In this document: one piece after another, positions 1 to 64,000 of the stretch
Layout: every line of letters starts with the position of its first letter
Position numbering within the stretch: the stretch's first letter is position 1
DNA from: Corynebacterium riegelii
GTDB taxonomy: Bacteria > Actinomycetota > Actinomycetes > Mycobacteriales > Mycobacteriaceae
Assembly: GCF_016728505.1 (NCBI RefSeq)
Contig: NZ_CP068159.1
Span: forward strand, 434,001-498,000
Direction: 5' to 3'
DNA length: 64,000 nucleotides
Translations under genes and position numbers: made by a program
Notes under the pieces: model-generated
Databases searched by the model: none
Seen by the model: only the letters and a program-made list of their open reading frames with translations
What the model was told of the DNA's origin: nothing

Positions 1-500
1 AAGAACTCGTTGTCAAAGCTGGCGATGTCGTCCAAGTACCCGCCGTCGGTGGATTCCTCCGCCATCTTGGTTTTCAGGTACGCATCGCCTGAGTACTCGC
101 TCCAGCGCCCGGGGGGCAGTGGGGAGGTGCTCACGCGACCGTCGATAAGCAACTGCCAAAACTCGCTCGTGTTGGCAGCGCCCGGGAAGCGGCCGGCCGC
201 ACCCACAATCGCAATGTCGCGCTCCGCGGGGGAGCTTATGTTTGCTTGCTTGCGGCCACGTGACGCCCTTTCCGGCACCACCGTCAACGCACGCGCAAGC
301 TCCGCGATCGTGGGGTATTGGTACGCAATCGTCGGGTCCAGGCGGCGGCCTAGGAGGGTCTCCAGCTCACCGGACAAGATGACAGCGTCCCGAGACGAAA
401 GTCCGTAGGACTCAAGCGGCTTGACGGGGTCAACGGTATCCTCCCCCGTTGTTTTCTTTACCCACTGCTCGAGCCATTGGATCAATTCGTGTTCAGTCAT
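1..500 (-). CDS. pks13: Polyketide synthase Pks13, N-terminal part (cut by window edge)
   Basis: This is the N-terminal part of the mycolic-acid condensing enzyme, about 166 residues, starting at the ATG at 500 and running off the left edge. Seen: the protein begins MTEHELIQWLEQWV. It has a phosphopantetheine attachment motif (SYGLSSRDAV) typical of an N-terminal acyl-carrier domain, and then the start of a ketosynthase domain (DIAIVGAAGRFPGA, about residue 110). Known: Pks13 joins the FadD32-activated meromycolate to a carboxylated fatty acid to give the mycolate precursor. Its position directly downstream of fadD32 (14-nt gap) on the same strand supports the assignment. The catalytic KS, AT and thioesterase regions lie outside the window, so completeness cannot be judged. 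Confidence 0.9.
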   Translation of the reverse strand, partial: MTEHELIQWLEQWVKKTTGEDTVDPVKPLESYGLSSRDAVILSGELETLLGRRLDPTIAYQYPTIAELARALTVVPERASRGRKQANISSPAERDIAIVGAAGRFPGAANTSEFWQLLIDGRVSTSPLPPGRWSEYSGDAYLKTKMAEESTDGGYLDDIASFDNEF

Positions 501-514
501 ACACACAGACCTTA

Positions 515-2299
515 TTACCGCTCCATGAATTTCTTAGCGTTTACGCGGCGAGCGATCTTGCCAGAAGAGGAACGCGCAATGCCATTCGGGGGATAGAACT
601 CAATAACAGACGGCGCAATACCGTGCTTAGTGGTCACCGCGAGACGGATCGCATCCTCTGCGGCAGCGTCGCCATCCTCGGAAGCCGTGTCAGCGCGCTC
701 CACCAAAAGGACCAGACGCTCCACGTCCTCACCCGGCACGGCGAACGCCGCGACGGAATCCGGACGCACGTGCTCGCTGGCCTCCTGCACGGTGGCCTCA
801 ATGTCCTGCGGGTAGTGGTTACGGCCAGCCACAACCACCAGGTCCTTCACGCGGCCAGTGATGTAGAGGTGTCCGTTCAGGAGCACGCCCAGGTCACCGG
901 TGTTGAGCCAGCCGTCCTTCGGCAGGTTCTCCTGCAGCGTCTCACCGATGGTGTTGCCGAAGGTCTCCGCAGTCTCCTCATCACGGTCCTGGTAGCCCTT
1001 GGCCACGTTCGCGCCGTGGATCCAGATCTCGCCCACGTTGCCTTCCGTCAGCTCATTGCGGCTCTCCGTGTCCACAATGGCGAACTTCATCAGCGGCACC
1101 GGCTGGCCGTTGGACGCGAACGGCACGCCGTCTGCGGACTCCTCCGCACGGCCCTGCGCAAGCGCCTCACGATCGAAGTAGGCGAACTTCGGACGCTCAT
1201 CCGTCTGCGGGGTAGACACAATCAAGGTGGCCTCCGCCAGACCGTAGGAAGGACGCAGCGCCTTGCGTTCCAGGCCCTTCGGGGTGAAGGTGTCCAAGAA
1301 GGCATCAACGCTGGTCTTGGTCACCGGCTCAGAGCCACAGATCACAGCCTCAACCTGGGAGAGGTCATAATCCTTCTCACCCGCGTAGCGGGCCGCAAGT
1401 TCAAGGGCGAAGTTCGGTGCCACCGTGTAGATGTGCATGTCTTCCGGATCCTCGGCACGGCGGTCCAGGCGGTCCATCCAACGCTCCGGGCGCTGGATGA
1501 AATCGCGCGGGCTGAAGATCTCAAACTCATCACCCAACACCATGGCCAGCGTTGCCAGGATAATGCCCATGTCATGGTGCATTGGCAGCCAGGACACAAT
1601 GCGCATCGGCTCCTTGATCTGCGCCGCGGTGTAGATCTGGATGACGTTGGTGACAATGGACTCATTGGTCAGCATCACGCCCGCCGGGTTCCTGGTGGAG
1701 CCAGAGGTGTACTGCAGAAACGCCGTGTTGTGTGCGGTGTCCATTGCGGTAGCCGGGTCTACTGCCGGCGGTTGGAAGGACTCAGCGAGCGTATCCGGCA
1801 ACGCATCCACAGTGATCACGCGTGGGCGCTCAGCGGCCGGCAGCACGGAGAAGTACTCACGCACCGCAGGCGCTCCCTGCTTGTTGGTCAGCACCGTCTG
1901 CGCGTGCGAGTCATGCAGCACAGCCTTCAGGTGCTGCTCATGGCCCGGCTCATTCGGGTCATACAGCGGGATCGGCACCTGGCCGGCGTAGAGCACGCCC
2001 ATGAACGCGAAAATATACTCCGGCGAGTTGCTTGCCAGGATGGCCACGCGGTCTCCCGGCTGGCCCACCTGCATCAGACGGGCAGCAACTGCCTTGATGC
2101 GCGTGTTTGCCTCGCGGCGAGTGTAGGCAACATCTTCACCATCAGGGTTTTGCGAGTAGTCCCAGAAGCGAACGTTGACGTTATCTTTTTCGCCTGCTTG
2201 GTACAGCATTTCGGTCATGGCTGGCAGCGTGAATCCCGGCGGGATGCTCACCTGGCCCTTGTCATCGAGGAAGCGTTGGATGATGCTGCTGATATCCAT
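515..2299 (-). CDS. fadD32: Long-chain fatty acyl-AMP ligase FadD32
   Basis: 594 residues, the normal length for the family. It activates the long (meromycolate-equivalent) fatty acid as an acyl-adenylate and passes it to the N-terminal carrier domain of Pks13. Seen: the ANL-superfamily P-loop-like motif QYTSGSTRNPAGV (about residues 196-208), SYGLAEATLIV, and the hinge/C-terminal region LNTGDLGVLLNGHLYITGR followed by KDLVVVAGRNHYPQDIE. A C-terminal SSSGKIARR carries the usual lysine. It lies between the cutinase-like gene and pks13 on the minus strand, as in other Corynebacteriales. The start at 2299 gives MDISSIIQRFLDDKG and has a purine-rich AAGGAG stretch just upstream. Confidence 0.95.
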   Translation of the reverse strand: MDISSIIQRFLDDKGQVSIPPGFTLPAMTEMLYQAGEKDNVNVRFWDYSQNPDGEDVAYTRREANTRIKAVAARLMQVGQPGDRVAILASNSPEYIFAFMGVLYAGQVPIPLYDPNEPGHEQHLKAVLHDSHAQTVLTNKQGAPAVREYFSVLPAAERPRVITVDALPDTLAESFQPPAVDPATAMDTAHNTAFLQYTSGSTRNPAGVMLTNESIVTNVIQIYTAAQIKEPMRIVSWLPMHHDMGIILATLAMVLGDEFEIFSPRDFIQRPERWMDRLDRRAEDPEDMHIYTVAPNFALELAARYAGEKDYDLSQVEAVICGSEPVTKTSVDAFLDTFTPKGLERKALRPSYGLAEATLIVSTPQTDERPKFAYFDREALAQGRAEESADGVPFASNGQPVPLMKFAIVDTESRNELTEGNVGEIWIHGANVAKGYQDRDEETAETFGNTIGETLQENLPKDGWLNTGDLGVLLNGHLYITGRVKDLVVVAGRNHYPQDIEATVQEASEHVRPDSVAAFAVPGEDVERLVLLVERADTASEDGDAAAEDAIRLAVTTKHGIAPSVIEFYPPNGIARSSSGKIARRVNAKKFMER

Positions 2300-2329
2300 A
2301 GGACTCCTTAAACGCGAGATAGTTTTGTA

Positions 2330-3277
2330 CTACAAAGTATCTATCGTAGACGTCGCCCACGCGAGCGTCCACTGCGGCACGGTTGTACCCGGAATTACAT
2401 CCGGATTGGACGCATAAAGCGCATGGTTACCGTTTGCAAGCAATAAATCGGCCGCACGGTCAATCGCGTTACCCACAGCGAACGGTGCGTCACACACCGT
2501 GTCGTTCGGCGCGCAGATCTCAAACGCCCTGTCCGCAACCTCACCAAACTTGCCCTCACGTGGACCCGTCATGGTTGCACCCGGCGTAGCCAGGTTCACC
2601 ACAGCCTGCAGCGGCTGCATCGTAATTTCCGCACCCTGACCGGCAAGATCCACGCCAGGGTTCACACCCACGCCATTCTCACGACGCCCATCCGCAATCA
2701 TCACAGCACCCAGCAGACGCTCCGGCTCAATCGCGCCGGTACGCGTACCAATGGCATCCGCGGCATCGCCCACAATCACCGCGCCCTGCGAGAAGCCCGC
2801 GATGATGAACTTGGTGCTCGGGCACTGCTCCGCCACAAAGCTCAGCTCACCGTTTAGCTTGGCCAGGCCTTCCGCGCGGGACTCGTCATAGGTCATCTCC
2901 CGGCGCCCATGGTCCGTCTGAATGTTCCTAAACTGCGCCGTGTACGGCACGGTGAACACACGGACATGCCCAATGTCGTAGCGTTCCTGCAGCGGCTGCG
3001 TAATAGACAGCATGAAGCTCGCCGGGTTCGCCTGCGGGTTAAACGGATCATCATCCGCCGCCGACTCCCAGGTCCCCGGCACGGAAACAAACTCCACCGC
3101 TGGGCACCACTCGGGCTCAGGCGGTGCGGCCTGCGTCGTTTCGCTCGTATCGGTATCGGGGCCTTCGCCTGGCGACGGCACGTCACCCGGCTTCTGCCAC
3201 TGGAAAATTCCAAGGGCAATCACCGCCAGCACAACAAGGACGGCGGCAACAGTAAACACATTGCGCGATTTGCGCAT
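2330..3277 (-). CDS. Cutinase-family serine hydrolase (Culp6-like, membrane-anchored)
   Basis: 315 residues. Seen: an N-terminal hydrophobic segment (about residues 8-26) with basic residues before it, which looks like a signal anchor, then a Pro/Thr-rich linker and a cutinase-type alpha/beta hydrolase domain with nucleophile motif GFSQG (Ser163). Late Asp and His residues (DTVCDAP, NGNHALY) fit the catalytic triad. Known: the orthologue at this position in mycobacteria (Rv3802c, Culp6) is an essential envelope lipase/thioesterase tied to mycolate metabolism. Its place between fadD32 and the mycolyltransferases supports that role here. It lies 30 bases upstream of fadD32 and just downstream of a small lipoprotein gene, probably in one transcript. 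Confidence 0.85.
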   Translation of the reverse strand: MRKSRNVFTVAAVLVVLAVIALGIFQWQKPGDVPSPGEGPDTDTSETTQAAPPEPEWCPAVEFVSVPGTWESAADDDPFNPQANPASFMLSITQPLQERYDIGHVRVFTVPYTAQFRNIQTDHGRREMTYDESRAEGLAKLNGELSFVAEQCPSTKFIIAGFSQGAVIVGDAADAIGTRTGAIEPERLLGAVMIADGRRENGVGVNPGVDLAGQGAEITMQPLQAVVNLATPGATMTGPREGKFGEVADRAFEICAPNDTVCDAPFAVGNAIDRAADLLLANGNHALYASNPDVIPGTTVPQWTLAWATSTIDTL

Positions 3278-3285
3278 GGGCGCTC

Positions 3286-3777
3286 CTAGCAGAGGTTGGC
3301 GCGAGCGGCGTCCACAATCAGCTGGCCAAGCGCATCCGGAGCCATATCCGTACGTCGCTGCTCAACCAGCTGGCCGGCCACCGCGTCGCGAGTGATCAAA
3401 TCATCCGCGCACACATTAAGCCCCGTAGCTGTGAGTTGATCCTCAACTCCCGCAACGTTCAGCCCGTTTTCGCTTAAGTAATCCAGGTAAGCCTGCTCCT
3501 CCGCAGAGAAGTGGCTCGCCTGCTCAGGCAAAGTCTCAATAGCGCTTGCAGGCTTATCAACAGGCCCCGCCGACTGCGCCGGCGCCGGATTCACCGTGCT
3601 CGTGGCACGTGCAGTTTCCGTCACAGAAGTAGCAGCACTTGATTCGGTGCTGGTCACTGGCGCGGTTGGGGTCACGGTCTCGTCAGTTTTCGACACCGTC
3701 GCCGAGCCGCCGCAGGCGGCCAGCGGGAGGGCGAGGATGAGGGTGCACGTGAGCGTCGTTAAGCGAAAAGCTCTCAT
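3286..3777 (-). CDS. Small predicted lipoprotein in the mycolate locus
   Basis: 163 residues, function unknown. Seen: a signal peptide ending in a lipobox (LAAC, Cys22), then a long Thr/Ser/Pro-rich low-complexity spacer and a compact C-terminal domain (about residues 85-163) containing EEQAYLDYLSENGL and two cysteines (NVCADD and the C-terminal ...ANLC), which could form a disulfide. The C-terminal domain resembles small secreted actinobacterial DUF732-type proteins, but this is a weak impression. Its ATG overlaps the stop of the upstream mycolyltransferase gene by 4 bases (ATGA), indicating translational coupling, so it is probably an outer-envelope accessory of mycolate transfer. Confidence 0.7.
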   Translation of the reverse strand: MRAFRLTTLTCTLILALPLAACGGSATVSKTDETVTPTAPVTSTESSAATSVTETARATSTVNPAPAQSAGPVDKPASAIETLPEQASHFSAEEQAYLDYLSENGLNVAGVEDQLTATGLNVCADDLITRDAVAGQLVEQRRTDMAPDALGQLIVDAARANLC

Positions 3778-5702
3778 CGCTTCCTCGCAATCACTACACC
3801 ATTGACCTGATCCAGCGAACCGTGCTGGAAATCAATGGTCAAGCCGCCAGCAGGGATGTCCTTCATATCCGAAGTCGGCCAGCCCAGCTCACCCTGCTCG
3901 TAGCCGCGCTTGCCCCACTCGTTGAAAATATCACCGTAGAAGATGGCATGTGCGCCAGACTCCGGGCTCCAGTAAATGTTGCCCTTCTCAAACTGCTGGA
4001 AGAAACCACCCTTGATGGCAATCTCATTGCCAGTTGGGAAACCAAGCGCGCTGGTAGCAGCACCCATCTCGCCGTACTTCTCGCCGATCTTGCCAAAGAC
4101 CAGGAAGTTCTTGCCATCCGGGTTGCGGGTCAGGAAACCGCCCTGGAACTTCTGCACGTAGCCCTCGCCAACCTTGGTTGCCTCAGCCACTGGGTAGCCC
4201 AACGTGGAAGTCTCGTAGCCCTTCTCACCCCAAGCCTTGAACATGTCGCTCGGGATTGCGTACGCGCCAGTCTCAGCCGTCCAGTAGATCGAACCGTTCT
4301 GGAAGTGCACGAAGCGGCCCTTGCCGTCCGGCGTCTTCAGCTCACCCGTGGTTGGGAAGCCCAACCAGCCCGTGGCGCCGCCCAGGCCGTTGTACTTCGC
4401 CAAAATCGCGCCGAACAACGCATGCGCACCAGTCTCTGGCGACCAGAACGCCGTACCACCACGGAAGTCCTGCGCACGACCATGCTCCGCCACCACGTAC
4501 TCATCATTCACACAGTTACCGATGACACCGGACTGGGTCGCCTCCGCAATCGCACCAATCGGCGCACACTGCGCACCGCGATCACCCTCCGGCAAGTTCA
4601 ACGCATTCGCAATGTACGGCCACGCCTGCGCCATCTCGAACTGCCAGTACTCCCACGAGTGCACACCCGACGGACGGAACTTCACGACCGGCTTGACGTT
4701 GGTGCGGTTGGCGTAGTCCACAAACGTCTGCGTAGACAGGCGGGAAATAACCTCAAGGCCCTTACCCGCCGGGTTTGCCGCGCCCTTAGCCACTGACTCC
4801 GCGGAACCGAAATCATCACGGCCCGAGCCAGCCGAAACGTAGACAACCTTGCCCTCAAGAGCTTCAATGCCCAGCTTCGGATCGTGGTCCACCCACGCCT
4901 GCGAGCCCGCCGGGCCCCACATCGCGTCCGTGTTGTAGCCACCAGCATCCATCTGCGCAGCCCTGATCGCGCTCGGCATGCCCGTGGTCGTGGTATCCAA
5001 GTAGCCAGAGAAAGATCCAACGAAGTCGAACAAGTGCGGGTTGCGCTCCGCCAAGTTCATCGCAGCAGTGCCGCCCATGGAGATACCCACAACAGCGCGC
5101 TTGTGGTTGGAGCGGAACTCATTGTTCAAAATCGGGACGAGCTCCTTGGTCAGGAACGACTCCCACTTGTAGTTCTTGCCGTTATCCGGACGCAGCCAGT
5201 CTGCATAGAAGGAAGACTCACCGCCCACCGGCAGGATCACGTTGACGTTCTTGTCAGCGTAAAACTGCTCGATGTTGGTCTCAATGGTCCAACCGTTTTC
5301 ATCATCACGCGCGCGCAGACCATCGAGCGCCCACACCTCAGGGAACTTCGCGCCCGGGTTGGAGTGCCAATCACGCGCCAGCAGGATCTGCACCTGCATC
5401 AGCTGCTCCGGCATAGCAGCGGACTTGATGAACACTGCTACACGACGCTGCGTCAACCACTCAATACGATCCACCGACACACCCTCCGGCAGATTCGGGA
5501 TCTGCGGGTTCTTGTCAACCTCAATCGGTGTGCGCTTTGGCGGGTCCGACGGACGCAGTCCGTCACTGATGCCGTTGGAAGAACCAATGGCGCTGGACAG
5601 GTCCGAAGACTGCGCCGCCGCATTCGGCGCCATCATCAGCGGGGTAACTACGGCCGTTGCAGCAAGGGCTGCGAAGATACGGCGGGGGCGGAAGTCGCGC
5701 AT
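3774..5702 (-). CDS. Trehalose corynomycolyltransferase with C-terminal LGFP repeats (Cmt1/PS1 type)
   Basis: 642 residues. It is a secreted acyltransferase of the antigen-85 family that moves corynomycolate from trehalose monomycolate onto trehalose or arabinogalactan. Seen: signal peptide with AxA-like end (NAAAQ, about residue 30); esterase core with GISMGGTAA (Ser208 nucleophile) and the catalytic-His region SGVHSWEYW (about residue 350); then about four to five LGFP repeats from about residue 375 to the end (for example WLGFPTTGE, TLGYPVAE, ALGFPTGNE, ELGWPTSD). Known: LGFP repeats are thought to hold the protein at the cell wall, as in C. glutamicum PS1/Cop1. It is followed by a lipoprotein gene overlapping by 4 bases. 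The upstream 680-bp gap holds an unusual repeat element, so it probably has its own promoter. Confidence 0.92.
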   Translation of the reverse strand: MRDFRPRRIFAALAATAVVTPLMMAPNAAAQSSDLSSAIGSSNGISDGLRPSDPPKRTPIEVDKNPQIPNLPEGVSVDRIEWLTQRRVAVFIKSAAMPEQLMQVQILLARDWHSNPGAKFPEVWALDGLRARDDENGWTIETNIEQFYADKNVNVILPVGGESSFYADWLRPDNGKNYKWESFLTKELVPILNNEFRSNHKRAVVGISMGGTAAMNLAERNPHLFDFVGSFSGYLDTTTTGMPSAIRAAQMDAGGYNTDAMWGPAGSQAWVDHDPKLGIEALEGKVVYVSAGSGRDDFGSAESVAKGAANPAGKGLEVISRLSTQTFVDYANRTNVKPVVKFRPSGVHSWEYWQFEMAQAWPYIANALNLPEGDRGAQCAPIGAIAEATQSGVIGNCVNDEYVVAEHGRAQDFRGGTAFWSPETGAHALFGAILAKYNGLGGATGWLGFPTTGELKTPDGKGRFVHFQNGSIYWTAETGAYAIPSDMFKAWGEKGYETSTLGYPVAEATKVGEGYVQKFQGGFLTRNPDGKNFLVFGKIGEKYGEMGAATSALGFPTGNEIAIKGGFFQQFEKGNIYWSPESGAHAIFYGDIFNEWGKRGYEQGELGWPTSDMKDIPAGGLTIDFQHGSLDQVNGVVIARKR

Positions 5703-5880
5703 GGGAATCAGCCTCTCGTCAGGGGTCAGTCCCTCAAAGGTTAAGTTTCACTTGAGACTTGAGGAGGGTGACACGCCGGAGACTGGTGATATTTCTTGTT
5801 ATTTTGTGTTGCGTTTGTGAATTTTGGTACCTCGGCCTGACCCCACCGGGCTTTGACCCCACCGGGTTCTGACCAGTGGG

Positions 5881-6275
5881 GGACCTTTTTTCAATTGCGG
5901 CAGCATGTTGCCAAACCGGGGATAGTTGCATTGCTTGACAGGCAATTGCCAGGTTTGAGGCTTGGCAAGGTGCCCCCTCGCCCCCCCTACCCAACAGATT
6001 GGGTGACGTAACAAATGTCGTCTAGCAGGGAAAGTTTCCTGCTAGACGACTTTAAATTTCAAGCCCCAAATGCCCATGTCGAATATGGAGACATTTGGCG
6101 AGATTCTCGTTATCGTCTAGCAGCGGACGAGGAGCGCTAGACGATAACGAAAAAGCGCAGGTCACTGAAAACACAGCTCACTGAAGAACGCAGCTCACGA
6201 TTCCGGCGGGACAGCTGGCAATTGCGGCAGATATCCCCGGTTTGGCAACATGCTGCCGCAATACAAAAAAGGACC
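5881..6275. repeat. 395-bp element bounded by 44-bp inverted repeats
   Basis: The arm at 5881-5924 and the reverse complement of 6232-6275 match at 41 of 44 positions, including a 31-bp perfect core (5894-5924 / 6232-6262) that begins ATTGCGGCAGCATG and ends AACCGGGGATA. Homology continues inward with gaps (CAATTGCCAG in both). The interior holds two hairpins placed nearly symmetrically about the centre. The layout is like a non-autonomous mobile element with terminal inverted repeats, but no target-site duplication was identified and no transposase lies nearby. Confidence 0.75.
6017..6149. repeat. Two-hairpin CTAG element, copy 1
   Basis: Hairpin 1 has arms GTCGTCTAGCAGG (6017-6029) and its exact complement (6038-6050) with an 8-nt loop. 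Hairpin 2 has arms CGTTATCGTCTAG (6108-6120) and its exact complement (6137-6149). Between them lies GTCGAATATGGAGAC (6078-6092). The four CTAG cores start at 6022, 6042, 6117 and 6137. A second copy of this architecture is at 39110-39250 with nearly identical spacing. Confidence 0.8.
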
Positions 6276-6380
6276 CTCAGCACCCGGGCGGGGTGGGGAG
6301 GGCCACGAAGCCGGCAGGCGTGCGGAGGGCCACGAAGAAAGCCGGCTGTCGGCCAGGCGGGCAAGCCAACCAGGCGGGGG

Positions 6381-7403
6381 TTACCAGGCGTTCATCACGT
6401 TGAGGATGCGCGACTTGTTTGCCTCAAGCTGCGAGCCAAACTGATCCCAGTTGTGCAGGCCAGTCGGCGTGAACACTACAGTGTGCTGGACACCGGTGGC
6501 GGTTGCCTTCGCGCTCCACATGCGGGTGGTGAAGTTCGCCACCGTCTCAAGTGCGATACCTGCGGCCTGGTGCTCAGGCTTGTACTTCGCGTCCGCCGGG
6601 CCAGGGGCCGCAGAACCAGCGGAGACGTAGACATCCTTGCCGCGCAGGTTGCCCATGTTGAGGAACGGGTCATTCTCGTAACGACGCGGGTTCAGCACGG
6701 AGCCCCACATGGCGTTGAGGTTGTAGAGGCCGCCGTCGAGAAGCGCAATGCGAAGACCAGTCTGCGCACCCGGGATGGTGGTGGTGAGGTAGCCGGAGAA
6801 GCTCAGCACCTGGCGGAACATGTCTGGGTGCAGCGCCGCAAGGTTCACCGCGGCGGTACCGCCCATGGACAGACCCAGGATGGAGTTGTTGGTCGGCGAC
6901 ACACCGAAGTGCTGCTGCAGGTACGGCGGGAGCTCCTTAGTCAGGAACGTGTCCCACTTGTACGTCACCGGGTTGTTGAAGTCATAGGTGGCCGGCGCGT
7001 TCCAGTCCGTGTAGAAGGAGGACTGCCCACCAACCGGCATGACCAGCGTGATGTTGCTGTCCACGAAGGTGCGGGCCGCGTTGACGTCCACAACCCACGC
7101 GTTCGAGGTTTCCTGAGCGCGCAGACCGTCAAGCATGTACAGGCCCGCGTTGCCGCCACGCGTTGCCGGCTGGATCTGCACCGTGATGTGGCGGTTCATC
7201 GCCGGCGACCAGACCGTGCAACGCTGCACCCAAAAACCAACGCCGTCCCACTCACAGTGGCCCGTGGAATCCGGGCGCAACCAATCACGGTTCGCGGCCG
7301 ACGCCTGCGGCGGCGCAGCGACGGTGACAACAAACGTCAACAGGACAGTAAGCAGAGCAGTGAGAAGCGCCAGCGGTCCGCGGCGGGTCTGAGATCGCAG
7401 CAT
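6381..7403 (-). CDS. Secreted corynomycolyltransferase, antigen-85 family (Cmt2 type)
   Basis: 340 residues, the catalytic domain only, without LGFP repeats. Seen: signal peptide (hydrophobic residues 11-30, then ASA before Asn38); nucleophile motif LGLSMGGTAA (Ser179); preceding DGLRAQETSNAW and PVGGQSSFYTDW, both typical of the fold; catalytic-His region PTGLHNWDQFG near the C-terminus. Two cysteines (C50, C62) in the mature N-terminus could pair. Known: the family transfers mycolic acids in the outer envelope. It lies 25 bases downstream of aftB and upstream of the LGFP-bearing paralogue, so the two transferases are a tandem pair separated by a repeat-rich gap. Confidence 0.92.
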   Translation of the reverse strand: MLRSQTRRGPLALLTALLTVLLTFVVTVAAPPQASAANRDWLRPDSTGHCEWDGVGFWVQRCTVWSPAMNRHITVQIQPATRGGNAGLYMLDGLRAQETSNAWVVDVNAARTFVDSNITLVMPVGGQSSFYTDWNAPATYDFNNPVTYKWDTFLTKELPPYLQQHFGVSPTNNSILGLSMGGTAAVNLAALHPDMFRQVLSFSGYLTTTIPGAQTGLRIALLDGGLYNLNAMWGSVLNPRRYENDPFLNMGNLRGKDVYVSAGSAAPGPADAKYKPEHQAAGIALETVANFTTRMWSAKATATGVQHTVVFTPTGLHNWDQFGSQLEANKSRILNVMNAW

Positions 7404-7428
7404 TCTCGGGAGATTACCAAAAAATAGG

Positions 7429-9258
7429 TCACCAGGCGATCTGATTGCCGTTTGTCTTCAATCCCATATCGGCACCACGGCGTAGTTGCCTCAGGGTGGT
7501 GGGGTCGAGGTAGTGCGTGGGGTCGTCGTCAAGCATAAGGCTCCTACCTGGGCCAAGGCTGTAGCGAATGTTGGCCAGGAAGCGCTCGCGGCTCATCGGT
7601 TCACGCGAACTGGCGAGCAGTTCCGCGATTTCCGGGGTGCGCAGCGCGGCGCGGGCCTGGCGTGCCTTTTCCCCGTCAATCCAATCCGGGAGTTTGTGCA
7701 GGTCAACCGCGGTATCAGCAACCTGCCATTCGGCGGAAAGCTGCTTGTCATGGCCCACACGGCCGTCTGGGTCGCGCGGCATGCGCGCAGCCAACGGTGT
7801 TGCCAGACCGACCGTATCTAGAATGCGCGCGTCCAAAGAAGCGTTCATACTGGTCATGCCCAGGTTGATCCAGTAGACGGTGGTGCCCAAATTCTGCAGA
7901 TCCGTATCCAAGTGGACACGCTCGCGCGGGTACCACTCATACGTCAGCGGATCTTGCGAGGTGCGCACCAACGCGATCTGTGCCGCGTCATCCTTCACTG
8001 CCTGGCGCAGCACCGGCTCATAGCTCACCATCAGCGGTGAGGTGAGGAAGTCCTCGGCGTACATGGGGGCGTTGCCTTGCTCGCGGCCGAGGGCGGCGGT
8101 CCAGAAACTGCGCTCGTCCACAATCCCCAGCTCAGCGTTGGGACGGTTGAACGTCTCCAGATCCGCCTCATGCCCACGGAACACGATCACGGTTGCCCAC
8201 ACGGCGACAATGGTGGCACCGACGGCTACTTTGCGGGAATAGGGCACGGTCATCAGGGGCAAAAGCAACGCGAACAGGGGAAGCAGCAGCATGCGGCCAT
8301 GCATGAAATCGCCACCGACGCGGTTGACGTACAGCAGGTGCACGAGCGCGCAGCCCACGATGAGCAGGACGATTGCCTGACGACGCCCCCGGGCCACTCC
8401 CCTAGCGGCCACCAGGCCTGCAGCGGTGATCAGCGCGACGAGCAGAGGCAGCCACAACACGTACGGGTCAACGAAGTCACGCACATAACCCCAGCCTTCG
8501 GCCCACTGGCTATCCGACGCCGACTTCGCCACCGCCGTGTGCGGCGTGAGCAGACCGTAGTAGCCCATGCGGAAGATCTGATACGCAGCCGGGACAGGCA
8601 ATGCAGCGGCCAAAATGCCCAGCGCTTTGCGGGGAGAAAACACGAGCAGCACGATGCCGGTCAGACCACCGTAAAGCGCAAGCTCCGGACGCACCAGCCA
8701 GGACAGCCCAGCCCAAAAAGCCAGCAGGTAGCCCGCCTCGGGCTTCGCACGGCGGGCTGGCGTTGCCCAATCCACAAGCAACGCAAACCACACAGCCAGC
8801 CAAAACAGCGATAGCCCCCACTCCAGACCAGAGGTGGCAAAGTCACGAGCCGGCGGCAGCGCTACATAGATGACAATGCCAAACGGCACGACGGGAAGCG
8901 GATGCAACGCGCTGCGCTGCCACAACCTTCCCGACGCATACGTTGCAATGCCCGCAGCCAGAATGGTCAAGGTCAGCGCGAGGGAGGTTGCAACGTCTTC
9001 CAAACGCCCGCCGGTCACCCACGCGAATGCGGTAATCAGGTACTGCCAAAGGGTTGAAGTGTTGGCCTCCACCCGCTCGCCAATGTTGAATACCGGGCCG
9101 TTGCCCGCCAACAAGTTGCGGACAGTGCGCAGAACAATCAGCCCATCATCAGACATCCAGCGGCGAGTCCAACCACCCCAAAACGCCAACACCGCCGCAA
9201 TGGCGGTGGCAACGTACAGCGAAATCCTTTCGTGAGACCGCATCGATTCAGACCGCAT
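7429..9258 (-). CDS. aftB: Terminal beta-(1->2) arabinofuranosyltransferase AftB
   Basis: About 609 residues. It is a GT-C type membrane glycosyltransferase that adds the terminal beta-1,2-linked arabinose to arabinan from decaprenyl-phosphoryl-arabinose, giving the sites later mycolylated. Seen: multiple hydrophobic segments in the N-terminal two-thirds, an Asp-Asp pair in the first extracytoplasmic loop (RRWMSDDGL, D37-D38), and a soluble C-terminal domain. The open frame extends upstream inside ubiA, but the ATG at 9258 (MRSESMRSHERIS), three bases after the ubiA stop, is the sensible start. It sits between ubiA and a mycolyltransferase, as Rv3805c does. Confidence 0.92.
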   Translation of the reverse strand: MRSESMRSHERISLYVATAIAAVLAFWGGWTRRWMSDDGLIVLRTVRNLLAGNGPVFNIGERVEANTSTLWQYLITAFAWVTGGRLEDVATSLALTLTILAAGIATYASGRLWQRSALHPLPVVPFGIVIYVALPPARDFATSGLEWGLSLFWLAVWFALLVDWATPARRAKPEAGYLLAFWAGLSWLVRPELALYGGLTGIVLLVFSPRKALGILAAALPVPAAYQIFRMGYYGLLTPHTAVAKSASDSQWAEGWGYVRDFVDPYVLWLPLLVALITAAGLVAARGVARGRRQAIVLLIVGCALVHLLYVNRVGGDFMHGRMLLLPLFALLLPLMTVPYSRKVAVGATIVAVWATVIVFRGHEADLETFNRPNAELGIVDERSFWTAALGREQGNAPMYAEDFLTSPLMVSYEPVLRQAVKDDAAQIALVRTSQDPLTYEWYPRERVHLDTDLQNLGTTVYWINLGMTSMNASLDARILDTVGLATPLAARMPRDPDGRVGHDKQLSAEWQVADTAVDLHKLPDWIDGEKARQARAALRTPEIAELLASSREPMSRERFLANIRYSLGPGRSLMLDDDPTHYLDPTTLRQLRRGADMGLKTNGNQIAW

Positions 9259-9260
9259 TA

Positions 9261-10253
9261 TTACAGTGCAGTCCCACCCAACGCAGGCGCCACGTACACA
9301 GCCATAGCGATGCACACCAGCCACGCCACAGCCAGCAGCTGCAGCACGCGGTCCTCCAAAGCGATCTCATCAGGCGCGCCACCACGGCCACCGTCAACCT
9401 CAGCGGCGTAGCGCAGAATCGCAATCACAAACGGCACCATGGAGATCTGGTACCACAACGCCGGCGCACCACCCACGGCGGCGGACAGTTCAAAACCCCA
9501 CAGGGCGTAGAAGATCACCACGGCGGCCGCGGACAAGGTCCACACGAAACGCAGATACGTCGGCGTATAGCCCTCCAGCGCCTTGCGGATCTTCGCGCCA
9601 GTCTCCTGCGCCAAAATCAGCTCCGCGTAACGCTTGCCCGAAGCCATAAACAACGAACCAAACGCCGCAACCAGCAGGAACCACTGCGAAAGCACAATGC
9701 CAGCGGCCACACCACCGGCCATCGTGCGCAGCATGAAGCCAGAAGACACCAGGGCGATATCAATCACCGGAATATGCTTCCAACCAAAGCAATAACCCAG
9801 CTGGAGCGCAATGTAGACGGAGATGACGGTGGCGAGGGAAGCGCCGTCCGTCGCAAAGAAAGACAGCCCCACCGCCAGCACAATCAGGATCACCGCCATG
9901 GCATACGCCAAATTGATTGGCAGCATGCCCGAGGCAATCGGGCGGAAACGCTTCGTTGGGTGCTGACGATCCGACTCCACATCACGCGCGTCATTGATCA
10001 GGTAAATCGAGGAGGCGCCGAAGCAGAACACCACAAACGCCAACGCGATATCCACAAAGGTGCGCGCATGCAACGCGTCCAAACCAGCCGCAAGCGGAGC
10101 GGCCAGCACCAGGACGTTCTTCACCCACTGCTTGGGACGAAGCCCCTTGATCATCGCATCCGGAAGGTTCTTCGGCGGCGTCTTAGACACCACCACATCC
10201 ACCCCGGCCGTGTGCGGCTCAGGCCTGAGCAGTGGCTCTGGGGGCAAAGTCAT
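9261..10253 (-). CDS. ubiA: Decaprenyl-phosphate phosphoribosyltransferase UbiA (DPPR synthase)
   Basis: 330 residues. A UbiA-superfamily membrane prenyltransferase that joins phosphoribose from PRPP to decaprenyl phosphate, the first step of arabinose-donor synthesis. Seen: the metal/diphosphate motif LINDARDVESDRQHPTKR (the NDxxDxxxD pattern, about residues 85-102), a second conserved loop with YAELILAQETGAKIRKALEGY, and about nine hydrophobic segments. The start at 10253 overlaps the stop of the upstream PAP2 gene by 4 bases, and aftB starts 2 bases after its stop, so the three are translationally coupled. This is the order of Rv3807c-Rv3806c-Rv3805c. Confidence 0.93.
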   Translation of the reverse strand: MTLPPEPLLRPEPHTAGVDVVVSKTPPKNLPDAMIKGLRPKQWVKNVLVLAAPLAAGLDALHARTFVDIALAFVVFCFGASSIYLINDARDVESDRQHPTKRFRPIASGMLPINLAYAMAVILIVLAVGLSFFATDGASLATVISVYIALQLGYCFGWKHIPVIDIALVSSGFMLRTMAGGVAAGIVLSQWFLLVAAFGSLFMASGKRYAELILAQETGAKIRKALEGYTPTYLRFVWTLSAAAVVIFYALWGFELSAAVGGAPALWYQISMVPFVIAILRYAAEVDGGRGGAPDEIALEDRVLQLLAVAWLVCIAMAVYVAPALGGTAL

Positions 10254-10786
10254 CGCGTTCGCCTTTCTCCCTCAATCACAACCTTTGCTGACAGCGCACC
10301 CAACGCGGCACCCGCGAGCGTATCAGTTGGGTAATGCACGCCGAGCACGTTACGCGACAACATCATCACCGGAACCAAAAGCCACGGCCACTTCTTTCCG
10401 GTGATGTTGGCCAGGTGCGCAGCGGCGGCACCCGTGTTTGCGGCGTGGGAGGAAGGAAACGACAGCTGCGAAGGCGTCTTCACGCCAATCTTCACCCGCG
10501 AATCGTTCGGCCGCGGGCGACGCACGATGCGCTTGAGCACCACGGTTGCAGCATGCGCCGCAAACGTACCCACGCCCAACGCAACCCACTTCCTACTCTT
10601 CGCCTTTTCCCCAGCCGCGGCACTGGCAACAGCGCCCGTCGCCGCAAGCGCCAACCACCCAAGGTCGTGCTCGCCGAAGTGGCTCAGCACACGTGCGCCC
10701 TTGACGGTGGATGGGCAGTACAACGCGTCCTGGATGGCAACCAACAGGTCGGATTCTTTACTGGCGTTCTTGGATTTACTGCGCAT
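10250..10786 (-). CDS. PAP2-family phosphatase, probable decaprenylphosphoryl-5-phosphoribose phosphatase
   Basis: About 178 residues. Seen: the three PAP2 acid-phosphatase signatures, KxxxxxxRP (KRIVRRPRP), PSSHA and SRxxxGVHYPTD, with several hydrophobic segments. Known: the orthologue next to ubiA (Rv3807c) removes the 5-phosphate from decaprenylphosphoryl-5-phosphoribose before epimerisation to the arabinose donor. The frame is open to 10810, but the ATG at 10786 (MRSKSKNASKESD) overlaps glfT2 by only 11 bases and is preferred. It ends with a 4-base overlap into ubiA. Confidence 0.85.
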   Translation of the reverse strand: MRSKSKNASKESDLLVAIQDALYCPSTVKGARVLSHFGEHDLGWLALAATGAVASAAAGEKAKSRKWVALGVGTFAAHAATVVLKRIVRRPRPNDSRVKIGVKTPSQLSFPSSHAANTGAAAAHLANITGKKWPWLLVPVMMLSRNVLGVHYPTDTLAGAALGALSAKVVIEGERRTR

Positions 10787-12734
10787 CAAAAATCTTCCCC
10801 CAGTTCTCATGACTGCTCAGCTCCGGGCGAGCGTCACGATACGTGCGCTTCAGCTCAGCCCAACGCTCCTTGATCTCAGCGCGCAGCTGCTTCTGCTCCT
10901 CCACCAGCTGATCTGCCAACTTCTTGTTGCGCTTGCGGAAGGCCACGCCGGTACCACCAGCGGTGGACACGGTTGCGGAATCCACACGTGCCAGCGTGTA
11001 CCAGCGAGCCTCCTCCGCTGTCAGGTTCAGCTGTGGTGCGTCCCAGTGGGAACGGTCTTCGTCCTTACGCAAGTGCAGCAACGCCTTCGCCGCCCACGGG
11101 ATCTTCTTCACCTTGGCCAGGCGCCCGCCAAGCTTGTTGGTGGGCACGCCCGGCGCGCCGGTGGGCGCCGGCAGTTCGGTTGCAGACGGCAGAACCTGCG
11201 CATCCGAGTACTCCTTACGGATCTCTTGAATCCGAGGTAACGAGGATTCAAGGATGTCGAAGAGCTGGTCCGGGCCCTTGAGGAAGTCCCGCATCGCCTC
11301 GTTTTGAATAGCGATGGTGGAGTACTCCATGCAGAAGTAGTGCTTCGCGGTGGATTTCTGCATGTTCTTCAGCATCGCCTCTGGGTTGTCGGGCCCGTAG
11401 ATGGAGGCGACGATGAGGCGGTTACGCATGTGGAAGTACGCCTGCCAGTCAATCGCGTCATCCTTATCCGCCCAGGCCATGTGCCAGATGGCAACGCCCG
11501 GCCAGGTAACCGTCGGAAAGCCTGCTTCCTTGGCTCGCAGGGCGTATTCGTTGTCGTCCCACTTGATAAACAGCGGCAGCGGCAGGCCCATCTTCTCCGC
11601 GACGACGCGCGGGAAGAGGTTCATCCACCAGCCGTTGTAGTCCACGTCGATGCGGCGATGCAGCGGGCGCGAGGTGGTCTTTTTCGGATCCAGGTCCTCT
11701 TCGTCCGTGCCCACGTAGCCGAGCGGGTACTTGGCAAAGTCGTGGTCGTACACGGCGTGCTTGGCGGCGGAGAACATGAAGATGTTCGGGTCCACGGTCT
11801 CACCCGTGGTGCGCAGCTGCGAGCGATCCTGCAGGTTCAGCATCTGCCCGCCCACCAGGATCGGTTGCTTGCCATAACGGGCCGCCTGCACCGCGCGCAC
11901 GATCGAGTCCGGCTCAATCGCAATGTCATCATCCATGTACAGGATGAACGGCGCGTCGGTGCTGTTCAGCGCCTCGTACATGATGCGGCTGTAGCCGCCC
12001 GAGCCTCCCAGGTTGCCCTGGTGGAAAATTTTCAGCTTGCCCTGGAGTTTGGCTTCGGCTTCCTTGAAATCAGGCTCGTCCGCCGGGTGCTGGTTGCCCT
12101 GGTCCGGCATGAGCACATGGCTTATCGACGCCTCCACGTACGAGTCCTCACCCAACGCATGCAACGCGTTGACGGCGTCGCGGGGGCGGTTAAACGTAGG
12201 GATGCCCACCGCCACTTGTTTGGGTTGGGGTGGGACCACGGTGCCGTCGGCAAGCAACTGCTCCTGCGGAGCCTGCGGGGAGCACCACGCCGCATCGCTG
12301 ATGCGCGTGTCCTCCTCGGCGGTGATGTCGAACCACAGCCAGCCGCCGTCCTCGAAGTTGCTGAGCTTTAGCGGGATTTCGGTGTACCCGGTGGCCTCGA
12401 CGTTGGTGACGCTGACGCGCGTGCCGTCATGCTTCGAACGGTACACCGAAATCGTCGCGCGGCCCTGAACCGTCATCGCCAAGACGACGGTGTCCAGCTG
12501 CGACCAGCGACGCCAGTAGCTCGCCGGGAACGCGTTGAAGTAGGTCTGGAAGCTGACCTCGTTGCCAGCCGGGATGCTGAAGCTCGTACGGTCCGACCAG
12601 GTCAGACGCTGCTTGTTCTGCTCCTGCTCGATCAGGTACAGCATGCGCACATCGTGCGGCTCGCCCTTCTTCGGCATGAGCACACGCGCAAGCGTGTCTA
12701 CCGCGAGGTTGTTGCTCGTTTCCACAGCTCTCAC
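10776..12734 (-). CDS. glfT2: Galactofuranosyltransferase GlfT2
   Basis: 652 residues. It polymerises the galactan of arabinogalactan from UDP-galactofuranose with alternating beta-1,5 and beta-1,6 links at the cytoplasmic membrane face. Seen: an N-terminal beta-sandwich region (about 1-160), then a GT-A domain with VGIPTFNRP (about 177-185), the metal-binding DDD motif (268-270, LYMDDDIAIEPDS), the catalytic WDDNEYALR (392-400) and a WHMAW histidine. A charged C-terminal domain follows. The start is a GTG at 12734; another GTG lies three codons in. UDP-Galf is supplied by glf at 33.6-34.8 kb, so galactan genes that are often adjacent are about 21 kb apart here. Confidence 0.94.
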   Translation of the reverse strand: MRAVETSNNLAVDTLARVLMPKKGEPHDVRMLYLIEQEQNKQRLTWSDRTSFSIPAGNEVSFQTYFNAFPASYWRRWSQLDTVVLAMTVQGRATISVYRSKHDGTRVSVTNVEATGYTEIPLKLSNFEDGGWLWFDITAEEDTRISDAAWCSPQAPQEQLLADGTVVPPQPKQVAVGIPTFNRPRDAVNALHALGEDSYVEASISHVLMPDQGNQHPADEPDFKEAEAKLQGKLKIFHQGNLGGSGGYSRIMYEALNSTDAPFILYMDDDIAIEPDSIVRAVQAARYGKQPILVGGQMLNLQDRSQLRTTGETVDPNIFMFSAAKHAVYDHDFAKYPLGYVGTDEEDLDPKKTTSRPLHRRIDVDYNGWWMNLFPRVVAEKMGLPLPLFIKWDDNEYALRAKEAGFPTVTWPGVAIWHMAWADKDDAIDWQAYFHMRNRLIVASIYGPDNPEAMLKNMQKSTAKHYFCMEYSTIAIQNEAMRDFLKGPDQLFDILESSLPRIQEIRKEYSDAQVLPSATELPAPTGAPGVPTNKLGGRLAKVKKIPWAAKALLHLRKDEDRSHWDAPQLNLTAEEARWYTLARVDSATVSTAGGTGVAFRKRNKKLADQLVEEQKQLRAEIKERWAELKRTYRDARPELSSHENWGKIFDAQ

Positions 12735-12813
12735 TTTCTATTGTGGGCAGTCGGAGTTAAGCGTAATCGCTCCAATGGTGATTCCTTGGTGTGGCTCGCG
12801 GTTCGGTGCGGGG

Positions 12814-13386
12814 CTAGCTGGAGAAGAGGAGTCGCAGGCCTTCGCGGAGGTCGGCCACGATGCGACCAGCTTCCGATTCAGGAACCCGCAGGTTGTCCAG
12901 CGTGAGGCCGTTGATCAGCGCGGTCACGAGGCGCGCCTTGGGCTTTGCGTCCTCCTCACCGCCCAGCGCAGCGACAACGCTGCCCTGAAAGTCTTCAAGC
13001 ACCTCGGTGTAGAGCTTCGCAATCCAGCCCCGGGTTGCAGAGGCGGAGCCGTACGTGACCCAGATCGCGGCGTCTTCGGAACGCACCCCTCCGATCGGGA
13101 GGAGCTCGGCAAGCCTCGCCACCCAGGTTTCGAGCTCGCCTTCCCTTTCAGGAACTGCCGCCACCCGCTCGCTCTGGCGCTGGATGGAGCGGATGAACGC
13201 GTGAGCCAGCAGGGTGTCCCTGTTCGGGGCGTGGTACTGCACAGAGCCGGCGGCGAACCCGGATTCCTTCGCCACCTCCCGCACGCTCACGGCATCGAGG
13301 CCGCGCGTCGCGATGATGCGGATAGTGGCGTCGGCAATTGTCGCGGCCGATTCTGAAAACTGATGGTCCAGGGAAAAGTCATTCAT
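12814..13386 (-). CDS. TetR-family transcriptional regulator
   Basis: 190 residues from the ATG at 13386 (MNDFSLDHQFSES). Seen: N-terminal helix-turn-helix region TRGLDAVSVREVAKESGFAAGSVQYHAPNRD (about 28-58) with the usual TetR spacing, then a helical ligand-binding domain without recognisable features. The frame is open to 13581 and a further ATG exists at 13416, but that one lies inside the inverted repeat upstream, so the 13386 start is preferred. It is divergent from the SfLAP-like membrane protein gene. The shared 73-bp gap has an inverted repeat likely to be its operator, so it probably represses itself and that gene. Confidence 0.8.
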   Translation of the reverse strand: MNDFSLDHQFSESAATIADATIRIIATRGLDAVSVREVAKESGFAAGSVQYHAPNRDTLLAHAFIRSIQRQSERVAAVPEREGELETWVARLAELLPIGGVRSEDAAIWVTYGSASATRGWIAKLYTEVLEDFQGSVVAALGGEEDAKPKARLVTALINGLTLDNLRVPESEAGRIVADLREGLRLLFSS

Positions 13387-13406
13387 GGTTGCACACCAGT
13401 CTAGAT

Positions 13407-13444
13407 TCTCGTACATTCGTAAGGCGTAATACGTTCGTACGAGA
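13407..13444. promoter_or_regulatory. Probable TetR operator between divergent genes
   Basis: Inverted repeat with arms TCTCGTACATTCGTA (13407-13421) and TACGTTCGTACGAGA (13430-13444), 12 of 15 positions paired including the outer eight (TCTCGTAC/GTACGAGA). It is centred in the 73-bp gap between the divergent regulator and membrane-protein starts, the classic position for an autoregulatory TetR site. Confidence 0.65.
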
Positions 13445-13459
13445 GATCCGGAGATCCTC

Positions 13460-14134
13460 ATGGGTTCAGTCATCCCCGTTGTTGGCTTGGCGCTGCTCGA
13501 CAGCCTGAGCCTGGGCACCCTTGTTATTCCCCTCGCGCTCATCGTCCACTGGCGCGCCGTTAAAGTTCCGGCACTGACCACCTACCTGTTCACCGTTGCG
13601 GCGGTGTACTTCCTCCTCGGGCTGGGGATCCTCCTCGGATTCGCCGGTCTGGGCTCAATTGCCGAACGGGTCACGCAGACCGAGGTCTTTCCCTGGATCA
13701 CGTTGATACTGGGCGCGGTCCTCGCGCTTTTCGGCATCTTCGGCCCCAACCCCAAGAAGCCCGAACCCGGGCAGTTGCCGAAACGCGCAGCCGGAGCCAC
13801 AAGCAGTGTTCCGAGCATGGTCGCCCTGGGCCTCGGCGCATCTCTCACCGAGGCGGCGACGATGCTGCCGTACATCGCAGCGATGGGCATCATCGGCAGC
13901 TGGGATATCCCATCCGTGGCAAAGGCTGGAGCCGTGGGCATCTACTGCCTCATTATGATCGTGCCAACAGTTGCCCTCGCCACCTTGGCACTGCTCTTCG
14001 GCCAGAAGTTCTTCCCGCGACTCGAACGCCTCATCCCCCGCCTCGAGTACGAGGCAAAAGTGACGCTTTTATGGATCGCCGCCATCGTCGGCATCTACAT
14101 GGTGACTCAGAGCGTTCCGGCGATCCGGGGTTAA
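13460..14134 (+). CDS. SfLAP/GAP-family six-helix membrane protein
   Basis: 224 residues, nearly all hydrophobic, with about six transmembrane segments and a charged cytoplasmic loop in the middle (GPNPKKPEPGQLPKRAAG, about 95-112). The internal motif LGLGASLTEAATMLPYIAAM resembles the second half of the LysE-like sulfolipid-1-addressing (SfLAP, GAP) family, members of which are implicated in exporting lipids or peptidolipids in mycobacteria. Substrate unknown. Start ATG at 13460 with GGAG seven bases upstream. Divergent from and probably repressed by the adjacent TetR regulator. LysE-type export of another small molecule is an alternative. Confidence 0.72.
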   Translation: MGSVIPVVGLALLDSLSLGTLVIPLALIVHWRAVKVPALTTYLFTVAAVYFLLGLGILLGFAGLGSIAERVTQTEVFPWITLILGAVLALFGIFGPNPKKPEPGQLPKRAAGATSSVPSMVALGLGASLTEAATMLPYIAAMGIIGSWDIPSVAKAGAVGIYCLIMIVPTVALATLALLFGQKFFPRLERLIPRLEYEAKVTLLWIAAIVGIYMVTQSVPAIRG

Positions 14135-14160
14135 CCGGTCGCCCTTCCACCCTCGCCGGG

Positions 14161-14251
14161 ATTTAGCCGCTGGGTTTGGCCGTAGGGTTTGGCCGTAGGG
14201 TTTGGCCGCAGGTCTTGGCAGTAGGGTTTGGCTGCAGGGTTTGGCTGCAAG
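14161..14251. repeat. 13-bp tandem repeat, seven units
   Basis: Seven head-to-tail units of 13 bp with consensus GTTTGGCCGTAGG. Units 2 and 3 are identical; the others differ at one to five positions. The array begins 26 bases after the stop of the SfLAP-like gene. Confidence 0.85.
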
Positions 14252-14341
14252 CCCGTGTTTCCCACAGATCCGTCCAACCCGCCCGGGCGAGGCCAAAAAC
14301 GCTCACTCTTTGGCGGGAAAACCACCCCCTCCCACCTGCAC

Positions 14342-14408
14342 ACTTTGCGTTTTGAAACGGTTTTACTTTGCATTTCGAAACGGTTTCACTTTGCGTTTTG
14401 AAATTTCG
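14342..14408. repeat. 23-bp tandem repeat (iteron-like), nearly three units
   Basis: Units at 14342-14364, 14365-14387 and 14388-14408 share ACTTTGCRTTTYGAAACGG. The first two units differ at three positions and the third diverges at its end. Each full unit holds a small dyad GAAACGGTTT. Confidence 0.75.
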
Positions 14409-14497
14409 GAGGCAGCCGCAGACCCAGCCCCGCTCCAGCCCTGGCCCCGCCGAACTACGCCCTGGAAGTAACTCCGATTGAAGGAACCCGTTTGGAG

Positions 14498-14551
14498 GAT
14501 CCCGTTTTCGCCGTCTTTTCGGGGTCTAAACGGGGTCCCGGAAACGGGATC
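14498..14551. repeat. Inverted repeat with CCCGTTT arms
   Basis: The arm GATCCCGTTTTC (14498-14509) faces GAAACGGGATC (14541-14551). Extra CCCGTTT/AAACGGG copies next to both arms make a nested dyad. GGGGTCTA lies in the loop. Confidence 0.55.
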
Positions 14552-14593
14552 TAGCCCACGAGGCACATTTAGGCACTCGCCCCACGCTCTCGC

Positions 14594-14663
14594 AAACCCC
14601 GAACGGAAGAGTACGGGTAGGCCGGGTTTTAGGGGTCTATCCGTAGTGTTCCGTTCGGGGTTT
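14594..14663. repeat. 15-bp perfect inverted repeat
   Basis: Arms AAACCCCGAACGGAA (14594-14608) and TTCCGTTCGGGGTTT (14649-14663) are perfect complements separated by 40 bases that also contain GGGGTCTA, as does the neighbouring inverted repeat. It lies 112 bases upstream of the TetR start. Confidence 0.65.
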
Positions 14664-14774
14664 AGCTACAAGTCCGCGGGCTGTAGGCGCACGACAGCAC
14701 AAGACGCGCGGCAGCTCACCTTAGAAACATGGCGTTGTTATGTCCTGGGCGGTAGGCGTCGTAAACTAGCGAGT

Positions 14775-15341
14775 ATGCCCAAGATCACAGAGCCGACTGT
14801 CGCCGAGCACCGCGCCATGCAACACCGCGCGGTGCTTGAGGCTGCGGAAAGGTTGATCGTTGAGGGCCGCGGCAAGGTGCCGTCACTTGCGGAGGTCGCC
14901 GCTGAGGTTGGGCTGGCGCGCCCGAGCATCTACCGCTACGCGTCCTCGCAGCACGACCTGCTGGTGCAGCTTCTCATCACAGCAACTGAGGAGTGGAACG
15001 CGGAGCTTGAGGCGAAGATTCAACAGGCGCCGCCAGCCCCCAAGGAGCGCATCTGCGCCTACGTCGATGCAACGCTTGAGCTGTTTACGAAGAGCTCGCA
15101 CGGCCAGCTCATGACGGCGGTGCAGCATATTCCGGAGGCCTTTGCGGACCCGGAGGTGCAGCGCGCGCATGCCGGATTCCAAACAATTGTGGCCAAATTT
15201 TGTCCTGGGGTGTCGGCGGTGGACATCTCGCTACTCAACGCCGCGATCCTGCGGGCGGCGGATTTTGCCAAGCACCCACGCAAACTCGCGGAGGCAAGAA
15301 CAACGCTGCATACGATGGCAGTGGGCATTGTTGCTGGGTAG
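14775..15341 (+). CDS. TetR-family regulator upstream of the pcaD-like lactonase
   Basis: 188 residues from ATG 14775 (MPKITEPTVAEHRAMQ). Seen: TetR N-terminal domain with PSLAEVAAEVGLARPSIYRY (about 36-55) as the helix-turn-helix, then an all-helical sensor domain. The open frame starts nearly 100 codons earlier, but that part runs through repeats and is rejected. The lactonase gene begins 10 bases after its stop, so they are probably one transcript and the protein may regulate that operon or respond to an aromatic intermediate. No clear operator was seen immediately upstream, though a 15-bp inverted repeat lies at 14594-14663. Confidence 0.78.
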   Translation: MPKITEPTVAEHRAMQHRAVLEAAERLIVEGRGKVPSLAEVAAEVGLARPSIYRYASSQHDLLVQLLITATEEWNAELEAKIQQAPPAPKERICAYVDATLELFTKSSHGQLMTAVQHIPEAFADPEVQRAHAGFQTIVAKFCPGVSAVDISLLNAAILRAADFAKHPRKLAEARTTLHTMAVGIVAG

Positions 15342-15350
15342 TCTTTGTTC

Positions 15351-16133
15351 ATGACGGTTTTGCACTACGTGGATTTTGGCCCGACAAGCCCAACAGAACC
15401 CGAAAAAACGGTTGTTTTTCTTGGCTCCATTGCATCGACGGTGGACATGTGGCTGCCGCAGCTGAACGCGCTGGCGGCAGAGAACCGGGTTATTGCGATT
15501 GACCATCGCGGCCACGGCCTCTCCCCTGACCCAACCGTGGCACCGGGCGAGACCACCGTTGGGGACTTGGCGCAGGACGTGCTGGACACGCTGGATTGCG
15601 CTGGCGTGACTGAGCTCATTGTGGTTGGGCTTTCGCTTGGTGGGGCGGTTGCGCAATACCTCGCTGCAAACTCGGATCGCGTGAAAAAGGCCGCGTTTTT
15701 GTGCACCGCTTCCTATTTCGGTGGCCCGGAGAAGTGGAACCCGCGTGCGGAGCTCACTCGCGCCGAGGGCATTGCGCCGATGGCAGATGCGGTGGTTGGG
15801 CTTTGGCTTAGTAGCGCTTTCGCGACATCCCACCCCGCCACCAACGACGCGTTGCGCCGCATGATTTTAACCACGCGCGGTATCGGCTACGCCTCCTGCT
15901 CGGATGCGTTGGCAAAGTGGGATTTCACTGAGGACCTAGCAAAGGTGCAGGTCCCGGTGTTGACCATCGCGGGACCGGATGATGCCTCCACCCCACCGGA
16001 GGTGGTCCACGCGATTGGTCAGGCAACGGCAGGGCCTGCGACGGCGGTGACGCTGAGCGCCGGCGCTCACGTTCCTACCGTCGAGGTGCCTGAGGAAGTC
16101 ACCCAGGCCCTGCGCGAGTTCATCGCCGCATAA
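15351..16133 (+). CDS. pcaD: Alpha/beta hydrolase, probable 3-oxoadipate enol-lactonase (PcaD-like)
   Basis: About 260 residues, the usual size for a monofunctional enol-lactonase. Seen: oxyanion-region motif VVFLGSIAST (family usually hG), DHRGHGLS (about 50-57), nucleophile elbow GLSLGG (about 93-98) and a C-terminal catalytic histidine in SAGAHVPTVEVPEEV. Known: PcaD hydrolyses 3-oxoadipate enol-lactone to 3-oxoadipate, the step between CatC and PcaIJ, and no other candidate for this step lies in the cluster. It follows the TetR gene by 10 bases and is convergent with catB. A different ester substrate cannot be excluded from sequence alone. Confidence 0.8.
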   Translation: MTVLHYVDFGPTSPTEPEKTVVFLGSIASTVDMWLPQLNALAAENRVIAIDHRGHGLSPDPTVAPGETTVGDLAQDVLDTLDCAGVTELIVVGLSLGGAVAQYLAANSDRVKKAAFLCTASYFGGPEKWNPRAELTRAEGIAPMADAVVGLWLSSAFATSHPATNDALRRMILTTRGIGYASCSDALAKWDFTEDLAKVQVPVLTIAGPDDASTPPEVVHAIGQATAGPATAVTLSAGAHVPTVEVPEEVTQALREFIAA

Positions 16134-16142
16134 CGCGGGGAG

Positions 16143-17264
16143 TTACTTCCGCGTAAAGAAGTTGACCTTGTCCCAGTCCGGTTCCAGGCCCAAGCCCGGG
16201 CCGGTGGGCAGGCGGACTTCGCCGTTTTCGTACACCAGGTCTTCGGTGGTGTAGGACTCCTTCAGCAGAAGCGGGCCGAAGAGTTCGGAACCGAAGTTGA
16301 TCGCAGGCGTTGCGCACGCGAAGTGCAGCGACGCTGCGGTACCGAACGGGCCTTCCAGCGAGGTTGCGCCGTGGCATGCAAGCCCTGCGGCCTCGGCAAT
16401 CGCAGCGGTTTTCTTCGATTCGATCAGGCCGCCAAGCTTCGTCGTTTTGATCGCCACCACGTCAGCAGCCTTGTGCTGCACCACGGCCAGGGCGTCTGCC
16501 GGTGAGCACACCGACTCATCCGCCATGACGGGTACGCCGATGCGGGTGGTCAGTTCGCGCAGGGTGTCCAGGTCGTGGGCTGGGGTGGGTTGTTCGAAGA
16601 GTTCTACGCCGGCGTCGGCAAGCCTGGGCAAAAAGCGCAGGGAGGTGAGGCGGTCCCAGCGGGCGTTGACGTCGATACGCAAGCCCACCTCGCCATTGAG
16701 TGCGGCCGCAAGCTCGGCGATGCGCTTGGTGTCACGATCCGGGTCGCCCGCCCCCATCTTGAGCTTGAAGGAACGGGTGCCGAGTGTCTCGCGGCGCTCC
16801 TGGATCTCAGCCAGCGCATCCTCCAGCGGGAGCACGCCAAGCGCCCAGGTCACATCCACCGCATCCCGCGCGCGACCGCCAAGCAGGTCGCGTACCTGCA
16901 CGTTCAGCGCCCGTGCCCACGCATCATGCATAGCAACATCGCATGCCGCCTTGGCAAAACGCATGTTGGCCACGGACCCCTCGAAGTCACGCAGGATGCC
17001 AACCAGGTCATGCACCTCACGGCCGATCATGATTGGGGCAAGATACTTTTCGACGATCACCTGCATCGTCTCAACCGACTCCCCACCCCACCACGGGCCG
17101 CCCGGCACCACGCCTTCACCAAAACCGGTGACGCCGCCCTCCAACGTGACACTCACCAGCAGGATCGGCTGCGCCGTTGCCGTGTACGTTGCAAAACCGT
17201 GGGGCCTAAACAGCGGGACATCTAGAATCCGCGTTTCAACTTTCTCAATGCGTAGATCACTCAT
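16143..17264 (-). CDS. catB: Muconate cycloisomerase CatB
   Basis: 373 residues, full length for the enolase-superfamily muconate cycloisomerases. It converts cis,cis-muconate to muconolactone in the catechol branch. Seen: N-terminal capping domain (PLFRPHGFAT), catalytic-base region SFKLKMG (KxK, about 166-172), metal ligands in RIDVNARWD (about 195-203), ELFEQPTP and DESVCSP, and a second catalytic Lys in AIKTTKLGGL. It lies downstream of catA on the same strand with a probable terminator between them, so catB may be read partly by read-through or from its own promoter in the 80-bp gap. Confidence 0.93.
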   Translation of the reverse strand: MSDLRIEKVETRILDVPLFRPHGFATYTATAQPILLVSVTLEGGVTGFGEGVVPGGPWWGGESVETMQVIVEKYLAPIMIGREVHDLVGILRDFEGSVANMRFAKAACDVAMHDAWARALNVQVRDLLGGRARDAVDVTWALGVLPLEDALAEIQERRETLGTRSFKLKMGAGDPDRDTKRIAELAAALNGEVGLRIDVNARWDRLTSLRFLPRLADAGVELFEQPTPAHDLDTLRELTTRIGVPVMADESVCSPADALAVVQHKAADVVAIKTTKLGGLIESKKTAAIAEAAGLACHGATSLEGPFGTAASLHFACATPAINFGSELFGPLLLKESYTTEDLVYENGEVRLPTGPGLGLEPDWDKVNFFTRK

Positions 17265-17304
17265 CGTTTGTTCCTCACTGTTCTCACCGCTTCATTCATA
17301 GGAA

Positions 17305-17331
17305 AAGGCCCGCAACATAAGCGCGGGCCTT
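17305..17331 (-). terminator. Hairpin terminator after catA
   Basis: Arms AAGGCCCGC and GCGGGCCTT (17305-17313 / 17323-17331) form a 9-bp GC-rich stem with a 9-nt loop. On the minus strand the stem is followed by TTTTCC. It lies between the catA stop and the catB start, so it may act as a terminator or attenuator within the catA-catB transcript. Confidence 0.65.
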
Positions 17332-17344
17332 CATCTTTGAGGGA

Positions 17345-18417
<1,073 letters not shown>

Positions 18418-18461
18418 CCAAACCGGAGCGGAAGAGGCCAAAGGCTGGCTAGTGTGAATGC

Positions 18462-21008
18462 ATGTCCGATTCGATGTGGGACGCGTCCCAGGTAAGCCGC
18501 ACCTTGGCGGATTATCTTGCGTCCCTTACCGCGGGCGAGGTGGTCACGGTGGTGCTTTCCGGGCACCGTGGCGCTGGCAAACGCTCGACCGTGCGCAAGG
18601 CACTGGTGCTTCTCCCGGAGTGGCAGTTGGTGCATCGCACGGCAGTGGCAGGTCAGGCGGTTGAGAGCTTTCTGTTTGATCACGCCACGCCGACCACCCT
18701 CTGCGTCCACAACGCCCACCTCCTAGACAAGGGTTGTGTGCAGGAGCTGCTCCGTATCCTCAGTGCCGATCCGAAACAGCCGCGTGCACTGATCTTGACT
18801 GTGGACGCCGTGGCCGACTGCGCCGATATCCGCTCCGCGGCAGACATGGCTTTTGACATTCCACCACTGGATACCGAACAGATCCAGCGTCTGGTGTCCA
18901 ACCGTTTAGGCGCGGAAATCTCTTCACGCACTGCAACGGAGATCCGTCGCACCACTGACGGTATCCCCCACCTTGTGCAGCAGGTGTTGAGCGTGTACCC
19001 CGCGGACCACTGGCGCCAACCGGACCCAATGATTCGCATCCCGGAGCAGTGGCGTGAATCGCTGAACAAGCGTACCGAAGGCCTAGATATTCAGCCCTTC
19101 CTCCTTGCGGCCTGCTTGACCTCGTACGCGGACGCACCTCACTCGTTGGCCCTGCTTGAGTACCTTGTTCCCAACGCGCTGGAGCAGTTCTCTACTGCGG
19201 TCAACGCCGGCATCATCGAAGCGCATCTTGTAGACGCACAACGCTTTGTCTATTTCCGGAACATCACGGACCTTGCGGCAATGCGAGCGTCTGCAGATAT
19301 CCCGTATATGCGAAAACTACATCAGCATGCTGCAGAGTTCTACGAGCAGCGCGGTGACATGGACGCCGCAACATTCCACTGGGCGATGGGGCGAACAGCC
19401 ACGAGGTCTGAAGCATGCGAGGCGCTGTTGCAACGTGCTACTGGGCTTGCCAACGCGGGTCAATGGGAGGCCGCAGCGCGCTTCCACCTCCTTTCGGCTT
19501 CCATTGCATCGACTGTGGAAGAGGAGCAGCAGAGCAACCTTCGCGCAGTTGAGTCGCTTATCTCTGCTTCTGACATCAGGCAGGCGAAGCTCCATGCCTC
19601 GAACTTGGCGTCCTCGCTCAGTAACCCGCGCATCGATTCCATGCGTGCGTACCTGGCAATCCATGAGGGCAGGCAAAGCACCGCCGATCAGCTTCTTCAT
19701 CGCGCTTGGGCAACGGAAGCAGATCCAAAGGCACGAACCGATGTAGCTGTCCGACGCGCCATGTTTCATCTGCATGAGTGGCAGCTAGATGACGTCCTTG
19801 CGTGGGATGCGCGAGCGCGCAAAGAAAACGGTGGTGCACCTGCAGCGGAAAGCTACTACCAAGCGCAGCTTGCAGAGAGCGCGCTCAGCGGTCGCGTCGC
19901 CCCCTTTGATCCTTTGCCCGATGAGCACCATGTCCTGGCATTTCGGCGGGAAATGATGCTGGGCTGGCTTTCCCTAGTTCATGACAACCCCTCGGAGACA
20001 CGCCAGCGCCTCCAGTTCACCACCCGCATTGAGGGCTCCCACCGGATTTCACTGTGGATGGACGTCTGGCTCGCACGGGCGATCCTGCTGTTAGGGGAAC
20101 CATTAGCTGCGCTTCGCGTGGTGGAGCGCGGCCTAAACCGCGTCGAGCAGTTCGGCCTGACCTTTCTTACCGGTCCACTGGTGTGGACGGGCTGCGCCGC
20201 TGCATCTATCTTGGGAGACCAAGCTCTGGCGCGAAACTACAGTCAGCGAGCAGGGCTGATTTACGACGTTTCGACGATCCAACGCATCACCTCCCTCATG
20301 GCCCAAATGGACACCGCCGTGTTATTGGGAGACGTCAGCGCTGGCGTGCGCGCCGGCAAACAGCTGACGAAGCTGCAGGACACCATCGATTTTTCACAGC
20401 CAGGGTTCTGGCCGTGGGAGGACACGTACGCCCGGCTCCTGCTTGCATCGGGCCACATCAAGACCGCTGAGAAGGTTGTGGAGGTAGCTGAGGAGCGAAG
20501 CGCGTCCAGCAGTATCGCTTCGGCCCGTGCACGCATCGCTGGGCCGAAGGCGCACCTGCTCATCCAGCGCGGCGATGTCAACGCGGGACTCACCGTGCTT
20601 GATAACGCCGTGGAGATGCTGCGGCCATTGCAACTGCCCTATTACGAGGCTCGATTGTTGTTGAGCATGGGGCAGGTGCTGCGTCGCGTCGGTAAGCGGA
20701 AGCACGCCGACGATGTGCTTGCGCAGGCTGGTGAACTGTTTTCTGCGATGGGTGCCGGCGACTTCCTGGCCATGGCGAACCGTGAGCGGCGTGCCAGTGG
20801 CCTGGGTCAGCAAACGCCGCAGTTCGCAGGCCTGACCCCGCAAGAGGAGGAGATCGCGCAGGCGGTGGCAGCCGGGGCAACCAACCGCGAGGTTGCAGAT
20901 GAGTTCTACCTGTCTACAAAGACGGTGGAGTATCACCTGACCCGCGTATACAGGAAGTTAGGCATTCGCTCCCGAAGCGAGTTGCCACGTGCCTTGGCCA
21001 ACAAGTAG
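18462..21008 (+). CDS. MalT/LuxR-type ATPase regulator of aromatic catabolism (BenR/CatR-like)
   Basis: 848 residues. Seen: P-loop GHRGAGKRS (about 34-42) at the N-terminus of a STAND/AAA-like ATPase domain; a long helical TPR-like middle (about 260-780); and a C-terminal LuxR helix-turn-helix (LTPQEEEIAQAV ... NREVADEFYLSTKTVEYHLTRVYRKLGI, about 790-840). Known: C. glutamicum has a regulator of this build (BenR) inside its cat-ben cluster. Here the gene is divergent from catA and 31 bases upstream of catC, so it is a strong candidate activator of the catechol genes. The true start could be the second Met at residue 5. Confidence 0.82.
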   Translation: MSDSMWDASQVSRTLADYLASLTAGEVVTVVLSGHRGAGKRSTVRKALVLLPEWQLVHRTAVAGQAVESFLFDHATPTTLCVHNAHLLDKGCVQELLRILSADPKQPRALILTVDAVADCADIRSAADMAFDIPPLDTEQIQRLVSNRLGAEISSRTATEIRRTTDGIPHLVQQVLSVYPADHWRQPDPMIRIPEQWRESLNKRTEGLDIQPFLLAACLTSYADAPHSLALLEYLVPNALEQFSTAVNAGIIEAHLVDAQRFVYFRNITDLAAMRASADIPYMRKLHQHAAEFYEQRGDMDAATFHWAMGRTATRSEACEALLQRATGLANAGQWEAAARFHLLSASIASTVEEEQQSNLRAVESLISASDIRQAKLHASNLASSLSNPRIDSMRAYLAIHEGRQSTADQLLHRAWATEADPKARTDVAVRRAMFHLHEWQLDDVLAWDARARKENGGAPAAESYYQAQLAESALSGRVAPFDPLPDEHHVLAFRREMMLGWLSLVHDNPSETRQRLQFTTRIEGSHRISLWMDVWLARAILLLGEPLAALRVVERGLNRVEQFGLTFLTGPLVWTGCAAASILGDQALARNYSQRAGLIYDVSTIQRITSLMAQMDTAVLLGDVSAGVRAGKQLTKLQDTIDFSQPGFWPWEDTYARLLLASGHIKTAEKVVEVAEERSASSSIASARARIAGPKAHLLIQRGDVNAGLTVLDNAVEMLRPLQLPYYEARLLLSMGQVLRRVGKRKHADDVLAQAGELFSAMGAGDFLAMANRERRASGLGQQTPQFAGLTPQEEEIAQAVAAGATNREVADEFYLSTKTVEYHLTRVYRKLGIRSRSELPRALANK

Positions 21009-21039
21009 TTCTCAAGCAATCAACCGAAAGGAAAACACC

Positions 21040-21330
21040 ATGTTGTTTCTTGCCCGTATGGACGTGACGTTCCCCGAGTCACTCACCCCTGAGCAGGTCG
21101 CTGACTTCCAGGCAGCGGAAAAGCAGTACTCCGGGGACCTGCAGCGCAAGGGAACCATGAAGGGCATCTGGCGCGTGGTTGGCGAGTACGCCAACTACTC
21201 CATTTATGACGTTGCTGATAACGACGAGCTGCACCGCGTCCTGTCTGGCTTCCCCATGTACCCGTACATGAAGATCAAGGTGACCCCGCTTGCGGATCAC
21301 CCCAACGTGACGGACGCAGTGGCGTACTAA
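21040..21330 (+). CDS. catC: Muconolactone delta-isomerase CatC
   Basis: 96 residues, the usual size of this small decameric isomerase. It converts muconolactone to 3-oxoadipate enol-lactone. Seen: MLFLARMDVTFPESLTP at the start and the conserved GIWRVVGEYANYSIYDV segment in the middle. ATG 21040 follows a GAAAGGA ribosome-binding site. It lies 31 bases after the LuxR-type regulator on the same strand, separate from catA-catB, which is unlike the catCBA or catABC operons of relatives. Its stop codon lies in a triplicated 13-bp repeat. Confidence 0.93.
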   Translation: MLFLARMDVTFPESLTPEQVADFQAAEKQYSGDLQRKGTMKGIWRVVGEYANYSIYDVADNDELHRVLSGFPMYPYMKIKVTPLADHPNVTDAVAY

Positions 21331-21359
21331 ACCGGCGTACTAAACCGGCGTACTAAACC
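21321..21359. repeat. 13-bp perfect tandem triplication
   Basis: Three exact head-to-tail copies of GGCGTACTAAACC (21321-21333, 21334-21346, 21347-21359). The first copy contains the catC stop codon (TAA) and the last contains the stop codon of the convergent pcaJ (TAG, complement of 21353-21355). Confidence 0.9.
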
Positions 21360-21991
21360 GCTACCTCAAACGGTGCCTCGGTTGCTTCGCGGACAGACTC
21401 AACGGTCTCGCCCGGGGCAACCTCTACAAGGGTTAGGCCCTTCTTCTGATCAACCGTAAACACCGCCAGGTTGGTAATGATCACATCGACGCACTTTGCG
21501 CCAGTGAGCGGCAAGCGGCACTCATTGAGCACCTTGGAGTTGCCGTGCTTGTTCACGTGCTCCATGAGTAGGATGACCTTCTTTGCACCGTGAACCAGGT
21601 CCATGGCGCCGCCCATGCCCTTGACCATCTTGCCGGGGATCATCCAGTTGGCAAGATCACCAAACTGGGACACTTCCATCGCGCCGAGCACTGCAACGTC
21701 GATTGCGCGGGAGCGGATCATGCCGAAGGACGCCGAGGAGCTGAAGAAGGAACCGCCCGGCGCAACCGTAATGGTCTCCTTGCCGGCGTTGATCAGCTCC
21801 GGGTCAACGGCGTCTTCCTTCGGGTACGGACCAACGCCAAGGATGCCGTTTTCGGAGTGCAGCACTACCTCAATGTCCTTGGGCAAGTAGCCCGGGATCA
21901 ACGTTGGCATGCCAATGCCAAGGTTGACGTACTGGCCGTTTTCCAGTTCTTGTGCAGCGCGTGCTGCCATTTCCTGCCTAGACCAAGCCAT
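21353..21991 (-). CDS. pcaJ: 3-oxoadipate CoA-transferase subunit B
   Basis: 212 residues. The beta subunit of the enzyme moving CoA from succinyl-CoA to 3-oxoadipate. Seen: [17 protein letters not shown] near the N-terminus and the active-site glutamate motif [12 protein letters not shown] (about residues 46-57), then [16 protein letters not shown], all typical of class I CoA-transferase B chains. The ATG overlaps the stop of pcaI by one base (TAATG), as expected for a coupled pair. An acetoacetate CoA-transferase would look similar, but location next to pcaR, pcaF and catC favours the beta-ketoadipate role. Confidence 0.92.
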
Positions 21992-22734
21992 TATTCGCTC
22001 ACCGTCCTGAACTCAATACCAGTCTCCTGCGGGCCAACGTTGACCACACGGTCCACGTAGATACCGGGCAGGTTGACTTCTGCTGCGGGGATTTCGTCTA
22101 CAACTTCTTCTGCCTGCACGATCGTGATCTTGGCGCTCACGGCTGCATCCGGGTTGAAGTTCTGCGCAGTCTTGGAAAACACCAGGTTGCCGTAACGGTC
22201 CGCCTTTGCCGCGTGGACGAATGCGAAGTCCGGAGTCAGGGCGGTCTCCATCACGTACTGCTCACCGTTGAACTCGCGAAGCTCCTTCGGCTTGGAGTAC
22301 TCGGCGATGGTGCCGTCCGGGTTGTAGCGGGTAGGGATTTCACCGGCGGCCAGCGGGGTGCCTACGCCTGCCTTGGTGTAGAACGCCGGGATGCCAGCGC
22401 CGCCGGCGCGCATGCGCTCAGCCAGGGTGCCCTGCGGGGTGAACTCCACGGTCAGCTCGCCCTCCAGGTACTGGCGTGCGTATTCCTTGTTGGTGCCCAG
22501 GTAGGAACCAATGGAACGCGAGATGCGCTTGTCTGCCAGAAGGAGGCCGAGGCCGAAGCTGTCGGTACCCAGGTTGTTGGAAATGATTGTGAGGTCGCGG
22601 GCGCCTTGGGCACGTAATGCGTCGATAAGCCGGGCGGGGATGCCCACCAGCCCGAAGCCACCGACTGCAATCGATGCACCGTCTTGAATATCAGCGACCG
22701 CTTCCTCCGCTGAAGAAACCACCTTGTTGATCAT
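21991..22734 (-). CDS. pcaI: 3-oxoadipate CoA-transferase subunit A
   Basis: 247 residues. Partner subunit of PcaJ. Seen: the CoA-binding [13 protein letters not shown] segment (about 22-34), the [23 protein letters not shown] stretch split by family-typical glycine turns, and [19 protein letters not shown], diagnostic for A chains. It is divergent from the IclR regulator gene. The 74-bp gap has a perfect 15-bp palindrome 38 bases upstream of this start, so pcaIJ is very likely under PcaR control. Confidence 0.92.
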
Positions 22735-22771
22735 GTGGCCATCCTAACGCCAGTTCGCGTGTTGCACAAGG

Positions 22772-22786
22772 GTTCACAATGTGAAC
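22772..22786. promoter_or_regulatory. Probable PcaR (IclR-type) operator
   Basis: Perfect palindrome GTTCACAATGTGAAC with a central A, placed midway in the 74-bp gap between pcaI and the divergent regulator gene. Both size and position suit an IclR-family regulator. Confidence 0.7.
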
Positions 22787-22808
22787 TTTATGAGGTAGGC
22801 TCACAATC

Positions 22809-23582
22809 ATGACAGAGAGTGACGTACAACTCGTCCAAAGCTTAAGCCGCGGACTTGCGGTTATCCGCGCGTTCGACGGCACTCGCCCACGCCAAACACT
22901 CGCCCAAGTTGCGGAGGTCACCGGTCTGCCGCGCGCTACCACGCGCCGCTTCCTGCACACACTGGTTGCAGAGGGCTTCGCGCGTACCGACGGCACCGTG
23001 TTCTGGCTCACCCCCAAAACCCTGGAGCTGGGCTACTCCTACCTGTCCAGCCTGGGACTTCCCACAATCGCCCAACCGCACCTGGAAGCGCTGTCGCACC
23101 AGTTGAACGAATCGTGCTCCACGTCCGTTTTGGATGGCACAGACGTGGTGTACGTGGCGCGTGCGGCGGCGAACCGGATCATGAGCGTGAACATCACCAT
23201 CGGCACGCGCTTCCCGGCGCACGCCACGTCCATGGGTCGGATGCTGCTGTCCGGCTTAAGCGAGCAGGAGCTGGATGCGTACTTGGCTGGTGTGACGCTG
23301 AAACACCTCACGCCGCGCACCATCACCAACAAGCACGAGCTTCAAGCAGCAATCCAGAAGGCTGCCGAGCAGGGCTACTGCATCGTGGACGAGGAGCTAG
23401 AGCTTGGCCTTCGCTCGGTGGCCTGCCCAGTAACCAACGCCCACGGTGAGGTGGTTGCGGCGGTCAACGTTTCGGCACACGCTGCAGCGTATTCGGTTGA
23501 CCAGTTGCGGGAAACGCTGTTGCCGCCGCTCAAGGAAGCAGCGAGTGCCATTTCCAACGACATTATTACGACCAAGAAATGA
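22809..23582 (+). CDS. pcaR: IclR-family regulator of the beta-ketoadipate pathway (PcaR)
   Basis: 257 residues. Seen: N-terminal winged helix (QTLAQVAEVTGLPRATTRRF, about 39-58) and a C-terminal IclR effector domain with GTRFPAHATSMGRMLLSGLS and the late CIVDEELELGLRSVACPV motif. Known: PcaR/PobR-type IclR proteins respond to beta-ketoadipate or protocatechuate. It lies between divergent pcaIJ and downstream pcaF, whose start is 8 bases after its stop. This context makes it the local pathway regulator. The gene product probably controls pcaIJ, itself and pcaF. Confidence 0.88.
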   Translation: MTESDVQLVQSLSRGLAVIRAFDGTRPRQTLAQVAEVTGLPRATTRRFLHTLVAEGFARTDGTVFWLTPKTLELGYSYLSSLGLPTIAQPHLEALSHQLNESCSTSVLDGTDVVYVARAAANRIMSVNITIGTRFPAHATSMGRMLLSGLSEQELDAYLAGVTLKHLTPRTITNKHELQAAIQKAAEQGYCIVDEELELGLRSVACPVTNAHGEVVAAVNVSAHAAAYSVDQLRETLLPPLKEAASAISNDIITTKK

Positions 23583-23590
23583 GGAAGAAC

Positions 23591-24802
23591 ATGTCTGACA
23601 TTGTGATCTGCAACCCGAAGCGCACCGCTGTGGGCCGCTACGGCGGCGCATTCGTAGGCGTCCCGGTGCAGGAGTTGGCCTCCACCGTGGTCAAGGCAGT
23701 GATCGAAGAAGCCGGTATCTCCGGTGCCGATATTGATGACATTATCTTTGGCCAAGCATCCCCCAACGGCGCTGCACCCGCACTGGGCCGCATCGTTGCG
23801 CTGGACGCCGAGCTGGGTATTGAGGTGCCGGGCATGCAGCTGGACCGCCGTTGCGGCTCCGGCCTGCAGGCGATTACCACCGCGGCTGCGCACATCGCAT
23901 CTGGTGCGGCAGACCTGATCATTGCCGGTGGTGCTGAGTCCATGTCGAACACTGAGTACACCGTTGACGGCAAGATCCGTTGGGGCGCCAAGGGCGGCTC
24001 GATGGAGCTAACGGACCGCCTGCAGGAAGGTCGCGAAAAGGCCGGCGGTAAGCACCACCCAATCGCCGGCGGCATGATCGAAACCGCTGAGAACCTGCGC
24101 AAGGAGTACACGATCACTCGTGAGCGCCAAGACAAGGTTGCTGCGGAATCCCACCGTCGTGCAGCAGCAGCCCAGGAGGCTGGTGACTTTGACGCTGAGA
24201 TCGTGCCGGTGTCCGTCCCGCAGCGCAAGGGCGACCCGATCATTGTGGACAAGGATGAACACATCCGCCCTAACACCACCGTGGAGTCCCTGGCCAAGCT
24301 GCCTCCGGTAATGGGCAAGAAGATTGAGAGCGCCACTGTGACCGCTGGCAACGCCTCCGGCCAGAACGACGGCGCGGCAGCCATGATCGTGACCACGCGC
24401 GAAAAGGCCGAGGAGCTTGGCTTGACCCCGGTAGCGGTGCTGCGCGGCTGGGCTGTCGCAGGCGTGGCACCTGAGACCATGGGCATCGGCCCTGTTGCCG
24501 CAACCAAGAAGGTCTTCGACCGCGAGGGCCTGACGTTTGATGACATTGATCTCATCGAGCTCAACGAGGCCTTCGCCGCCCAGGCGCTGGCCGTGCTGGA
24601 CGCATGGGGCATTTCCGAAGATGACCCCCGCGTCAACCCGGTCGGCTCCGGCATCTCCCTTGGCCACCCGGTTGGCGCCACCGGTGCCCGCATGCTGGTC
24701 ACCGCAGCGCACCGCATGCAGCGCACTGACGCCAAGCGTGCTCTGATCACAATGTGCATCGGCGGCGGGCAGGGCTTGGCCGCGGTGATTGAAAAGGCGT
24801 AA
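23591..24802 (+). CDS. pcaF: Beta-ketoadipyl-CoA thiolase PcaF
   Basis: 403 residues from ATG 23591 (MSDIVICNPKRTAVGRYGG), with GAGGA before it. An ATG at 23579 overlapping pcaR is possible but lacks a spaced ribosome-binding site. It cleaves 3-oxoadipyl-CoA to acetyl-CoA and succinyl-CoA. Seen: catalytic Cys in LDRRCGSGLQAI (about 85-96), NEAFAAQ, GHPVGATGAR with the catalytic His, and CIGGGQG with the second Cys near the C-terminus. A plain acetyl-CoA acetyltransferase would look much the same; location decides the call. Confidence 0.92.
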   Translation: MSDIVICNPKRTAVGRYGGAFVGVPVQELASTVVKAVIEEAGISGADIDDIIFGQASPNGAAPALGRIVALDAELGIEVPGMQLDRRCGSGLQAITTAAAHIASGAADLIIAGGAESMSNTEYTVDGKIRWGAKGGSMELTDRLQEGREKAGGKHHPIAGGMIETAENLRKEYTITRERQDKVAAESHRRAAAAQEAGDFDAEIVPVSVPQRKGDPIIVDKDEHIRPNTTVESLAKLPPVMGKKIESATVTAGNASGQNDGAAAMIVTTREKAEELGLTPVAVLRGWAVAGVAPETMGIGPVAATKKVFDREGLTFDDIDLIELNEAFAAQALAVLDAWGISEDDPRVNPVGSGISLGHPVGATGARMLVTAAHRMQRTDAKRALITMCIGGGQGLAAVIEKA

Positions 24803-24812
24803 TCTCGCCACC

Positions 24813-25094
24813 ATGCAGAATTCTGGGAGGGACTACGCCATCGGCGTCGCGTTGATCGTGCTGTGCGCTGCGGCGGTTGTGTTTTTGAGTGGCTCCACCG
24901 CCGTGTTCACCGCGATCGCCGGCGCTATCGGCGGTGCGCTGTTCATCATCAAAGGTGTGCAGGCCAGCAACCAGGCCGGCGACCAGCCTGACATTCAGCC
25001 CGGCATTCAGCCCGGCGGCTACGACCCGCTAAGCACCGACATTCCGGATTCCGGCGTGGATTGGGACGCCGAGTACAAGCGCAACTGGGGCTAG
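24813..25094 (+). CDS. Small membrane protein, unknown function
   Basis: 93 residues from ATG 24813 (MQNSGRDYAIGVALIV). Seen: two closely spaced hydrophobic stretches (about 8-27 and 28-48), then a Gln/Pro/Asp-rich hydrophilic tail with a short internal repeat (PDIQPGIQPGG). No family recognised. It starts 10 bases after pcaF and may be co-transcribed, but nothing ties it to the pathway. Its TAG stop shares four bases (CTAG) with the convergent antiporter gene. Confidence 0.6.
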   Translation: MQNSGRDYAIGVALIVLCAAAVVFLSGSTAVFTAIAGAIGGALFIIKGVQASNQAGDQPDIQPGIQPGGYDPLSTDIPDSGVDWDAEYKRNWG

Positions 25095-26722
25095 CGCTGC
25101 TCGCGCTCCATTTTGATGACCTGGCTGGGGCACGCCAGCACGCTTCGCTTCGTACCAAGGATCACGCGATCCAGATCCGCTTGGACCGCATCAACATCTG
25201 CCGGGTCGTACCGGCGCTCCCTGCGTGCCTTGTGCAGCTCACGACTTGCGGCTTTGAGCGCAACTCTCTGCATCTCAAGGGCACTTTCGCGGGCACGCTC
25301 AAAGGTGGCCATGCGCTCGTCGGTGGTCTCAGAATCCAGCAGGCGTTTGTCCGCGATGGATTCCAGCCAGTCCTGCACCATGGCGTAAGCCTCCGGCGCG
25401 TGCTCCTGCCCGTGCTCACGCACTGCCCGGCGCGCCGCGGCGTAGGCCCGTTGGTTCAGCTCCTCGTACACCCGGTCTGCATCGGGCGCTTTTCGCAGGT
25501 CAAGCCTTCCGACGAGCCACGGCAACAGCAAGCCGGGTACCACCATCGTGCACGTCAATACTGTCAACGCGATAACTGAAAGCTCGTGGTGGTACTCGGT
25601 GGCTGAGGGCGGAATAGCCAGCACCAGCGCCAGGGTGACCAAGCCGCGCATGCCGGACCACGCCATCAGCAGTACTTCCTGTAGTCGAAGCGGGGCAATG
25701 CGGGTGCGCCCTTTGCGTTGATTGAGTTTGTACAGCACCCACATCCAAACCAGCCGCACTGCAAACGCAACGATGGAGAGCACCACGCCAACCTGCACGG
25801 CGGCCCAGATGGACGTACCTGCGTCATCAATAGCGTCGCGAACACTCATGCCGATCAGGCCGAAGGCAACACCGGTGAACAGCAATTCCACAGTGGCCCA
25901 GAAGGAGTGACCGGTCAGGCGATCCTCCGCGGTCATGGTGGAGCGGGATGACAATTCCACCGCTGCAATCACAATCGCAATCACGCCTGAAGCGTGGATT
26001 GCTTCGCACCCTGCGTAGATGGCAAACGGCAGCACCCAGGTAAACGCCGTACGGATCACCGAATCGGGAACGGAGTTAGCAAACAGGGCAGCTAGTCTGC
26101 CCACGATCAAGCCCACCACCACGGCAACCGCCGCGGCGTAGAGGAACTCAAAGAAGCCTTTGGTGAAGTCCACCTCGCCATGCGCAACCACTGCGGCCAT
26201 GGCCATGTTGAAGGTGACGATGGAGGCGGCGTCATTAAACAAGCCCTCCGTCTGCAGCGTTCCGGTAATACGTTTCGGGATACCGGCGGGACCTGCGACC
26301 GCTTCCACGGCCACCGGGTCTGGCGGGGCGATCGCTGCAGCGATCACCATTGCAGCGGCCAGGCTCAGTCCCGGCAGGATCCACATCGCCGTAGCGGTCA
26401 GTGCCGCGATGGTGAGGAACACCAAGATCACGCTCATGGTCAGCACCACATTCAGCTGTGAGGCGATCTGGCCCCAACTCGTGCGCCTCGCCAGCGACCA
26501 CAACAAGGGCGGCAGGAAGATCGGCAAGATCAGGTGCGGGGGAATAGACACCGTGTCAATGCCCGGGATGAAAATAAACGGCACCACGACAATGGTCAGG
26601 AGCGCTGGCCAGGGGATGCCGGTGCGCTCACCAATCGCAGCAACGAAAACGGTGGCTAGCAGCAGCCCGATCAGCGCGATAAATGTTCCCACACCGGAAT
26701 ATTTTAGAACCCGCGTTGACAC
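25091..26722 (-). CDS. Na+/H+ antiporter, CPA1/NhaP type
   Basis: 543 residues. Seen: about 12 hydrophobic segments in the first 400 residues. The conserved ion-site region of CPA1 exchangers is present as AIAPPDPVAVEAVAG (about 131-145) followed by GLFNDAASIVTFNMA (the ND-type motif, about 159-173). A charged, helical cytoplasmic tail (about 410-543) rich in Arg and Glu follows. Role: export of Na+ (or K+) in exchange for H+ at the plasma membrane. Start is GTG 26722. The next gene upstream on the same strand is 620 bases away, so it is probably monocistronic. Confidence 0.9.
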   Translation of the reverse strand: MSTRVLKYSGVGTFIALIGLLLATVFVAAIGERTGIPWPALLTIVVVPFIFIPGIDTVSIPPHLILPIFLPPLLWSLARRTSWGQIASQLNVVLTMSVILVFLTIAALTATAMWILPGLSLAAAMVIAAAIAPPDPVAVEAVAGPAGIPKRITGTLQTEGLFNDAASIVTFNMAMAAVVAHGEVDFTKGFFEFLYAAAVAVVVGLIVGRLAALFANSVPDSVIRTAFTWVLPFAIYAGCEAIHASGVIAIVIAAVELSSRSTMTAEDRLTGHSFWATVELLFTGVAFGLIGMSVRDAIDDAGTSIWAAVQVGVVLSIVAFAVRLVWMWVLYKLNQRKGRTRIAPLRLQEVLLMAWSGMRGLVTLALVLAIPPSATEYHHELSVIALTVLTCTMVVPGLLLPWLVGRLDLRKAPDADRVYEELNQRAYAAARRAVREHGQEHAPEAYAMVQDWLESIADKRLLDSETTDERMATFERARESALEMQRVALKAASRELHKARRERRYDPADVDAVQADLDRVILGTKRSVLACPSQVIKMEREQR

Positions 26723-26825
26723 AATAAGCTATAGTCTTTGCTCGGCCTGGAATACGAGACATGTTGTGTGCCCCCGGTTTGCCGGGAAGAGCTGCACGTA
26801 AATCTGATTACGCCACCGAAGCCTG

Positions 26826-27262
26826 TTGGCGGTGTTCGCGTTGGCGCCGTCAAGAGCCATGGCCCAAGACACACTATGGCTGATCACCGTGCTGTACATG
26901 CCGACAATTCTGGGCTCGGCGCAGTCCTGTTCGTGCTCGCCGCAATCGCCACGGTACTGGGGTGGACGGGAACTCGCGCGAAAACCACTACCGAGCCAAG
27001 CCCACAGGAGGCCGTCTACTCCCTGTCACCAAACGACACAATCCGCCAGGCGCTGCACATGTTCGTAGACAAGCGGATTTCTGGCGCGCCGCTGCTTAGC
27101 GACGACCGCACGCTGGCCGGTTTCGTCTCAGACGGCGACGTACTCGACGTTTGTGCCGGTCGCTGGGTAGCTCAACCGGCCGGAGCCGGAGAGTTGTTGG
27201 AGAGTTGTTTGAAACAACTCCAAACAACTCTGAAACAACTTCACCTCAAAACACCCCAGTAA
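26826..27262 (+). pseudogene. Remnant of a membrane protein with a CBS domain
   Basis: Seen: one frame from about 26826 gives a hydrophobic stretch (DTLWLITVLYMPTILGSA). A second frame takes over near 26920 with VLFVLAAIATVLGWTG and then a CBS-like half (VYSLSPNDTIRQALHMF, then SGAPLLSDDRTLAGFVSDGDVLD). The two frames read together look like the end of one membrane protein broken by a frameshift. The CBS part ends abruptly before a repeat array. Not assigned to a named family. An intact 174-codon frame from 26738 covers only the second part, so a small real protein remains possible. Confidence 0.45.
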
Positions 27263-27316
27263 ATGCACTATTTTCGCAGTTCACCATAGTTGTTTGGAGT
27301 TGTTCAGAGTTGTTTA
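27190..27316. repeat. Array of AGTTGTTT boxes in both orientations
   Basis: A 19-bp perfect palindrome (27202-27220, GAGTTGTTT-G-AAACAACTC) is followed by AAACAACT copies at about 27222 and 27233. After a 48-base spacer come AGTTGTTT (27289), AGTTGTT (27299) and AGTTGTTT (27309). Together they make a large imperfect inverted repeat downstream of the convergent EamA gene stop (27342) and over the end of the CBS remnant. Confidence 0.75.
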
Positions 27317-27341
27317 TTACTCACCGCTTTACTCTCGCAAC

Positions 27342-28241
27342 TCACGCCGCCCGCGATTCCTGAGCCCCGCGCCACGTGATCACCGCACCGGCGGCTGCGA
27401 TCAGAACAATGCCTGTAACCATGGACCAGGTCAGGTGGTCGCCGGAAAACGCCCAGCCCAAGATCGCGCCAATCACCGGATCTAGGGCAAAGAGCGTACC
27501 GACGACCGCCGCCGAGACAATCCCCGCCGCAATGGTGTCCATCACATACGGAATCACCGCACCGATGAACCCGGAGATGACGATGGTGACCCACACGGGG
27601 GCGTCGATAAGCGGAACTGCTCGAACTGAGAAAGGAGCAAGGATCAGCGCGGCAACAACCACAGACAAGGCAAGGTCCGACATGCTGCCGTTTTCGGTGC
27701 TCCCCATACGCTCGGCGAACACCGTGTAACCAGCGAAGAAACAGGCGCCGACCACAGCAAAGCCAACACCGAGCGGATCCAGATCATTCGATGGATTCGC
27801 AATCAACGCCACACCCACGAACGCGGCGATGGCCCACAAGCGGGAGCGCCACATCTTCAGCCCCAGGAAAGACACAACGCAGGGGCCGAGGAAATCGATG
27901 GTGACGGCAACGCCTAGGGGCAGGCGGGCGATAGCCGCATAAATCATCACGCTCATCATGCCCATGGTCACGCCGTAGACCGCGATGTTGATCGCCCGGG
28001 CGCGGGTCATGCCGCTCAGCTTCGGACGGAACAACAACACCATGATCACGGCCGCGGCCGTCATGCGCAGGCCGGACACACCCGGCGCGCCAATAGGCTC
28101 GAGCAGGTCTCTTACCAAAACGGCAGCGGCCTGCGTGCCTAGCGAGCCGATCACAACCATCAAAACAGGAGCCGCTGGCAGGGCAAGAAACGCGTTCATG
28201 CCCTGGCGGCTCATGCGGAATTGATTACGTTCACGCGCCAC
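27342..28241 (-). CDS. EamA/RhtA-type drug-metabolite exporter
   Basis: 299 residues, ten predicted transmembrane segments in two EamA repeats (about 20-145 and 155-290). Seen: PIGAPGVSGLRMTAAAVIMV and the second-repeat ALDPVIGAILGWAF, typical of the DMT superfamily and closest in feel to RhtA-like amino-acid exporters (threonine/homoserine). Substrate cannot be read from sequence. The GTG start at 28241 is the longest choice; ATG at 28214 (MSRQGMNAF) is equally plausible. It lies just beyond the left boundary repeat of the siderophore island. Confidence 0.82.
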   Translation of the reverse strand: MARERNQFRMSRQGMNAFLALPAAPVLMVVIGSLGTQAAAVLVRDLLEPIGAPGVSGLRMTAAAVIMVLLFRPKLSGMTRARAINIAVYGVTMGMMSVMIYAAIARLPLGVAVTIDFLGPCVVSFLGLKMWRSRLWAIAAFVGVALIANPSNDLDPLGVGFAVVGACFFAGYTVFAERMGSTENGSMSDLALSVVVAALILAPFSVRAVPLIDAPVWVTIVISGFIGAVIPYVMDTIAAGIVSAAVVGTLFALDPVIGAILGWAFSGDHLTWSMVTGIVLIAAAGAVITWRGAQESRAA

Positions 28242-28275
28242 GCGCGCCAGATTAGTGCAAACGGGGTGGCAGTGA

Positions 28276-28362
28276 GCTCCTAGTGGCCGCGCGGCTGGTC
28301 GATCGGCTTGCCGTCCTCAAAGTAGGCACGTACGTGGTTATCAAACACAGACAGCGCTGCGC
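28276..28362 (-). pseudogene. 87-bp duplicated fragment of the glf 3' end (island boundary repeat A)
   Basis: It matches 33558-33644 at 86 of 87 bases, in the same orientation, and encodes the last residues of UDP-galactopyranose mutase ([16 protein letters not shown] plus the end). The only mismatch is G at 28334 against A at 33616. Homology stops sharply on both sides. With the copy inside glf it flanks the siderophore uptake genes as a direct repeat 5282 bases apart. Confidence 0.9.
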
Positions 28363-28434
28363 TAACAGTCATCCCACCGCTCGTACCCAACGACTCGATG
28401 TGTGTTGCTCCCGTTCCAAGCACGTAGAAGGAGA

Positions 28435-28464
28435 TTGCTCACGAGCTGAGGCATACCGTAGAAT
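28435..28464 (+). promoter_or_regulatory. Probable promoter of the siderophore-binding protein gene
   Basis: TTGCTC (28435-28440) and TAGAAT (28459-28464) with an 18-base spacer resemble a housekeeping -35/-10 pair. The predicted start of transcription falls at the upstream edge of the DtxR-like box, so DtxR would block it when iron is plentiful. Confidence 0.5.
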
Positions 28465-28471
28465 GCTTTCG

Positions 28472-28490
28472 TTAGGCTAGGCAGCCCTAA
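28472..28490. promoter_or_regulatory. DtxR-like iron box upstream of the binding-protein gene
   Basis: TTAGGCTAGGCAGCCCTAA agrees with the 19-bp DtxR consensus TTAGGTTAGSCTAACCTAA at 15 positions and keeps the dyad ends TTAGG/CCTAA apart from one step. It lies 35 bases upstream of the start codon. Confidence 0.75.
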
Positions 28491-28524
28491 CTTGAGTTTC
28501 TTTTTACCTACGAAAGGCGTAATC

Positions 28525-29478
28525 TTGGCACTCTTTGGCTCTCGTCCCTTCAAGGCAGCCGCAGCCACTCTCACCGCGGCGTTCATGCTTGCCAGCTGCT
28601 CCAGCGGCGCAGGCGCCCCGACAGCTGCTCCAGAAGCTTCCGATGCCAACGGGGCAGACGAGCGCATCGTCACAATAGGCCTCGGCGACGTCGATACGAT
28701 CCTTGCCCTGGGCGAACAACCGGTCGGTTACGCCACCTGGGAACAGGAAGGTTCGGGCGATCCCTCCGGACTTGGGCCGTGGGCCAAGGACAAGCTCACT
28801 GTCGAGCCAAACCCAATCCGTGGTACCACCACCGAATTCAGCACCGACACTGCCGAACAAGTGGCTTCGCTGAACCCGACAAAGATTATCGCGGTCAACA
28901 GCGGTCTCGAAGCAGACAAGAAGGCGCTGCTCGAGCAGATCGCACCGACGACTTTCCACTCGGATGAGTACCCGGATTGGCAAGTACCTTGGGATGTACA
29001 GATCAAGGAAATCTCCAAAGCGTTGAATAAGGAAGACGAAGGCGAAAAACTCATCGCCGATTCCGAGCAGGCTTTCAAAGACTTCCGCGAAGCGCACCCA
29101 GAATTGCAGGGCAAAACAGCAGTAATCGGCATGCCCTACGACGGGAAGCTCGGCGTGTACACCTCAGGCGATGGCCGCGGTGCTTTCATCGAAAAGCTTG
29201 GTTTCAAGATCCCAGAGAAGTTCAACGGCGATGGCTCCAGCTTCTTCCTCGATTGGTCCCCCGAGAACTACGCTGACTTCAATGACGTGGACTACCTCTT
29301 CGTGTTGGACTACTACGGCGCGATCGATGCGCTGAAGAACAACGAGGCTTTCATGGATCTTGATGTCAACAAGCGTGGCGGGGTCTACTGGCTAGACACC
29401 GATACTGCCAACGCAATGAGCATGCCAAACCCCCTCACGATCCCGTACGCAATCGAGCAGATCAAGAAACAGCTCTAG
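28525..29478 (+). CDS. Iron-siderophore ABC transporter substrate-binding lipoprotein
   Basis: 317 residues from a TTG start at 28525, chosen for its AAAGG ribosome-binding site and because the signal peptide begins there. Seen: signal peptide with lipobox LASC, a Ser/Ala-rich linker, then a FepB/FecB-type periplasmic-binding fold with ERIVTIGLGDVDTILALGEQPVGY and LNPTKIIAVNSG. Known: such proteins bind ferric hydroxamate or catecholate siderophores outside the membrane and deliver them to FecCD-type permeases. It is preceded by a promoter and DtxR-like box and faces the permease-ATPase genes, which are read towards it from the opposite strand. Confidence 0.88.
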   Translation: MALFGSRPFKAAAATLTAAFMLASCSSGAGAPTAAPEASDANGADERIVTIGLGDVDTILALGEQPVGYATWEQEGSGDPSGLGPWAKDKLTVEPNPIRGTTTEFSTDTAEQVASLNPTKIIAVNSGLEADKKALLEQIAPTTFHSDEYPDWQVPWDVQIKEISKALNKEDEGEKLIADSEQAFKDFREAHPELQGKTAVIGMPYDGKLGVYTSGDGRGAFIEKLGFKIPEKFNGDGSSFFLDWSPENYADFNDVDYLFVLDYYGAIDALKNNEAFMDLDVNKRGGVYWLDTDTANAMSMPNPLTIPYAIEQIKKQL

Positions 29479-29498
29479 GCATTTCAGGGGGCGGGTGC

Positions 29499-30269
29499 CT
29501 ACCGGGGGACGACCAGTGGGCCGCCGCTCACTGGGTCTGACGCCACGACCGCGGGGAGATCAAAAACGCGGCTCAGCAAAGACTCCGTGACCACCTCGGC
29601 AGGCGCACCGACCGCACGAACCTCGCCGCGCTGCATCACGATCAGCTGATCTGAGTAGCGTGCCGCGAGGTTCAAATCATGCAACACCATAAGCACAGTT
29701 CGCCCCTCCTGATCAGCGAGGCGACGTACGAGCGACAAGACCTCGACGGAGTGGGACAAGTCGAGGTATGTCGTTGGCTCGTCCAAAAACACAAGCGGAG
29801 TGTCCTGCGCTAAGACCATCGCGATCCAGGCGCGCTGGCGCTGTCCGCCAGAAAGCCGCTCGAGCGGACGATCTGCAAACTCCGCAATATTGGTCAGCTC
29901 CATCACTGCATCGACCGCACGCGCGTCCTCAGCAGAGGCTTGCCTTAGCCAGGACTGGTGCGGGTGGCGTCCGCGGCTCACCAGATCGCGGACCGTCAGC
30001 CCCTCGGGGGCAACAGGTGTCTGTGGCAGTACTGCAAGCTGGCGCGCAATCTCGCGGCGCTTCAGTTTCGCCGTGTCCACGCCGTTCAGTGTGACCGTGC
30101 CGCGATCGCATGCAATAAGCCCAGCGGCAGCTCGCAACAGCGTTGACTTGCCGCAACCATTCGGACCGATGAGTGTGGTGACGCCGCCTTGAGGCACGTC
30201 GAGATCAATGCCATCAACGATGACGGTAGCGCCATAACTCACCTTGAGATTTCGAACTTGAAGCATCAT
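29499..30269 (-). CDS. Ferric-siderophore ABC transporter ATPase (FepC type)
   Basis: 256 residues. Seen: Walker A GPNGCGKST (about 35-43), signature LSGGQ (139-143) followed by RQRAWIAMVLAQ, and Walker B LVFLDEPTTYLD (about 159-170) with the YLD ending typical of FecE/FepC ATPases. It powers import of ferric siderophores across the plasma membrane. The start at 30269 overlaps the upstream permease stop by 4 bases, so it belongs to the SIP-FepD-FepG-FepC operon. Confidence 0.93.
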   Translation of the reverse strand: MMLQVRNLKVSYGATVIVDGIDLDVPQGGVTTLIGPNGCGKSTLLRAAAGLIACDRGTVTLNGVDTAKLKRREIARQLAVLPQTPVAPEGLTVRDLVSRGRHPHQSWLRQASAEDARAVDAVMELTNIAEFADRPLERLSGGQRQRAWIAMVLAQDTPLVFLDEPTTYLDLSHSVEVLSLVRRLADQEGRTVLMVLHDLNLAARYSDQLIVMQRGEVRAVGAPAEVVTESLLSRVFDLPAVVASDPVSGGPLVVPR

Positions 30270-31261
30270 ACGGACACCTTTCGTGTTGCGCGCAGCAGCG
30301 TGTAGAGCAGTACTGTGCCACCAATCGCGGTTGTGGCTATCCCCACCGGCAGGTTCCCGGGCACCAAGATGCGTACCGCTACGTCAGCGCCGGACACGAT
30401 CGCCGCGCCAGCGAGCATTGCTGTTCCTAAAGGCGGCGTCGCTGCTTGCGTGATCTTGCGTCCGATCTGTGGCGCAACAAACGCCACGAATGCTATCGGA
30501 CCAGAGGCTGCGACAGCCATCGATGCCAGTACTACAGCCATGAGCATGAGGATGAGTTGCATATGCCGGGGCTCCACCCCGAGGCCAGCAGCCGTATCCT
30601 CGCCTAAAGAGAGCGCCTGAAGGTTGAAGGCTGCCCACCGCAAGAGTGGAATAACAACTGCCAGAGCAATAAGCACAGCGAGGGCATCGCGCCAGTTCGA
30701 AGAACCCACCGAACCGGTGATCCACGCCTGCGCTTTGCCCACATCGCGATAGTCGGCGCGAACGAGCAGGAACGAGTTGTAGGCCATCGCTAACGCGTTG
30801 ATGATGATCCCGGCGAAGACAAGCTGGAAAGACCCGAGCCCCGCGCCACGGCTCAGCCACCAGATTGCCGCGGACACCACTAATCCACCGAGAAACGCAC
30901 TGAGCGGGACCCCCAGTACATGCAGCAGCATTCCGGAGCTTCCACCAGCAAGTAACGCAGTCAATGCGAAAGCGGAGGCACCCGAGGTGACGCCCAAGAT
31001 GTCTGGGCTTGCCAAAGGATTCCTCGTGATGGTCTGGAAGATCGCCCCCGCAAAACCCAGCGCAGCTCCTACTCCCAAAGCTGTCACTACCCGCGGCAGA
31101 CGCCACTCAAGAATCACCGTACGAGCCAATTCCGTGGTTTGGCCCATGAGCGCAGAAACAATATCCCGGACCGTAAGCTCGAAGTCTCCGACCATGACAC
31201 CCCCAAGGGCCGCGGCGAGAGCCAACACCGCAAGGACACCATTCGTCACGAAAACCCGCAT
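30266..31261 (-). CDS. Ferric-siderophore ABC permease (FepG type)
   Basis: 331 residues from ATG 31261 (MRVFVTNGVLAVLALA). The frame is open 152 codons further upstream but only as an overlap with the other permease. Seen: FecCD family layout with about nine to ten transmembrane segments, the ATPase-contact region and LPRVVTALGVGAALGFAG, then LASPDILGVTSGA and GPIAFVAFVAPQIGR, all conserved in the family. It pairs with the neighbouring permease. Start and preceding stop overlap by one base (TGATG). Confidence 0.92.
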   Translation of the reverse strand: MRVFVTNGVLAVLALAAALGGVMVGDFELTVRDIVSALMGQTTELARTVILEWRLPRVVTALGVGAALGFAGAIFQTITRNPLASPDILGVTSGASAFALTALLAGGSSGMLLHVLGVPLSAFLGGLVVSAAIWWLSRGAGLGSFQLVFAGIIINALAMAYNSFLLVRADYRDVGKAQAWITGSVGSSNWRDALAVLIALAVVIPLLRWAAFNLQALSLGEDTAAGLGVEPRHMQLILMLMAVVLASMAVAASGPIAFVAFVAPQIGRKITQAATPPLGTAMLAGAAIVSGADVAVRILVPGNLPVGIATTAIGGTVLLYTLLRATRKVSV

Positions 31262-32283
31262 CACAGTTTCGCCCCTTTCCGCAAGATGTACAGGGCGAAT
31301 GGGGCGCCAACGAAGGCGAGCGTGATGCCCACCTGCAATTCGCCGGGCCGTGCGATGATGCGTCCGATAACGTCGGCAAGCAACAGCAGCGAGGCCCCAG
31401 CCAGCGCGGAACACGGCAGCACCCAGCGGTAATCTGGCCCCGTAACGGCGCGCACGAGGTGCGGAACGACCAGGCCGACGAACCCGATCGGGCCCGCGCC
31501 AGCCACCGCGGCACCAGTGAGCAATGCAACCACGATGATGCCCACGGCCCGCGCGATGTTCACTCTCACGCCAAGTGCACTGGCCACGTCGTCTCCCAAG
31601 TTCAGGAGGTTCACCTGATGTGCCGTGCCAAAGGCGAGCACAAGCCCGAGGAGTATCACCGGGGCAAGCACCGCGACCACTTGCATGTCGCGCCCAGCTA
31701 TAGCGCCCGCTGTCCAAAACCGCATCTCATTGAGGCTTTGCGTATTCGTCAGCACAATGCCGCTAGTAAGCGCACTACAAACCGCACCCAGCGCAGAACC
31801 TCCGAGCACGACCATGATCGGCGTAGATCCCAGGCTCCTCATACTGAGCACGAACACGAGCGCCACCGCAAGTATTGCACCGAGGAATCCCACCCCAACA
31901 GTGCCCAATACTGACATTGAGCCGTGAAAGGAAATGGCTGCTGCCACTGCAAGAGCCGCGCCGGGACCGACGCCCAGCAGGTTTGTGTCCGCAAGCGGAT
32001 TTCTGGTGTGACCCTGCAGCAGCGCGCCCGCCGTACCCAACGCTGCCCCCACCAACAGGCCGAGCAGGGTGCGCGGAACTCGAAGTTGCGCGATGATCTT
32101 CGCCTCGTCGCTGGACGCCTCAAGTCGTTCGGATCCTCCTGGGAATGCCAGCACGATTCCATCACGAACCGCGCTCAGCGTTGCCCCGAATCCCATTTCG
32201 CGCGCCCCGAACAACAAAGACAGCAGTGCTGCACACACGGTAGAAGCCGCAAGGAAAACAACAAACCCTACGTGTCTATTCAC
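31261..32283 (-). CDS. Ferric-siderophore ABC permease (FepD type)
   Basis: 340 residues, GTG start at 32283 (MNRHVGFVVFLAAS). Seen: the same FecCD signatures as its partner: LRVPRTLLGLLVGAALGTAG, NPLADTNLLGVGPGAAL and GPIGFVGLVVPHLVRAVTG. About ten transmembrane segments. It lies 12 bases after the siderophore-interacting protein gene, so the DtxR-like box upstream of that gene should control the whole operon. Confidence 0.92.
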   Translation of the reverse strand: MNRHVGFVVFLAASTVCAALLSLLFGAREMGFGATLSAVRDGIVLAFPGGSERLEASSDEAKIIAQLRVPRTLLGLLVGAALGTAGALLQGHTRNPLADTNLLGVGPGAALAVAAAISFHGSMSVLGTVGVGFLGAILAVALVFVLSMRSLGSTPIMVVLGGSALGAVCSALTSGIVLTNTQSLNEMRFWTAGAIAGRDMQVVAVLAPVILLGLVLAFGTAHQVNLLNLGDDVASALGVRVNIARAVGIIVVALLTGAAVAGAGPIGFVGLVVPHLVRAVTGPDYRWVLPCSALAGASLLLLADVIGRIIARPGELQVGITLAFVGAPFALYILRKGAKL

Positions 32284-32295
32284 GCTGTACCCCCG

Positions 32296-33198
32296 TTAAC
32301 GCCAGTACCCCATGAACGACACGTGGTGGCGAGGTACACCCACCTCGCTCACCAGCAGTCGCCGCATCGCTTTCACGGCCGTATTCTTCCCTGCGATCCA
32401 GTAATAGGTATGCCCTGCAGCATCCAAAGCGGAAGCTATGGATTCACCACTGCTGGAGTACGTGGGTGTCTCCCAGACCTCGTCATGCGAGACTTCATCT
32501 ACGAGATCAGGTTTCCCAGCTCCCATAGGTACAGCAGCGCTGCGGGAATCAACCTCGTCTTTCAGTTGCGTAAGAAGCAAGTCCCCGTAATCGACGTCAT
32601 CGTGTTCGCGGAAGTGCCAGCGGACGTCGACCTGTGCAGGGGCGTCGATGGGCAAGTGGTTGCCGGCCGGTACCTCAATGTCAGCAGACCCGGCGAGGCC
32701 CTCGGGCCAATCTTCCAAAATGCGGGCTATTGCGGGAAGCGCGGTTTCGTCACCATAGAGGCAGGCCCTTGCTGCAGACCCCGGATTGAATTCGATGCCA
32801 ACCCCGGAGTCATCATCGCGAGTTGGTCCAATTATCAGGAGCTGCTGCCCAGGTTGCGCGTCTTGCGCCCACGCCGAGGCTGGACCGGGATTGTCATTGT
32901 GCAGAACAAAGTCCACATCCACTTCATCCGGGCCATCGGCATACCGCCGGAGCTTTCGAATCGAGTAGGTACGGAGGTGCCCGCGCGTGTGCTCCGGCAT
33001 CGCACGCCACGCGTCCCACCACCCTTCCTCCGGGAGGCTCAGCACTCCACTGGCGGGCGGGATCAGCAGTTTGATACGCAAATCCCTGATGGGTACGGCA
33101 GGCCCCATAGCGTCGATCCCGGTGAACGTCACCCGTTGGAAGTTCGGTGCGACGCGTTCACTGCGGACGACGGTTGCAAGGAAAGGCCTGAAACTCAC
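32296..33198 (-). CDS. Siderophore-interacting FAD/NAD(P)H reductase (SIP/ViuB family)
   Basis: 300 residues, GTG start at 33198 (MSFRPFLATVVRSE). It reduces the iron in imported ferric siderophores so that iron is released in the cytoplasm. Seen: FAD-binding beta-barrel domain (about 1-125) with HLRTYSIRKLR (about 95-105), then an NAD(P)-binding domain with GDETALPAIARIL (about 160) and a C-terminal YYWIAGKNTAVKAMRRLL. First gene of the minus-strand iron-uptake operon and preceded by a DtxR-like box. Confidence 0.92.
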   Translation of the reverse strand: MSFRPFLATVVRSERVAPNFQRVTFTGIDAMGPAVPIRDLRIKLLIPPASGVLSLPEEGWWDAWRAMPEHTRGHLRTYSIRKLRRYADGPDEVDVDFVLHNDNPGPASAWAQDAQPGQQLLIIGPTRDDDSGVGIEFNPGSAARACLYGDETALPAIARILEDWPEGLAGSADIEVPAGNHLPIDAPAQVDVRWHFREHDDVDYGDLLLTQLKDEVDSRSAAVPMGAGKPDLVDEVSHDEVWETPTYSSSGESIASALDAAGHTYYWIAGKNTAVKAMRRLLVSEVGVPRHHVSFMGYWR

Positions 33199-33210
33199 GC
33201 CGCAAACTAT

Positions 33211-33229
33211 ATAGGGTTGCCTAGCCTAA
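33211..33229. promoter_or_regulatory. DtxR-like iron box upstream of the SIP-permease operon
   Basis: On the minus strand the site reads TTAGGCTAGGCAACCCTAT, 15 of 19 matches to the DtxR consensus and almost the same as the box before the binding-protein gene. It lies 13 bases upstream of the SIP start codon. Confidence 0.75.
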
Positions 33230-33245
33230 GGAAAATGTTGAGGTA

Positions 33246-33271
33246 CGTAGTCCCCTAACGTAGTCCCCTAA
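33246..33271. repeat. 13-bp tandem duplication
   Basis: Two exact head-to-tail copies of CGTAGTCCCCTAA in the 105-bp gap between the SIP gene and the glutaredoxin-like gene. Confidence 0.85.
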
Positions 33272-33303
33272 CGCCCGCGTAGCTGGAGTCGGCCAGGATG
33301 CGG

Positions 33304-33552
33304 CTACACCTCGCCGGGGAACTCGACCGTCGTGCCGTCGATCACATTGGACGGCACACCAATCTTGCCGGTGGCGCGGACGTCGGCGAACCCGTCGAGT
33401 GAATCGCGCAGGGTGAGGAAGCGTTTGAGGTTGCGCAGGTCGGTGACGTCGAGAAGTTCGGCGTCACCGAACACCTGCGGATCTGCCTTGAACCGCGCGA
33501 TGACATCCGTGCAGTCAGGACAGTCGGGGTGGACGAAAATCTCAATGCTCAC
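33304..33552 (-). CDS. Glutaredoxin-like small redox protein
   Basis: 82 residues. Seen: thioredoxin-fold start MSIEIFVHPDCPDCTDVIARF with a CPDC redox motif (residues 11-14), and a cis-proline region GVPSNVI (about 66-72). It lies between the SIP operon and glf, 10 bases downstream of the glf stop on the same strand, so it is probably transcribed with glf. It sits inside the pair of 87-bp boundary repeats, so it belongs to the presumed island. Role in reduction of a specific partner is unknown; the C-x-x-C spacing argues against a mere fold relative. Confidence 0.75.
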   Translation of the reverse strand: MSIEIFVHPDCPDCTDVIARFKADPQVFGDAELLDVTDLRNLKRFLTLRDSLDGFADVRATGKIGVPSNVIDGTTVEFPGEV

Positions 33553-33557
33553 TCGTT

Positions 33558-34794
<1,237 letters not shown>

Positions 34795-34889
34795 TCACGA
34801 CACGCCGCAAAGTCTCAAGGTTCACGTGAAGGTTGAGGTTGCGGTAGCCTGCAATTAACTATTGTCACATCAGCCACAGGAGTGAAACC

Positions 34890-36686
34890 GTGCAACATCG
34901 TCGACAGTGGGCCAACCCCATGTTCGCCGTCCTTTTGGCGGTGGCCATGGTCGCCTCCGCTGCATTTGGTGGCCAACACATTCTGCAAGTACAAAACGTC
35001 GCGCCGGCAGCCACTGGCGTCTACGCAGACGAAGCCAGCTTTGACACCGGCGCAAACATCACGGTTGATGACGCCGCGGTGCGCACCCAATCCGGTGAGG
35101 AAGACACCGTCCGCCGCGTAGTCAAAGAGTTCACGCGCGAGCGCGAGTTCTCGGTTGTTGCGCTGACCTGGAAGGGCCCACGCGACATCGTCGCTTACGT
35201 GCGCTCCCAGCGTGCCGACGGCTCCTGGAGCCCCTGGTTCGAAATGGACCCCGACGACTCCCCCACCGGTGTGGAAACCAGCGGCACCGAACCGATCTTC
35301 GTTGAGCGCACCAAGCGCATCCAGGTTTCCACCGGCAACGTGGACCTGCTCGAAGACGGCCGCGCCGCCTCCGAAGCACCGACCACGGCCCGGGACATCC
35401 AAGCCGTGTTCCTTGACGGCGGCGTGGACGAAAACGTGATCACCCCGGCCGCGGATTCCTACTCCCGCGCCATGCCGAAGGTAATCACCCGCGCACAGTG
35501 GGGCGCAACAAGCAGGAACACCCCGTACTACTCCGAGCCCGTCAAGGCCGTGACCGTGCACCACACCGCAGGTTCCAACAACTACTCCCGCGCTGAGTCC
35601 GCCGGCATTGTCCGCTCCATCGAGCACTACCACGCGCACGTCCGTGGCTGGGGCGACATCGGCTACAACGCGCTGGTAGACAAGTACGGCAACATCTACG
35701 AAGGCCGCGCCGGCGGCCTGGACCGCGCAGTCCAAGGCGCACACGTGGGCGGCTTCAACACCAACACCTGGGGCGTGTCCATGATGGGCGACTACTCCAA
35801 GACCGCACCCACCACCGCGTCCCTGCAGGCAATGGGTGAACTGATTGGTTGGAAGGCTGCCGTCGCAGGCTTCGACCCGATGGGCACCAGCTACCTGTCT
35901 GCAGACTTCAGCTTCGCAGGCGCCCGCTACGGCGCGGGCAAGGGCGCATACTTCCCCAATGTAAACGCCCACCGTGACTTCCACTTCAGCGACTGCCCGG
36001 GTGACAGGTTGTACAACAGACTGCCCGACATTCGTCGAGTAGCAAAGGTGAAATACACCGCAACCAAGGCGTCGCGCTCGTTCGTCAGCCCGGCCATCCC
36101 GAACAGGGACGGCACCAACACCACGGTGACCAGCCCGTCGAACGGCACTGGAACTAAGGTTGCCAACACACTGACCAAGCTTGCCGACGGCGACACCGCC
36201 ACCATCGCAACCGTCGTAGGCACCATCGCCGGCGTGGCCCTGATCTACGCACTACAGAACGGCCAGCTGGGCGACCAGGTCAAAAACGTCGGCGGCACCG
36301 AGATCATCTCCGGCATCACCGTCCAGGACGTCACCCCCATGATTGGCCCAGCCCTTGAGATTGTTGGCAGCTCCGAAGCATCCACCGTGTGGAAGTCCTT
36401 CGAACCTGTCCTGGGCAAACTCGCGGGCACCGTATCCGGCGTTGGCGGCCAGCAGATGGCGCTCTACGCAAACGGCCTCGCCGTGAAGGACACCGACGGC
36501 GAGATCTACACCCTAGTCGGCCAGATCGCCAACGCCTGGCTGCAGCAAGGCCTCGACGCAGGCCCGCTGGGCATGCCGATCACGCCGCAGCGCAACGCCA
36601 ACCACGATGAAATCCGCATGGACTTCCAGGGTGGCGCGATCGTCTACTCCATCTCCCAGCGCAACATCAACATCATCACGAACTAA
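34890..36686 (+). CDS. Secreted PGRP-type N-acetylmuramoyl-L-alanine amidase
   Basis: 598 residues, GTG start at 34890 after AGGAG. Seen: signal peptide (hydrophobic about 10-27), an N-terminal domain of about 150 residues, an amidase_2/PGRP domain (about 190-385) starting ITRAQWGA with zinc-type ligands in TVHHTAGS, NVNAHRDFHFS and DCPG, and GRAGGLDRAVQGAHVGGFN. The C-terminal region has a hydrophobic stretch (TIAGVALIYAL) and a single degenerate LGFP-like unit (GPLGMPITPQRNANHDE). Known: the mycobacterial orthologue next to glf is Rv3811. Predicted to cut the peptide stem from muramic acid in the cell wall. Confidence 0.88.
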   Translation: MQHRRQWANPMFAVLLAVAMVASAAFGGQHILQVQNVAPAATGVYADEASFDTGANITVDDAAVRTQSGEEDTVRRVVKEFTREREFSVVALTWKGPRDIVAYVRSQRADGSWSPWFEMDPDDSPTGVETSGTEPIFVERTKRIQVSTGNVDLLEDGRAASEAPTTARDIQAVFLDGGVDENVITPAADSYSRAMPKVITRAQWGATSRNTPYYSEPVKAVTVHHTAGSNNYSRAESAGIVRSIEHYHAHVRGWGDIGYNALVDKYGNIYEGRAGGLDRAVQGAHVGGFNTNTWGVSMMGDYSKTAPTTASLQAMGELIGWKAAVAGFDPMGTSYLSADFSFAGARYGAGKGAYFPNVNAHRDFHFSDCPGDRLYNRLPDIRRVAKVKYTATKASRSFVSPAIPNRDGTNTTVTSPSNGTGTKVANTLTKLADGDTATIATVVGTIAGVALIYALQNGQLGDQVKNVGGTEIISGITVQDVTPMIGPALEIVGSSEASTVWKSFEPVLGKLAGTVSGVGGQQMALYANGLAVKDTDGEIYTLVGQIANAWLQQGLDAGPLGMPITPQRNANHDEIRMDFQGGAIVYSISQRNINIITN

Positions 36687-36708
36687 ACGCTGGTTCCAGG
36701 CGGCGGGT

Positions 36709-36739
36709 TACGCCTGGTCTACGCCTGGCCTACGCCTGG
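36709..36739. repeat. 11-bp tandem repeat over the glpK stop
   Basis: Three copies of TACGCCTGG at 36709, 36720 and 36731, 11 bases apart, in the gap between the amidase and convergent glpK genes. The glpK stop codon (complement of 36730-36732) lies in the last copy. Confidence 0.8.
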
Positions 36740-38172
36740 TTGTAGGAACGCAGCACGGCGTCCTCCCACTTCGCAATGAGCCGGTCCCGATCGGGGTCGG
36801 CCATTTCGTTTTGGAAGGTGGTGGGCGTGCCGAGGGTAAACGGGGCGTCGATAAGCGAAATGCCCATAGCAGCAGCCGAGGCTGCCCCCATCACTGTGGT
36901 TTCGATGTTGGCCGGGCGCACAACGTCAAAGCCGAGGATGTCCGCCTGCATCTGCATCAGCAGATCATTGCTGGTCATGCCGCCATCAACCTTCAGCTGG
37001 GTGGGCTCACCACCCATCGCGCGGACCACCTCAAGCGTTTGCAAACACGTTGCCTCAAGCGCCGCACGCGCAATGTGCCTGCGATCCACAAAACGCGTCA
37101 GACCAGTAATAATGCCCCTCGCATCCGGACGCCAACGCGGCGCAAACAACCCCGAAAACGCTGGCACAATAGTCACCCCGCCGCTATCCGGCACCTGGCC
37201 AGCCAACGTCTCCGTCTCCGCGGCGGTGCGAATAATGCCCAGCTGATCACGCAGCCACTGCACCAACGAACCGCCCACCGCAACCGACCCCTCAAGCGCA
37301 TACACCGGCGGCTGGCCTGCAACCTGGTACGCCACCGTGGTTAACAGGCCAGTGTCGCTGATGTTGAGCTGCGTACCCGTATTGAGCACCATAAACAGCC
37401 CCGTGCCGTACGTCATCTTCGCACTGTTTTCCTCCAGGCACCCCTGCCCAAACAGCGCCGCCTGCTGATCTCCCAGCACCCCAGTAATCGGCGTGTTTGC
37501 TAACGGTCCCCTTGCGCGCACCGAGCCAATCTTGCCTATCGACGCCCCAATCTCCGGCAACACCCCCACCGGCACCCCAACCGCCTCACATAATTCCTCG
37601 TCCCAGTTAAGCGTCTGCAAATCCATCAGCAACGTACGGCTTGCATTGGTTACGTCTGTGACGTGCAACGCCCCGTCCGTAAGATTCCAGATCAGCCAGG
37701 TATCAATCGTGCCAACTAGGAGCTCGCCCCGCTCCGCCCGCTCGCGCGCATTGGGGACGTTGTCCAGGATCCACGCCCACTTCGGCCCCGCCGGATAGGA
37801 ATTATGCAACAAGCCCGTCTTGCGCTGGTACGCATACGGATCCCCGTCATGGTTCGTCCTTGTGTCTTGCCACACAATCGCGTTATAAATCGGCTTGCCG
37901 GTGGCCTTCTCCCACACCACCGCCGTCTCCCGCTGATTAGTAATCCCCAGCGCTACAACATCACGCTCATCAATATCCTTGCTTGCCAAGGCCTCTACAA
38001 TCGCCCGGCGAGTATTACGCCAAATCTCCTCCGGGTCATGCTCCACCCACCCCTGCCTGGGCAAATACTGCTTATGCTCAAACTGCGCTTGGGAGACAAC
38101 CTGGCCGTGGTCATCCGTAATAAACACGCGCGTGGACGTCGTTCCCTGATCAATGGCAGCAACAAGCGGCAT
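36730..38172 (-). CDS. glpK: Glycerol kinase GlpK
   Basis: 480 residues, slightly shorter than the usual 495-510. It phosphorylates glycerol to glycerol-3-phosphate with ATP. Seen: FGGY-family N-terminal [13 protein letters not shown], then [22 protein letters not shown] with the conserved Arg-Glu pair, [28 protein letters not shown] and [18 protein letters not shown]. All catalytic regions are present, so the shortness is probably at the C-terminus. No glycerol transporter lies nearby. It follows the DUF559-like gene by 10 bases on the same strand, so it may share that promoter. Confidence 0.93.
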
Positions 38173-38181
38173 GATTGGAGA

Positions 38182-39066
38182 TCATACTGCGAACATTGCC
38201 TCCATTTGCCTCGACCACTCCCGGAACCCAATATCCAGCCGCCCATCCATCGGCCTAACCCCCGGATACTGATTGAGCAAGGCCTGCAACTGCTGGATCA
38301 TCCCTGGATTGAACACATCGTCCCAGCCCACGCGGAAAAACACGCCACCTTTGTTCTGCAGCTGTTTCTCCCTATGACGCTCACTGCGCAACGCGCTTAG
38401 CGCATCCCCCATCGCGCCGCTGGTCTTCTCCGCGCCGTCAGCTTCCACCACGATGAACTCATTGATAATGCAGTCCACCCACGCGGCTGTGATGCCACCC
38501 AGCTCATCAGCAATTTGATACCCCACCTGGAACTCAATGGTCTCCACTCCCGTCAGGCGGCCATGCTTGATCGCCCACAGCAGCGTGTCACGCACCAAGG
38601 TCTCGAGCACGCTTGCCGACGTCTCCCCCGCCCCCTCAATCAACCTCCTAAACGGTTTAATGCCTCTGGCCTGCGGCAATACTTCCGTTTTCTCCAGCAA
38701 CGTCTCCACCGTGAGATGCGCGTGCTGCCACCTGGCAGACTCAATCTGCACCAACGCGTCCAACCTGCCGTAATAACGGAACGTGTCAAACATCGCCCGG
38801 ACCCCGATTGTGCTTTTGACCCCCTTGACGGTGCAGGTCTCCGCGTCCCGGAGGATTCCACCGTGATAGACCTTGTCCCTGTATTTAGCTCCCCAGGTTC
38901 TCGAGTTCCCTGGCAGAACCAAGTCCACTTTCTCTACCCACTTGAGCGTTGAGAGTCCCATCCAGCGTGCTGCTGCCGGCCCCGTGATCACTGCTGTTTT
39001 ACATTGCCCCGCCACTTTCGCAATCAGTGCGAGTTCGGCTTCTCTTTTCTTTGTGTAATCCCCCAT
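38182..39066 (-). CDS. AbiEi-like N-terminal plus DUF559/Vsr-like putative nuclease
   Basis: 294 residues, not a named gene. Seen: the N-terminal two-thirds follow the actinobacterial AbiEi-like pattern (AVITGPAAARWMGLS, then a beta-rich middle with CTVKGVKSTIGVRAMFDTFR). The C-terminal part has ETSASVLETLVRDTLL, then AAWVDCIINEFIVVEADGAEK, then RSERHREKQLQNKGGVFFRV. That order (E155, D198, E208, K214) fits the very-short-patch-repair-like PD-(D/E)XK fold of DUF559. Inference: a DNA-acting endonuclease or a toxin-antitoxin-derived protein; the residue calls are by eye. Its start lies about 45 bases from a two-hairpin repeat copy. A degenerate or inactive nuclease is possible. Confidence 0.6.
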   Translation of the reverse strand: MGDYTKKREAELALIAKVAGQCKTAVITGPAAARWMGLSTLKWVEKVDLVLPGNSRTWGAKYRDKVYHGGILRDAETCTVKGVKSTIGVRAMFDTFRYYGRLDALVQIESARWQHAHLTVETLLEKTEVLPQARGIKPFRRLIEGAGETSASVLETLVRDTLLWAIKHGRLTGVETIEFQVGYQIADELGGITAAWVDCIINEFIVVEADGAEKTSGAMGDALSALRSERHREKQLQNKGGVFFRVGWDDVFNPGMIQQLQALLNQYPGVRPMDGRLDIGFREWSRQMEAMFAV

Positions 39067-39406
39067 GCGGTTATTTCTACCGCATCTTTGTGAGTTTCAC
39101 ACGCGCTTTTCATTATCTGCTAGGAGCGCGCGACGTTCCCCTAGCAGACAATGAAAACGCCCCTCCATTTCCGCTGGTCAAATATAGAGACTTTCGGCCT
39201 ATTTTGCGTTGTATGCTAGTGCCGCACCTCCGCCCCTAGCAGACAAACGTTATGTCAAGTAGCCGGGCTGGGGCGGCGGGGGTTTGCGGCGGGGTTTGGG
39301 CCAGTGCAGGCTGAGGCCCAGGGGCCAAGCAGGGTGGAATCCAGGGCCAGGGCCAAGCAGGGCCGGAGTTAGGCAGGGCAGCGCAACCAGCGCAGGGCCC
39401 GGAAGG
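39067..39406. other. 340-bp gene-free region with repeat element and G-rich tract
   Basis: No gene seen. From left to right: promoter space for the minus-strand DUF559-like gene, two-hairpin element copy 2 (39106-39250), and a G-rich imperfectly repetitive tract (about 39262-39400) in which GGGCCAAGCAGGG-like units recur (39328 and 39351). The convergent side is the 3' end of the HAD phosphatase gene. Confidence 0.65.
39106..39250. repeat. Two-hairpin CTAG element, copy 2
   Basis: Hairpin 1 has arms of about 20 bases around CATTATCTGCTAGG and CCTAGCAGACAATG (39111-39152) with one mismatch and flanking TTTT/AAAA pairing. Hairpin 2 is less perfect (CGTTGTATGCTAG facing CTAGCAGACAAACG, 39208-39249). 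Between them is GTCAAATATAGAGAC (39177-39191). CTAG cores start at 39120, 39141, 39216 and 39236, giving spacings 21/36-to-GTC/39/20 against 20/36/39/20 in copy 1. Confidence 0.78.
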
Positions 39407-40207
39407 TTAGAACCAGCGCTCGAGGATTTTGGCCACGCCGTCGTTGTCGTTGGTGTCCGCAACTTCATCCGCGGCTGACGTGAGCACTGGCGAGGCGTTG
39501 CCCATGGCAATGCCTCGCCCGGCCCACGTCAGCATCTCCAGGTCATTAGGCATGTCGCCAAACGCGATCACATCTGCAGCGTCAACACCGTAGCGCTCTG
39601 CAAGAAGTGCAACGGAAGACGCTTTGTTCACGCCGGGGCATGAGACCTCAATGAGGCCTTCGTCCATGGAGTAGGTGACGTGGGCCTCGGCGGCGTTGAC
39701 TACCGGGGCGATGCGCTCGAACATTTCGGCAGACGTTAAGTATCCGCAGCGTATGAGCAGTTTGGTGGCGGGTTGGGCGATGAGCTCGTCCACGTCGACT
39801 ACGCCGAAGCGATCGTCCCACGCGTCGGGGTTGTACTCGCGTGTGATCAAGAATTCCTCGCCACGCCCGACACGCTCCACGCCAAATCCATGGATAACGT
39901 CCGACATGACGGGCGCCACTGCCTCGATGACCTCCGCCATTGTGCTGGAGGCCAGCTCGAAGGCATGCACGATCTCATCTCGCGCGGGGTCGAAGATCAC
40001 TGCCCCGTTTGCACAGATTGAGACTGGGGCAAAAGGTAGCTGGTCTGTGATGGGGGGCAGCCAGCGGTGGGGGCGTCCCGTCGCTAAGCAAAAAAATGCT
40101 CCCGCTTCAACCGCTCTGGCAACGACGGCTCGCAGGCGCGGGGTGACGCGACCTGCGGAGTTGATGAATGTGCCGTCAATGTCGGAGGCGATCATGCGGG
40201 GTGTCAC
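39407..40207 (-). CDS. Cof-type HAD-superfamily phosphatase
   Basis: 266 residues from GTG 40207 (MTPRMIASDIDGTF), whose GTGA overlaps the upstream acyltransferase stop. An ATG at 40195 is also possible. Seen: HAD motif I ASDIDGT, motif II LATGRPH, a type IIB cap domain (about 85-190), and motif IV VIAFGDMPNDLEML (about 215-228). Typical soluble sugar-phosphate or nucleotide phosphatase; substrate unknown. Likely in one transcript with the acyltransferase and serS. Confidence 0.88.
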   Translation of the reverse strand: MTPRMIASDIDGTFINSAGRVTPRLRAVVARAVEAGAFFCLATGRPHRWLPPITDQLPFAPVSICANGAVIFDPARDEIVHAFELASSTMAEVIEAVAPVMSDVIHGFGVERVGRGEEFLITREYNPDAWDDRFGVVDVDELIAQPATKLLIRCGYLTSAEMFERIAPVVNAAEAHVTYSMDEGLIEVSCPGVNKASSVALLAERYGVDAADVIAFGDMPNDLEMLTWAGRGIAMGNASPVLTSAADEVADTNDNDGVAKILERWF

Positions 40208-41016
40208 TTCTGCCTGCGCTCCTTCTCCGCGCGGTAGAGCTCCTCGGCCTCCTCGATCGTGGGGGCGGTGCCACCCATGGACTTCGGCAGCCACGGCTCC
40301 GCACCGAACGGGCCGTAACGCTCGGAGTATTCGGCCTGCGAAAGATCCAGAAGCTGCTGCATGCGGCGCTTCAGCTCGGCGGTGTCGGCTTCCGCGTCGC
40401 CGGTCAGGGGCACGGGCTCCCCATAACGAATGATCACCGGCACGCCCCGCAGCTGCTTCGGCAGGTCCTTGGTCCAAATGCGCTGCGAACCCCAGATCAC
40501 GGTGGGGATCAGCGGCACGTCGGCCTCGCGCGCGATGCGCACCGCACCGGTCTTGAAATGCGCCAGCTCAAAGGACCGGGAGATCGTCGCCTCGGGGAAG
40601 ATCCCCACCAGGTTGCCGTTGCGCAGGTTCTCCACAGCACTGCTAATGGACGCCGCACCCTTCGCACGATCCACCGGCACATGGTGCATCTTTCGCAAAA
40701 TGCGGCCCAAAAGCGGAACCTCAAAGACGGACTTCTTGGCCATGAACCGCACGAGGCGGTTGCTGCGCACGTGCGGGCCAGTGCCCATGAGCGCGAAATC
40801 CATGTAGCCAGTGTGGTTGCCGGCCAGAAGCGCCCCGCCGGTTGCCGGGATGTTTTCAGCGCCAACCACCGTGACCTCAATGCGCATCAGCCCCAAGATG
40901 CGGCGGATGGCGGACACGGCGCCTTGGTAGAAACGCTCGGCCGCCTCATCGCTGTGAGCGCTGGCGTCGTTGAACAGGCGCGGAACCAAAAAGCCGCGGT
41001 ATCGGCGCATATTCAT
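40204..41016 (-). CDS. 1-acylglycerol-3-phosphate acyltransferase family (PlsC-like)
   Basis: 270 residues from ATG 41016 ([15 protein letters not shown]), which overlaps the serS stop by one base (TGATG). Seen: the acyltransferase motif NHTGYMD (the NHxxxxD form, about 67-73), the second conserved FPEATIS (about 146-152) and PLIPTVIWGSQRIW. It should acylate lysophosphatidate or a related lipid at the membrane in phospholipid synthesis. The neighbours suggest housekeeping expression rather than a special pathway. Confidence 0.86.
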   Translation of the reverse strand: MNMRRYRGFLVPRLFNDASAHSDEAAERFYQGAVSAIRRILGLMRIEVTVVGAENIPATGGALLAGNHTGYMDFALMGTGPHVRSNRLVRFMAKKSVFEVPLLGRILRKMHHVPVDRAKGAASISSAVENLRNGNLVGIFPEATISRSFELAHFKTGAVRIAREADVPLIPTVIWGSQRIWTKDLPKQLRGVPVIIRYGEPVPLTGDAEADTAELKRRMQQLLDLSQAEYSERYGPFGAEPWLPKSMGGTAPTIEEAEELYRAEKERRQK

Positions 41017-42269
41017 CAGGGCTTCAGCACGTCCTTGCCCACCCACGGGCGCAGGGCTTCCGGAACCACTACGGAGCCGTCTGCTTGCTGGTGGTTTTCC
41101 AGGATGGCAACCAGCCAGCGCGTGGTGGCCAGGGTGCCGTTGAGGGTGGCGGCGATCTGCGTCTTGCCGTCCTCATCGCGGTAACGGGTGGCCAGGCGGC
41201 GGGCCTGGAACGTGGTGCAGTTGGAGGTGGACGTCAGCTCGCGGTACGTGCCCTGGGACGGCACCCATGCCTCAGTGTCAAACTTGCGCGCGGCGGAAGA
41301 GCCGAGGTCACCTGCGGCAACGTCGATGATGCGGTACGGCACCTCAACGGCTGCAAGCATCTCGCGCTCGAGGCGGAGCAGCTTCTGGTGCATCTCTTCA
41401 GCGTCTTCCGGCTTGCAGTAGGCAAACATTTCGAGTTTGTCGAACTGGTGGACGCGCAGAATGCCCTTGGTGTCCTTGCCGTAGGACCCGGCTTCACGGC
41501 GGAAGCAGGAGGACCAGCCGGCGTAGAGCAGCGGGCCGTCGGACAGGTCGATGATCTCGTCTTTGTGCAGGCCGGCAAGCGCAACCTCGGAGGTGCCAAC
41601 CAGGTACATGTCATCGCGCTCGAGGTAGTAGATCTCCTCATCGTGCTCATCCAGGAACCCGGTGCCCTGCATGATGTCCGGGCGCACAAGCACCGGCGGG
41701 ATCATCAGCTTGAAGCCGGCCTCGCGGGCTTTCTGGGCGGCCAGCATGAGCATGCCCAGCTGCATCCATGCGCCGTCACCCGTCAGGTAGTAGAAGCGTG
41801 CGCCACCGATCTTGGTGCCGCGCTTCATGTCAATGAGCCCAAGTGGCTCTGCAAGATCCAGGTGGTCCTTGACCTCAAAGTCAAACTCCGGGATTTCACC
41901 GACGTGCTCCAGCACGATGAAGTCCTCTTCACCACCGGCGGGCGCACCCTCGATGGGGTTGGGGATGGCGGTTTGCAAACGCGTCACCTCTGCGGCGGCT
42001 TCAGCCTCGCAGGCTTCTGCTTCCTTTACGCGTGCTTTGAGCTCGTTGGAGCCTTCCAGAAGCGCGGGGCGCTCTTCTGGGGAGGCCTGGCCAATCTTTT
42101 TGCCAAAGGCTTTCTGCTCACCGCGCAGCTCATCGGCGGCTTGGATGGCGGCTCTGCGTGCCTCGTCGGCTGCGAGCAGCTGGTCGACCAGGGCCGGGTC
42201 TTCACCGCGGGCTACCTGGGAGTTGCGGACGTGGTCCGGGTTTTCGCGCACTAGCTTGAGATCGATCAC
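41016..42269 (-). CDS. serS: Seryl-tRNA synthetase
   Basis: 417 residues from GTG 42269 ([15 protein letters not shown]), the standard N-terminus; a TTG three codons earlier is also in frame. Charges tRNA-Ser. Seen: N-terminal coiled-coil arm (about 25-100, rich in Ala/Glu/Lys), class II motif 2 [22 protein letters not shown] and motif 3 region [16 protein letters not shown]. Full length. Convergent to nothing; divergent from the septum-formation gene with a gap of about 40 bases. Motif spacing is normal throughout. Confidence 0.95.
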
Positions 42270-42309
42270 ACCTTGCAACTCTACCGTTTTGCTCGTTTAA
42301 TCTACTGCC

Positions 42310-43296
42310 ATGGTTTCCTCTACTGCTTCCGGCAGCTCTTCTCGCACCGCTTTGAGGCGCGCTTTTACTATTGCGACGCTGGCGGGTGCGGTTGCTGCAG
42401 GCGCGTTTTCGTGGGAGAGCTCGAGCGTGCCAATGCCGGGTGAGCAGGCGAACCAGGCCATGTCTTTTACGTCCGCTGACGCTGGCTCCTGCTTGACGTG
42501 GGACGTTGCCGAGGACGGTTCGGTGGCCAACTTCCAACAGGCTGATTGCGCTGGTCCGCACCGTTTTGAGGTGGCGCTTCGGGAGGATTTGGGCACCTAC
42601 CCTACCTCTGAGTTTGGCCCGGATGCGCCGATGCCAAGCACCACCCGCCAGGCGCAGTTGCGTGAGGAGCTCTGCGGCGCCGCTGCACTGCGTTACCTGG
42701 AGGGTCGTTTTGACCCGGCGGGGCGTTTCTCCGTCGCGCCGATCCTTCCACCTGCGAGTGCGTGGGCGCAGGGCGATCGCACCATGTTGTGCGGTTTGCA
42801 GGAGACGGACCGCGCGGGCGGGGTGGTGATGACCAGCGGAAAGGTGGCTGATCAGGACCAGGCGCGTGTGTTTTCCCCGGGCCAGTGCGTGGCGGTGGAT
42901 GCGTCGAGTTCGCTGACTGCCGTTGATTGCGCGCAGCCGCACCAGGTGGAGGTGACGTCCACGGAGAACCTGGCAAATGTGTTCCCGGATCATACGCCAA
43001 GTGTTGAGGAGCAGGATCGCCACTTGGCGGATGTGTGTACCACGGCCGCGCAGGATTATTTGGGCGGTGAGGAGAACCTGTACCGCATCACCTTGCAGCC
43101 GTTCTGGACCACGCTGAACCCGATTTCCTGGGATGGCGGTTCGCGCAGCGTGAACTGTGCGCTGGTGTTTTCGCGCCCGGAGGGTGGTTTCGCTGAGCTG
43201 ACTGGTTCAGCTACGCAGGGCAGGGAGCATTTGCTTATCGACGCCGCGCCGCCCGCCGAACGCCCCGACCGCCGACCCCTGCGCGAGGCGCAGTAG
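42310..43296 (+). CDS. Septum-formation family secreted/membrane protein
   Basis: 328 residues. Seen: N-terminal signal anchor (about 17-32), then two Cys-containing repeat-like halves (SCLTWDVAEDG, ADCAGPHRFEV and QCVAVDASSSL, DCAQPHQVEV), typical of the Septum_form (PF13845) domain found duplicated in corynebacterial and mycobacterial proteins. The paired CxGPH/CAQPH motifs imply disulfides outside the membrane. Role in division is inferred from family name only. The C-terminus ends in a Pro/Arg-rich tail (LLIDAAPPAERPDRRP). Followed after 17 bases by a zincin-like gene. Confidence 0.8.
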   Translation: MVSSTASGSSSRTALRRAFTIATLAGAVAAGAFSWESSSVPMPGEQANQAMSFTSADAGSCLTWDVAEDGSVANFQQADCAGPHRFEVALREDLGTYPTSEFGPDAPMPSTTRQAQLREELCGAAALRYLEGRFDPAGRFSVAPILPPASAWAQGDRTMLCGLQETDRAGGVVMTSGKVADQDQARVFSPGQCVAVDASSSLTAVDCAQPHQVEVTSTENLANVFPDHTPSVEEQDRHLADVCTTAAQDYLGGEENLYRITLQPFWTTLNPISWDGGSRSVNCALVFSRPEGGFAELTGSATQGREHLLIDAAPPAERPDRRPLREAQ

Positions 43297-43313
43297 CACT
43301 TGCAGGCAAGCTG

Positions 43314-43664
43314 ATGATGGAACCGGTAAGCCAGCAAGAGTTTGAGGAAATGATCAACGACGCGCTGGATACGATCCCCGAGGAGTTTGCCCGGCACATG
43401 ACCAACATGGTGGTCTTGGCCAGGGATTTCAACGAGGACGAGCCAACCCTGCTGGGTTTGTTTGAGGGCGTGCCGCTAACGGAGCAGTACGCGAACCACA
43501 CGGGCTTTTTGCCGGATGCGGTATTTGTGTACAAGGACGCGTTGGAGGCAATGTGCAATGATGCCGAAGAGCTACGCCATGAGGTGAAGGTGACCGTTTT
43601 ACATGAGGTCGGCCACTACTTCGGGTTAGAGGAGCACGAGCTTCATGAGTTGGGGTGGGGGTAG
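43314..43664 (+). CDS. Small metallopeptidase-like protein (zincin fold, HExxH)
   Basis: 116 residues. Seen: N-terminal segment MMEPVSQQEFEEMINDALDTIPEEF and C-terminal HExxHxxGxxxxE-type motif LHEVGHYFGLEEHEL (HEVGH, about 98-102). This is the COG3824-like family of small cytosolic zincins, whose substrates are unknown. It lies 17 bases after the septum-formation gene and its end overlaps the convergent phosphoglycerate-mutase-like gene by 22 bases. The ATG at 43317 is an alternative start. Confidence 0.85.
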   Translation: MMEPVSQQEFEEMINDALDTIPEEFARHMTNMVVLARDFNEDEPTLLGLFEGVPLTEQYANHTGFLPDAVFVYKDALEAMCNDAEELRHEVKVTVLHEVGHYFGLEEHELHELGWG

Positions 43665-44269
43665 TGGCCCCATTCCACAACGTCCCAGTCGCCGAAGGGG
43701 CGTGAGGGGTCGCCGGGGTTGAGAACGACCCACTGGCAGTTGTTCAGGTGGGATTGTTCGGCGTATTCGGCGCTGACTCCGCGTTCAAAAGCGGCGTTGG
43801 CGGCAAAGGCGCGGATCGCCCCGCCGTGGGAGACGGCAACCGTGGTTCCACCCAGTTCCAGGTAAGGCGCAAGACCTGCTTTGTAGCGGGTGAGGAAGGT
43901 ATCTAGCGTGTCGCCACCCTCAATAGCGGCTTGGAGATTGCGCTGGTAGAAGCCCCGGAACGCAGTCAAGTACGCGGTATGCGCTTCGCGGGAGTTGAGC
44001 ATCTCCCAACGCCCAGCGTTGACTTCCTGCAGGCCGGCAACCGCCGGGATCTCACCGAACGCTTCACCGAAGCCGAGGGCGGCGGTTTGGCGGGCTCGCA
44101 ACGCTTCGGACGAGATCACGCGGGAGACGTTGAAACGTTCCATGATCGCCTGACCAGCCTCGCGGGCTTGGTTTTGGCCCAGTTCCGTCAGTGCGGCACC
44201 CGGCAGCTGGGTGTCTAGTTTGCGCTCAACGTTGGAAAACGTCTGTCCGTGTCGCAGCAGAATCAGCAT
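43643..44269 (-). CDS. Histidine phosphatase (phosphoglycerate mutase family)
   Basis: 208 residues from ATG 44269 (MLILLRHGQTFSNVER), overlapping the pheA stop region by 7 bases. Seen: the catalytic LLRHGQT (His8) and the second conserved His in VAVSHGGAIRAF (about 154-165), with Arg at RLxxxR-like SEALRARQTA. Typical of broad-specificity histidine phosphatases; true phosphoglycerate mutases are slightly larger. The product probably acts on a small phosphorylated metabolite. Coupled to pheA. Confidence 0.88.
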   Translation of the reverse strand: MLILLRHGQTFSNVERKLDTQLPGAALTELGQNQAREAGQAIMERFNVSRVISSEALRARQTAALGFGEAFGEIPAVAGLQEVNAGRWEMLNSREAHTAYLTAFRGFYQRNLQAAIEGGDTLDTFLTRYKAGLAPYLELGGTTVAVSHGGAIRAFAANAAFERGVSAEYAEQSHLNNCQWVVLNPGDPSRPFGDWDVVEWGHYPHPNS

Positions 44270-45084
44270 CGCGGCCACGCTCCCAAAAAGCGCGACCACG
44301 TTGCGCGCTGCTCTACGGCGGCAACGGCGTCGGCCACTTCGGCATCCTCAATATGCCCGACCAGCTCCACGAAGAAGTTGTAGGTGTTAGCCACGGTGCG
44401 GGTTGGGCGCGACTCAATGCGCGACATGTCCACGCCGCGGGAAGCGAATTCCTGCAGCATTGCCACCAGCGTTCCTGGCTGGTTGGGCGTTTGGAAGACC
44501 AGAGAGGTGCGGTCGCGGCCAGTGCGCGCGGGAAGTGGTATGCCCTCGGGTCCGACGAGGACGAAGCGGGTGCGCGCGGTGTCCATGTCCGCCACGCCAC
44601 GGGCGTGCACCTCCAGGTCAAACAAGTCGGCGGCACGCTCGGGGGCGGCGGCTACGTCAGCTTCCCCGTCCGCAACCATGCGCGCGGCCGCAGCATTGGA
44701 CGTTGCCGGCACAAAGTGCACGCCCGGGAGGTGTTCGGCTACCCAAGAGCTCACTTGGCTGTGGGCGACGGGGTGGGTGGACAGCGTTGTGGCGTCGCTA
44801 AGCAAAAAGCCCTTGCGGGTCATGATGGCAAACGAGATAGCCAGCTCGGTTTCGCCGAGAATACGCACGCCGGGAGCAACAAGCGCGTCAGAGGTGCTGG
44901 TCACAGCGCCGTCGACGGAGTTTTCAATGGCAACAACGGCCCTGTCGGCAGCACCGGTGCGCACCGCATCCAGCGCGGCGGCGGGCGAATCCACCGGCAC
45001 ATACTGCGGGTCGGGTAGATCGAAGGCACGCGCGGCCTGCTCCGTGAAAGTACCCGCGGGGCCCAGATAGGCAATTGAGGTCAT
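44263..45084 (-). CDS. pheA: Prephenate dehydratase
   Basis: 273 residues, monofunctional as usual in corynebacteria. It converts prephenate to phenylpyruvate in phenylalanine synthesis. Seen: N-terminal IAYLGPAGTFTEQAA, then VPVDSPAAALDAV, catalytic TRF motif (TARTRFVLVG), and the ACT regulatory domain (about 195-265) with the feedback motif SRIESRPTRT. Both parts are intact, so phenylalanine inhibition is expected. Confidence 0.94.
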   Translation of the reverse strand: MTSIAYLGPAGTFTEQAARAFDLPDPQYVPVDSPAAALDAVRTGAADRAVVAIENSVDGAVTSTSDALVAPGVRILGETELAISFAIMTRKGFLLSDATTLSTHPVAHSQVSSWVAEHLPGVHFVPATSNAAAARMVADGEADVAAAPERAADLFDLEVHARGVADMDTARTRFVLVGPEGIPLPARTGRDRTSLVFQTPNQPGTLVAMLQEFASRGVDMSRIESRPTRTVANTYNFFVELVGHIEDAEVADAVAAVEQRATWSRFLGAWPRC

Positions 45085-45127
45085 GCGCCTAAGCCTAACT
45101 GCAGTTCATGGGCGTTAGCATTGCCGC

Positions 45128-45844
45128 ATGCGCCAGCGCGTAAAAGTGGAGATTCTCATTGTCCTTGCCGTCACCTTCGGCACCGCAGGGCTAAGGGCGG
45201 GGCTTCGGCTTATCGACGCCCTCCTCAACGCCCCCTTAAACCAACAAACCACCGTGCTTGTAGACGCCCAGTCGTCCATCACCTGGATGGACCTAGCGCT
45301 GCAGGTAACCTCCGCGCTGGTGTTGGTGTCGTGGGGCGCGCTCGCGTGGTACCTGCTGTGGGTTGATGATCCTGCACGGTTCCGCTGGCGCTGGCCCCGC
45401 TGGCGCGACTGGGGTTGGGGCGCGGGCTTGGCTGCGCTAATCGGGCTTCCTGGCCTGGCGTTTTATGTGACGGCGGTGCACTTGGGTTTGAGCAAAGTAG
45501 TCGTGCCCGCCACAGATGCGGTGCAGATCCCGACCTCACTTGTGTGGGCGTTTGCCAACGGTTTCGGCGAGGAAGTTGTGGTGGTGATGTACCTAATGAC
45601 GCGCCTGGGCCACCTCGGCTGGCGGCCGTGGCAGATCATCGCCGCCTCGTCCGTACTGCGCGGCTCGTACCACCTCTACCAGGGGATTTCCGCAGGCTTG
45701 GGCAATATCGTGATGGGCGTGGTGTTCTGCGCGTGGTTTATCCGCACCGGCCGGGTGTGGCCGCTGATCATCGCCCATTTTCTTATCGACGCCACCGCCT
45801 TCTCCCTCTACCCCCTCCTCGATTTGAGCTGGCTCGGGATCTAG
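45128..45844 (+). CDS. CPBP (Abi/CAAX-type) intramembrane protease-like protein
   Basis: 238 residues, about seven to eight transmembrane segments. Seen: the CPBP motif 1 GFGEEVVVVMYLMTRL (EExxxxR-like, glutamates about 148-149), motif 2 with SSVLRGSYHLYQG (about 175-187, the H being a presumed metal ligand) and motif 3 HFLIDATAF (about 218-226). Members process or protect against prenylated peptides or act in bacteriocin immunity; the exact job is unknown. Divergent from pheA, convergent with the LCP gene across a repeat-rich gap. Confidence 0.8.
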   Translation: MRQRVKVEILIVLAVTFGTAGLRAGLRLIDALLNAPLNQQTTVLVDAQSSITWMDLALQVTSALVLVSWGALAWYLLWVDDPARFRWRWPRWRDWGWGAGLAALIGLPGLAFYVTAVHLGLSKVVVPATDAVQIPTSLVWAFANGFGEEVVVVMYLMTRLGHLGWRPWQIIAASSVLRGSYHLYQGISAGLGNIVMGVVFCAWFIRTGRVWPLIIAHFLIDATAFSLYPLLDLSWLGI

Positions 45845-45963
45845 CCGCGTCTTCGGCGTCTCGCGTCGCCTCGCGTCTCGCGTCGCGTCTCGTGTCCCGC
45901 GTCCTCGCGCTCCCGGCCCGCGTCGCGTCGCGTCCCGCGTCGTCGATTCCCTGCCTCGCGCCA

Positions 45964-46091
45964 CCGATTCCCTGCCCCGCGCCTCGCGCCCCAGCCCGCA
46001 CCACCGATTCCCCGTGTCCCCGCACCCCCGATTCCCTGCCCCGCGCCTCGCGCCCCAGCCCGCACCACCGATTCCCCGTGTCCCCGCACCC
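45964..46091. repeat. 64-bp exact tandem duplication, C-rich
   Basis: Copies 45964-46027 and 46028-46091 are identical, starting CCGATTCCCTGCCCCGCG and ending CCCCGCACCC. Each copy itself contains two CCGATTCCC boxes. Further diverged CGATTCCCTGCC units lie just upstream (45953). Confidence 0.9.
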
Positions 46092-46108
46092 TCAGCCCGC
46101 CCAAAAAC

Positions 46109-46226
46109 ACAAATATGCATATGCATATATGCATGAGTAATGGTCAGCGCGTTTTTTCAATAAGGCACTCGTTAATGAAAATTAGCCGCGACCTGCAAAC
46201 ATGCATATATGCATATGCATATTTGT
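46109..46226. repeat. Nested AT-rich palindrome with 27-bp perfect arms
   Basis: Outer arms 46109-46135 and 46200-46226 are perfect reverse complements built from ATGCATAT units (start ACAAATATGCATATG). An inner dyad TTTTCAATAA (46154-46163) / TTAATGAAAA (46172-46181), 9 of 10 paired, has exactly the same centre (46167.5). Strikingly AT-rich in a GC-rich chromosome. It could be a bidirectional terminator, a protein-binding site or a mobile-element end pair. Confidence 0.85.
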
Positions 46227-46278
46227 TGAAACGAGGGGCCAGACACCGTCAACGAAGGGGCGCCGTCAGCGAGGGGCA

Positions 46279-47490
46279 CTACTTCAGCGAGTCGAACAGT
46301 GCTTGGGCGCCGGCGTCGTCCCAGACGGCGACATTGCCTACGTCCGTATCCATGAAGTCATAAATCGGGATCGTTTCCGTGCGCACCCCGCCGCGCATGG
46401 CCAGCGCCACTCGCGCCAGGCTCCACACGTGGTCGCCTTGATCCACGGTGAACATCGCTGGCGTAGTCCACATCAAGGGGATCATGCGGAAAGGATTGAG
46501 CAGCGTTGCAGGTGACGTCACCTTGCTCATCACCGCAGCGAGGAACTCACGCTGGCGAACCACACGGTCCAAATCACCCAGCGCGGTGGCGCGCGTACGT
46601 ACGTAGCCCAGGCCGGTCGCGCCGTCCATCTTCTGGCAACCCGGCGCGAGGCTGATATTTGCCAGCGGGTCCGTGATCGGTTCCGCCACGCAGATCTCTA
46701 CCCCGCCGACGGCGTCCACAACGTTGGCCAGACCGCCCATGCCGATCTCTGCGTAGTGGTCAATGCGCAGGCCCGTGGACTGTTCCACCGTCTGCACCAG
46801 AAGCGGCGCACCGCCGTAGGCGAACGCGGCGTTGATCTTGTCGTAGCCGTAGCCCGGCACCTCAACGTAGCTATCGCGCGGAATGGACATCAGCGTCGCT
46901 CGCCCAGCGCGGGGGAGATGCATCAGCATGATCGTGTCCGTGCGGGTGGAGCCGATATCGCCACCCGTGCCTAGGCGGTCAATCTCGTCCTGGCTCATGC
47001 CAGTCCGCGAGTCAGAACCGACGAACAGCCAGTTCGTCCCAGCCGTGTTCGCTACCTGTTGCGTGGGCATGGCTTGGGTGCGGTTTAGGCGGGCGTCGGC
47101 AAGCAGCATGCCCACGATGGAGAGCACTAGGACGGTGAGGATGACCAGGCTGCCGCAGCCGACGCAGCCGGGACGTTTGCGCCTGGGCCGCGGGCGGGGT
47201 TTCGGTTTGGGCCGCGGGCGCTCGTGGATCTGCATAGGGACCGGCTCACGACGCTGCTGAACGGGGCGCTGCTGAACGGGGCGCTGCGGCAGCTCGTCGG
47301 GCATGATCTGGCGCGCACGCTGCTCGTGCGGTGTGCGTCGCGGCTGGTACTCCGAAGATCGGTATTCCGAGGTCCGCCGGGAGGAATCGCCGCTAGCATC
47401 ACGACGACGCACTGGCCTGCCGTAGCGGTCCAGCAGCGGCTTGCCATCTTTGCCGTAGACGTACTGGCTACGGTCCTCCCGGTTATCCAT
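46279..47490 (-). CDS. LytR-CpsA-Psr (LCP) family cell-wall ligase
   Basis: 403 residues. Seen: a charged, Arg/Pro-rich cytoplasmic N-terminus (about 1-108, RSEYQPRRTPHEQ, PKPKPRPRPRRKR), one transmembrane segment (about 114-133, LVILTVLVLSIVGMLLA) and an extracytoplasmic LCP domain with SRTGMSQDEIDR, LMSIPRDSYVEVPGYGYDKINAAFA split by a conserved Arg-Asp, and YAEIGMGGLANVVDAVGG. Known: actinobacterial LCP proteins attach arabinogalactan to peptidoglycan, so this links to the arabinogalactan genes at the left end. No C-terminal LytR_C domain is present. Confidence 0.9.
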   Translation of the reverse strand: MDNREDRSQYVYGKDGKPLLDRYGRPVRRRDASGDSSRRTSEYRSSEYQPRRTPHEQRARQIMPDELPQRPVQQRPVQQRREPVPMQIHERPRPKPKPRPRPRRKRPGCVGCGSLVILTVLVLSIVGMLLADARLNRTQAMPTQQVANTAGTNWLFVGSDSRTGMSQDEIDRLGTGGDIGSTRTDTIMLMHLPRAGRATLMSIPRDSYVEVPGYGYDKINAAFAYGGAPLLVQTVEQSTGLRIDHYAEIGMGGLANVVDAVGGVEICVAEPITDPLANISLAPGCQKMDGATGLGYVRTRATALGDLDRVVRQREFLAAVMSKVTSPATLLNPFRMIPLMWTTPAMFTVDQGDHVWSLARVALAMRGGVRTETIPIYDFMDTDVGNVAVWDDAGAQALFDSLK

Positions 47491-47542
47491 GGCCTAGAAG
47501 TCTAGACCGCGGAACGTATCCCCCGCGAGAGGCGACTAGCTA

Positions 47543-49129
47543 CTAGCGCTGCTCACCAGCGGAACCAGCGGCACCAGCGGAGCCAGCGGCACCAGCGGAG
47601 ACCGTGGAGACTGCGTTAGGCCAGGTGCCCTCTGCAACCATCTTCGCCTTGCGCTCCTCCCAGAAGTTGGCGTTCTGGATGCCCAAGGCCTGTGGGTCGA
47701 ACTGCGGGTCCAGGCCGGCCTTCTTCTGGCGACGGTAGTCCCACAGGCACTTCATGGCCGGGACCTGCAGGAAGAGGATGGCCACGATGTTGAGCCATGC
47801 GGTGGCGCCCACACCGATGTCGCCTAGCGCCCACGCCGTGCCTGGGGTGGTGGTTGCGCCGACGAACACGGCGACAATGATCAGGACACGCAGCAGCCAG
47901 ATGATGGCGGTACGAGCGTTCTCGTTCTTTACCCAGCGGTTGAGGTAGGTGAAGTTCACCTCTGCCATGTAGTAGTACGCAAGCACGGTGGTGAAGGCGA
48001 AGAACATAATTGCCAGCGCCACAAAGGTCGGACCGAAGCCACCAGCCAGCGTGTTCAGACCTTCCTGGACAAAGCCGGGGCCGACGGGGACGTCGGTGGG
48101 CAGGGAGCCCTCGTAACGCGGGGTGCCCTCCTCAGTCTGGTTCTCAAACACGCGGTACATGTCGGTGGAGATGATGATGAACGCGGTAGCGGAGCAGACG
48201 AACAGGGTGTCAATGTACACCGCGAAGGACTGTACGAAGCCCTGCTTTGCCGGGTGGGAAACCTCAGCGGCAGCAGCGGACTGCGGGCCGGTGCCCTGGC
48301 CGGCCTCGTTGGAGTAGATGCCGCGCTTCACGCCCCATGCGATGGCGGCGCCGAGCATGCCGGAGAAGATTGCCTCCTGGTCAAAGGCGGAGCGGAAGAT
48401 CAGGCCGAAGACCTGCGGGATCTCAGACGCGTTCACGAACAAGATCACGATTGCCAGGATGATGTAGATCGCCGCCATGAACGGCACGACCATGGATGCG
48501 AAGTTAGCAATGCGCTTCACGCCACCGATGATGATGAAGCCCAGCAGGATCGCCATGATCGCTGCAGAGATCCACACGTTGATTCCCCACGCGTTCTCCA
48601 CGGCGGCGGCCACACCGTTGGCCTGGATGCCGGGCAGGAAGTAGGAGGTTGCCAGAATCATGGAGATGGCGAAGATGATGGCGTAGACCAGCGCGAACGG
48701 CGCTGCCTTGGTGTGGGAGTAGGCCTTCTCAATGTAGTAGGCCGGACCACCGCGGTACTCACCAGTATCGCGGTCTTTTTCCTTGTAGATCTGCGCCAGG
48801 GTGCACTCCACGAAGGAGGTTGCGGAACCCAAGAACGCCACGATCCACATCCAGAACACGGCACCCGGACCGCCGAATGCGATCGCGGTGGCCACACCGG
48901 CAATGTTGCCCACGCCGACACGGCCGGCAAGGGAGATCATCAGGGATTGGAAGGAGGAAATGCCAGCCTCTGAGCTTTCGCCGTGGCGAAGTTGCTTGAG
49001 CATGTCAGGGATGCAGCGCAGCTGCATGAACAGGGTCACTGCAGTGAAGTACACACCTGCGCCAAGACAGAGGTACACCAGCCATTGGGACCAGATGATC
49101 CCGTTGAGGGTATTGATAAATGCTTCCAC
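47543..49129 (-). CDS. Alanine/glycine:cation symporter (AgcS family)
   Basis: 528 residues, GTG start at 49129 with AAGGAG before it. Seen: about 11 hydrophobic segments and the family motif NEAGQGTGPQSAAAAEVSHP (about 273-292), plus GVGNIAGVATAIAFGGPGAVFW. Imports alanine or glycine with Na+ or H+. The C-terminal 20 residues are a low-complexity tail of repeated SAGAAG units encoded by a short GC-rich tandem repeat (about 47550-47600), which may vary in length between strains. A TACGTAT dyad lies upstream. Confidence 0.92.
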   Translation of the reverse strand: MEAFINTLNGIIWSQWLVYLCLGAGVYFTAVTLFMQLRCIPDMLKQLRHGESSEAGISSFQSLMISLAGRVGVGNIAGVATAIAFGGPGAVFWMWIVAFLGSATSFVECTLAQIYKEKDRDTGEYRGGPAYYIEKAYSHTKAAPFALVYAIIFAISMILATSYFLPGIQANGVAAAVENAWGINVWISAAIMAILLGFIIIGGVKRIANFASMVVPFMAAIYIILAIVILFVNASEIPQVFGLIFRSAFDQEAIFSGMLGAAIAWGVKRGIYSNEAGQGTGPQSAAAAEVSHPAKQGFVQSFAVYIDTLFVCSATAFIIISTDMYRVFENQTEEGTPRYEGSLPTDVPVGPGFVQEGLNTLAGGFGPTFVALAIMFFAFTTVLAYYYMAEVNFTYLNRWVKNENARTAIIWLLRVLIIVAVFVGATTTPGTAWALGDIGVGATAWLNIVAILFLQVPAMKCLWDYRRQKKAGLDPQFDPQALGIQNANFWEERKAKMVAEGTWPNAVSTVSAGAAGSAGAAGSAGEQR

Positions 49130-49154
49130 GGACGCTCCTTAAGTATCCAGGCGT

Positions 49155-49174
49155 TACGTATCGGGGAATACGTA
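49155..49174. promoter_or_regulatory. TACGTAT inverted repeat upstream of agcS
   Basis: TACGTAT (49155-49161) and ATACGTA (49168-49174) are perfect complements separated by 6 bases, 26 bases upstream of the agcS start codon in the gap shared with the YjiH-type gene. The symmetry and position suggest a repressor site; the binding protein is unknown. Confidence 0.5.
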
Positions 49175-49324
49175 TTTAGAGAATGTAGGCCATAACTGTG
49201 TGCCGCGGGTCACATTGGGGAAAATTTCTTTGTCTCGGTCACCAGACTGATGCATTTCACAACCCATTACATTCGTGACCTACTTCACGAGACAATCGGG
49301 AAACCCTGTGAAAGGAGTCCGTCC

Positions 49325-50746
49325 GTGGAAAACCACCACCAGCAAATTCACCGCAGCAAACTGCGCCCGGCCTATAACGTGAAAAACATCCCCGCGATGC
49401 CGGAAGCGCAGATAGACGCCGAAACAAACCCAACAGCAACTGACTCTGGTCCCGTCCATGCGCCGCATCTGTGGCGTTTATTCCTCTACTCGGGCATTGG
49501 CATTTTCGCCTTCTTCATCCCATTTACCGTTGGGGAAAAGAAGACGATTCTGTTGGACCACATTGTCAGCTGGATTATTGCCACGCTTGGCCCTGGTACC
49601 GGCTATCTCGCCCTTGCGGCCATCGTTGCGGGCACGATTTACCAGTTCGTTTCCGGCCGCTGGAGGGAAGATTACGCACGCACAATCTTCGCTTTCCTCT
49701 CCATACTTGCGGTCGTGCTGTGCGCGATGTTGGTCTTTGATTTCGGCCCGGCGTTTCTGCACAACCCGGACATTGGCCCGTTCATTCTGAACAAGCTTGT
49801 GATCTCTGTTGGCCTGTTGATTCCTGTTGGCGCGATCTTCCTTGGCCTGCTGGTTGGCTTCGGACTCATGGAATTCATTGGCGTGATGGTGCAGCCGATT
49901 ATGCGCCCGGTGTTTAAGACGCCGGGTAAATCCGCCGTTGATGCCGTCGCCTCGTTCCTCGGCTCCTATTCCTTGGGCTTGTTGATTACGGACCGCATGT
50001 ATAAGTCCGGCAACTACAACGGCAAGGAAGCCTCCATCGTCGCCGCGGGGTTTTCTACGGTTTCTGCAACGTTCATGGTCATTGTTGCCAAGACGCTTGA
50101 CCTGATGGATTACTGGCTGACGTATTTCTGGCTGACCTTTATTATTACGTTCATTGTCACCGCGATTATGGTGCGCATTCCTCCCATTAGCCGGATGTCT
50201 GAGGACTACTATCCTGGCGCGCAGCCGCACCCAGAGCAGCAAATCAGCGGCAACCGTGTAAGCGCTGCGTGGAATGAGGCGAAGCGTGAGCTGGCGCGCG
50301 CGGAGTCCCTGCCGAAGGTGCTGTGGGTGAACTTCCGCGACGGCTTAACCATGGCGGTGCAGGTGATCCCGGGCATCATGTCCGTGGGTGTGATCGGTCT
50401 GACGCTTGCCACCTACACGCCGGTATTTAAGGCGCTTGGCGTGGTGTTTTACCCGGTGGTGTGGCTGCTTCGCCTGCCTGACCCGTGGGCGACTTCCGGC
50501 GTGCTTGCCTCCGGCCTTGCAGAGATGTTCCTGCCCGCCACGCTGGTCGCCGGCACCGACAACATGGTGCTCAAATTCACCGTTGCGGTGGTGTGCGTGA
50601 GTCAGATCTTCTTTTTCTCAGCGATGGTGCCGGCGGTGCTGGCCACCGACATTCCGCTGAATGTGACCAAGATAGTCGTGATCTGGTTCATCCGGGTGGT
50701 GCTCACGGTGGTCATTACCGTGCCGGTTGCGCACTTAGTGTTCTAG
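49325..50746 (+). CDS. YjiH-family transporter next to the hut genes
   Basis: 473 residues from GTG 49325 (MENHHQQIHRSKLRP), chosen because AAAGGAG lies 8 bases upstream; the frame opens at 49250. Seen: a hydrophilic start, about nine to ten membrane segments and two nucleoside-recognition (Gate)-like domains with KSAVDAVASFLGSYSLGLLIT and LASGLAEMFLPATLVAGTDN. Known: YjiH-type proteins are poorly characterised membrane carriers. Its position, convergent with hutG and beside hutRHUI with no other transporter, suggests histidine or urocanate uptake, which is inference only. The last four bases are shared with the hutG stop. Confidence 0.72.
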   Translation: MENHHQQIHRSKLRPAYNVKNIPAMPEAQIDAETNPTATDSGPVHAPHLWRLFLYSGIGIFAFFIPFTVGEKKTILLDHIVSWIIATLGPGTGYLALAAIVAGTIYQFVSGRWREDYARTIFAFLSILAVVLCAMLVFDFGPAFLHNPDIGPFILNKLVISVGLLIPVGAIFLGLLVGFGLMEFIGVMVQPIMRPVFKTPGKSAVDAVASFLGSYSLGLLITDRMYKSGNYNGKEASIVAAGFSTVSATFMVIVAKTLDLMDYWLTYFWLTFIITFIVTAIMVRIPPISRMSEDYYPGAQPHPEQQISGNRVSAAWNEAKRELARAESLPKVLWVNFRDGLTMAVQVIPGIMSVGVIGLTLATYTPVFKALGVVFYPVVWLLRLPDPWATSGVLASGLAEMFLPATLVAGTDNMVLKFTVAVVCVSQIFFFSAMVPAVLATDIPLNVTKIVVIWFIRVVLTVVITVPVAHLVF

Positions 50747-51666
50747 GGGCTTTTGCTTGTCGACGCCACGTGGCAAGCCCCCACAATCGCCTCTATAAGC
50801 CGCGCCGCCACCTTGGCGGTGCACCCATCAATGTCGTAGGTGGGGTTGAGTTCAACCACGTCCACCAAACGAACGCGTCCGGTGGACGCGACGGCTTTCA
50901 CCATGGCGTAGACCTGCTCCAGCGCAACGCCCAGGCCAGCGGGGGCGGATACGCCTGGTGCCACCCACGCTGGCAGGAGGTCTAGATCAATGCTCAGGTG
51001 TATCGGCTTGTCACCGGCCACGGACTCAAGCGCCTGATCGGCGGCCTGCTGCGGGGAAAGGCCAAGCAGCTCCTCATCTAAAACAACGCGCACATCGAGT
51101 TCCTCGGCGGTATCGAAGAGCACCTTCGTGTTGTTCGGCTTGGAAATGCCGATGACTGAGTAGTCGAAGGCTTCTTTGCCCACGAGATCAGCAATTTGTA
51201 GAAATGGCGTGCCCGAAGTCGGCTGGTCTGCTTGGCGCAGGTCAAAGTGCGCATCAAAGTTCACAATCTGCAGGTCCCCTAGCGCCTCGTAGGCACCGCG
51301 GTGGGAGGCAAATGACGTCTCGTGGCCACCGCCCAGCACAACGACAAGGTTGCCTGCGGCGATGAGGTCGCGAACGGTATCGCTGAGTTCGCGCTGGGCG
51401 GATTCGAGGTCGGTGCCGTGGGTGGAGATATCGCCGGCGTCGGCAAGCAAAAAGGGCTCTTGGACCGCAAAACCACTCAGCGCGGCGCGAAGGGCGGCCG
51501 GGCCAGCGGCAGCGCCAACGCGGCCTTCGTTGCGACGAACCCCCTCGTCAGAGCAAAAACCAACCAAGGCGACCCCACCAGTGGGAATGTCTGTAGTGAC
51601 AATGTGGTGCCATCGCGGACCGTCTGCGCGGCCCTGCCACACCGAACCTGTGCTTGCTGCATTCAT
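50743..51666 (-). CDS. hutG: Formimidoylglutamase HutG (arginase fold)
   Basis: 307 residues from ATG 51666 (MNAASTGSVWQGRADG). Hydrolyses N-formimidoyl-L-glutamate to glutamate and formamide, the last hut step. Seen: ureohydrolase metal motifs GGGHETSFAS (about 116-125), NFDAHFDLR (about 141-149) and SIDLDLLPAW (about 228-237), all with Asp/His ligands for a binuclear Mn site. The divergent hutR gene begins 37 bases away. Formamide-releasing HutG type is inferred because no formiminoglutamate deiminase (HutF) or deformylase is present. Confidence 0.9.
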   Translation of the reverse strand: MNAASTGSVWQGRADGPRWHHIVTTDIPTGGVALVGFCSDEGVRRNEGRVGAAAGPAALRAALSGFAVQEPFLLADAGDISTHGTDLESAQRELSDTVRDLIAAGNLVVVLGGGHETSFASHRGAYEALGDLQIVNFDAHFDLRQADQPTSGTPFLQIADLVGKEAFDYSVIGISKPNNTKVLFDTAEELDVRVVLDEELLGLSPQQAADQALESVAGDKPIHLSIDLDLLPAWVAPGVSAPAGLGVALEQVYAMVKAVASTGRVRLVDVVELNPTYDIDGCTAKVAARLIEAIVGACHVASTSKSP

Positions 51667-51703
51667 GCGGCACAGCTTATACACGCAGATATACTTGCGC
51701 GCT

Positions 51704-52447
51704 ATGACGGAAAAGCCTCAGGTACCCGCCGCACGCAACGTGCTGCGCATCCTGACGCTGCTAGCAAGCACGGACACACCGATTTCCGCGCGGCGCATTA
51801 TGCATGAACTCGACCTGCCGCGTTCAACCACCTACCACCTGCTGCGTGAACTGGAAGATTCCGGATATGTGGTTCATCTTGACCACCCCAGCACCTACGG
51901 CTTGGGGTTGGCGGCGTACCAGATGAGCCAGGCGTACACCACGCAGCAGCCCTTGGTGCGCATGGCGGCAAAGTCCCTGGAAAAGATCGCTGCGATGGCA
52001 GGCGGGTCCACCCACTTATCCCGTCTAGCAGGCACGGAAGTGCTCTACCTCCACGAAGCACGCGCGCCCGGCGCGGTCTCCCTTGTCACCGTGAAGGGGG
52101 TGCGGCTGCCGGCACTGCGTACCGCCTCCGGGCGTGCAATGTTGGCACACCTGCCGGAGTCTGAGCTGCGCGCCATTTTTGCCACCTCTGAAAACCGGCC
52201 GCTCTACAAAGACCTGCAGGAACAGCTGGAACAGGTGCGTGAGCGCGGCTGGTCCACCGAGATCGAAGAGGTTGCCCGCGGCCAAGAAAGCATTGCCGTT
52301 GCCGTGCTTGATCACCTCCAGCGGCCGGCCGCTGCGGTTGCTGTCACATTCCCTCTTTGCAACGATGACGCGAAGAAACAGCAGCTTGTGGACGCTTTGA
52401 AAGAAACTGCAGAAATTTTGAAGCAGAAGTTCTTTGATAAACGCTAG
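51704..52447 (+). CDS. hutR: IclR-family regulator of histidine utilisation (HutR)
   Basis: 247 residues from ATG 51704 (MTEKPQVPAARNVLR); a longer frame upstream is antisense to hutG. Seen: winged helix PISARRIMHELDLPRSTTYHLLRELE (about 26-51, split by a turn) and an IclR effector domain with GVRLPALRTASGRAMLAHL. Located between divergent hutG and hutH, which starts 10 bases after its stop. Known: an IclR-type activator HutR controls hut genes in corynebacteria. A short dyad-like TATACACGCAGATATA lies in the 37-bp hutG-hutR gap. Confidence 0.87.
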   Translation: MTEKPQVPAARNVLRILTLLASTDTPISARRIMHELDLPRSTTYHLLRELEDSGYVVHLDHPSTYGLGLAAYQMSQAYTTQQPLVRMAAKSLEKIAAMAGGSTHLSRLAGTEVLYLHEARAPGAVSLVTVKGVRLPALRTASGRAMLAHLPESELRAIFATSENRPLYKDLQEQLEQVRERGWSTEIEEVARGQESIAVAVLDHLQRPAAAVAVTFPLCNDDAKKQQLVDALKETAEILKQKFFDKR

Positions 52448-52457
52448 AGTTTGGCGC

Positions 52458-54005
52458 ATGAACCAGACCACCACTGTGCAGGTAGGCATCGGCGCACTCA
52501 GCATCGCAGATGTTGTCGCCGTCGCCCGTGAAAACGCCAAGGTTTCCATTGACCCTGAGGCCATTGCAGCAATCGCAGAAACGCGTGCGCGCGTTGAAGA
52601 ACTCGCGGAAGACCCCACTCCGGTCTACGGCATCTCCACCGGCTTCGGTGCGCTTGCCCGCCGCCACATCCCGCACGAACTGCGCGAGCAGCTGCAGGTG
52701 TCACTCGTGCGCTCCCATGCTGCGGGCTCTGGCCCTGAGGTAGAGCAGGAAGTGGTGCGCGCCACCATGCTGCTTCGTTTGTCCACGCTGTGTACCGGGC
52801 GTACCGGTGTGCGTCCCGTCGTGGCGGAAACCTACGCTGCAGTCCTGAACGCTGGCATCACTCCGGTGGTGCACGAGTACGGCTCGCTCGGCTGCTCGGG
52901 TGACCTGGCGCCGCTCGCGCACTGCGCGCTCGCGCTGCTTGGTGAGGGCGACGTGCGTGTCGGCGGCGGCCCAATCGTCAGCGCCGCCGAAGCCCTGGCA
53001 GAGGCGGGTATTGAGCCGCTGGTGCTCCAGGAGAAGGAAGGCCTGGCGCTGATCAACGGCACCGATGGCATGCTGGGCATGCTGTGCCTGGCCATTACGG
53101 ATCTGCGCGAAGCAGCGAAGGTTGCCGATATTGCGACCGCAATGACGGTGGAAGGTCTTACGGGCACGCTCACCGTGTTCGCCGATGACTTGCAGCAGCT
53201 GCGCCCCCACCCGGGCCAGGCGGATGCGGCGTACAACATTCGCACCGTTGCGGATGGCTCCGAAATCCTGGCGCGTGCCGCCGAGGAGTTTCGCCAGAAG
53301 CAGGTGCAGGACGCCTACTCGGTGCGCTGCGCACCCCAGGTCGCGGGCGGTTTCCGCGACACCGTCGACCACGCCGCACTGGTGGCTTCGCGCGAGCTGG
53401 CCTCCGCCATTGACAACCCGGTCGTAGCCCTCGACGGGCGCGTGACCTCCAACGGCAACTTCCACGGCGCACCCGTTGCGTACGTGTTGGACTTTTTGGC
53501 GGTGGTGGTGGCGGATTTGGCGTCCATTAGCGAAAGGCGCACCGACCGCTTCCTGGACACCGCACGAAACCGTGGTCTGAACGCGTTTCTTGCGGATGAC
53601 CCGGGTGTGGATTCCGGCCACATGATCGCGCAGTACACCGCCGCGGGCATTGTCAGCGAGCTGAAGCGCTGCGCCATGCCGGCCTCGGCCGATTCGATCC
53701 CCTCGTCCGCGATGCAGGAGGACCACGTGTCCATGGGCTGGGCGGCAGGCCGCAAGCTGCGCCGCGCCGTCGACGGGCTGCAGCGCGTGCTGGCAATTGA
53801 GATCCTCACCGCTGCGCGCGCGTTGGACATGCGCGACGGCGCCTGCGCGCCGGGCACGCAGGCCGCGGTTGACCTGCTTCGCACCCGCGTGGAGGGCCCG
53901 GGCACGGACCGCTTCCTCGCACCCGAGATCACCCACGCCGTGGAGCTGGTGCAAAGCGGCAAGTTTGTCACCGCCGTCGAGGCCGCGGTGGGCGAACTGC
54001 GCTAG
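52458..54005 (+). CDS. hutH: Histidine ammonia-lyase
   Basis: 515 residues from ATG 52458. Removes ammonia from L-histidine to give urocanate. Seen: the MIO-forming tripeptide as C146-S147-G148 (YGSLGCSGDLAPLAH) where most enzymes have Ala-Ser-Gly; the catalytic Tyr loop YGISTGFGALARR (about 58-70); QEDHVSMGWAAGRK and the C-terminal region are all conserved. The lyase signature allows Cys at this place, so activity is expected. First of the hutH-U-I series, which share a strand with gaps of about 180 and 28 bases. Confidence 0.94.
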   Translation: MNQTTTVQVGIGALSIADVVAVARENAKVSIDPEAIAAIAETRARVEELAEDPTPVYGISTGFGALARRHIPHELREQLQVSLVRSHAAGSGPEVEQEVVRATMLLRLSTLCTGRTGVRPVVAETYAAVLNAGITPVVHEYGSLGCSGDLAPLAHCALALLGEGDVRVGGGPIVSAAEALAEAGIEPLVLQEKEGLALINGTDGMLGMLCLAITDLREAAKVADIATAMTVEGLTGTLTVFADDLQQLRPHPGQADAAYNIRTVADGSEILARAAEEFRQKQVQDAYSVRCAPQVAGGFRDTVDHAALVASRELASAIDNPVVALDGRVTSNGNFHGAPVAYVLDFLAVVVADLASISERRTDRFLDTARNRGLNAFLADDPGVDSGHMIAQYTAAGIVSELKRCAMPASADSIPSSAMQEDHVSMGWAAGRKLRRAVDGLQRVLAIEILTAARALDMRDGACAPGTQAAVDLLRTRVEGPGTDRFLAPEITHAVELVQSGKFVTAVEAAVGELR

Positions 54006-54049
54006 CTGTTCGCGCACTAGCCACCAGCGCTAGCCACCACGCGCGGGCG

Positions 54050-54063
54050 TCTCGCATGCCAGA
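54050..54063. promoter_or_regulatory. Candidate HutR site upstream of hutU
   Basis: TCTCGCATGCCAGA is a dyad (TCT/AGA ends around GCATGC) in the 182-bp gap before hutU. It resembles the TCTG-N6-CAGA type of site recalled for corynebacterial HutR, with one arm base changed. Weak on its own. Confidence 0.4.
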
Positions 54064-54187
54064 CTAATCGACGCCACGACCCCTGTCGGTTCCCACGTAA
54101 GGGCACTAATCTGCCCTCATAGTGACCCAAACCACAGTCCCAACCACAGTCTCAACGTTGGGACCTAGAGAACCGAAGGAGTCGTCC

Positions 54188-55879
54188 ATGTCGAAGAACT
54201 GGTCCGAAGGCGCACGCGAAGTCCGCTCACCGCGCGGCACCGAACTGACAGCAAAGTCCTGGCAAACCGAGGCTCCGCTTCGCATGTTGCACAACAACCT
54301 CGACCCTGAGGTTGCGGAGCACCCGGATGAGCTGGTGGTCTACGGCGGCACCGGGCGTGCGGTGCGCAGTTGGGAGGCGTTTGACGCGATCGTCGATACG
54401 CTGAAGGACCTGGAGAAGGACGAAACCCTGCTGGTCCAGTCCGGCAAGCCGGTCGGTGTGTGGAAGACCAATGAGTGGGCACCGCGTGTGCTCATTGCCA
54501 ACTCCAACCTGGTGGGCGACTGGGCGAACTGGGAGCACTTCCGCAAGCTCGAAGACGAGGGTCTGATGATGTACGGCCAGATGACGGCCGGCTCCTGGAT
54601 TTACATCGCCACCCAAGGCATTCTGCAGGGCACGTTCGAGACTTTCGCCGCTGTGGCGAAGAAGCGTTTCAACGGCACACTCGCCGGCACTTTGACGCTG
54701 ACCGGAGGCTGCGGCGGCATGGGTGGCGCACAGCCGCTGTCCGTCACCCTCAACGGTGGTGCGTGCTTGATTGTGGATGTGGATGAGACGCGCTTGAAGC
54801 GCAGGCAAGCAAAGCGCTACCTGGATGAGGTAACCACCGACATTGAGGAAGCAATCAAGCTGGTCACCGAAGCGAAGGACGAGAAGCGTGCGCTGTCCGT
54901 CGGCCTGGTAGGCAACGCCGCTGAGGTGTTCCCGGAGATGCTGCGCCGCCACCGCGCAGGCGAGCTGACCGTGGACATTGTCACCGACCAGACCTCTGCG
55001 CATGACCCGCTGTCTTACCTGCCCACCGAGCACACCGTGGCGGAATGGCACACCGAGGCTGCTGCTGACCCGGTGACCTTTACCAAGAAGGCCCGCGAGG
55101 CGATGGCCGTGCAGGTCCAGGCGATGGTGGAGTTCCAGGACGAGGGCGCCGAGGTATTTGATTACGGCAACTCCATTCGTGATGAGGCCCGCAAGGCCGG
55201 CTACAACCGCGCCTTCGAGTTCCCCGGCTTCGTCCCGGCCTACATCCGCCCGCTGTTCTGCGAGGGTCTTGGGCCCTTCCGTTGGGTTGCGCTGTCCGGC
55301 GACCCGGAGGACATCAAGGTCACTGACCAGGCCATCAAGGAAGCGTTCCCGGACAACGAGCACCTGCACCGCTGGCTGGATGCGGCCGATGAGTTCGTGG
55401 AGTTCGAAGGCCTGCCGGCACGTATTTGCTGGCTGGGCTACGGCGAGCGCGCCAAGGCCGGTGTGATCTTCAACAACCTGGTCAAGGAAGGCAAGGTCAA
55501 GGCACCGATTGTTATCGGCCGCGACCACCTGGACTCCGGTTCCGTGGCCTCTCCTTACCGCGAGACCGAGTCCATGCTGGACGGCACCGATGCGGTGGCG
55601 GACTGGCCGCTGCTCAACGCCATGACGGCTGTTGCGGGTGGCGCAACGTGGGTGTCCATCCACCACGGCGGCGGCGTGGGCATGGGCCGCTCCATCCACA
55701 CTGGCCAGGTCACGGTTGCAGACGGCACCGAGCTCGCGGAGGCTAAGCTTCGCGCCGTGCTGACCAATGACCCGGGCATGGGCGTGATCCGCCACGTTGA
55801 TGCTGGTTACACTCGCGCCAACGAGGTGGCCAAGGAGCGCGGCGTGCGCATCCCGATGCAGTTCAACGCCCGCGACTAG
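54188..55879 (+). CDS. hutU: Urocanate hydratase
   Basis: 563 residues from ATG 54188 ([17 protein letters not shown]), with AGGAG at about -8; a GTG start at 54122 would give an implausible Thr-rich extension. Converts urocanate to imidazolone propionate using tightly bound NAD+. Seen: [21 protein letters not shown] near residue 137 (split by turns), NAD-binding [11 protein letters not shown] (about 176-186), [34 protein letters not shown] with the catalytic Cys, and [11 protein letters not shown]. Full length. Confidence 0.95.
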
Positions 55880-55907
55880 CCCCCACCCCACCCAACGAAA
55901 GGTATCC

Positions 55908-57101
55908 ATGCGCACCTTCATTACCGGTATTTCTGAGCTGCGGACCGTCTCTGAGCTGGGCACGATCAAGGGAGCTTCCTTGCTTATCGACGCCGACGTG
56001 ATCACCTGGGTCGGCCCCACCTCCGAAGCCCCCGCGGAGGCCAAGGACGCGGATGAAACCGTGGATGTTGGCGGGCGCGCGGTGTTGCCGGGTTGGGTGG
56101 ATTCGCACACCCACATGGTGTTTGACGGCAACCGTGCTGAGGAATTCGAGGCGCGCATGGCCGGCGAGTCCTACGCCGCCGGAGGCATCGCGGTGACCAT
56201 GGAGGCCACCCGTTCTGCCGGTGAGGAGCGCCTAGACAAACTGGTGGCGCAGCGTGTGGCCGCAGGTCATGCGGGAGGCACCACTACCTTTGAGACGAAA
56301 ACCGGCTACGGCCTCAACGTTGAATCTGAAGCGGAAGCAGCACGTGTGGCCGCCCGCCACGTAGATGAGGTGACGTTCCTGGGCGCACACCTGGTGCCGC
56401 CGGGAGCGGATGCTGAAGAATACATCGATGAGGTTGTCGGACCGATGCTGGACGCGGTGAAGGACCACGTGCAGTGGATTGACGTGTTCTGCGAGCGCGG
56501 CGCGTTCAATGAGGAGCAGTCCCGCCGCGTGCTTGAGGCCGGTAAGGCTCTTGGCCTTGGCGTGCGCGTGCACGGCAACCAGCTGGGCCAAGGCCCGGGC
56601 GTCAAACTTGCCGTAGAGATGGGCGCGGCCAGCGTGGACCATGTCAACTACATCTCTGATGAGGATGTGGCGCTGTTGGCTGGTTCGGATACCGTGGCCA
56701 CGCTGCTGCCAGCCTGCGACCTGTCCACGCGCGAGGACCTCGCACCGGCACGGCGCTTGGTGGATGCGGGCGTGACCATCGCGATTGCATCCAACCTGAA
56801 CCCGGGTACGTCCTTTACGTCTTCGATGAACTTCTGCGTAACCACCGCGGTGCTGCAGCAGTACCTCACCCTCGACGAAGCGATCGAGGCCGCAACCACT
56901 GGAGGGGCTAAGGCGTTGCTGCGCCACAACGTAGGCAACGGCAAAGACCCCCAGGGCCGTCCGGCAAAGGGCACGTTGGTGCCCGGCGCGGCAGCGGACC
57001 TGCACATCCTGGATGCGGAAAACGCCATCAACCTGGCCTACCGCCCGGGCATGCCAATCACGTGGCAGACCTGGGTGGCAGGCACGAAGGTCTACGGCTA
57101 G
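55908..57101 (+). CDS. hutI: Imidazolonepropionase
   Basis: 397 residues from ATG 55908 (MRTFITGISELRTVSEL), with GAAAGG upstream. Opens imidazolone-propionate to formimidoylglutamate. Seen: amidohydrolase metal motif DSHTHMVFDGNR (about 65-76), substrate loop YAAGGIAVTMEATR, GAHLVPPGADAEEY, metal His in VHGNQLG (about 223-229) and the DHVNYISDED region, and SNLNPGTSFTSSM. Completes the histidine route with HutG. Its TAG shares the four bases CTAG with the convergent DUF5926 gene. Confidence 0.94.
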   Translation: MRTFITGISELRTVSELGTIKGASLLIDADVITWVGPTSEAPAEAKDADETVDVGGRAVLPGWVDSHTHMVFDGNRAEEFEARMAGESYAAGGIAVTMEATRSAGEERLDKLVAQRVAAGHAGGTTTFETKTGYGLNVESEAEAARVAARHVDEVTFLGAHLVPPGADAEEYIDEVVGPMLDAVKDHVQWIDVFCERGAFNEEQSRRVLEAGKALGLGVRVHGNQLGQGPGVKLAVEMGAASVDHVNYISDEDVALLAGSDTVATLLPACDLSTREDLAPARRLVDAGVTIAIASNLNPGTSFTSSMNFCVTTAVLQQYLTLDEAIEAATTGGAKALLRHNVGNGKDPQGRPAKGTLVPGAAADLHILDAENAINLAYRPGMPITWQTWVAGTKVYG

Positions 57102-58021
57102 ATAGTCACCTGGCGGGACTTGATGTTGTCCAGCTGCTTGCGCTCATCGGCGTTGAGCTGGGCATCGGATGCGTACTCTGTTTCGATCGCCTTGTTCAGC
57201 GTCACCAACGCATCAACGTAGGAGGCTGCGTCTACAGACGGGTCCAGGTCCCACACCGGCACAACCACGCCGTGGGTGCGGAACGCGCCTGCGAACTTGG
57301 TGCCCTCGCCCAGGTTCAGCTCACCGCGAGCCGCGATGCGTGCCAGGGCGTTGAGCATCTGGTTTTCGTTCTCCTCCGGGCGCACCCAGCGGATATGCGC
57401 CTTGCCGCCGCCCGGGTTGACCCACCATGCAGTACCCGGAACATCCGCCTTGACCTGTGTGGACGGCAAGACAGCGTCGTTCGCGCGGGCCATTGCCTGG
57501 CGGATTTCCGGGCTGACATCGGTGCCCTCTGCAAACCACCAGCCGAAGTCCTGGTGTTCGGTGATGGAAAGGGTCGCGTCCGCGCTGATAAGTGAGGAAA
57601 GCTCCGGCTGCGAACCATCCGCAACCGTCGAGCCCAGCGTGGAACCCGGCTCAGCATCAAGCACCCAGTTCAGCGCGTACGCCAAGTCGCGGTGCGGGTT
57701 CTGGGAATGGGACTGGACCTGCAGCGCCACGAAACGCTCACTACCCTGGTCTTCTGGGCGGACCATGGCCGCGCCAGCGCCCGGCAGCACCGTCACAATG
57801 TTGACCGGGGTGCCCTTGACCTCTACCTTTGCCACGGCGGACGGGACGAACTCCTGCAGTGCAATCAGGTCCGTCTCCATTGCCAACCCGCCGTACGGGC
57901 GCGGGTCCTTTGCAAACTGTGCGCGCTCAGCGGCGCGTGCCGCAAGCTTCGCCTCGCGGCGGCTCATGCCCTCGGGCAGAACCTCTTTCTTCTTGGACTT
58001 CTTTGGTTTCCTAGGTGCCAT
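57098..58021 (-). CDS. DUF5926-family protein
   Basis: 307 residues, unknown function, conserved in actinobacteria. Seen: very basic N-terminus (MAPRKPKKSKKKEVLPEG), then MSRREAKLAARAAERAQFAKDPRPYGGL split by charges, and a globular domain of about 240 residues without catalytic motifs that I recognise; ending DERKQLDNIKSRQVTI. The Lys/Arg-rich head could bind nucleic acid. Downstream of the GDPD gene by 15 bases with the same orientation, so probably co-transcribed with it. Confidence 0.78.
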   Translation of the reverse strand: MAPRKPKKSKKKEVLPEGMSRREAKLAARAAERAQFAKDPRPYGGLAMETDLIALQEFVPSAVAKVEVKGTPVNIVTVLPGAGAAMVRPEDQGSERFVALQVQSHSQNPHRDLAYALNWVLDAEPGSTLGSTVADGSQPELSSLISADATLSITEHQDFGWWFAEGTDVSPEIRQAMARANDAVLPSTQVKADVPGTAWWVNPGGGKAHIRWVRPEENENQMLNALARIAARGELNLGEGTKFAGAFRTHGVVVPVWDLDPSVDAASYVDALVTLNKAIETEYASDAQLNADERKQLDNIKSRQVTI

Positions 58022-58036
58022 GCTTGGAAATCGTAC

Positions 58037-58681
58037 CTAGTGTTCCTCGCGCGGTGACGCAAGCGTCTCCAACGCGAGGTCTGGCAGGTCCGTCGCTAAA
58101 ACATCCACGCCGTGTTCGGCGCACCACAGCATCTGCCGCGGCGTGTTCACCGTCCAGGTGTAGGTGCGTACTCCGAGGCGCCCTATCAGGGCAGGTTTTG
58201 CGTTGAGCCTGATTATGGACGGCCCAAGCCCCACCGGCGCCGCCGGCAACCACCACGTGCGCGGACCTAGAAGAAAATAGGTATCTAGAAGCGGCGCCCT
58301 CTTACGGAAGTAGCGCACCGCGTTGCGGGAAAACGAGATGATGTGCACGCGGTCTGATTCGTGGAGACCGTGGCGACGAAGCTCCTGCAGCGTGCGCTCC
58401 TGCACTCTGGCATTGAAGCGGTTGTGTTTGATCTCCACGTAAAGGTGGTGTTCCGGGTAGTTGGCAAACATGGCCAACAGGTCACTAAACGGCATGAGCC
58501 CGTCGCCGCTGCTTACTGGGTCATGCGCTACTACGAGCTCCCCGTCCCGTGTCAGGCGTACGTCACACTCCACGCCGTGGATGGGTAGCTCGAAGGCAGC
58601 CTTGAAGGCTTCAGGAGAGTTGTCATCAAAACGGCCCGAGAACCCACGGTGCGCAACAATCAGTGGCCGCGTCGTTTCCAT
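58037..58681 (-). CDS. Glycerophosphodiester phosphodiesterase (GDPD family)
   Basis: 214 residues from ATG 58681 (METTRPLIVAHRGFSGR); a longer frame overlaps the divergent gene. Seen: HRGFSGRFDDNSPEAF (catalytic His and Asn-x-x-Glu-like start), VECDVRLTRDGELVVAHDP (metal Glu/Asp and second His) and C-terminal VNTPRQMLWCAEHGVDVLATDLP, all as in cytosolic GDPDs. Releases glycerol-3-phosphate from deacylated phospholipids. No signal peptide. Divergent from the Abhydrolase_9 gene, starts 41 bases apart. Confidence 0.88.
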   Translation of the reverse strand: METTRPLIVAHRGFSGRFDDNSPEAFKAAFELPIHGVECDVRLTRDGELVVAHDPVSSGDGLMPFSDLLAMFANYPEHHLYVEIKHNRFNARVQERTLQELRRHGLHESDRVHIISFSRNAVRYFRKRAPLLDTYFLLGPRTWWLPAAPVGLGPSIIRLNAKPALIGRLGVRTYTWTVNTPRQMLWCAEHGVDVLATDLPDLALETLASPREEH

Positions 58682-58721
58682 CACCTCACCCAGGGTACGG
58701 ATATTTGAAACAATAAGGGTC

Positions 58722-60602
58722 ATGCTTGAAAAGCTCACCGCATCACTGCGAAACGCACGACGCAGGTACTCCGTCAGCCGCGACGGCCTGCTGGCCGTGC
58801 CGATTGCGGGGTTGCAAACGTTTGCGGATCTTTCGCCGGTACTGCGCGTGTACGGATTACAGCGCCTGCCTAGCAGTTTCCGCGCCGGCGCGGTGGGTGC
58901 GGAGGTGGCCACGTGGGGTGCGATCGCGCCGTCGCTTTTGCCGCACAAGTTGACGTTCACCGCCGCTAATGTGGCGTTTTTGCAGGGTATCGGTCATGCG
59001 GTGGCGACCGGTGTAGCGCGTGCGGCAGCCCCTGGCACGAAGCGTCGCCTGCCGGACCCGTTGCCGCTGCCGGTGCGCGTGGGCATGACCGCGGTGACCA
59101 CGGGTGCGATTGGGATGGCGATTTCCCGGCGCGCCCGCCAGGAGAAGCTGGTGGAGGTTGAAGGCACCTACTCGGCCTGGGACACCATCGGCGGGCTACT
59201 GCTTGGTACCGCAGGCTACGGCGCGATCCTGGCTGTGGGCGAGGTGGTGCAGACGTTTATTGACGCGCTCAACGCGCTGTTTGGCCGCCGCCTGCCGCCG
59301 GTGACGTCCTGGCCGCTGGCCATTGTGGGTGGCGGCGCCATCATTGTCCTGTTTGCGGACAAGGTTGTGGTGCGCCGATTCTTCTCCCGCGCCTCGCGCC
59401 AAGCGTTGGAGCTGGACCGCGCGTTTATGCGCGGGGCGGATCGCCCTTTGGAGCCTGAGCGTTCCGGCTCCCCCGCGTCCCGGGTGAGCTGGCAGTCTTT
59501 GGGGCGCCAAGGCCGCGCCACCGTCGCCGGCGGTCCCCGCGCCGAGCACCTGCGCCGCGTGCTGGGTGAGGATCAGGTGCGTGAACCGATCCGCGTGGTG
59601 GTTGGCTTGCACGACACGGACCCGGATTCCACCCCCGATTTCGAGGCCATGGCCGAAGAGGCCGTCGCGGAGATGCACCGCACCGGCGCGTTTGCACGCA
59701 GCCACATCGCGATCATGTCCGGTGCGGGCACGGGTTGGATCAATGATTTCCACACTTCGGGCTTTGAGTTTGTCACCCGCGGCGACAGCGCGATTGTGTC
59801 CATGCAGTATTCATTCCTGCCGTCCGCCTACTCCTACGTGGCGGACCACATCTCCCCGGTGCGCTCCACCCGTATTTTGGCCAAGGCGGTGCTGCGTGAG
59901 CTGGAGAAGCTCGATCCCGAAAACCGCCCGAAGCTCTACCTCGGCGGCGAATCCCTCGGCGCCTATGCGGTTAGTGACGTCTTCGAGTCCGTCGACGAAT
60001 TCCTCCACGGCACCTCCGGCGGCGTGTTCACCGGTGTGCCCGGCTTCGCCCACAACCACTCGGAGCTCACCCGTGCGCGGGAGAAGGGAAGCCCGCAGCG
60101 CTTGCCGCTTGTCGACGGCGGACGCCACACCCGCTTCACCGCCCACCCCGACCACCTGCACCACGATTTCAAAGGCGATGCCTACGAGCACGAGTGGGCA
60201 GAACCGCGCTACGTGTTTGCCCAACATGCCTCCGACCCCGTGACGTGGTGGCAACCCAGTCTGTTGTGGCGCGCCCCGGACTGGCTGCGCGAACCCGGCT
60301 CGCGTGGCGTGCCCGCACCCGAGGCGCAAAAACTGGATGTGCTGCACACGCTGCGCTGGCTGCCACTGGTCACGTTCTGGCAGGTGGGCATGGACCAGCT
60401 GGCCTCCCAGGACGTGCCTTCACCGCACGGGCACAACTACCACGATGAGACGGTGGCCTACTGGAACGCCGTGGTCCACGGCGTCGACGGCGATCGTGCA
60501 TTGAGCAAGGGCCAGCTGGCGCGCGCCTCACAGTGGATCCACAACGATGCGGTCAAGCTGCGCAAGCCTGCAGACGGCTTCCCTTCAAAGTACGGCTACT
60601 AA
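58722..60602 (+). CDS. Membrane-anchored alpha/beta hydrolase, Abhydrolase_9 (DUF2319) family
   Basis: 626 residues from ATG 58722 (MLEKLTASLRNARRR). Seen: about four to five hydrophobic segments in the first 210 residues, then a soluble C-terminal domain with HTSGFEFVTRGDSAIVSMQYSFLPSA split by turns, nucleophile elbow LGGESLGAYA, and late His in SPHGHNYHDETVAYW. This layout matches the actinobacterial PF10081 family. It probably acts on lipids at the membrane; substrate unknown. Monocistronic: its neighbours are divergent and convergent. Confidence 0.83.
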   Translation: MLEKLTASLRNARRRYSVSRDGLLAVPIAGLQTFADLSPVLRVYGLQRLPSSFRAGAVGAEVATWGAIAPSLLPHKLTFTAANVAFLQGIGHAVATGVARAAAPGTKRRLPDPLPLPVRVGMTAVTTGAIGMAISRRARQEKLVEVEGTYSAWDTIGGLLLGTAGYGAILAVGEVVQTFIDALNALFGRRLPPVTSWPLAIVGGGAIIVLFADKVVVRRFFSRASRQALELDRAFMRGADRPLEPERSGSPASRVSWQSLGRQGRATVAGGPRAEHLRRVLGEDQVREPIRVVVGLHDTDPDSTPDFEAMAEEAVAEMHRTGAFARSHIAIMSGAGTGWINDFHTSGFEFVTRGDSAIVSMQYSFLPSAYSYVADHISPVRSTRILAKAVLRELEKLDPENRPKLYLGGESLGAYAVSDVFESVDEFLHGTSGGVFTGVPGFAHNHSELTRAREKGSPQRLPLVDGGRHTRFTAHPDHLHHDFKGDAYEHEWAEPRYVFAQHASDPVTWWQPSLLWRAPDWLREPGSRGVPAPEAQKLDVLHTLRWLPLVTFWQVGMDQLASQDVPSPHGHNYHDETVAYWNAVVHGVDGDRALSKGQLARASQWIHNDAVKLRKPADGFPSKYGY

Positions 60603-60611
60603 CTGCCCCGC

Positions 60612-61265
60612 TTAGATGCCGCAGGCAACGCCTGTGGAGTGGTGCGGGCAGTAGCCGTTGGGCACCTTGTGCAGGTACTGCTGGTGCTCATCCTCTGCCA
60701 AGAAATACTGCACGCCGTCGGTCTCAACAGACTTGACCTCAGTGGTGATGTCGCCGTAGCCGGCGTCTTTTAAGTCCGCGCCGTACTGAGTGATCCACTC
60801 GCGGATCTGCTCGGCTTCTTGTTCCGTGTCGGTGTAAAACGCGGAGCGATACTGCGTGCCCACGTCATTGCCCTGGCGGAAGCCCTGCGTTGGGTCGTGC
60901 GCTTCAAGCGCCACCTTGACCAGCTCTTTCAGAGTGACCTTCTTAGGGTCATAGATAACCTCGACCAGCTCCACGTGGTTGGTCTGACCCGAGCACACCT
61001 CCCGGTACGTCGGGTTCGGGGTCTGCCCGCCGCCGTAGCCCACGCTGGTGGACTCCACACCACCTAGCTGCCAGTACATTTTCTCCGCACCCCAGAAACA
61101 CCCGATACCGATCAGCAGGCGCTTCTGGCCTTCACGCCAAGGGCCGGTAAGAGGCGTGTCCAACACCGCGTGCGGACGCGGTTGCGTAAGTACGGGGTCG
61201 GGGCGGCCGGGGAGGGTCACGGTAGCGTCGACAAGCTGAGGCTCAGGAGCAAAAAGGAATCCCAT
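60612..61265 (-). CDS. msrA: Peptide-methionine (S)-S-oxide reductase MsrA
   Basis: 217 residues from ATG 61265 (MGFLFAPEPQLVDATV), preceded by AGGAG; a GTG at 61289 is the alternative. Repairs methionine sulfoxide in proteins. Seen: catalytic GCFWGAEK (Cys56), then GYGGGQTPNPTYREVCSGQTNH (a resolving Cys region), and a C-terminal YCPHHSTGVACGI with a second resolving Cys. Divergent from sodA; both oxidative-stress genes share a gap of about 90 bases. Confidence 0.94.
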   Translation of the reverse strand: MGFLFAPEPQLVDATVTLPGRPDPVLTQPRPHAVLDTPLTGPWREGQKRLLIGIGCFWGAEKMYWQLGGVESTSVGYGGGQTPNPTYREVCSGQTNHVELVEVIYDPKKVTLKELVKVALEAHDPTQGFRQGNDVGTQYRSAFYTDTEQEAEQIREWITQYGADLKDAGYGDITTEVKSVETDGVQYFLAEDEHQQYLHKVPNGYCPHHSTGVACGI

Positions 61266-61354
61266 ATCTCCTATAACGACTTCGGTCACAACACTGTTCC
61301 CAAATTTTCTCTACGATGGTTGCCGTACACGAAACCGAATGAAAGGAAATGATC

Positions 61355-61957
61355 ATGGCTGTTTACGAGCTTCCTGATCTCCCGTACGCATACGACGCAC
61401 TTGAGCCGCACATCTGCGAAGAGATTATGACCCTGCACCACGACAAGCACCACGCTAACTACGTCGCTGGCGCAAACGCAGCACTCGAGGCACTTGAGGC
61501 AGAGCGCAACGGTGAGGCAAACGCCGACCGTATCCGCGCACTGTCCAAGAACCTTGCGTTCAACCTGGGTGGCCACACCAACCACTCCATCTTCTGGAAG
61601 AACATGGCACCGAACGCTGGCGGCAACCCGACCGGCGCAATCGCTGAGGCTATTGACCGTGACTTTGGCTCCTTCGAGGGCTTTAAGAAGCAGTTCACTG
61701 CAGTTGCTAACGGTCTGCAGGGCTCCGGCTGGGCAGTTGCTGGCTACGACCACGTCGCTGGCCGCCTGATCATCCAGCAGATGACTGACCAGCAGGGCAA
61801 CATCTCCGTAGACTTCACTCCGGTTCTCATGCTGGACATGTGGGAGCACGCGTTCTACCTGCAGTACAAGAACGTCAAGGCTGACTACGTTGAGGCTTGG
61901 TGGAACGTTGTGAACTGGGACGACGTAAACGAGCGTTACGCAAAGGCTTCCGCATAA
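61355..61957 (+). CDS. sodA: Superoxide dismutase [Mn/Fe]
   Basis: 200 residues from ATG 61355 (MAVYELPDLPYAYDAL) with AAAGGA 8 bases upstream. Turns superoxide into peroxide and oxygen. Seen: metal ligands His28 (MTLHHDKHHANY), His77 (GGHTNHSIFW), Asp161 and His165 (LDMWEHAFYLQY). The MAPNAGGNPTG and QGSGWAVAG segments are more like Mn than Fe enzymes, but metal choice cannot be fixed by eye. No signal peptide. Codon use looks highly biased (few rare codons), fitting strong expression. Confidence 0.96.
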   Translation: MAVYELPDLPYAYDALEPHICEEIMTLHHDKHHANYVAGANAALEALEAERNGEANADRIRALSKNLAFNLGGHTNHSIFWKNMAPNAGGNPTGAIAEAIDRDFGSFEGFKKQFTAVANGLQGSGWAVAGYDHVAGRLIIQQMTDQQGNISVDFTPVLMLDMWEHAFYLQYKNVKADYVEAWWNVVNWDDVNERYAKASA

Positions 61958-62011
61958 GTTTTTAGCGCACACGCTTGCGTTTTGGCTCAGGGAGGTCCAC
62001 CATAGTGACCT

Positions 62012-63187
62012 ATGAGAAAAGGCACCCCTGAATACAGGCGCGCGACAGTGGCCATGCTCTTTGTGGGCTTGGCCATTTTTTCGTCTCTGTACCTGACTCA
62101 GGCGCTGCTTCCCATCCTCACCCGCGAGCTGCACACCACGCCATCAACCGCCGCGTGGACTGTCTCCGCCGCAACGGGTGCGTTGGCACTGTGCGTTGTG
62201 CCGGCGTCCATCCTGAGCGAGAAGTTTGGCCGCGGACGGGTCATGACCGTCTCCGCCGTCACCGCCACCGCGCTGGGGTTTTCCGTGGCCCTGTCACAAA
62301 ACATCGAGCAGATGATCGTGCTGCGCGCACTCCAAGGCATGCTGCTGGCAGGCACACCTGCGGTGGCCATGGCGTGGCTGTCCGAAGAGCTTGACCAGCG
62401 CGACCTGCCCGGAGCGATGGGCCTCTACATCGCCGGCAACACCATCGGCGGGCTCATGGGACGCCTCATCCCCTCCTTTGTGCTGGAAGTAGCCTCGTGG
62501 CGTTGGGCCCTTGCCGCCACCGCCACCATCAGCCTCTCGCTGGCACTTGCCGCCTGGTGGCTATTGCCTGAGCAGCGCAACTTCCACGCCAAGACAAGCA
62601 TCCGGCCGGGTGCGGAGTTCCGCGCGATTGCAGGCCACCTGACCAACCCGCGCATTGTGGCACTGGCCAGCACGGCCTTTTTAGGCATGGGCGTATTTGT
62701 GTCCATGTACAACTTCTTCGGCTTCCGCGCCATCAATGACTTTGGTCTGCCGCCGTCGCTAGCCGGCCTGACCTTCCTGTTGTACTTGTCCGGCACATGG
62801 TCAAGCGCCAGGGCCGGCACGTTTGTGGGTCGCTTCGGCCGGGGTCGTGTGGTTGCTGCCGGTGCTGCCATGATGCTGGTCGGCGCCCTGATCGGTGCAA
62901 GCGCAAACCTGTGGATCACGTTGATCGGCCTGCTGATCTTCACCGCCAGCTTCTTCGCTATGCACTCCACGGCAACCGGCTGGGTGGGCCAGATCGCTGA
63001 GCGCGACCGTGCGGAAGCCTCCAGTCTGTACGTGTTCTCCTACTACATGGGCTCTTCAATCCTCGGCGCGGCAACGGGTCGCGCGTTTGAGGCGCTACCG
63101 TGGGCAGGCTTCATGGGCGTGCTAGCCCTGCTGCTGGCGGTACTGACGGCGATTGCGGTGTGGTTGGCGCTGCGGGAGCGCCGCTAA
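62012..63187 (+). CDS. Major facilitator superfamily transporter (YnfM-like)
   Basis: 391 residues, 12 predicted transmembrane segments. Seen: start MRKGTPEYRRATVAMLFVGLAIFSSLY, the A-motif-like loop ILSEKFGRGRVMTVSA between segments 2 and 3 with GRGR, and a repeat of the motif in the second half (FVGRFGRGRVVAAGA). Similar to YnfM/arabinose-type and multidrug exporters; substrate unknown. It follows sodA by 54 bases on the same strand; no obvious terminator was found between them. Confidence 0.88.
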   Translation: MRKGTPEYRRATVAMLFVGLAIFSSLYLTQALLPILTRELHTTPSTAAWTVSAATGALALCVVPASILSEKFGRGRVMTVSAVTATALGFSVALSQNIEQMIVLRALQGMLLAGTPAVAMAWLSEELDQRDLPGAMGLYIAGNTIGGLMGRLIPSFVLEVASWRWALAATATISLSLALAAWWLLPEQRNFHAKTSIRPGAEFRAIAGHLTNPRIVALASTAFLGMGVFVSMYNFFGFRAINDFGLPPSLAGLTFLLYLSGTWSSARAGTFVGRFGRGRVVAAGAAMMLVGALIGASANLWITLIGLLIFTASFFAMHSTATGWVGQIAERDRAEASSLYVFSYYMGSSILGAATGRAFEALPWAGFMGVLALLLAVLTAIAVWLALRERR

Positions 63188-63200
63188 CCGCGCACCTGGC

Positions 63201-64000
63201 CTATTTCATCTGATCAATGAGCGGCACGCCCGGCGCGCCGCTAGTTAAGAAGTCACGCACGGCGCGGGTGGCGCGGCAGTCGTCCTCGTTGTAGCGCAGC
63301 AGCATGTCGCGGGCGGCCTGGTTTCCAAGGCGCGCTGCGCGCCGTAAAGCAATGGAGCGCTCGCCGTCCACGTCCTCGTCTTCCCAGGTGTACCCGGCTG
63401 CCGGGGCGAGCACTTTCAGGCCCAGCCCGTCGGTTCCCACCAGGTGTTTGCGTGCGTAGGCGAACACGTCGACCCACTCATCGCTGCTCAGAAACGCCGC
63501 GACCTCTGCTGCATCCACGGAGCCGAACCGCTTCGCTGAGCTGCGCATCCAGTAGTTCTCGCCTCCCGCGGCAAAGCAGTATGCCCGGAAGGTTTTGCCC
63601 GCAGAGCTTGCTGCTTGTTTGCGCTGACGCAACCACCCCCAAAACTGCCCAAAGTTTCGCTCCTCCGCCGCCGAATCAGCACCGCCAACCTCGTCCCACG
63701 TGACAAAGGAGTAGTAGCGCTGCCCATCAAAGGCGCCCCACAGGTAGGCACCTTGGTCCAGGTAGGCCTCCATGTCGATATCAATCTCCACATCAGCACG
63801 CGGGATGGTGATCTCGCCGGGGCGGCGAAGCAGCGGAATGTCCTTACGCCAGGCGCGGGCGATGGCGGAGGGTTCGCCCACGTTGGCGTCGATTAGCATC
63901 TGCACCGTGGTGATCCCCTCATCGCGCAACACGTCGCCGCGGCCGCCGGGAAGAACCAGCGAAATATCGTCCAGCTCCTCCAGGCGCGGGCGGCACAACT
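63201..64000 (-). CDS. TM0106-type RecB-like putative nuclease, C-terminal part (cut by window edge)
   Basis: About 266 residues visible; the gene continues past the right edge, so its N-terminus is unseen. Seen: RNase H-like domain with VEIDIDMEAYLDQGAYLWG (first acidic residues), TFRAYCFAAGGENYWM and a late MLLRYNEDDCRATRAVRDFL (acidic pair), a pattern shared with TM0106 family proteins (RNase_H_2). Family members pair this with an N-terminal RecB-like nuclease domain. Role in DNA or RNA metabolism is not established. Convergent with the MFS gene; 13 bases separate the stops. Confidence 0.72.
   Translation of the reverse strand, partial: LCRPRLEELDDISLVLPGGRGDVLRDEGITTVQMLIDANVGEPSAIARAWRKDIPLLRRPGEITIPRADVEIDIDMEAYLDQGAYLWGAFDGQRYYSFVTWDEVGGADSAAEERNFGQFWGWLRQRKQAASSAGKTFRAYCFAAGGENYWMRSSAKRFGSVDAAEVAAFLSSDEWVDVFAYARKHLVGTDGLGLKVLAPAAGYTWEDEDVDGERSIALRRAARLGNQAARDMLLRYNEDDCRATRAVRDFLTSGAPGVPLIDQMK

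Follow-up and report, generated by a model that had tools for sequence, protein, structure and literature searches.

The 118-bp palindrome at positions 46109-46226 of the analysed DNA belongs to a dispersed repeat, and relatives of this repeat are associated with the gene of a nuclease-like protein across the genus Corynebacterium. Its arms are 14-bp-phased repeats that are inverted about a core and change together on both sides, and they are lineage-specific while the 14-bp phasing recurs from lineage to lineage. This points to palindrome and gene being an undescribed nuclease-and-palindrome pair, which is probably spreading inside genomes. The reading that we favour, and regard as fairly probable, is that the palindrome is the non-coding partner of the nuclease gene in an arrangement like that of REPINs and RAYTs, working with an unrelated enzyme. 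The DNA (the window, 64,000 nucleotides) is from Corynebacterium riegelii (GCF_016728505.1, NZ_CP068159.1, positions 434,001-498,000 of the forward strand, G000:C1:434001-498000), whose genome of 2.52 Mb is designated as G000. The element and its surroundings in the window are as follows.

45128-45844, plus strand: left neighbour, gene of a CPBP/Rce1-like protease, 3' end towards the element
45845-46108, no strand: GC-rich flank in which a 64-bp unit is repeated in tandem (two units, 95% alike), missing together with the element in the sister genome G025
46109-46226, no strand: 118-bp palindromic element, one of 18 genome copies
46109-46135, plus strand: left outer arm, 27 bp, perfectly complementary to the right arm
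46113-46121, plus strand: site 1 of the left arm, ATATGCATA, with the partner site starting 14 bp on
46127-46135, plus strand: site 2 of the left arm, ATATGCATG, 14 bp from site 1
46142-46146, plus strand: inner box GGTCA, with a GGTC-like box in the same position in many relatives (by eye)
46153-46181, no strand: inner dyad TTTTTCAATAA-N8-TTAATGAAAA, halves 46153-46163 and 46172-46181
46189-46193, minus strand: inner box of the right side, CGACC in the window copy and TGACC in the consensus
46200-46226, plus strand: right outer arm, 27 bp
46200-46208, minus strand: site 2' of the right arm, inverted
46214-46222, minus strand: site 1' of the right arm, inverted
46279-47490, minus strand: right neighbour, gene of a LytR-CpsA-Psr protein, 3' end towards the element

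The perfect 27-bp arms and the inner dyad on a common centre, as described in an earlier note on this DNA, were confirmed: 64 nt separate the arms, and both arms and dyad are centred at 46167.5. With up to 300 bp allowed between the arms, no perfect inverted repeat in the window was longer, the next one having 17-bp arms. When positions 46105-46230 were folded as single-stranded DNA, -38 kcal/mol was obtained, compared with -16.0 +/- 2.5 kcal/mol for 200 shuffled sequences (z -8.8). The element ends read ACAnATATG and CATATnTGT by inspection. The oddity of the ATGCAT runs held up in counting, with six of the 12 ATGCAT sites of the 64 kb lying inside the 118 bp, and this make-up is restricted to the window copy, GCAGG-type sites replacing GCATA/GCATG in the other 17 copies of G000. 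The matches returned by an Rfam search of the element (mir-1277 and others) had scores far under the gathering cut-offs and were rejected as chance fits to an AT-rich hairpin.

The search for copies in the genome, which had been proposed as a check, gave 18 copies in G000 with the window copy included (L001-L018), and relatives were found in other corynebacteria. The copies are alike over about 118 bp and their flanks are little alike beyond a few bases, with the exceptions of L010 and L012, which belong to a tandem duplication, and of a stretch of about 40 bp common to L009 and L014. The L008 copy is split by an IS21-type element, and the L018 copy has an 8-nt alignment gap (a small deletion). 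The GCAGG-type arm pattern, with up to three mismatches, was found at 17 forward and 18 reverse places in G000, and the reversed control pattern at none; these places correspond to the arms in the 17 remaining copies, the arms of the window copy being the GCATA/GCATG variant outside the pattern. As all of these pattern-found arms stand in close pairs, bar the one IS21-split copy, the suggestion that the palindrome represents the joined ends of an inserted element was not borne out. Likewise, a parent transposon in G000 was rejected, since the sole distant arm pair (688.2-691.0 kb) is the copy split by the IS21-type element. This IS21-type element (IstB by Pfam; L065 1771-4416, G000 at about 688.3-690.9 kb) lies inside the core of the copy, with an apparent CTATT duplication. 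At L079 (about 1651-2146, G000 2344.15-2344.65 kb), two copies lie 379 bp apart in a tandem duplication whose units are 84% alike, and a single copy is found at the corresponding locus of G025. By a simple codon-usage gene caller, and with L065 used in place of L008, 10 of the 18 copies were placed in convergent gaps, eight in tandem gaps and none in divergent gaps; the divergent share of gaps of at least 150 bp was 39/164 in the samples of G012 and G144 and 5/31 in the window together with the G000 and G025 stretches.

There are two sites per arm, 14 bp apart; the covariation of the arms was estimated with 23 aligned copies (17 from G000 and six from G025, L008 excluded). Altogether 95.3% of the cells pair, and 43 both-side changes were counted versus 13.9 +/- 2.8 in shuffled data, the value being lowered when the partner was slid. 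The changes fall mostly on the final two bases of a site and on the spacer between the sites, and the spacer changes are uncompensated in some copies, to the extent of at most five arm mismatches. In the same 23 copies, both halves of the inner dyad are invariant or nearly so and its centre is variable.

By sequence search, the element was found in two of 61 genomes, G000 and G025. By a covariance model of arms and core (E 0.01, strict filters), it was found in eight of 242 genus genomes, namely G000, G025, G016, G187, G209, G154, G124 and G255. The arms differ: they are ATATGCAGGnCTCGATATGCGTAA in the elements of G016 and G187, AAGTGCAGACCTGG-type units in those of G154 and G124, and arrays of GGGGCAGGTATTCC-like units in those of G255; the 16 arm places of G016 and G187 all stand in close pairs. 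The copy number is uneven, with 18 in G000, six in G025, five in G187 and three in G016, and one element was found in G209 by the covariance model. For the arms linked to the nuclease genes of G012 and G144, no further copies were present in 20-kb stretches covering 14% and 17% of the two genomes, respectively, so that dispersal was not seen everywhere. At L158 (G255:C25, about 3.1-3.3 kb), an element has a 25-bp unit four times in one arm, a minisatellite-like growth.

The recurrence of the 14-bp phasing was estimated with one palindrome per genome in 17 genomes, seven of which are the genomes of discovery, the palindromes being chosen solely as inverted repeats with a score of at least 17. 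The mean self-match of the arms was 0.57 at lag 14, and at every other lag between 6 and 21 it lay within 0.20-0.30; lag 14 was strongest in 15 of the 17 genomes (the exceptions being G016 and G234) and in nine of the 10 genomes that remain without the discovery genomes.

In all eight genomes recognized by the covariance model, a homolog of one nuclease gene, encoding a protein of about 300 amino acids with a Vsr-type, PD-(D/E)XK-like restriction-endonuclease domain, adjoins one element; the linked element of G255 is of the iteron type and outside the model matches, the gene of G209 is frameshifted, and the contig of G154 ends inside the gene. The neighbouring genes were named by family search as amn (the AMP nucleosidase gene, by its Pfam AMNp_N match), hutH and hutU. 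According to the comparison of flanking proteins, six genomes (G000, G025, G016, G187, G209 and G255) have the element at the amn 3' end. The homologs of G124 and G154, which are 28% and 31% identical to the G000 protein, respectively, adjoin an element at another locus, hutH/hutU. In G009, G002 and G145, amn also adjoins the nuclease gene, and a palindrome above the threshold is present in two of these three. The C-terminal half of the linked protein matched MTES_1575 (7e-5, below the curated cut-off) in G000 and DUF559 (2e-5) in G124, the DUF559 match being above the cut-off in the G124 homolog only. A weak UPF0102 match was obtained as well, and no transposase family. An AbiEi-like region was detected in one of the three proteins tested, the G124 homolog (PADLOC AbiEi, E 6e-5), and in neither the G000 nor the G016 protein. 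A search for a solved-structure relative by sequence gave none, the best E value being 0.94.

Ten residues (E198, D227, E237, D239, G240, K243, E259, R262, N268 and R275) show no difference among the 28 homologs aligned, the most distant of which is 26% identical to the G000 protein, and the enzyme core thus seems to have been retained. E198, D227, E237, D239, K243 and others of this set are those which we take to be the Vsr-type active site. With a profile of seven nucleases, homologs were found in 173 of the 242 genus genomes at E 1e-10. Five homologs were counted in G000 by the profile search, two of which were located: the gene at the amn locus and a distant homolog in the window. No nuclease homolog lies within 1.5 kb on either side of 17 of the 18 G000 copies. 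The window homolog and the repeat ahead of it are as follows.

38182-39066, minus strand: distant homolog of the element-linked nuclease family (HMM E 4.6e-15)
39107-39157, no strand: 51-bp imperfect inverted repeat (TTTTCATTATCTGCTAGG...), about 40 bp upstream of the start of the window homolog

The window homolog had no Pfam match at E<=1, and its single-sequence structure model had a mean pLDDT of 31.5 and was unusable. At its ends, the 39107-39157 repeat is similar to the inner dyad of the 118-bp element.

For the association between palindrome and nuclease gene, 30 homolog loci were collected, mainly as the best match per genome, and 29 were left after the exclusion of L232, a contig-end fragment of G154; an N-masked stretch of L230 was excluded from the palindrome counts and L230 was counted by its other repeats. 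An association was recorded when an inverted repeat of 75-150 bp with a score of at least 15 lay within 300 bp of the gene, and 453 genes of at least 600 bp in 800 kb of G012 and G144 were used as the controls. Outside the eight genomes, an inverted repeat was present near 14 of 22 homologs versus four of 453 control genes (Fisher p 3e-18), where the homolog loci, coming from related genomes, are non-independent and correspond to about 13 gene contexts. The remaining eight of the 22 loci had no inverted repeat at the threshold. As further controls, inverted repeats were found beside two of 49 window genes, one of the two adjoining the window element, and beside 12 of 110 genes of other loci, all 12 adjoining element copies or the G025 palindrome L100 because some of those loci had been chosen for their elements. 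A 14-bp direct repeat was present in the flanks of 15 of 22 homologs versus 17 of 513 controls; among the homologs, all remaining lags from 9 to 21 stayed at or below 4/22, and in the controls the periods 9, 12 and 21 were commoner (40-57/513). Five of the eight loci below the threshold (G108, G075, G226, G021 and G009) have 14-bp arrays or halved palindromes by eye, which were left uncounted. Both G108 palindromes (L226) have a halved look; a transposase-type gene (Pfam rve) lies on one side and a similar-looking gene on the other.

The palindrome starts at most 15 nt from the stop codon of the nuclease gene in 11 of the 29 loci (G016, G187, G124, G002, G145, G012, G036, G011, G112, G197 and G144), and an inverted repeat with a score of at least 13 lies 50-180 nt upstream of the nuclease start in 10 of the 29. 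Palindromes on both sides of the gene, at the same score, are present in G124, G012, G011, G234 and G081. In G124 and G012, hutH and hutU are separated by a palindrome-nuclease-palindrome unit of about 1.2 kb; in the window, hutH (52434-54005) and hutU (from 54122) are adjacent with no unit between them. Sometimes, then, the nuclease gene with a palindrome on each side forms an IS-like unit.

REP, ERIC and other short palindromes occur commonly in bacterial genomes, and to our knowledge the mover of many palindromes of this type is not known. The present element resembles the REPIN/RAYT system in that short extragenic palindromes with two inverted ends and compensatory arms are dispersed and that the enzyme gene is sometimes flanked by copies (PMC3116915, PMC3733652). 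The 18 copies, intergenic by the simple gene caller, correspond to the extragenic dispersed palindromic doublet of that system; compensatory changes of the arms are described for REPINs (PMC3116915), and REPtrons are described as RAYT genes with REPs on their flanks (PMC3733652). The element differs from that system in that the linked enzyme is REase-like rather than an HUH tyrosine transposase, that the arms carry 14-bp-phased direct repeats, that the element is larger (85-141 bp), and that no GTAG or CGTC tag was seen at the element ends by inspection. With an unrelated enzyme and the tags absent, the element is placed outside the REPIN/RAYT family.

In the mechanism that we propose, the AbiEi-like front part of the nuclease would bind the 14-bp sites, and cleavage by the nuclease part would fall either on the palindrome, perhaps in its cruciform state, or on a target behind genes. 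Repair or copying would then spread solo palindromes into the gaps behind genes, by analogy with REPINs and RAYTs. The window copy would be such a solo palindrome, and the "home" copy with its nuclease would be the one at the amn locus (about 729.6-730.8 kb), where the nuclease gene occupies about 729.86-730.77 kb. The earlier idea of a site for a symmetric protein is in keeping with a dispersed repeat that has paired 14-bp-phased sites and is linked to a nuclease gene family; on the whole the earlier interpretation was upheld in part, the symmetric-protein site and the inserted element fitting and the joined ends not. Against the proposed system, the match to the MTES_1575/DUF559 family is weak and AbiEi similarity was seen in one of three proteins. 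The G012 and G144 samples free of further copies, the failure to find a clean empty site, the 17 G000 copies with no homolog nearby and the eight homolog loci below the threshold count against it too. The fuller reading, in which a single Vsr/AbiEi-like nuclease recognizes lineage-specific 14-bp-phased arrays, moves as palindrome-nuclease-palindrome, seeds solo palindromes behind genes and co-evolves with the arms as an undescribed class of mobile system, each lineage having arms of its own within a constant layout, is put forward tentatively, as a possibility for which the chances are a little under even.

An AbiEi-like part could also bind the palindromes as operators of its own gene, the nuclease being a defence protein and the scattered copies extra sites or decoys. 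AbiEi and Rv2827c are described as binding inverted repeats ahead of their own genes, two of 23 bp for AbiEi and four of 23 bp for Rv2827c in their own promoters (PMC7319586). The inverted repeats found upstream of the nuclease in 10 of 29 loci, and the 51-bp one upstream of the window homolog, would suit such operators. The palindromes that start at the stop codon rather than at a promoter in 11 of 29 loci, and the lack of any copy between divergent genes despite the share of such gaps given above, argue against them, and we consider this regulatory reading unlikely. The comparison with these antitoxins extends to the AbiEi-like region of the G124 homolog and to the inverted repeats near the gene (PMC7319586), whereas here the region is fused to a nuclease-like domain and the palindromes lie at the 3' end and are scattered through the genome. 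The best Pfam matches of the C-terminal half, MTES_1575 and DUF559, are like Vsr-type REase domains, MTES_1575 being described as a Vsr REase fold (PMC3710099). MTES_1575 domains are described there in conflict-system fusions, and a link to dispersed palindromes is absent from the available text of that account (PMC3710099). A link of DUF559, MTES_1575, AbiEi or Vsr to palindromic repeats was not found in the open-access papers searched, nor was anything on the 118-bp element in the open-access literature on MITEs and palindromes of Corynebacterium.

The short, non-coding character, the terminal inverted repeats, the size, the intergenic position and the 18 copies are features of MITEs, and the element might be an ordinary MITE belonging to a conventional insertion sequence that has lost its transposase gene, with an incidental link to the nuclease. 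The flanks were examined for target duplications, and 3-6 of 500 permutations in five of 15 settings, with nothing in the rest, gave weak hints of a 4-5 bp GTTTC/GAAAC duplication, which would be in favour of a MITE. No pattern-found arm pair flanks a transposase, except in the copy split by the IS21-type element with its own ends, and the nuclease link recurs with different arms in genomes other than those of discovery; a MITE of this kind is accordingly judged to be improbable. Element ends shared with an autonomous transposon were not found for the arms of G000, G016 and G187 or in plasmids and phages. The search of plasmids, which had likewise been proposed, and that of phages gave no match to the element over more than 20% of the query, and the G016 relative was not found in plasmids. 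One IMG/VR contig matched an arm pattern once in the 1978 bases examined, where two other arm patterns had no match. Altogether, these searches revealed no relative in phages or plasmids. The G124 nuclease had no match in plasmids at 1e-10, and the G000 nuclease none in phages at 1e-5. The element is also like the BrickBuilt MITE of Porphyromonas gingivalis, which has 19 intergenic copies in one strain and direct repeats within an inverted-repeat element (PMC4596501). BrickBuilt, however, is described as a 23-nt tandem array with small inverted ends (PMC4596501), whereas the present element has the repeats as its arms and is linked to a nuclease gene.

Insertion was further assessed by comparison with the sister genome G025, which has six copies, five of them at loci also occupied in G000 (L005/L021, L004/L024, L014/L025, L010-L012/L023 and L015/L027). 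At L005/L021, L004/L024 and L014/L025, the arm types differ between G000 and G025 and the gap has diverged around the elements, while the genes on the sides match well. L024 and L025 of G025 are near-identical copies with unlike flanks. G025 has no copy at any of the four empty-side loci compared (the window, L009, L013 and L017); the extra DNA of G000 at these loci is about 140-420 bp, not 118, so that the exact insertion point is unreadable from this comparison, and neither a clean empty site of 118 bp nor a clear target duplication emerged at any of the four. By eye, the extra DNA at L013 has an imperfect direct repeat of about 30 bp at its two edges. In place of the L009 copy, G025 carries another palindrome (L100, G025:C72 at about 42.0 kb), CTAAACCCCGAAT...ATTCGGGGTTTAG, with a 14-bp repeat by eye.

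The window locus bears on whether the palindrome is a bidirectional terminator or an RNA hairpin of a 3'-UTR kept for the adjoining genes. The earlier note had set against its own view an ordinary bidirectional terminator with matching arms at the corresponding position of other genomes, and such a terminator did not turn up in the genomes compared. In G025, about 420 bp of the G000 locus is absent together with the element, and the two stop codons are about 14 bp apart; in six relatives that are more distant, the genes to either side are co-directional and about 50 bp apart where both ends align. The polarity of the insertion is to be read with this in mind, as G025 lacks the 420 bp, yet the LytR gene is oppositely oriented in the six outgroup loci. 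The convergent and tandem placements of the copies with none divergent, the strong fold, and a T run (GTTTTTGGG) following the window arm on the minus strand would agree with a terminator. The stem is AT-rich (8 G/C of 27) and the middle is long, the plus strand has no T run, the T run of the minus strand is not common to other copies, and the arms are lineage-specific, with the locus empty in G025. No terminator-like site was called in 45800-46400 by a scan that takes loops of 3-8 nt only. A terminator role was hence not supported, in what was a weak test, and it is regarded as very improbable. The LytR-CpsA-Psr gene is convergent with the CPBP gene in G000 and G025 and co-directional in the six outgroup loci, and from this difference in orientation the window element sits near a rearrangement breakpoint (45128-47490).

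Inverted half-sites accompanied by arm-type sites are known from attP and internal resolution sites. A recombinase site of that kind, with inverted half-sites, a variable 8-nt centre and four arm-type sites, is scarcely credible for the element: the variable centre between near-invariant dyad halves in 23 copies and the reversed orientation of the element at one pair of orthologous loci (L004/L024) would fit it, but a hairpin loop would also give a variable centre, and the inner core, unlike the 14-bp phasing, is not common to G016, G187 and most G255 relatives.

Should the preferred reading of a palindrome paired with a nuclease be true, it would make a second, unrelated class of palindrome-tied enzymes, which would suggest that the REPIN/RAYT arrangement arose more than once, and it would suggest a role for a widespread nuclease-like family (173/242 genus genomes). 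The lineage-specific arms beside nucleases of readable sequence make a natural set for studying the change of recognition sites.

A pattern matching the inner dyad, TTTTCAWTAA-N8-TTAWTGAAAA (0-1 mismatch), was also found ahead of three His-rich genes in G023, G208 and G114 (L103, L104 and L134, at about 1500-1530), where it is likely an operator, and ahead of another gene in G162. By recognition, the three genes are presumably those of CDF exporters. All 15 places of the pattern in G000 are elements, and therefore a zinc or metal regulator of the element was not supported and was rejected. The second-longest perfect inverted repeat of the window, at 27213-27304, consists of AAACAACT units spaced 10-11 bp and adjoins the gene at 27342-28241.
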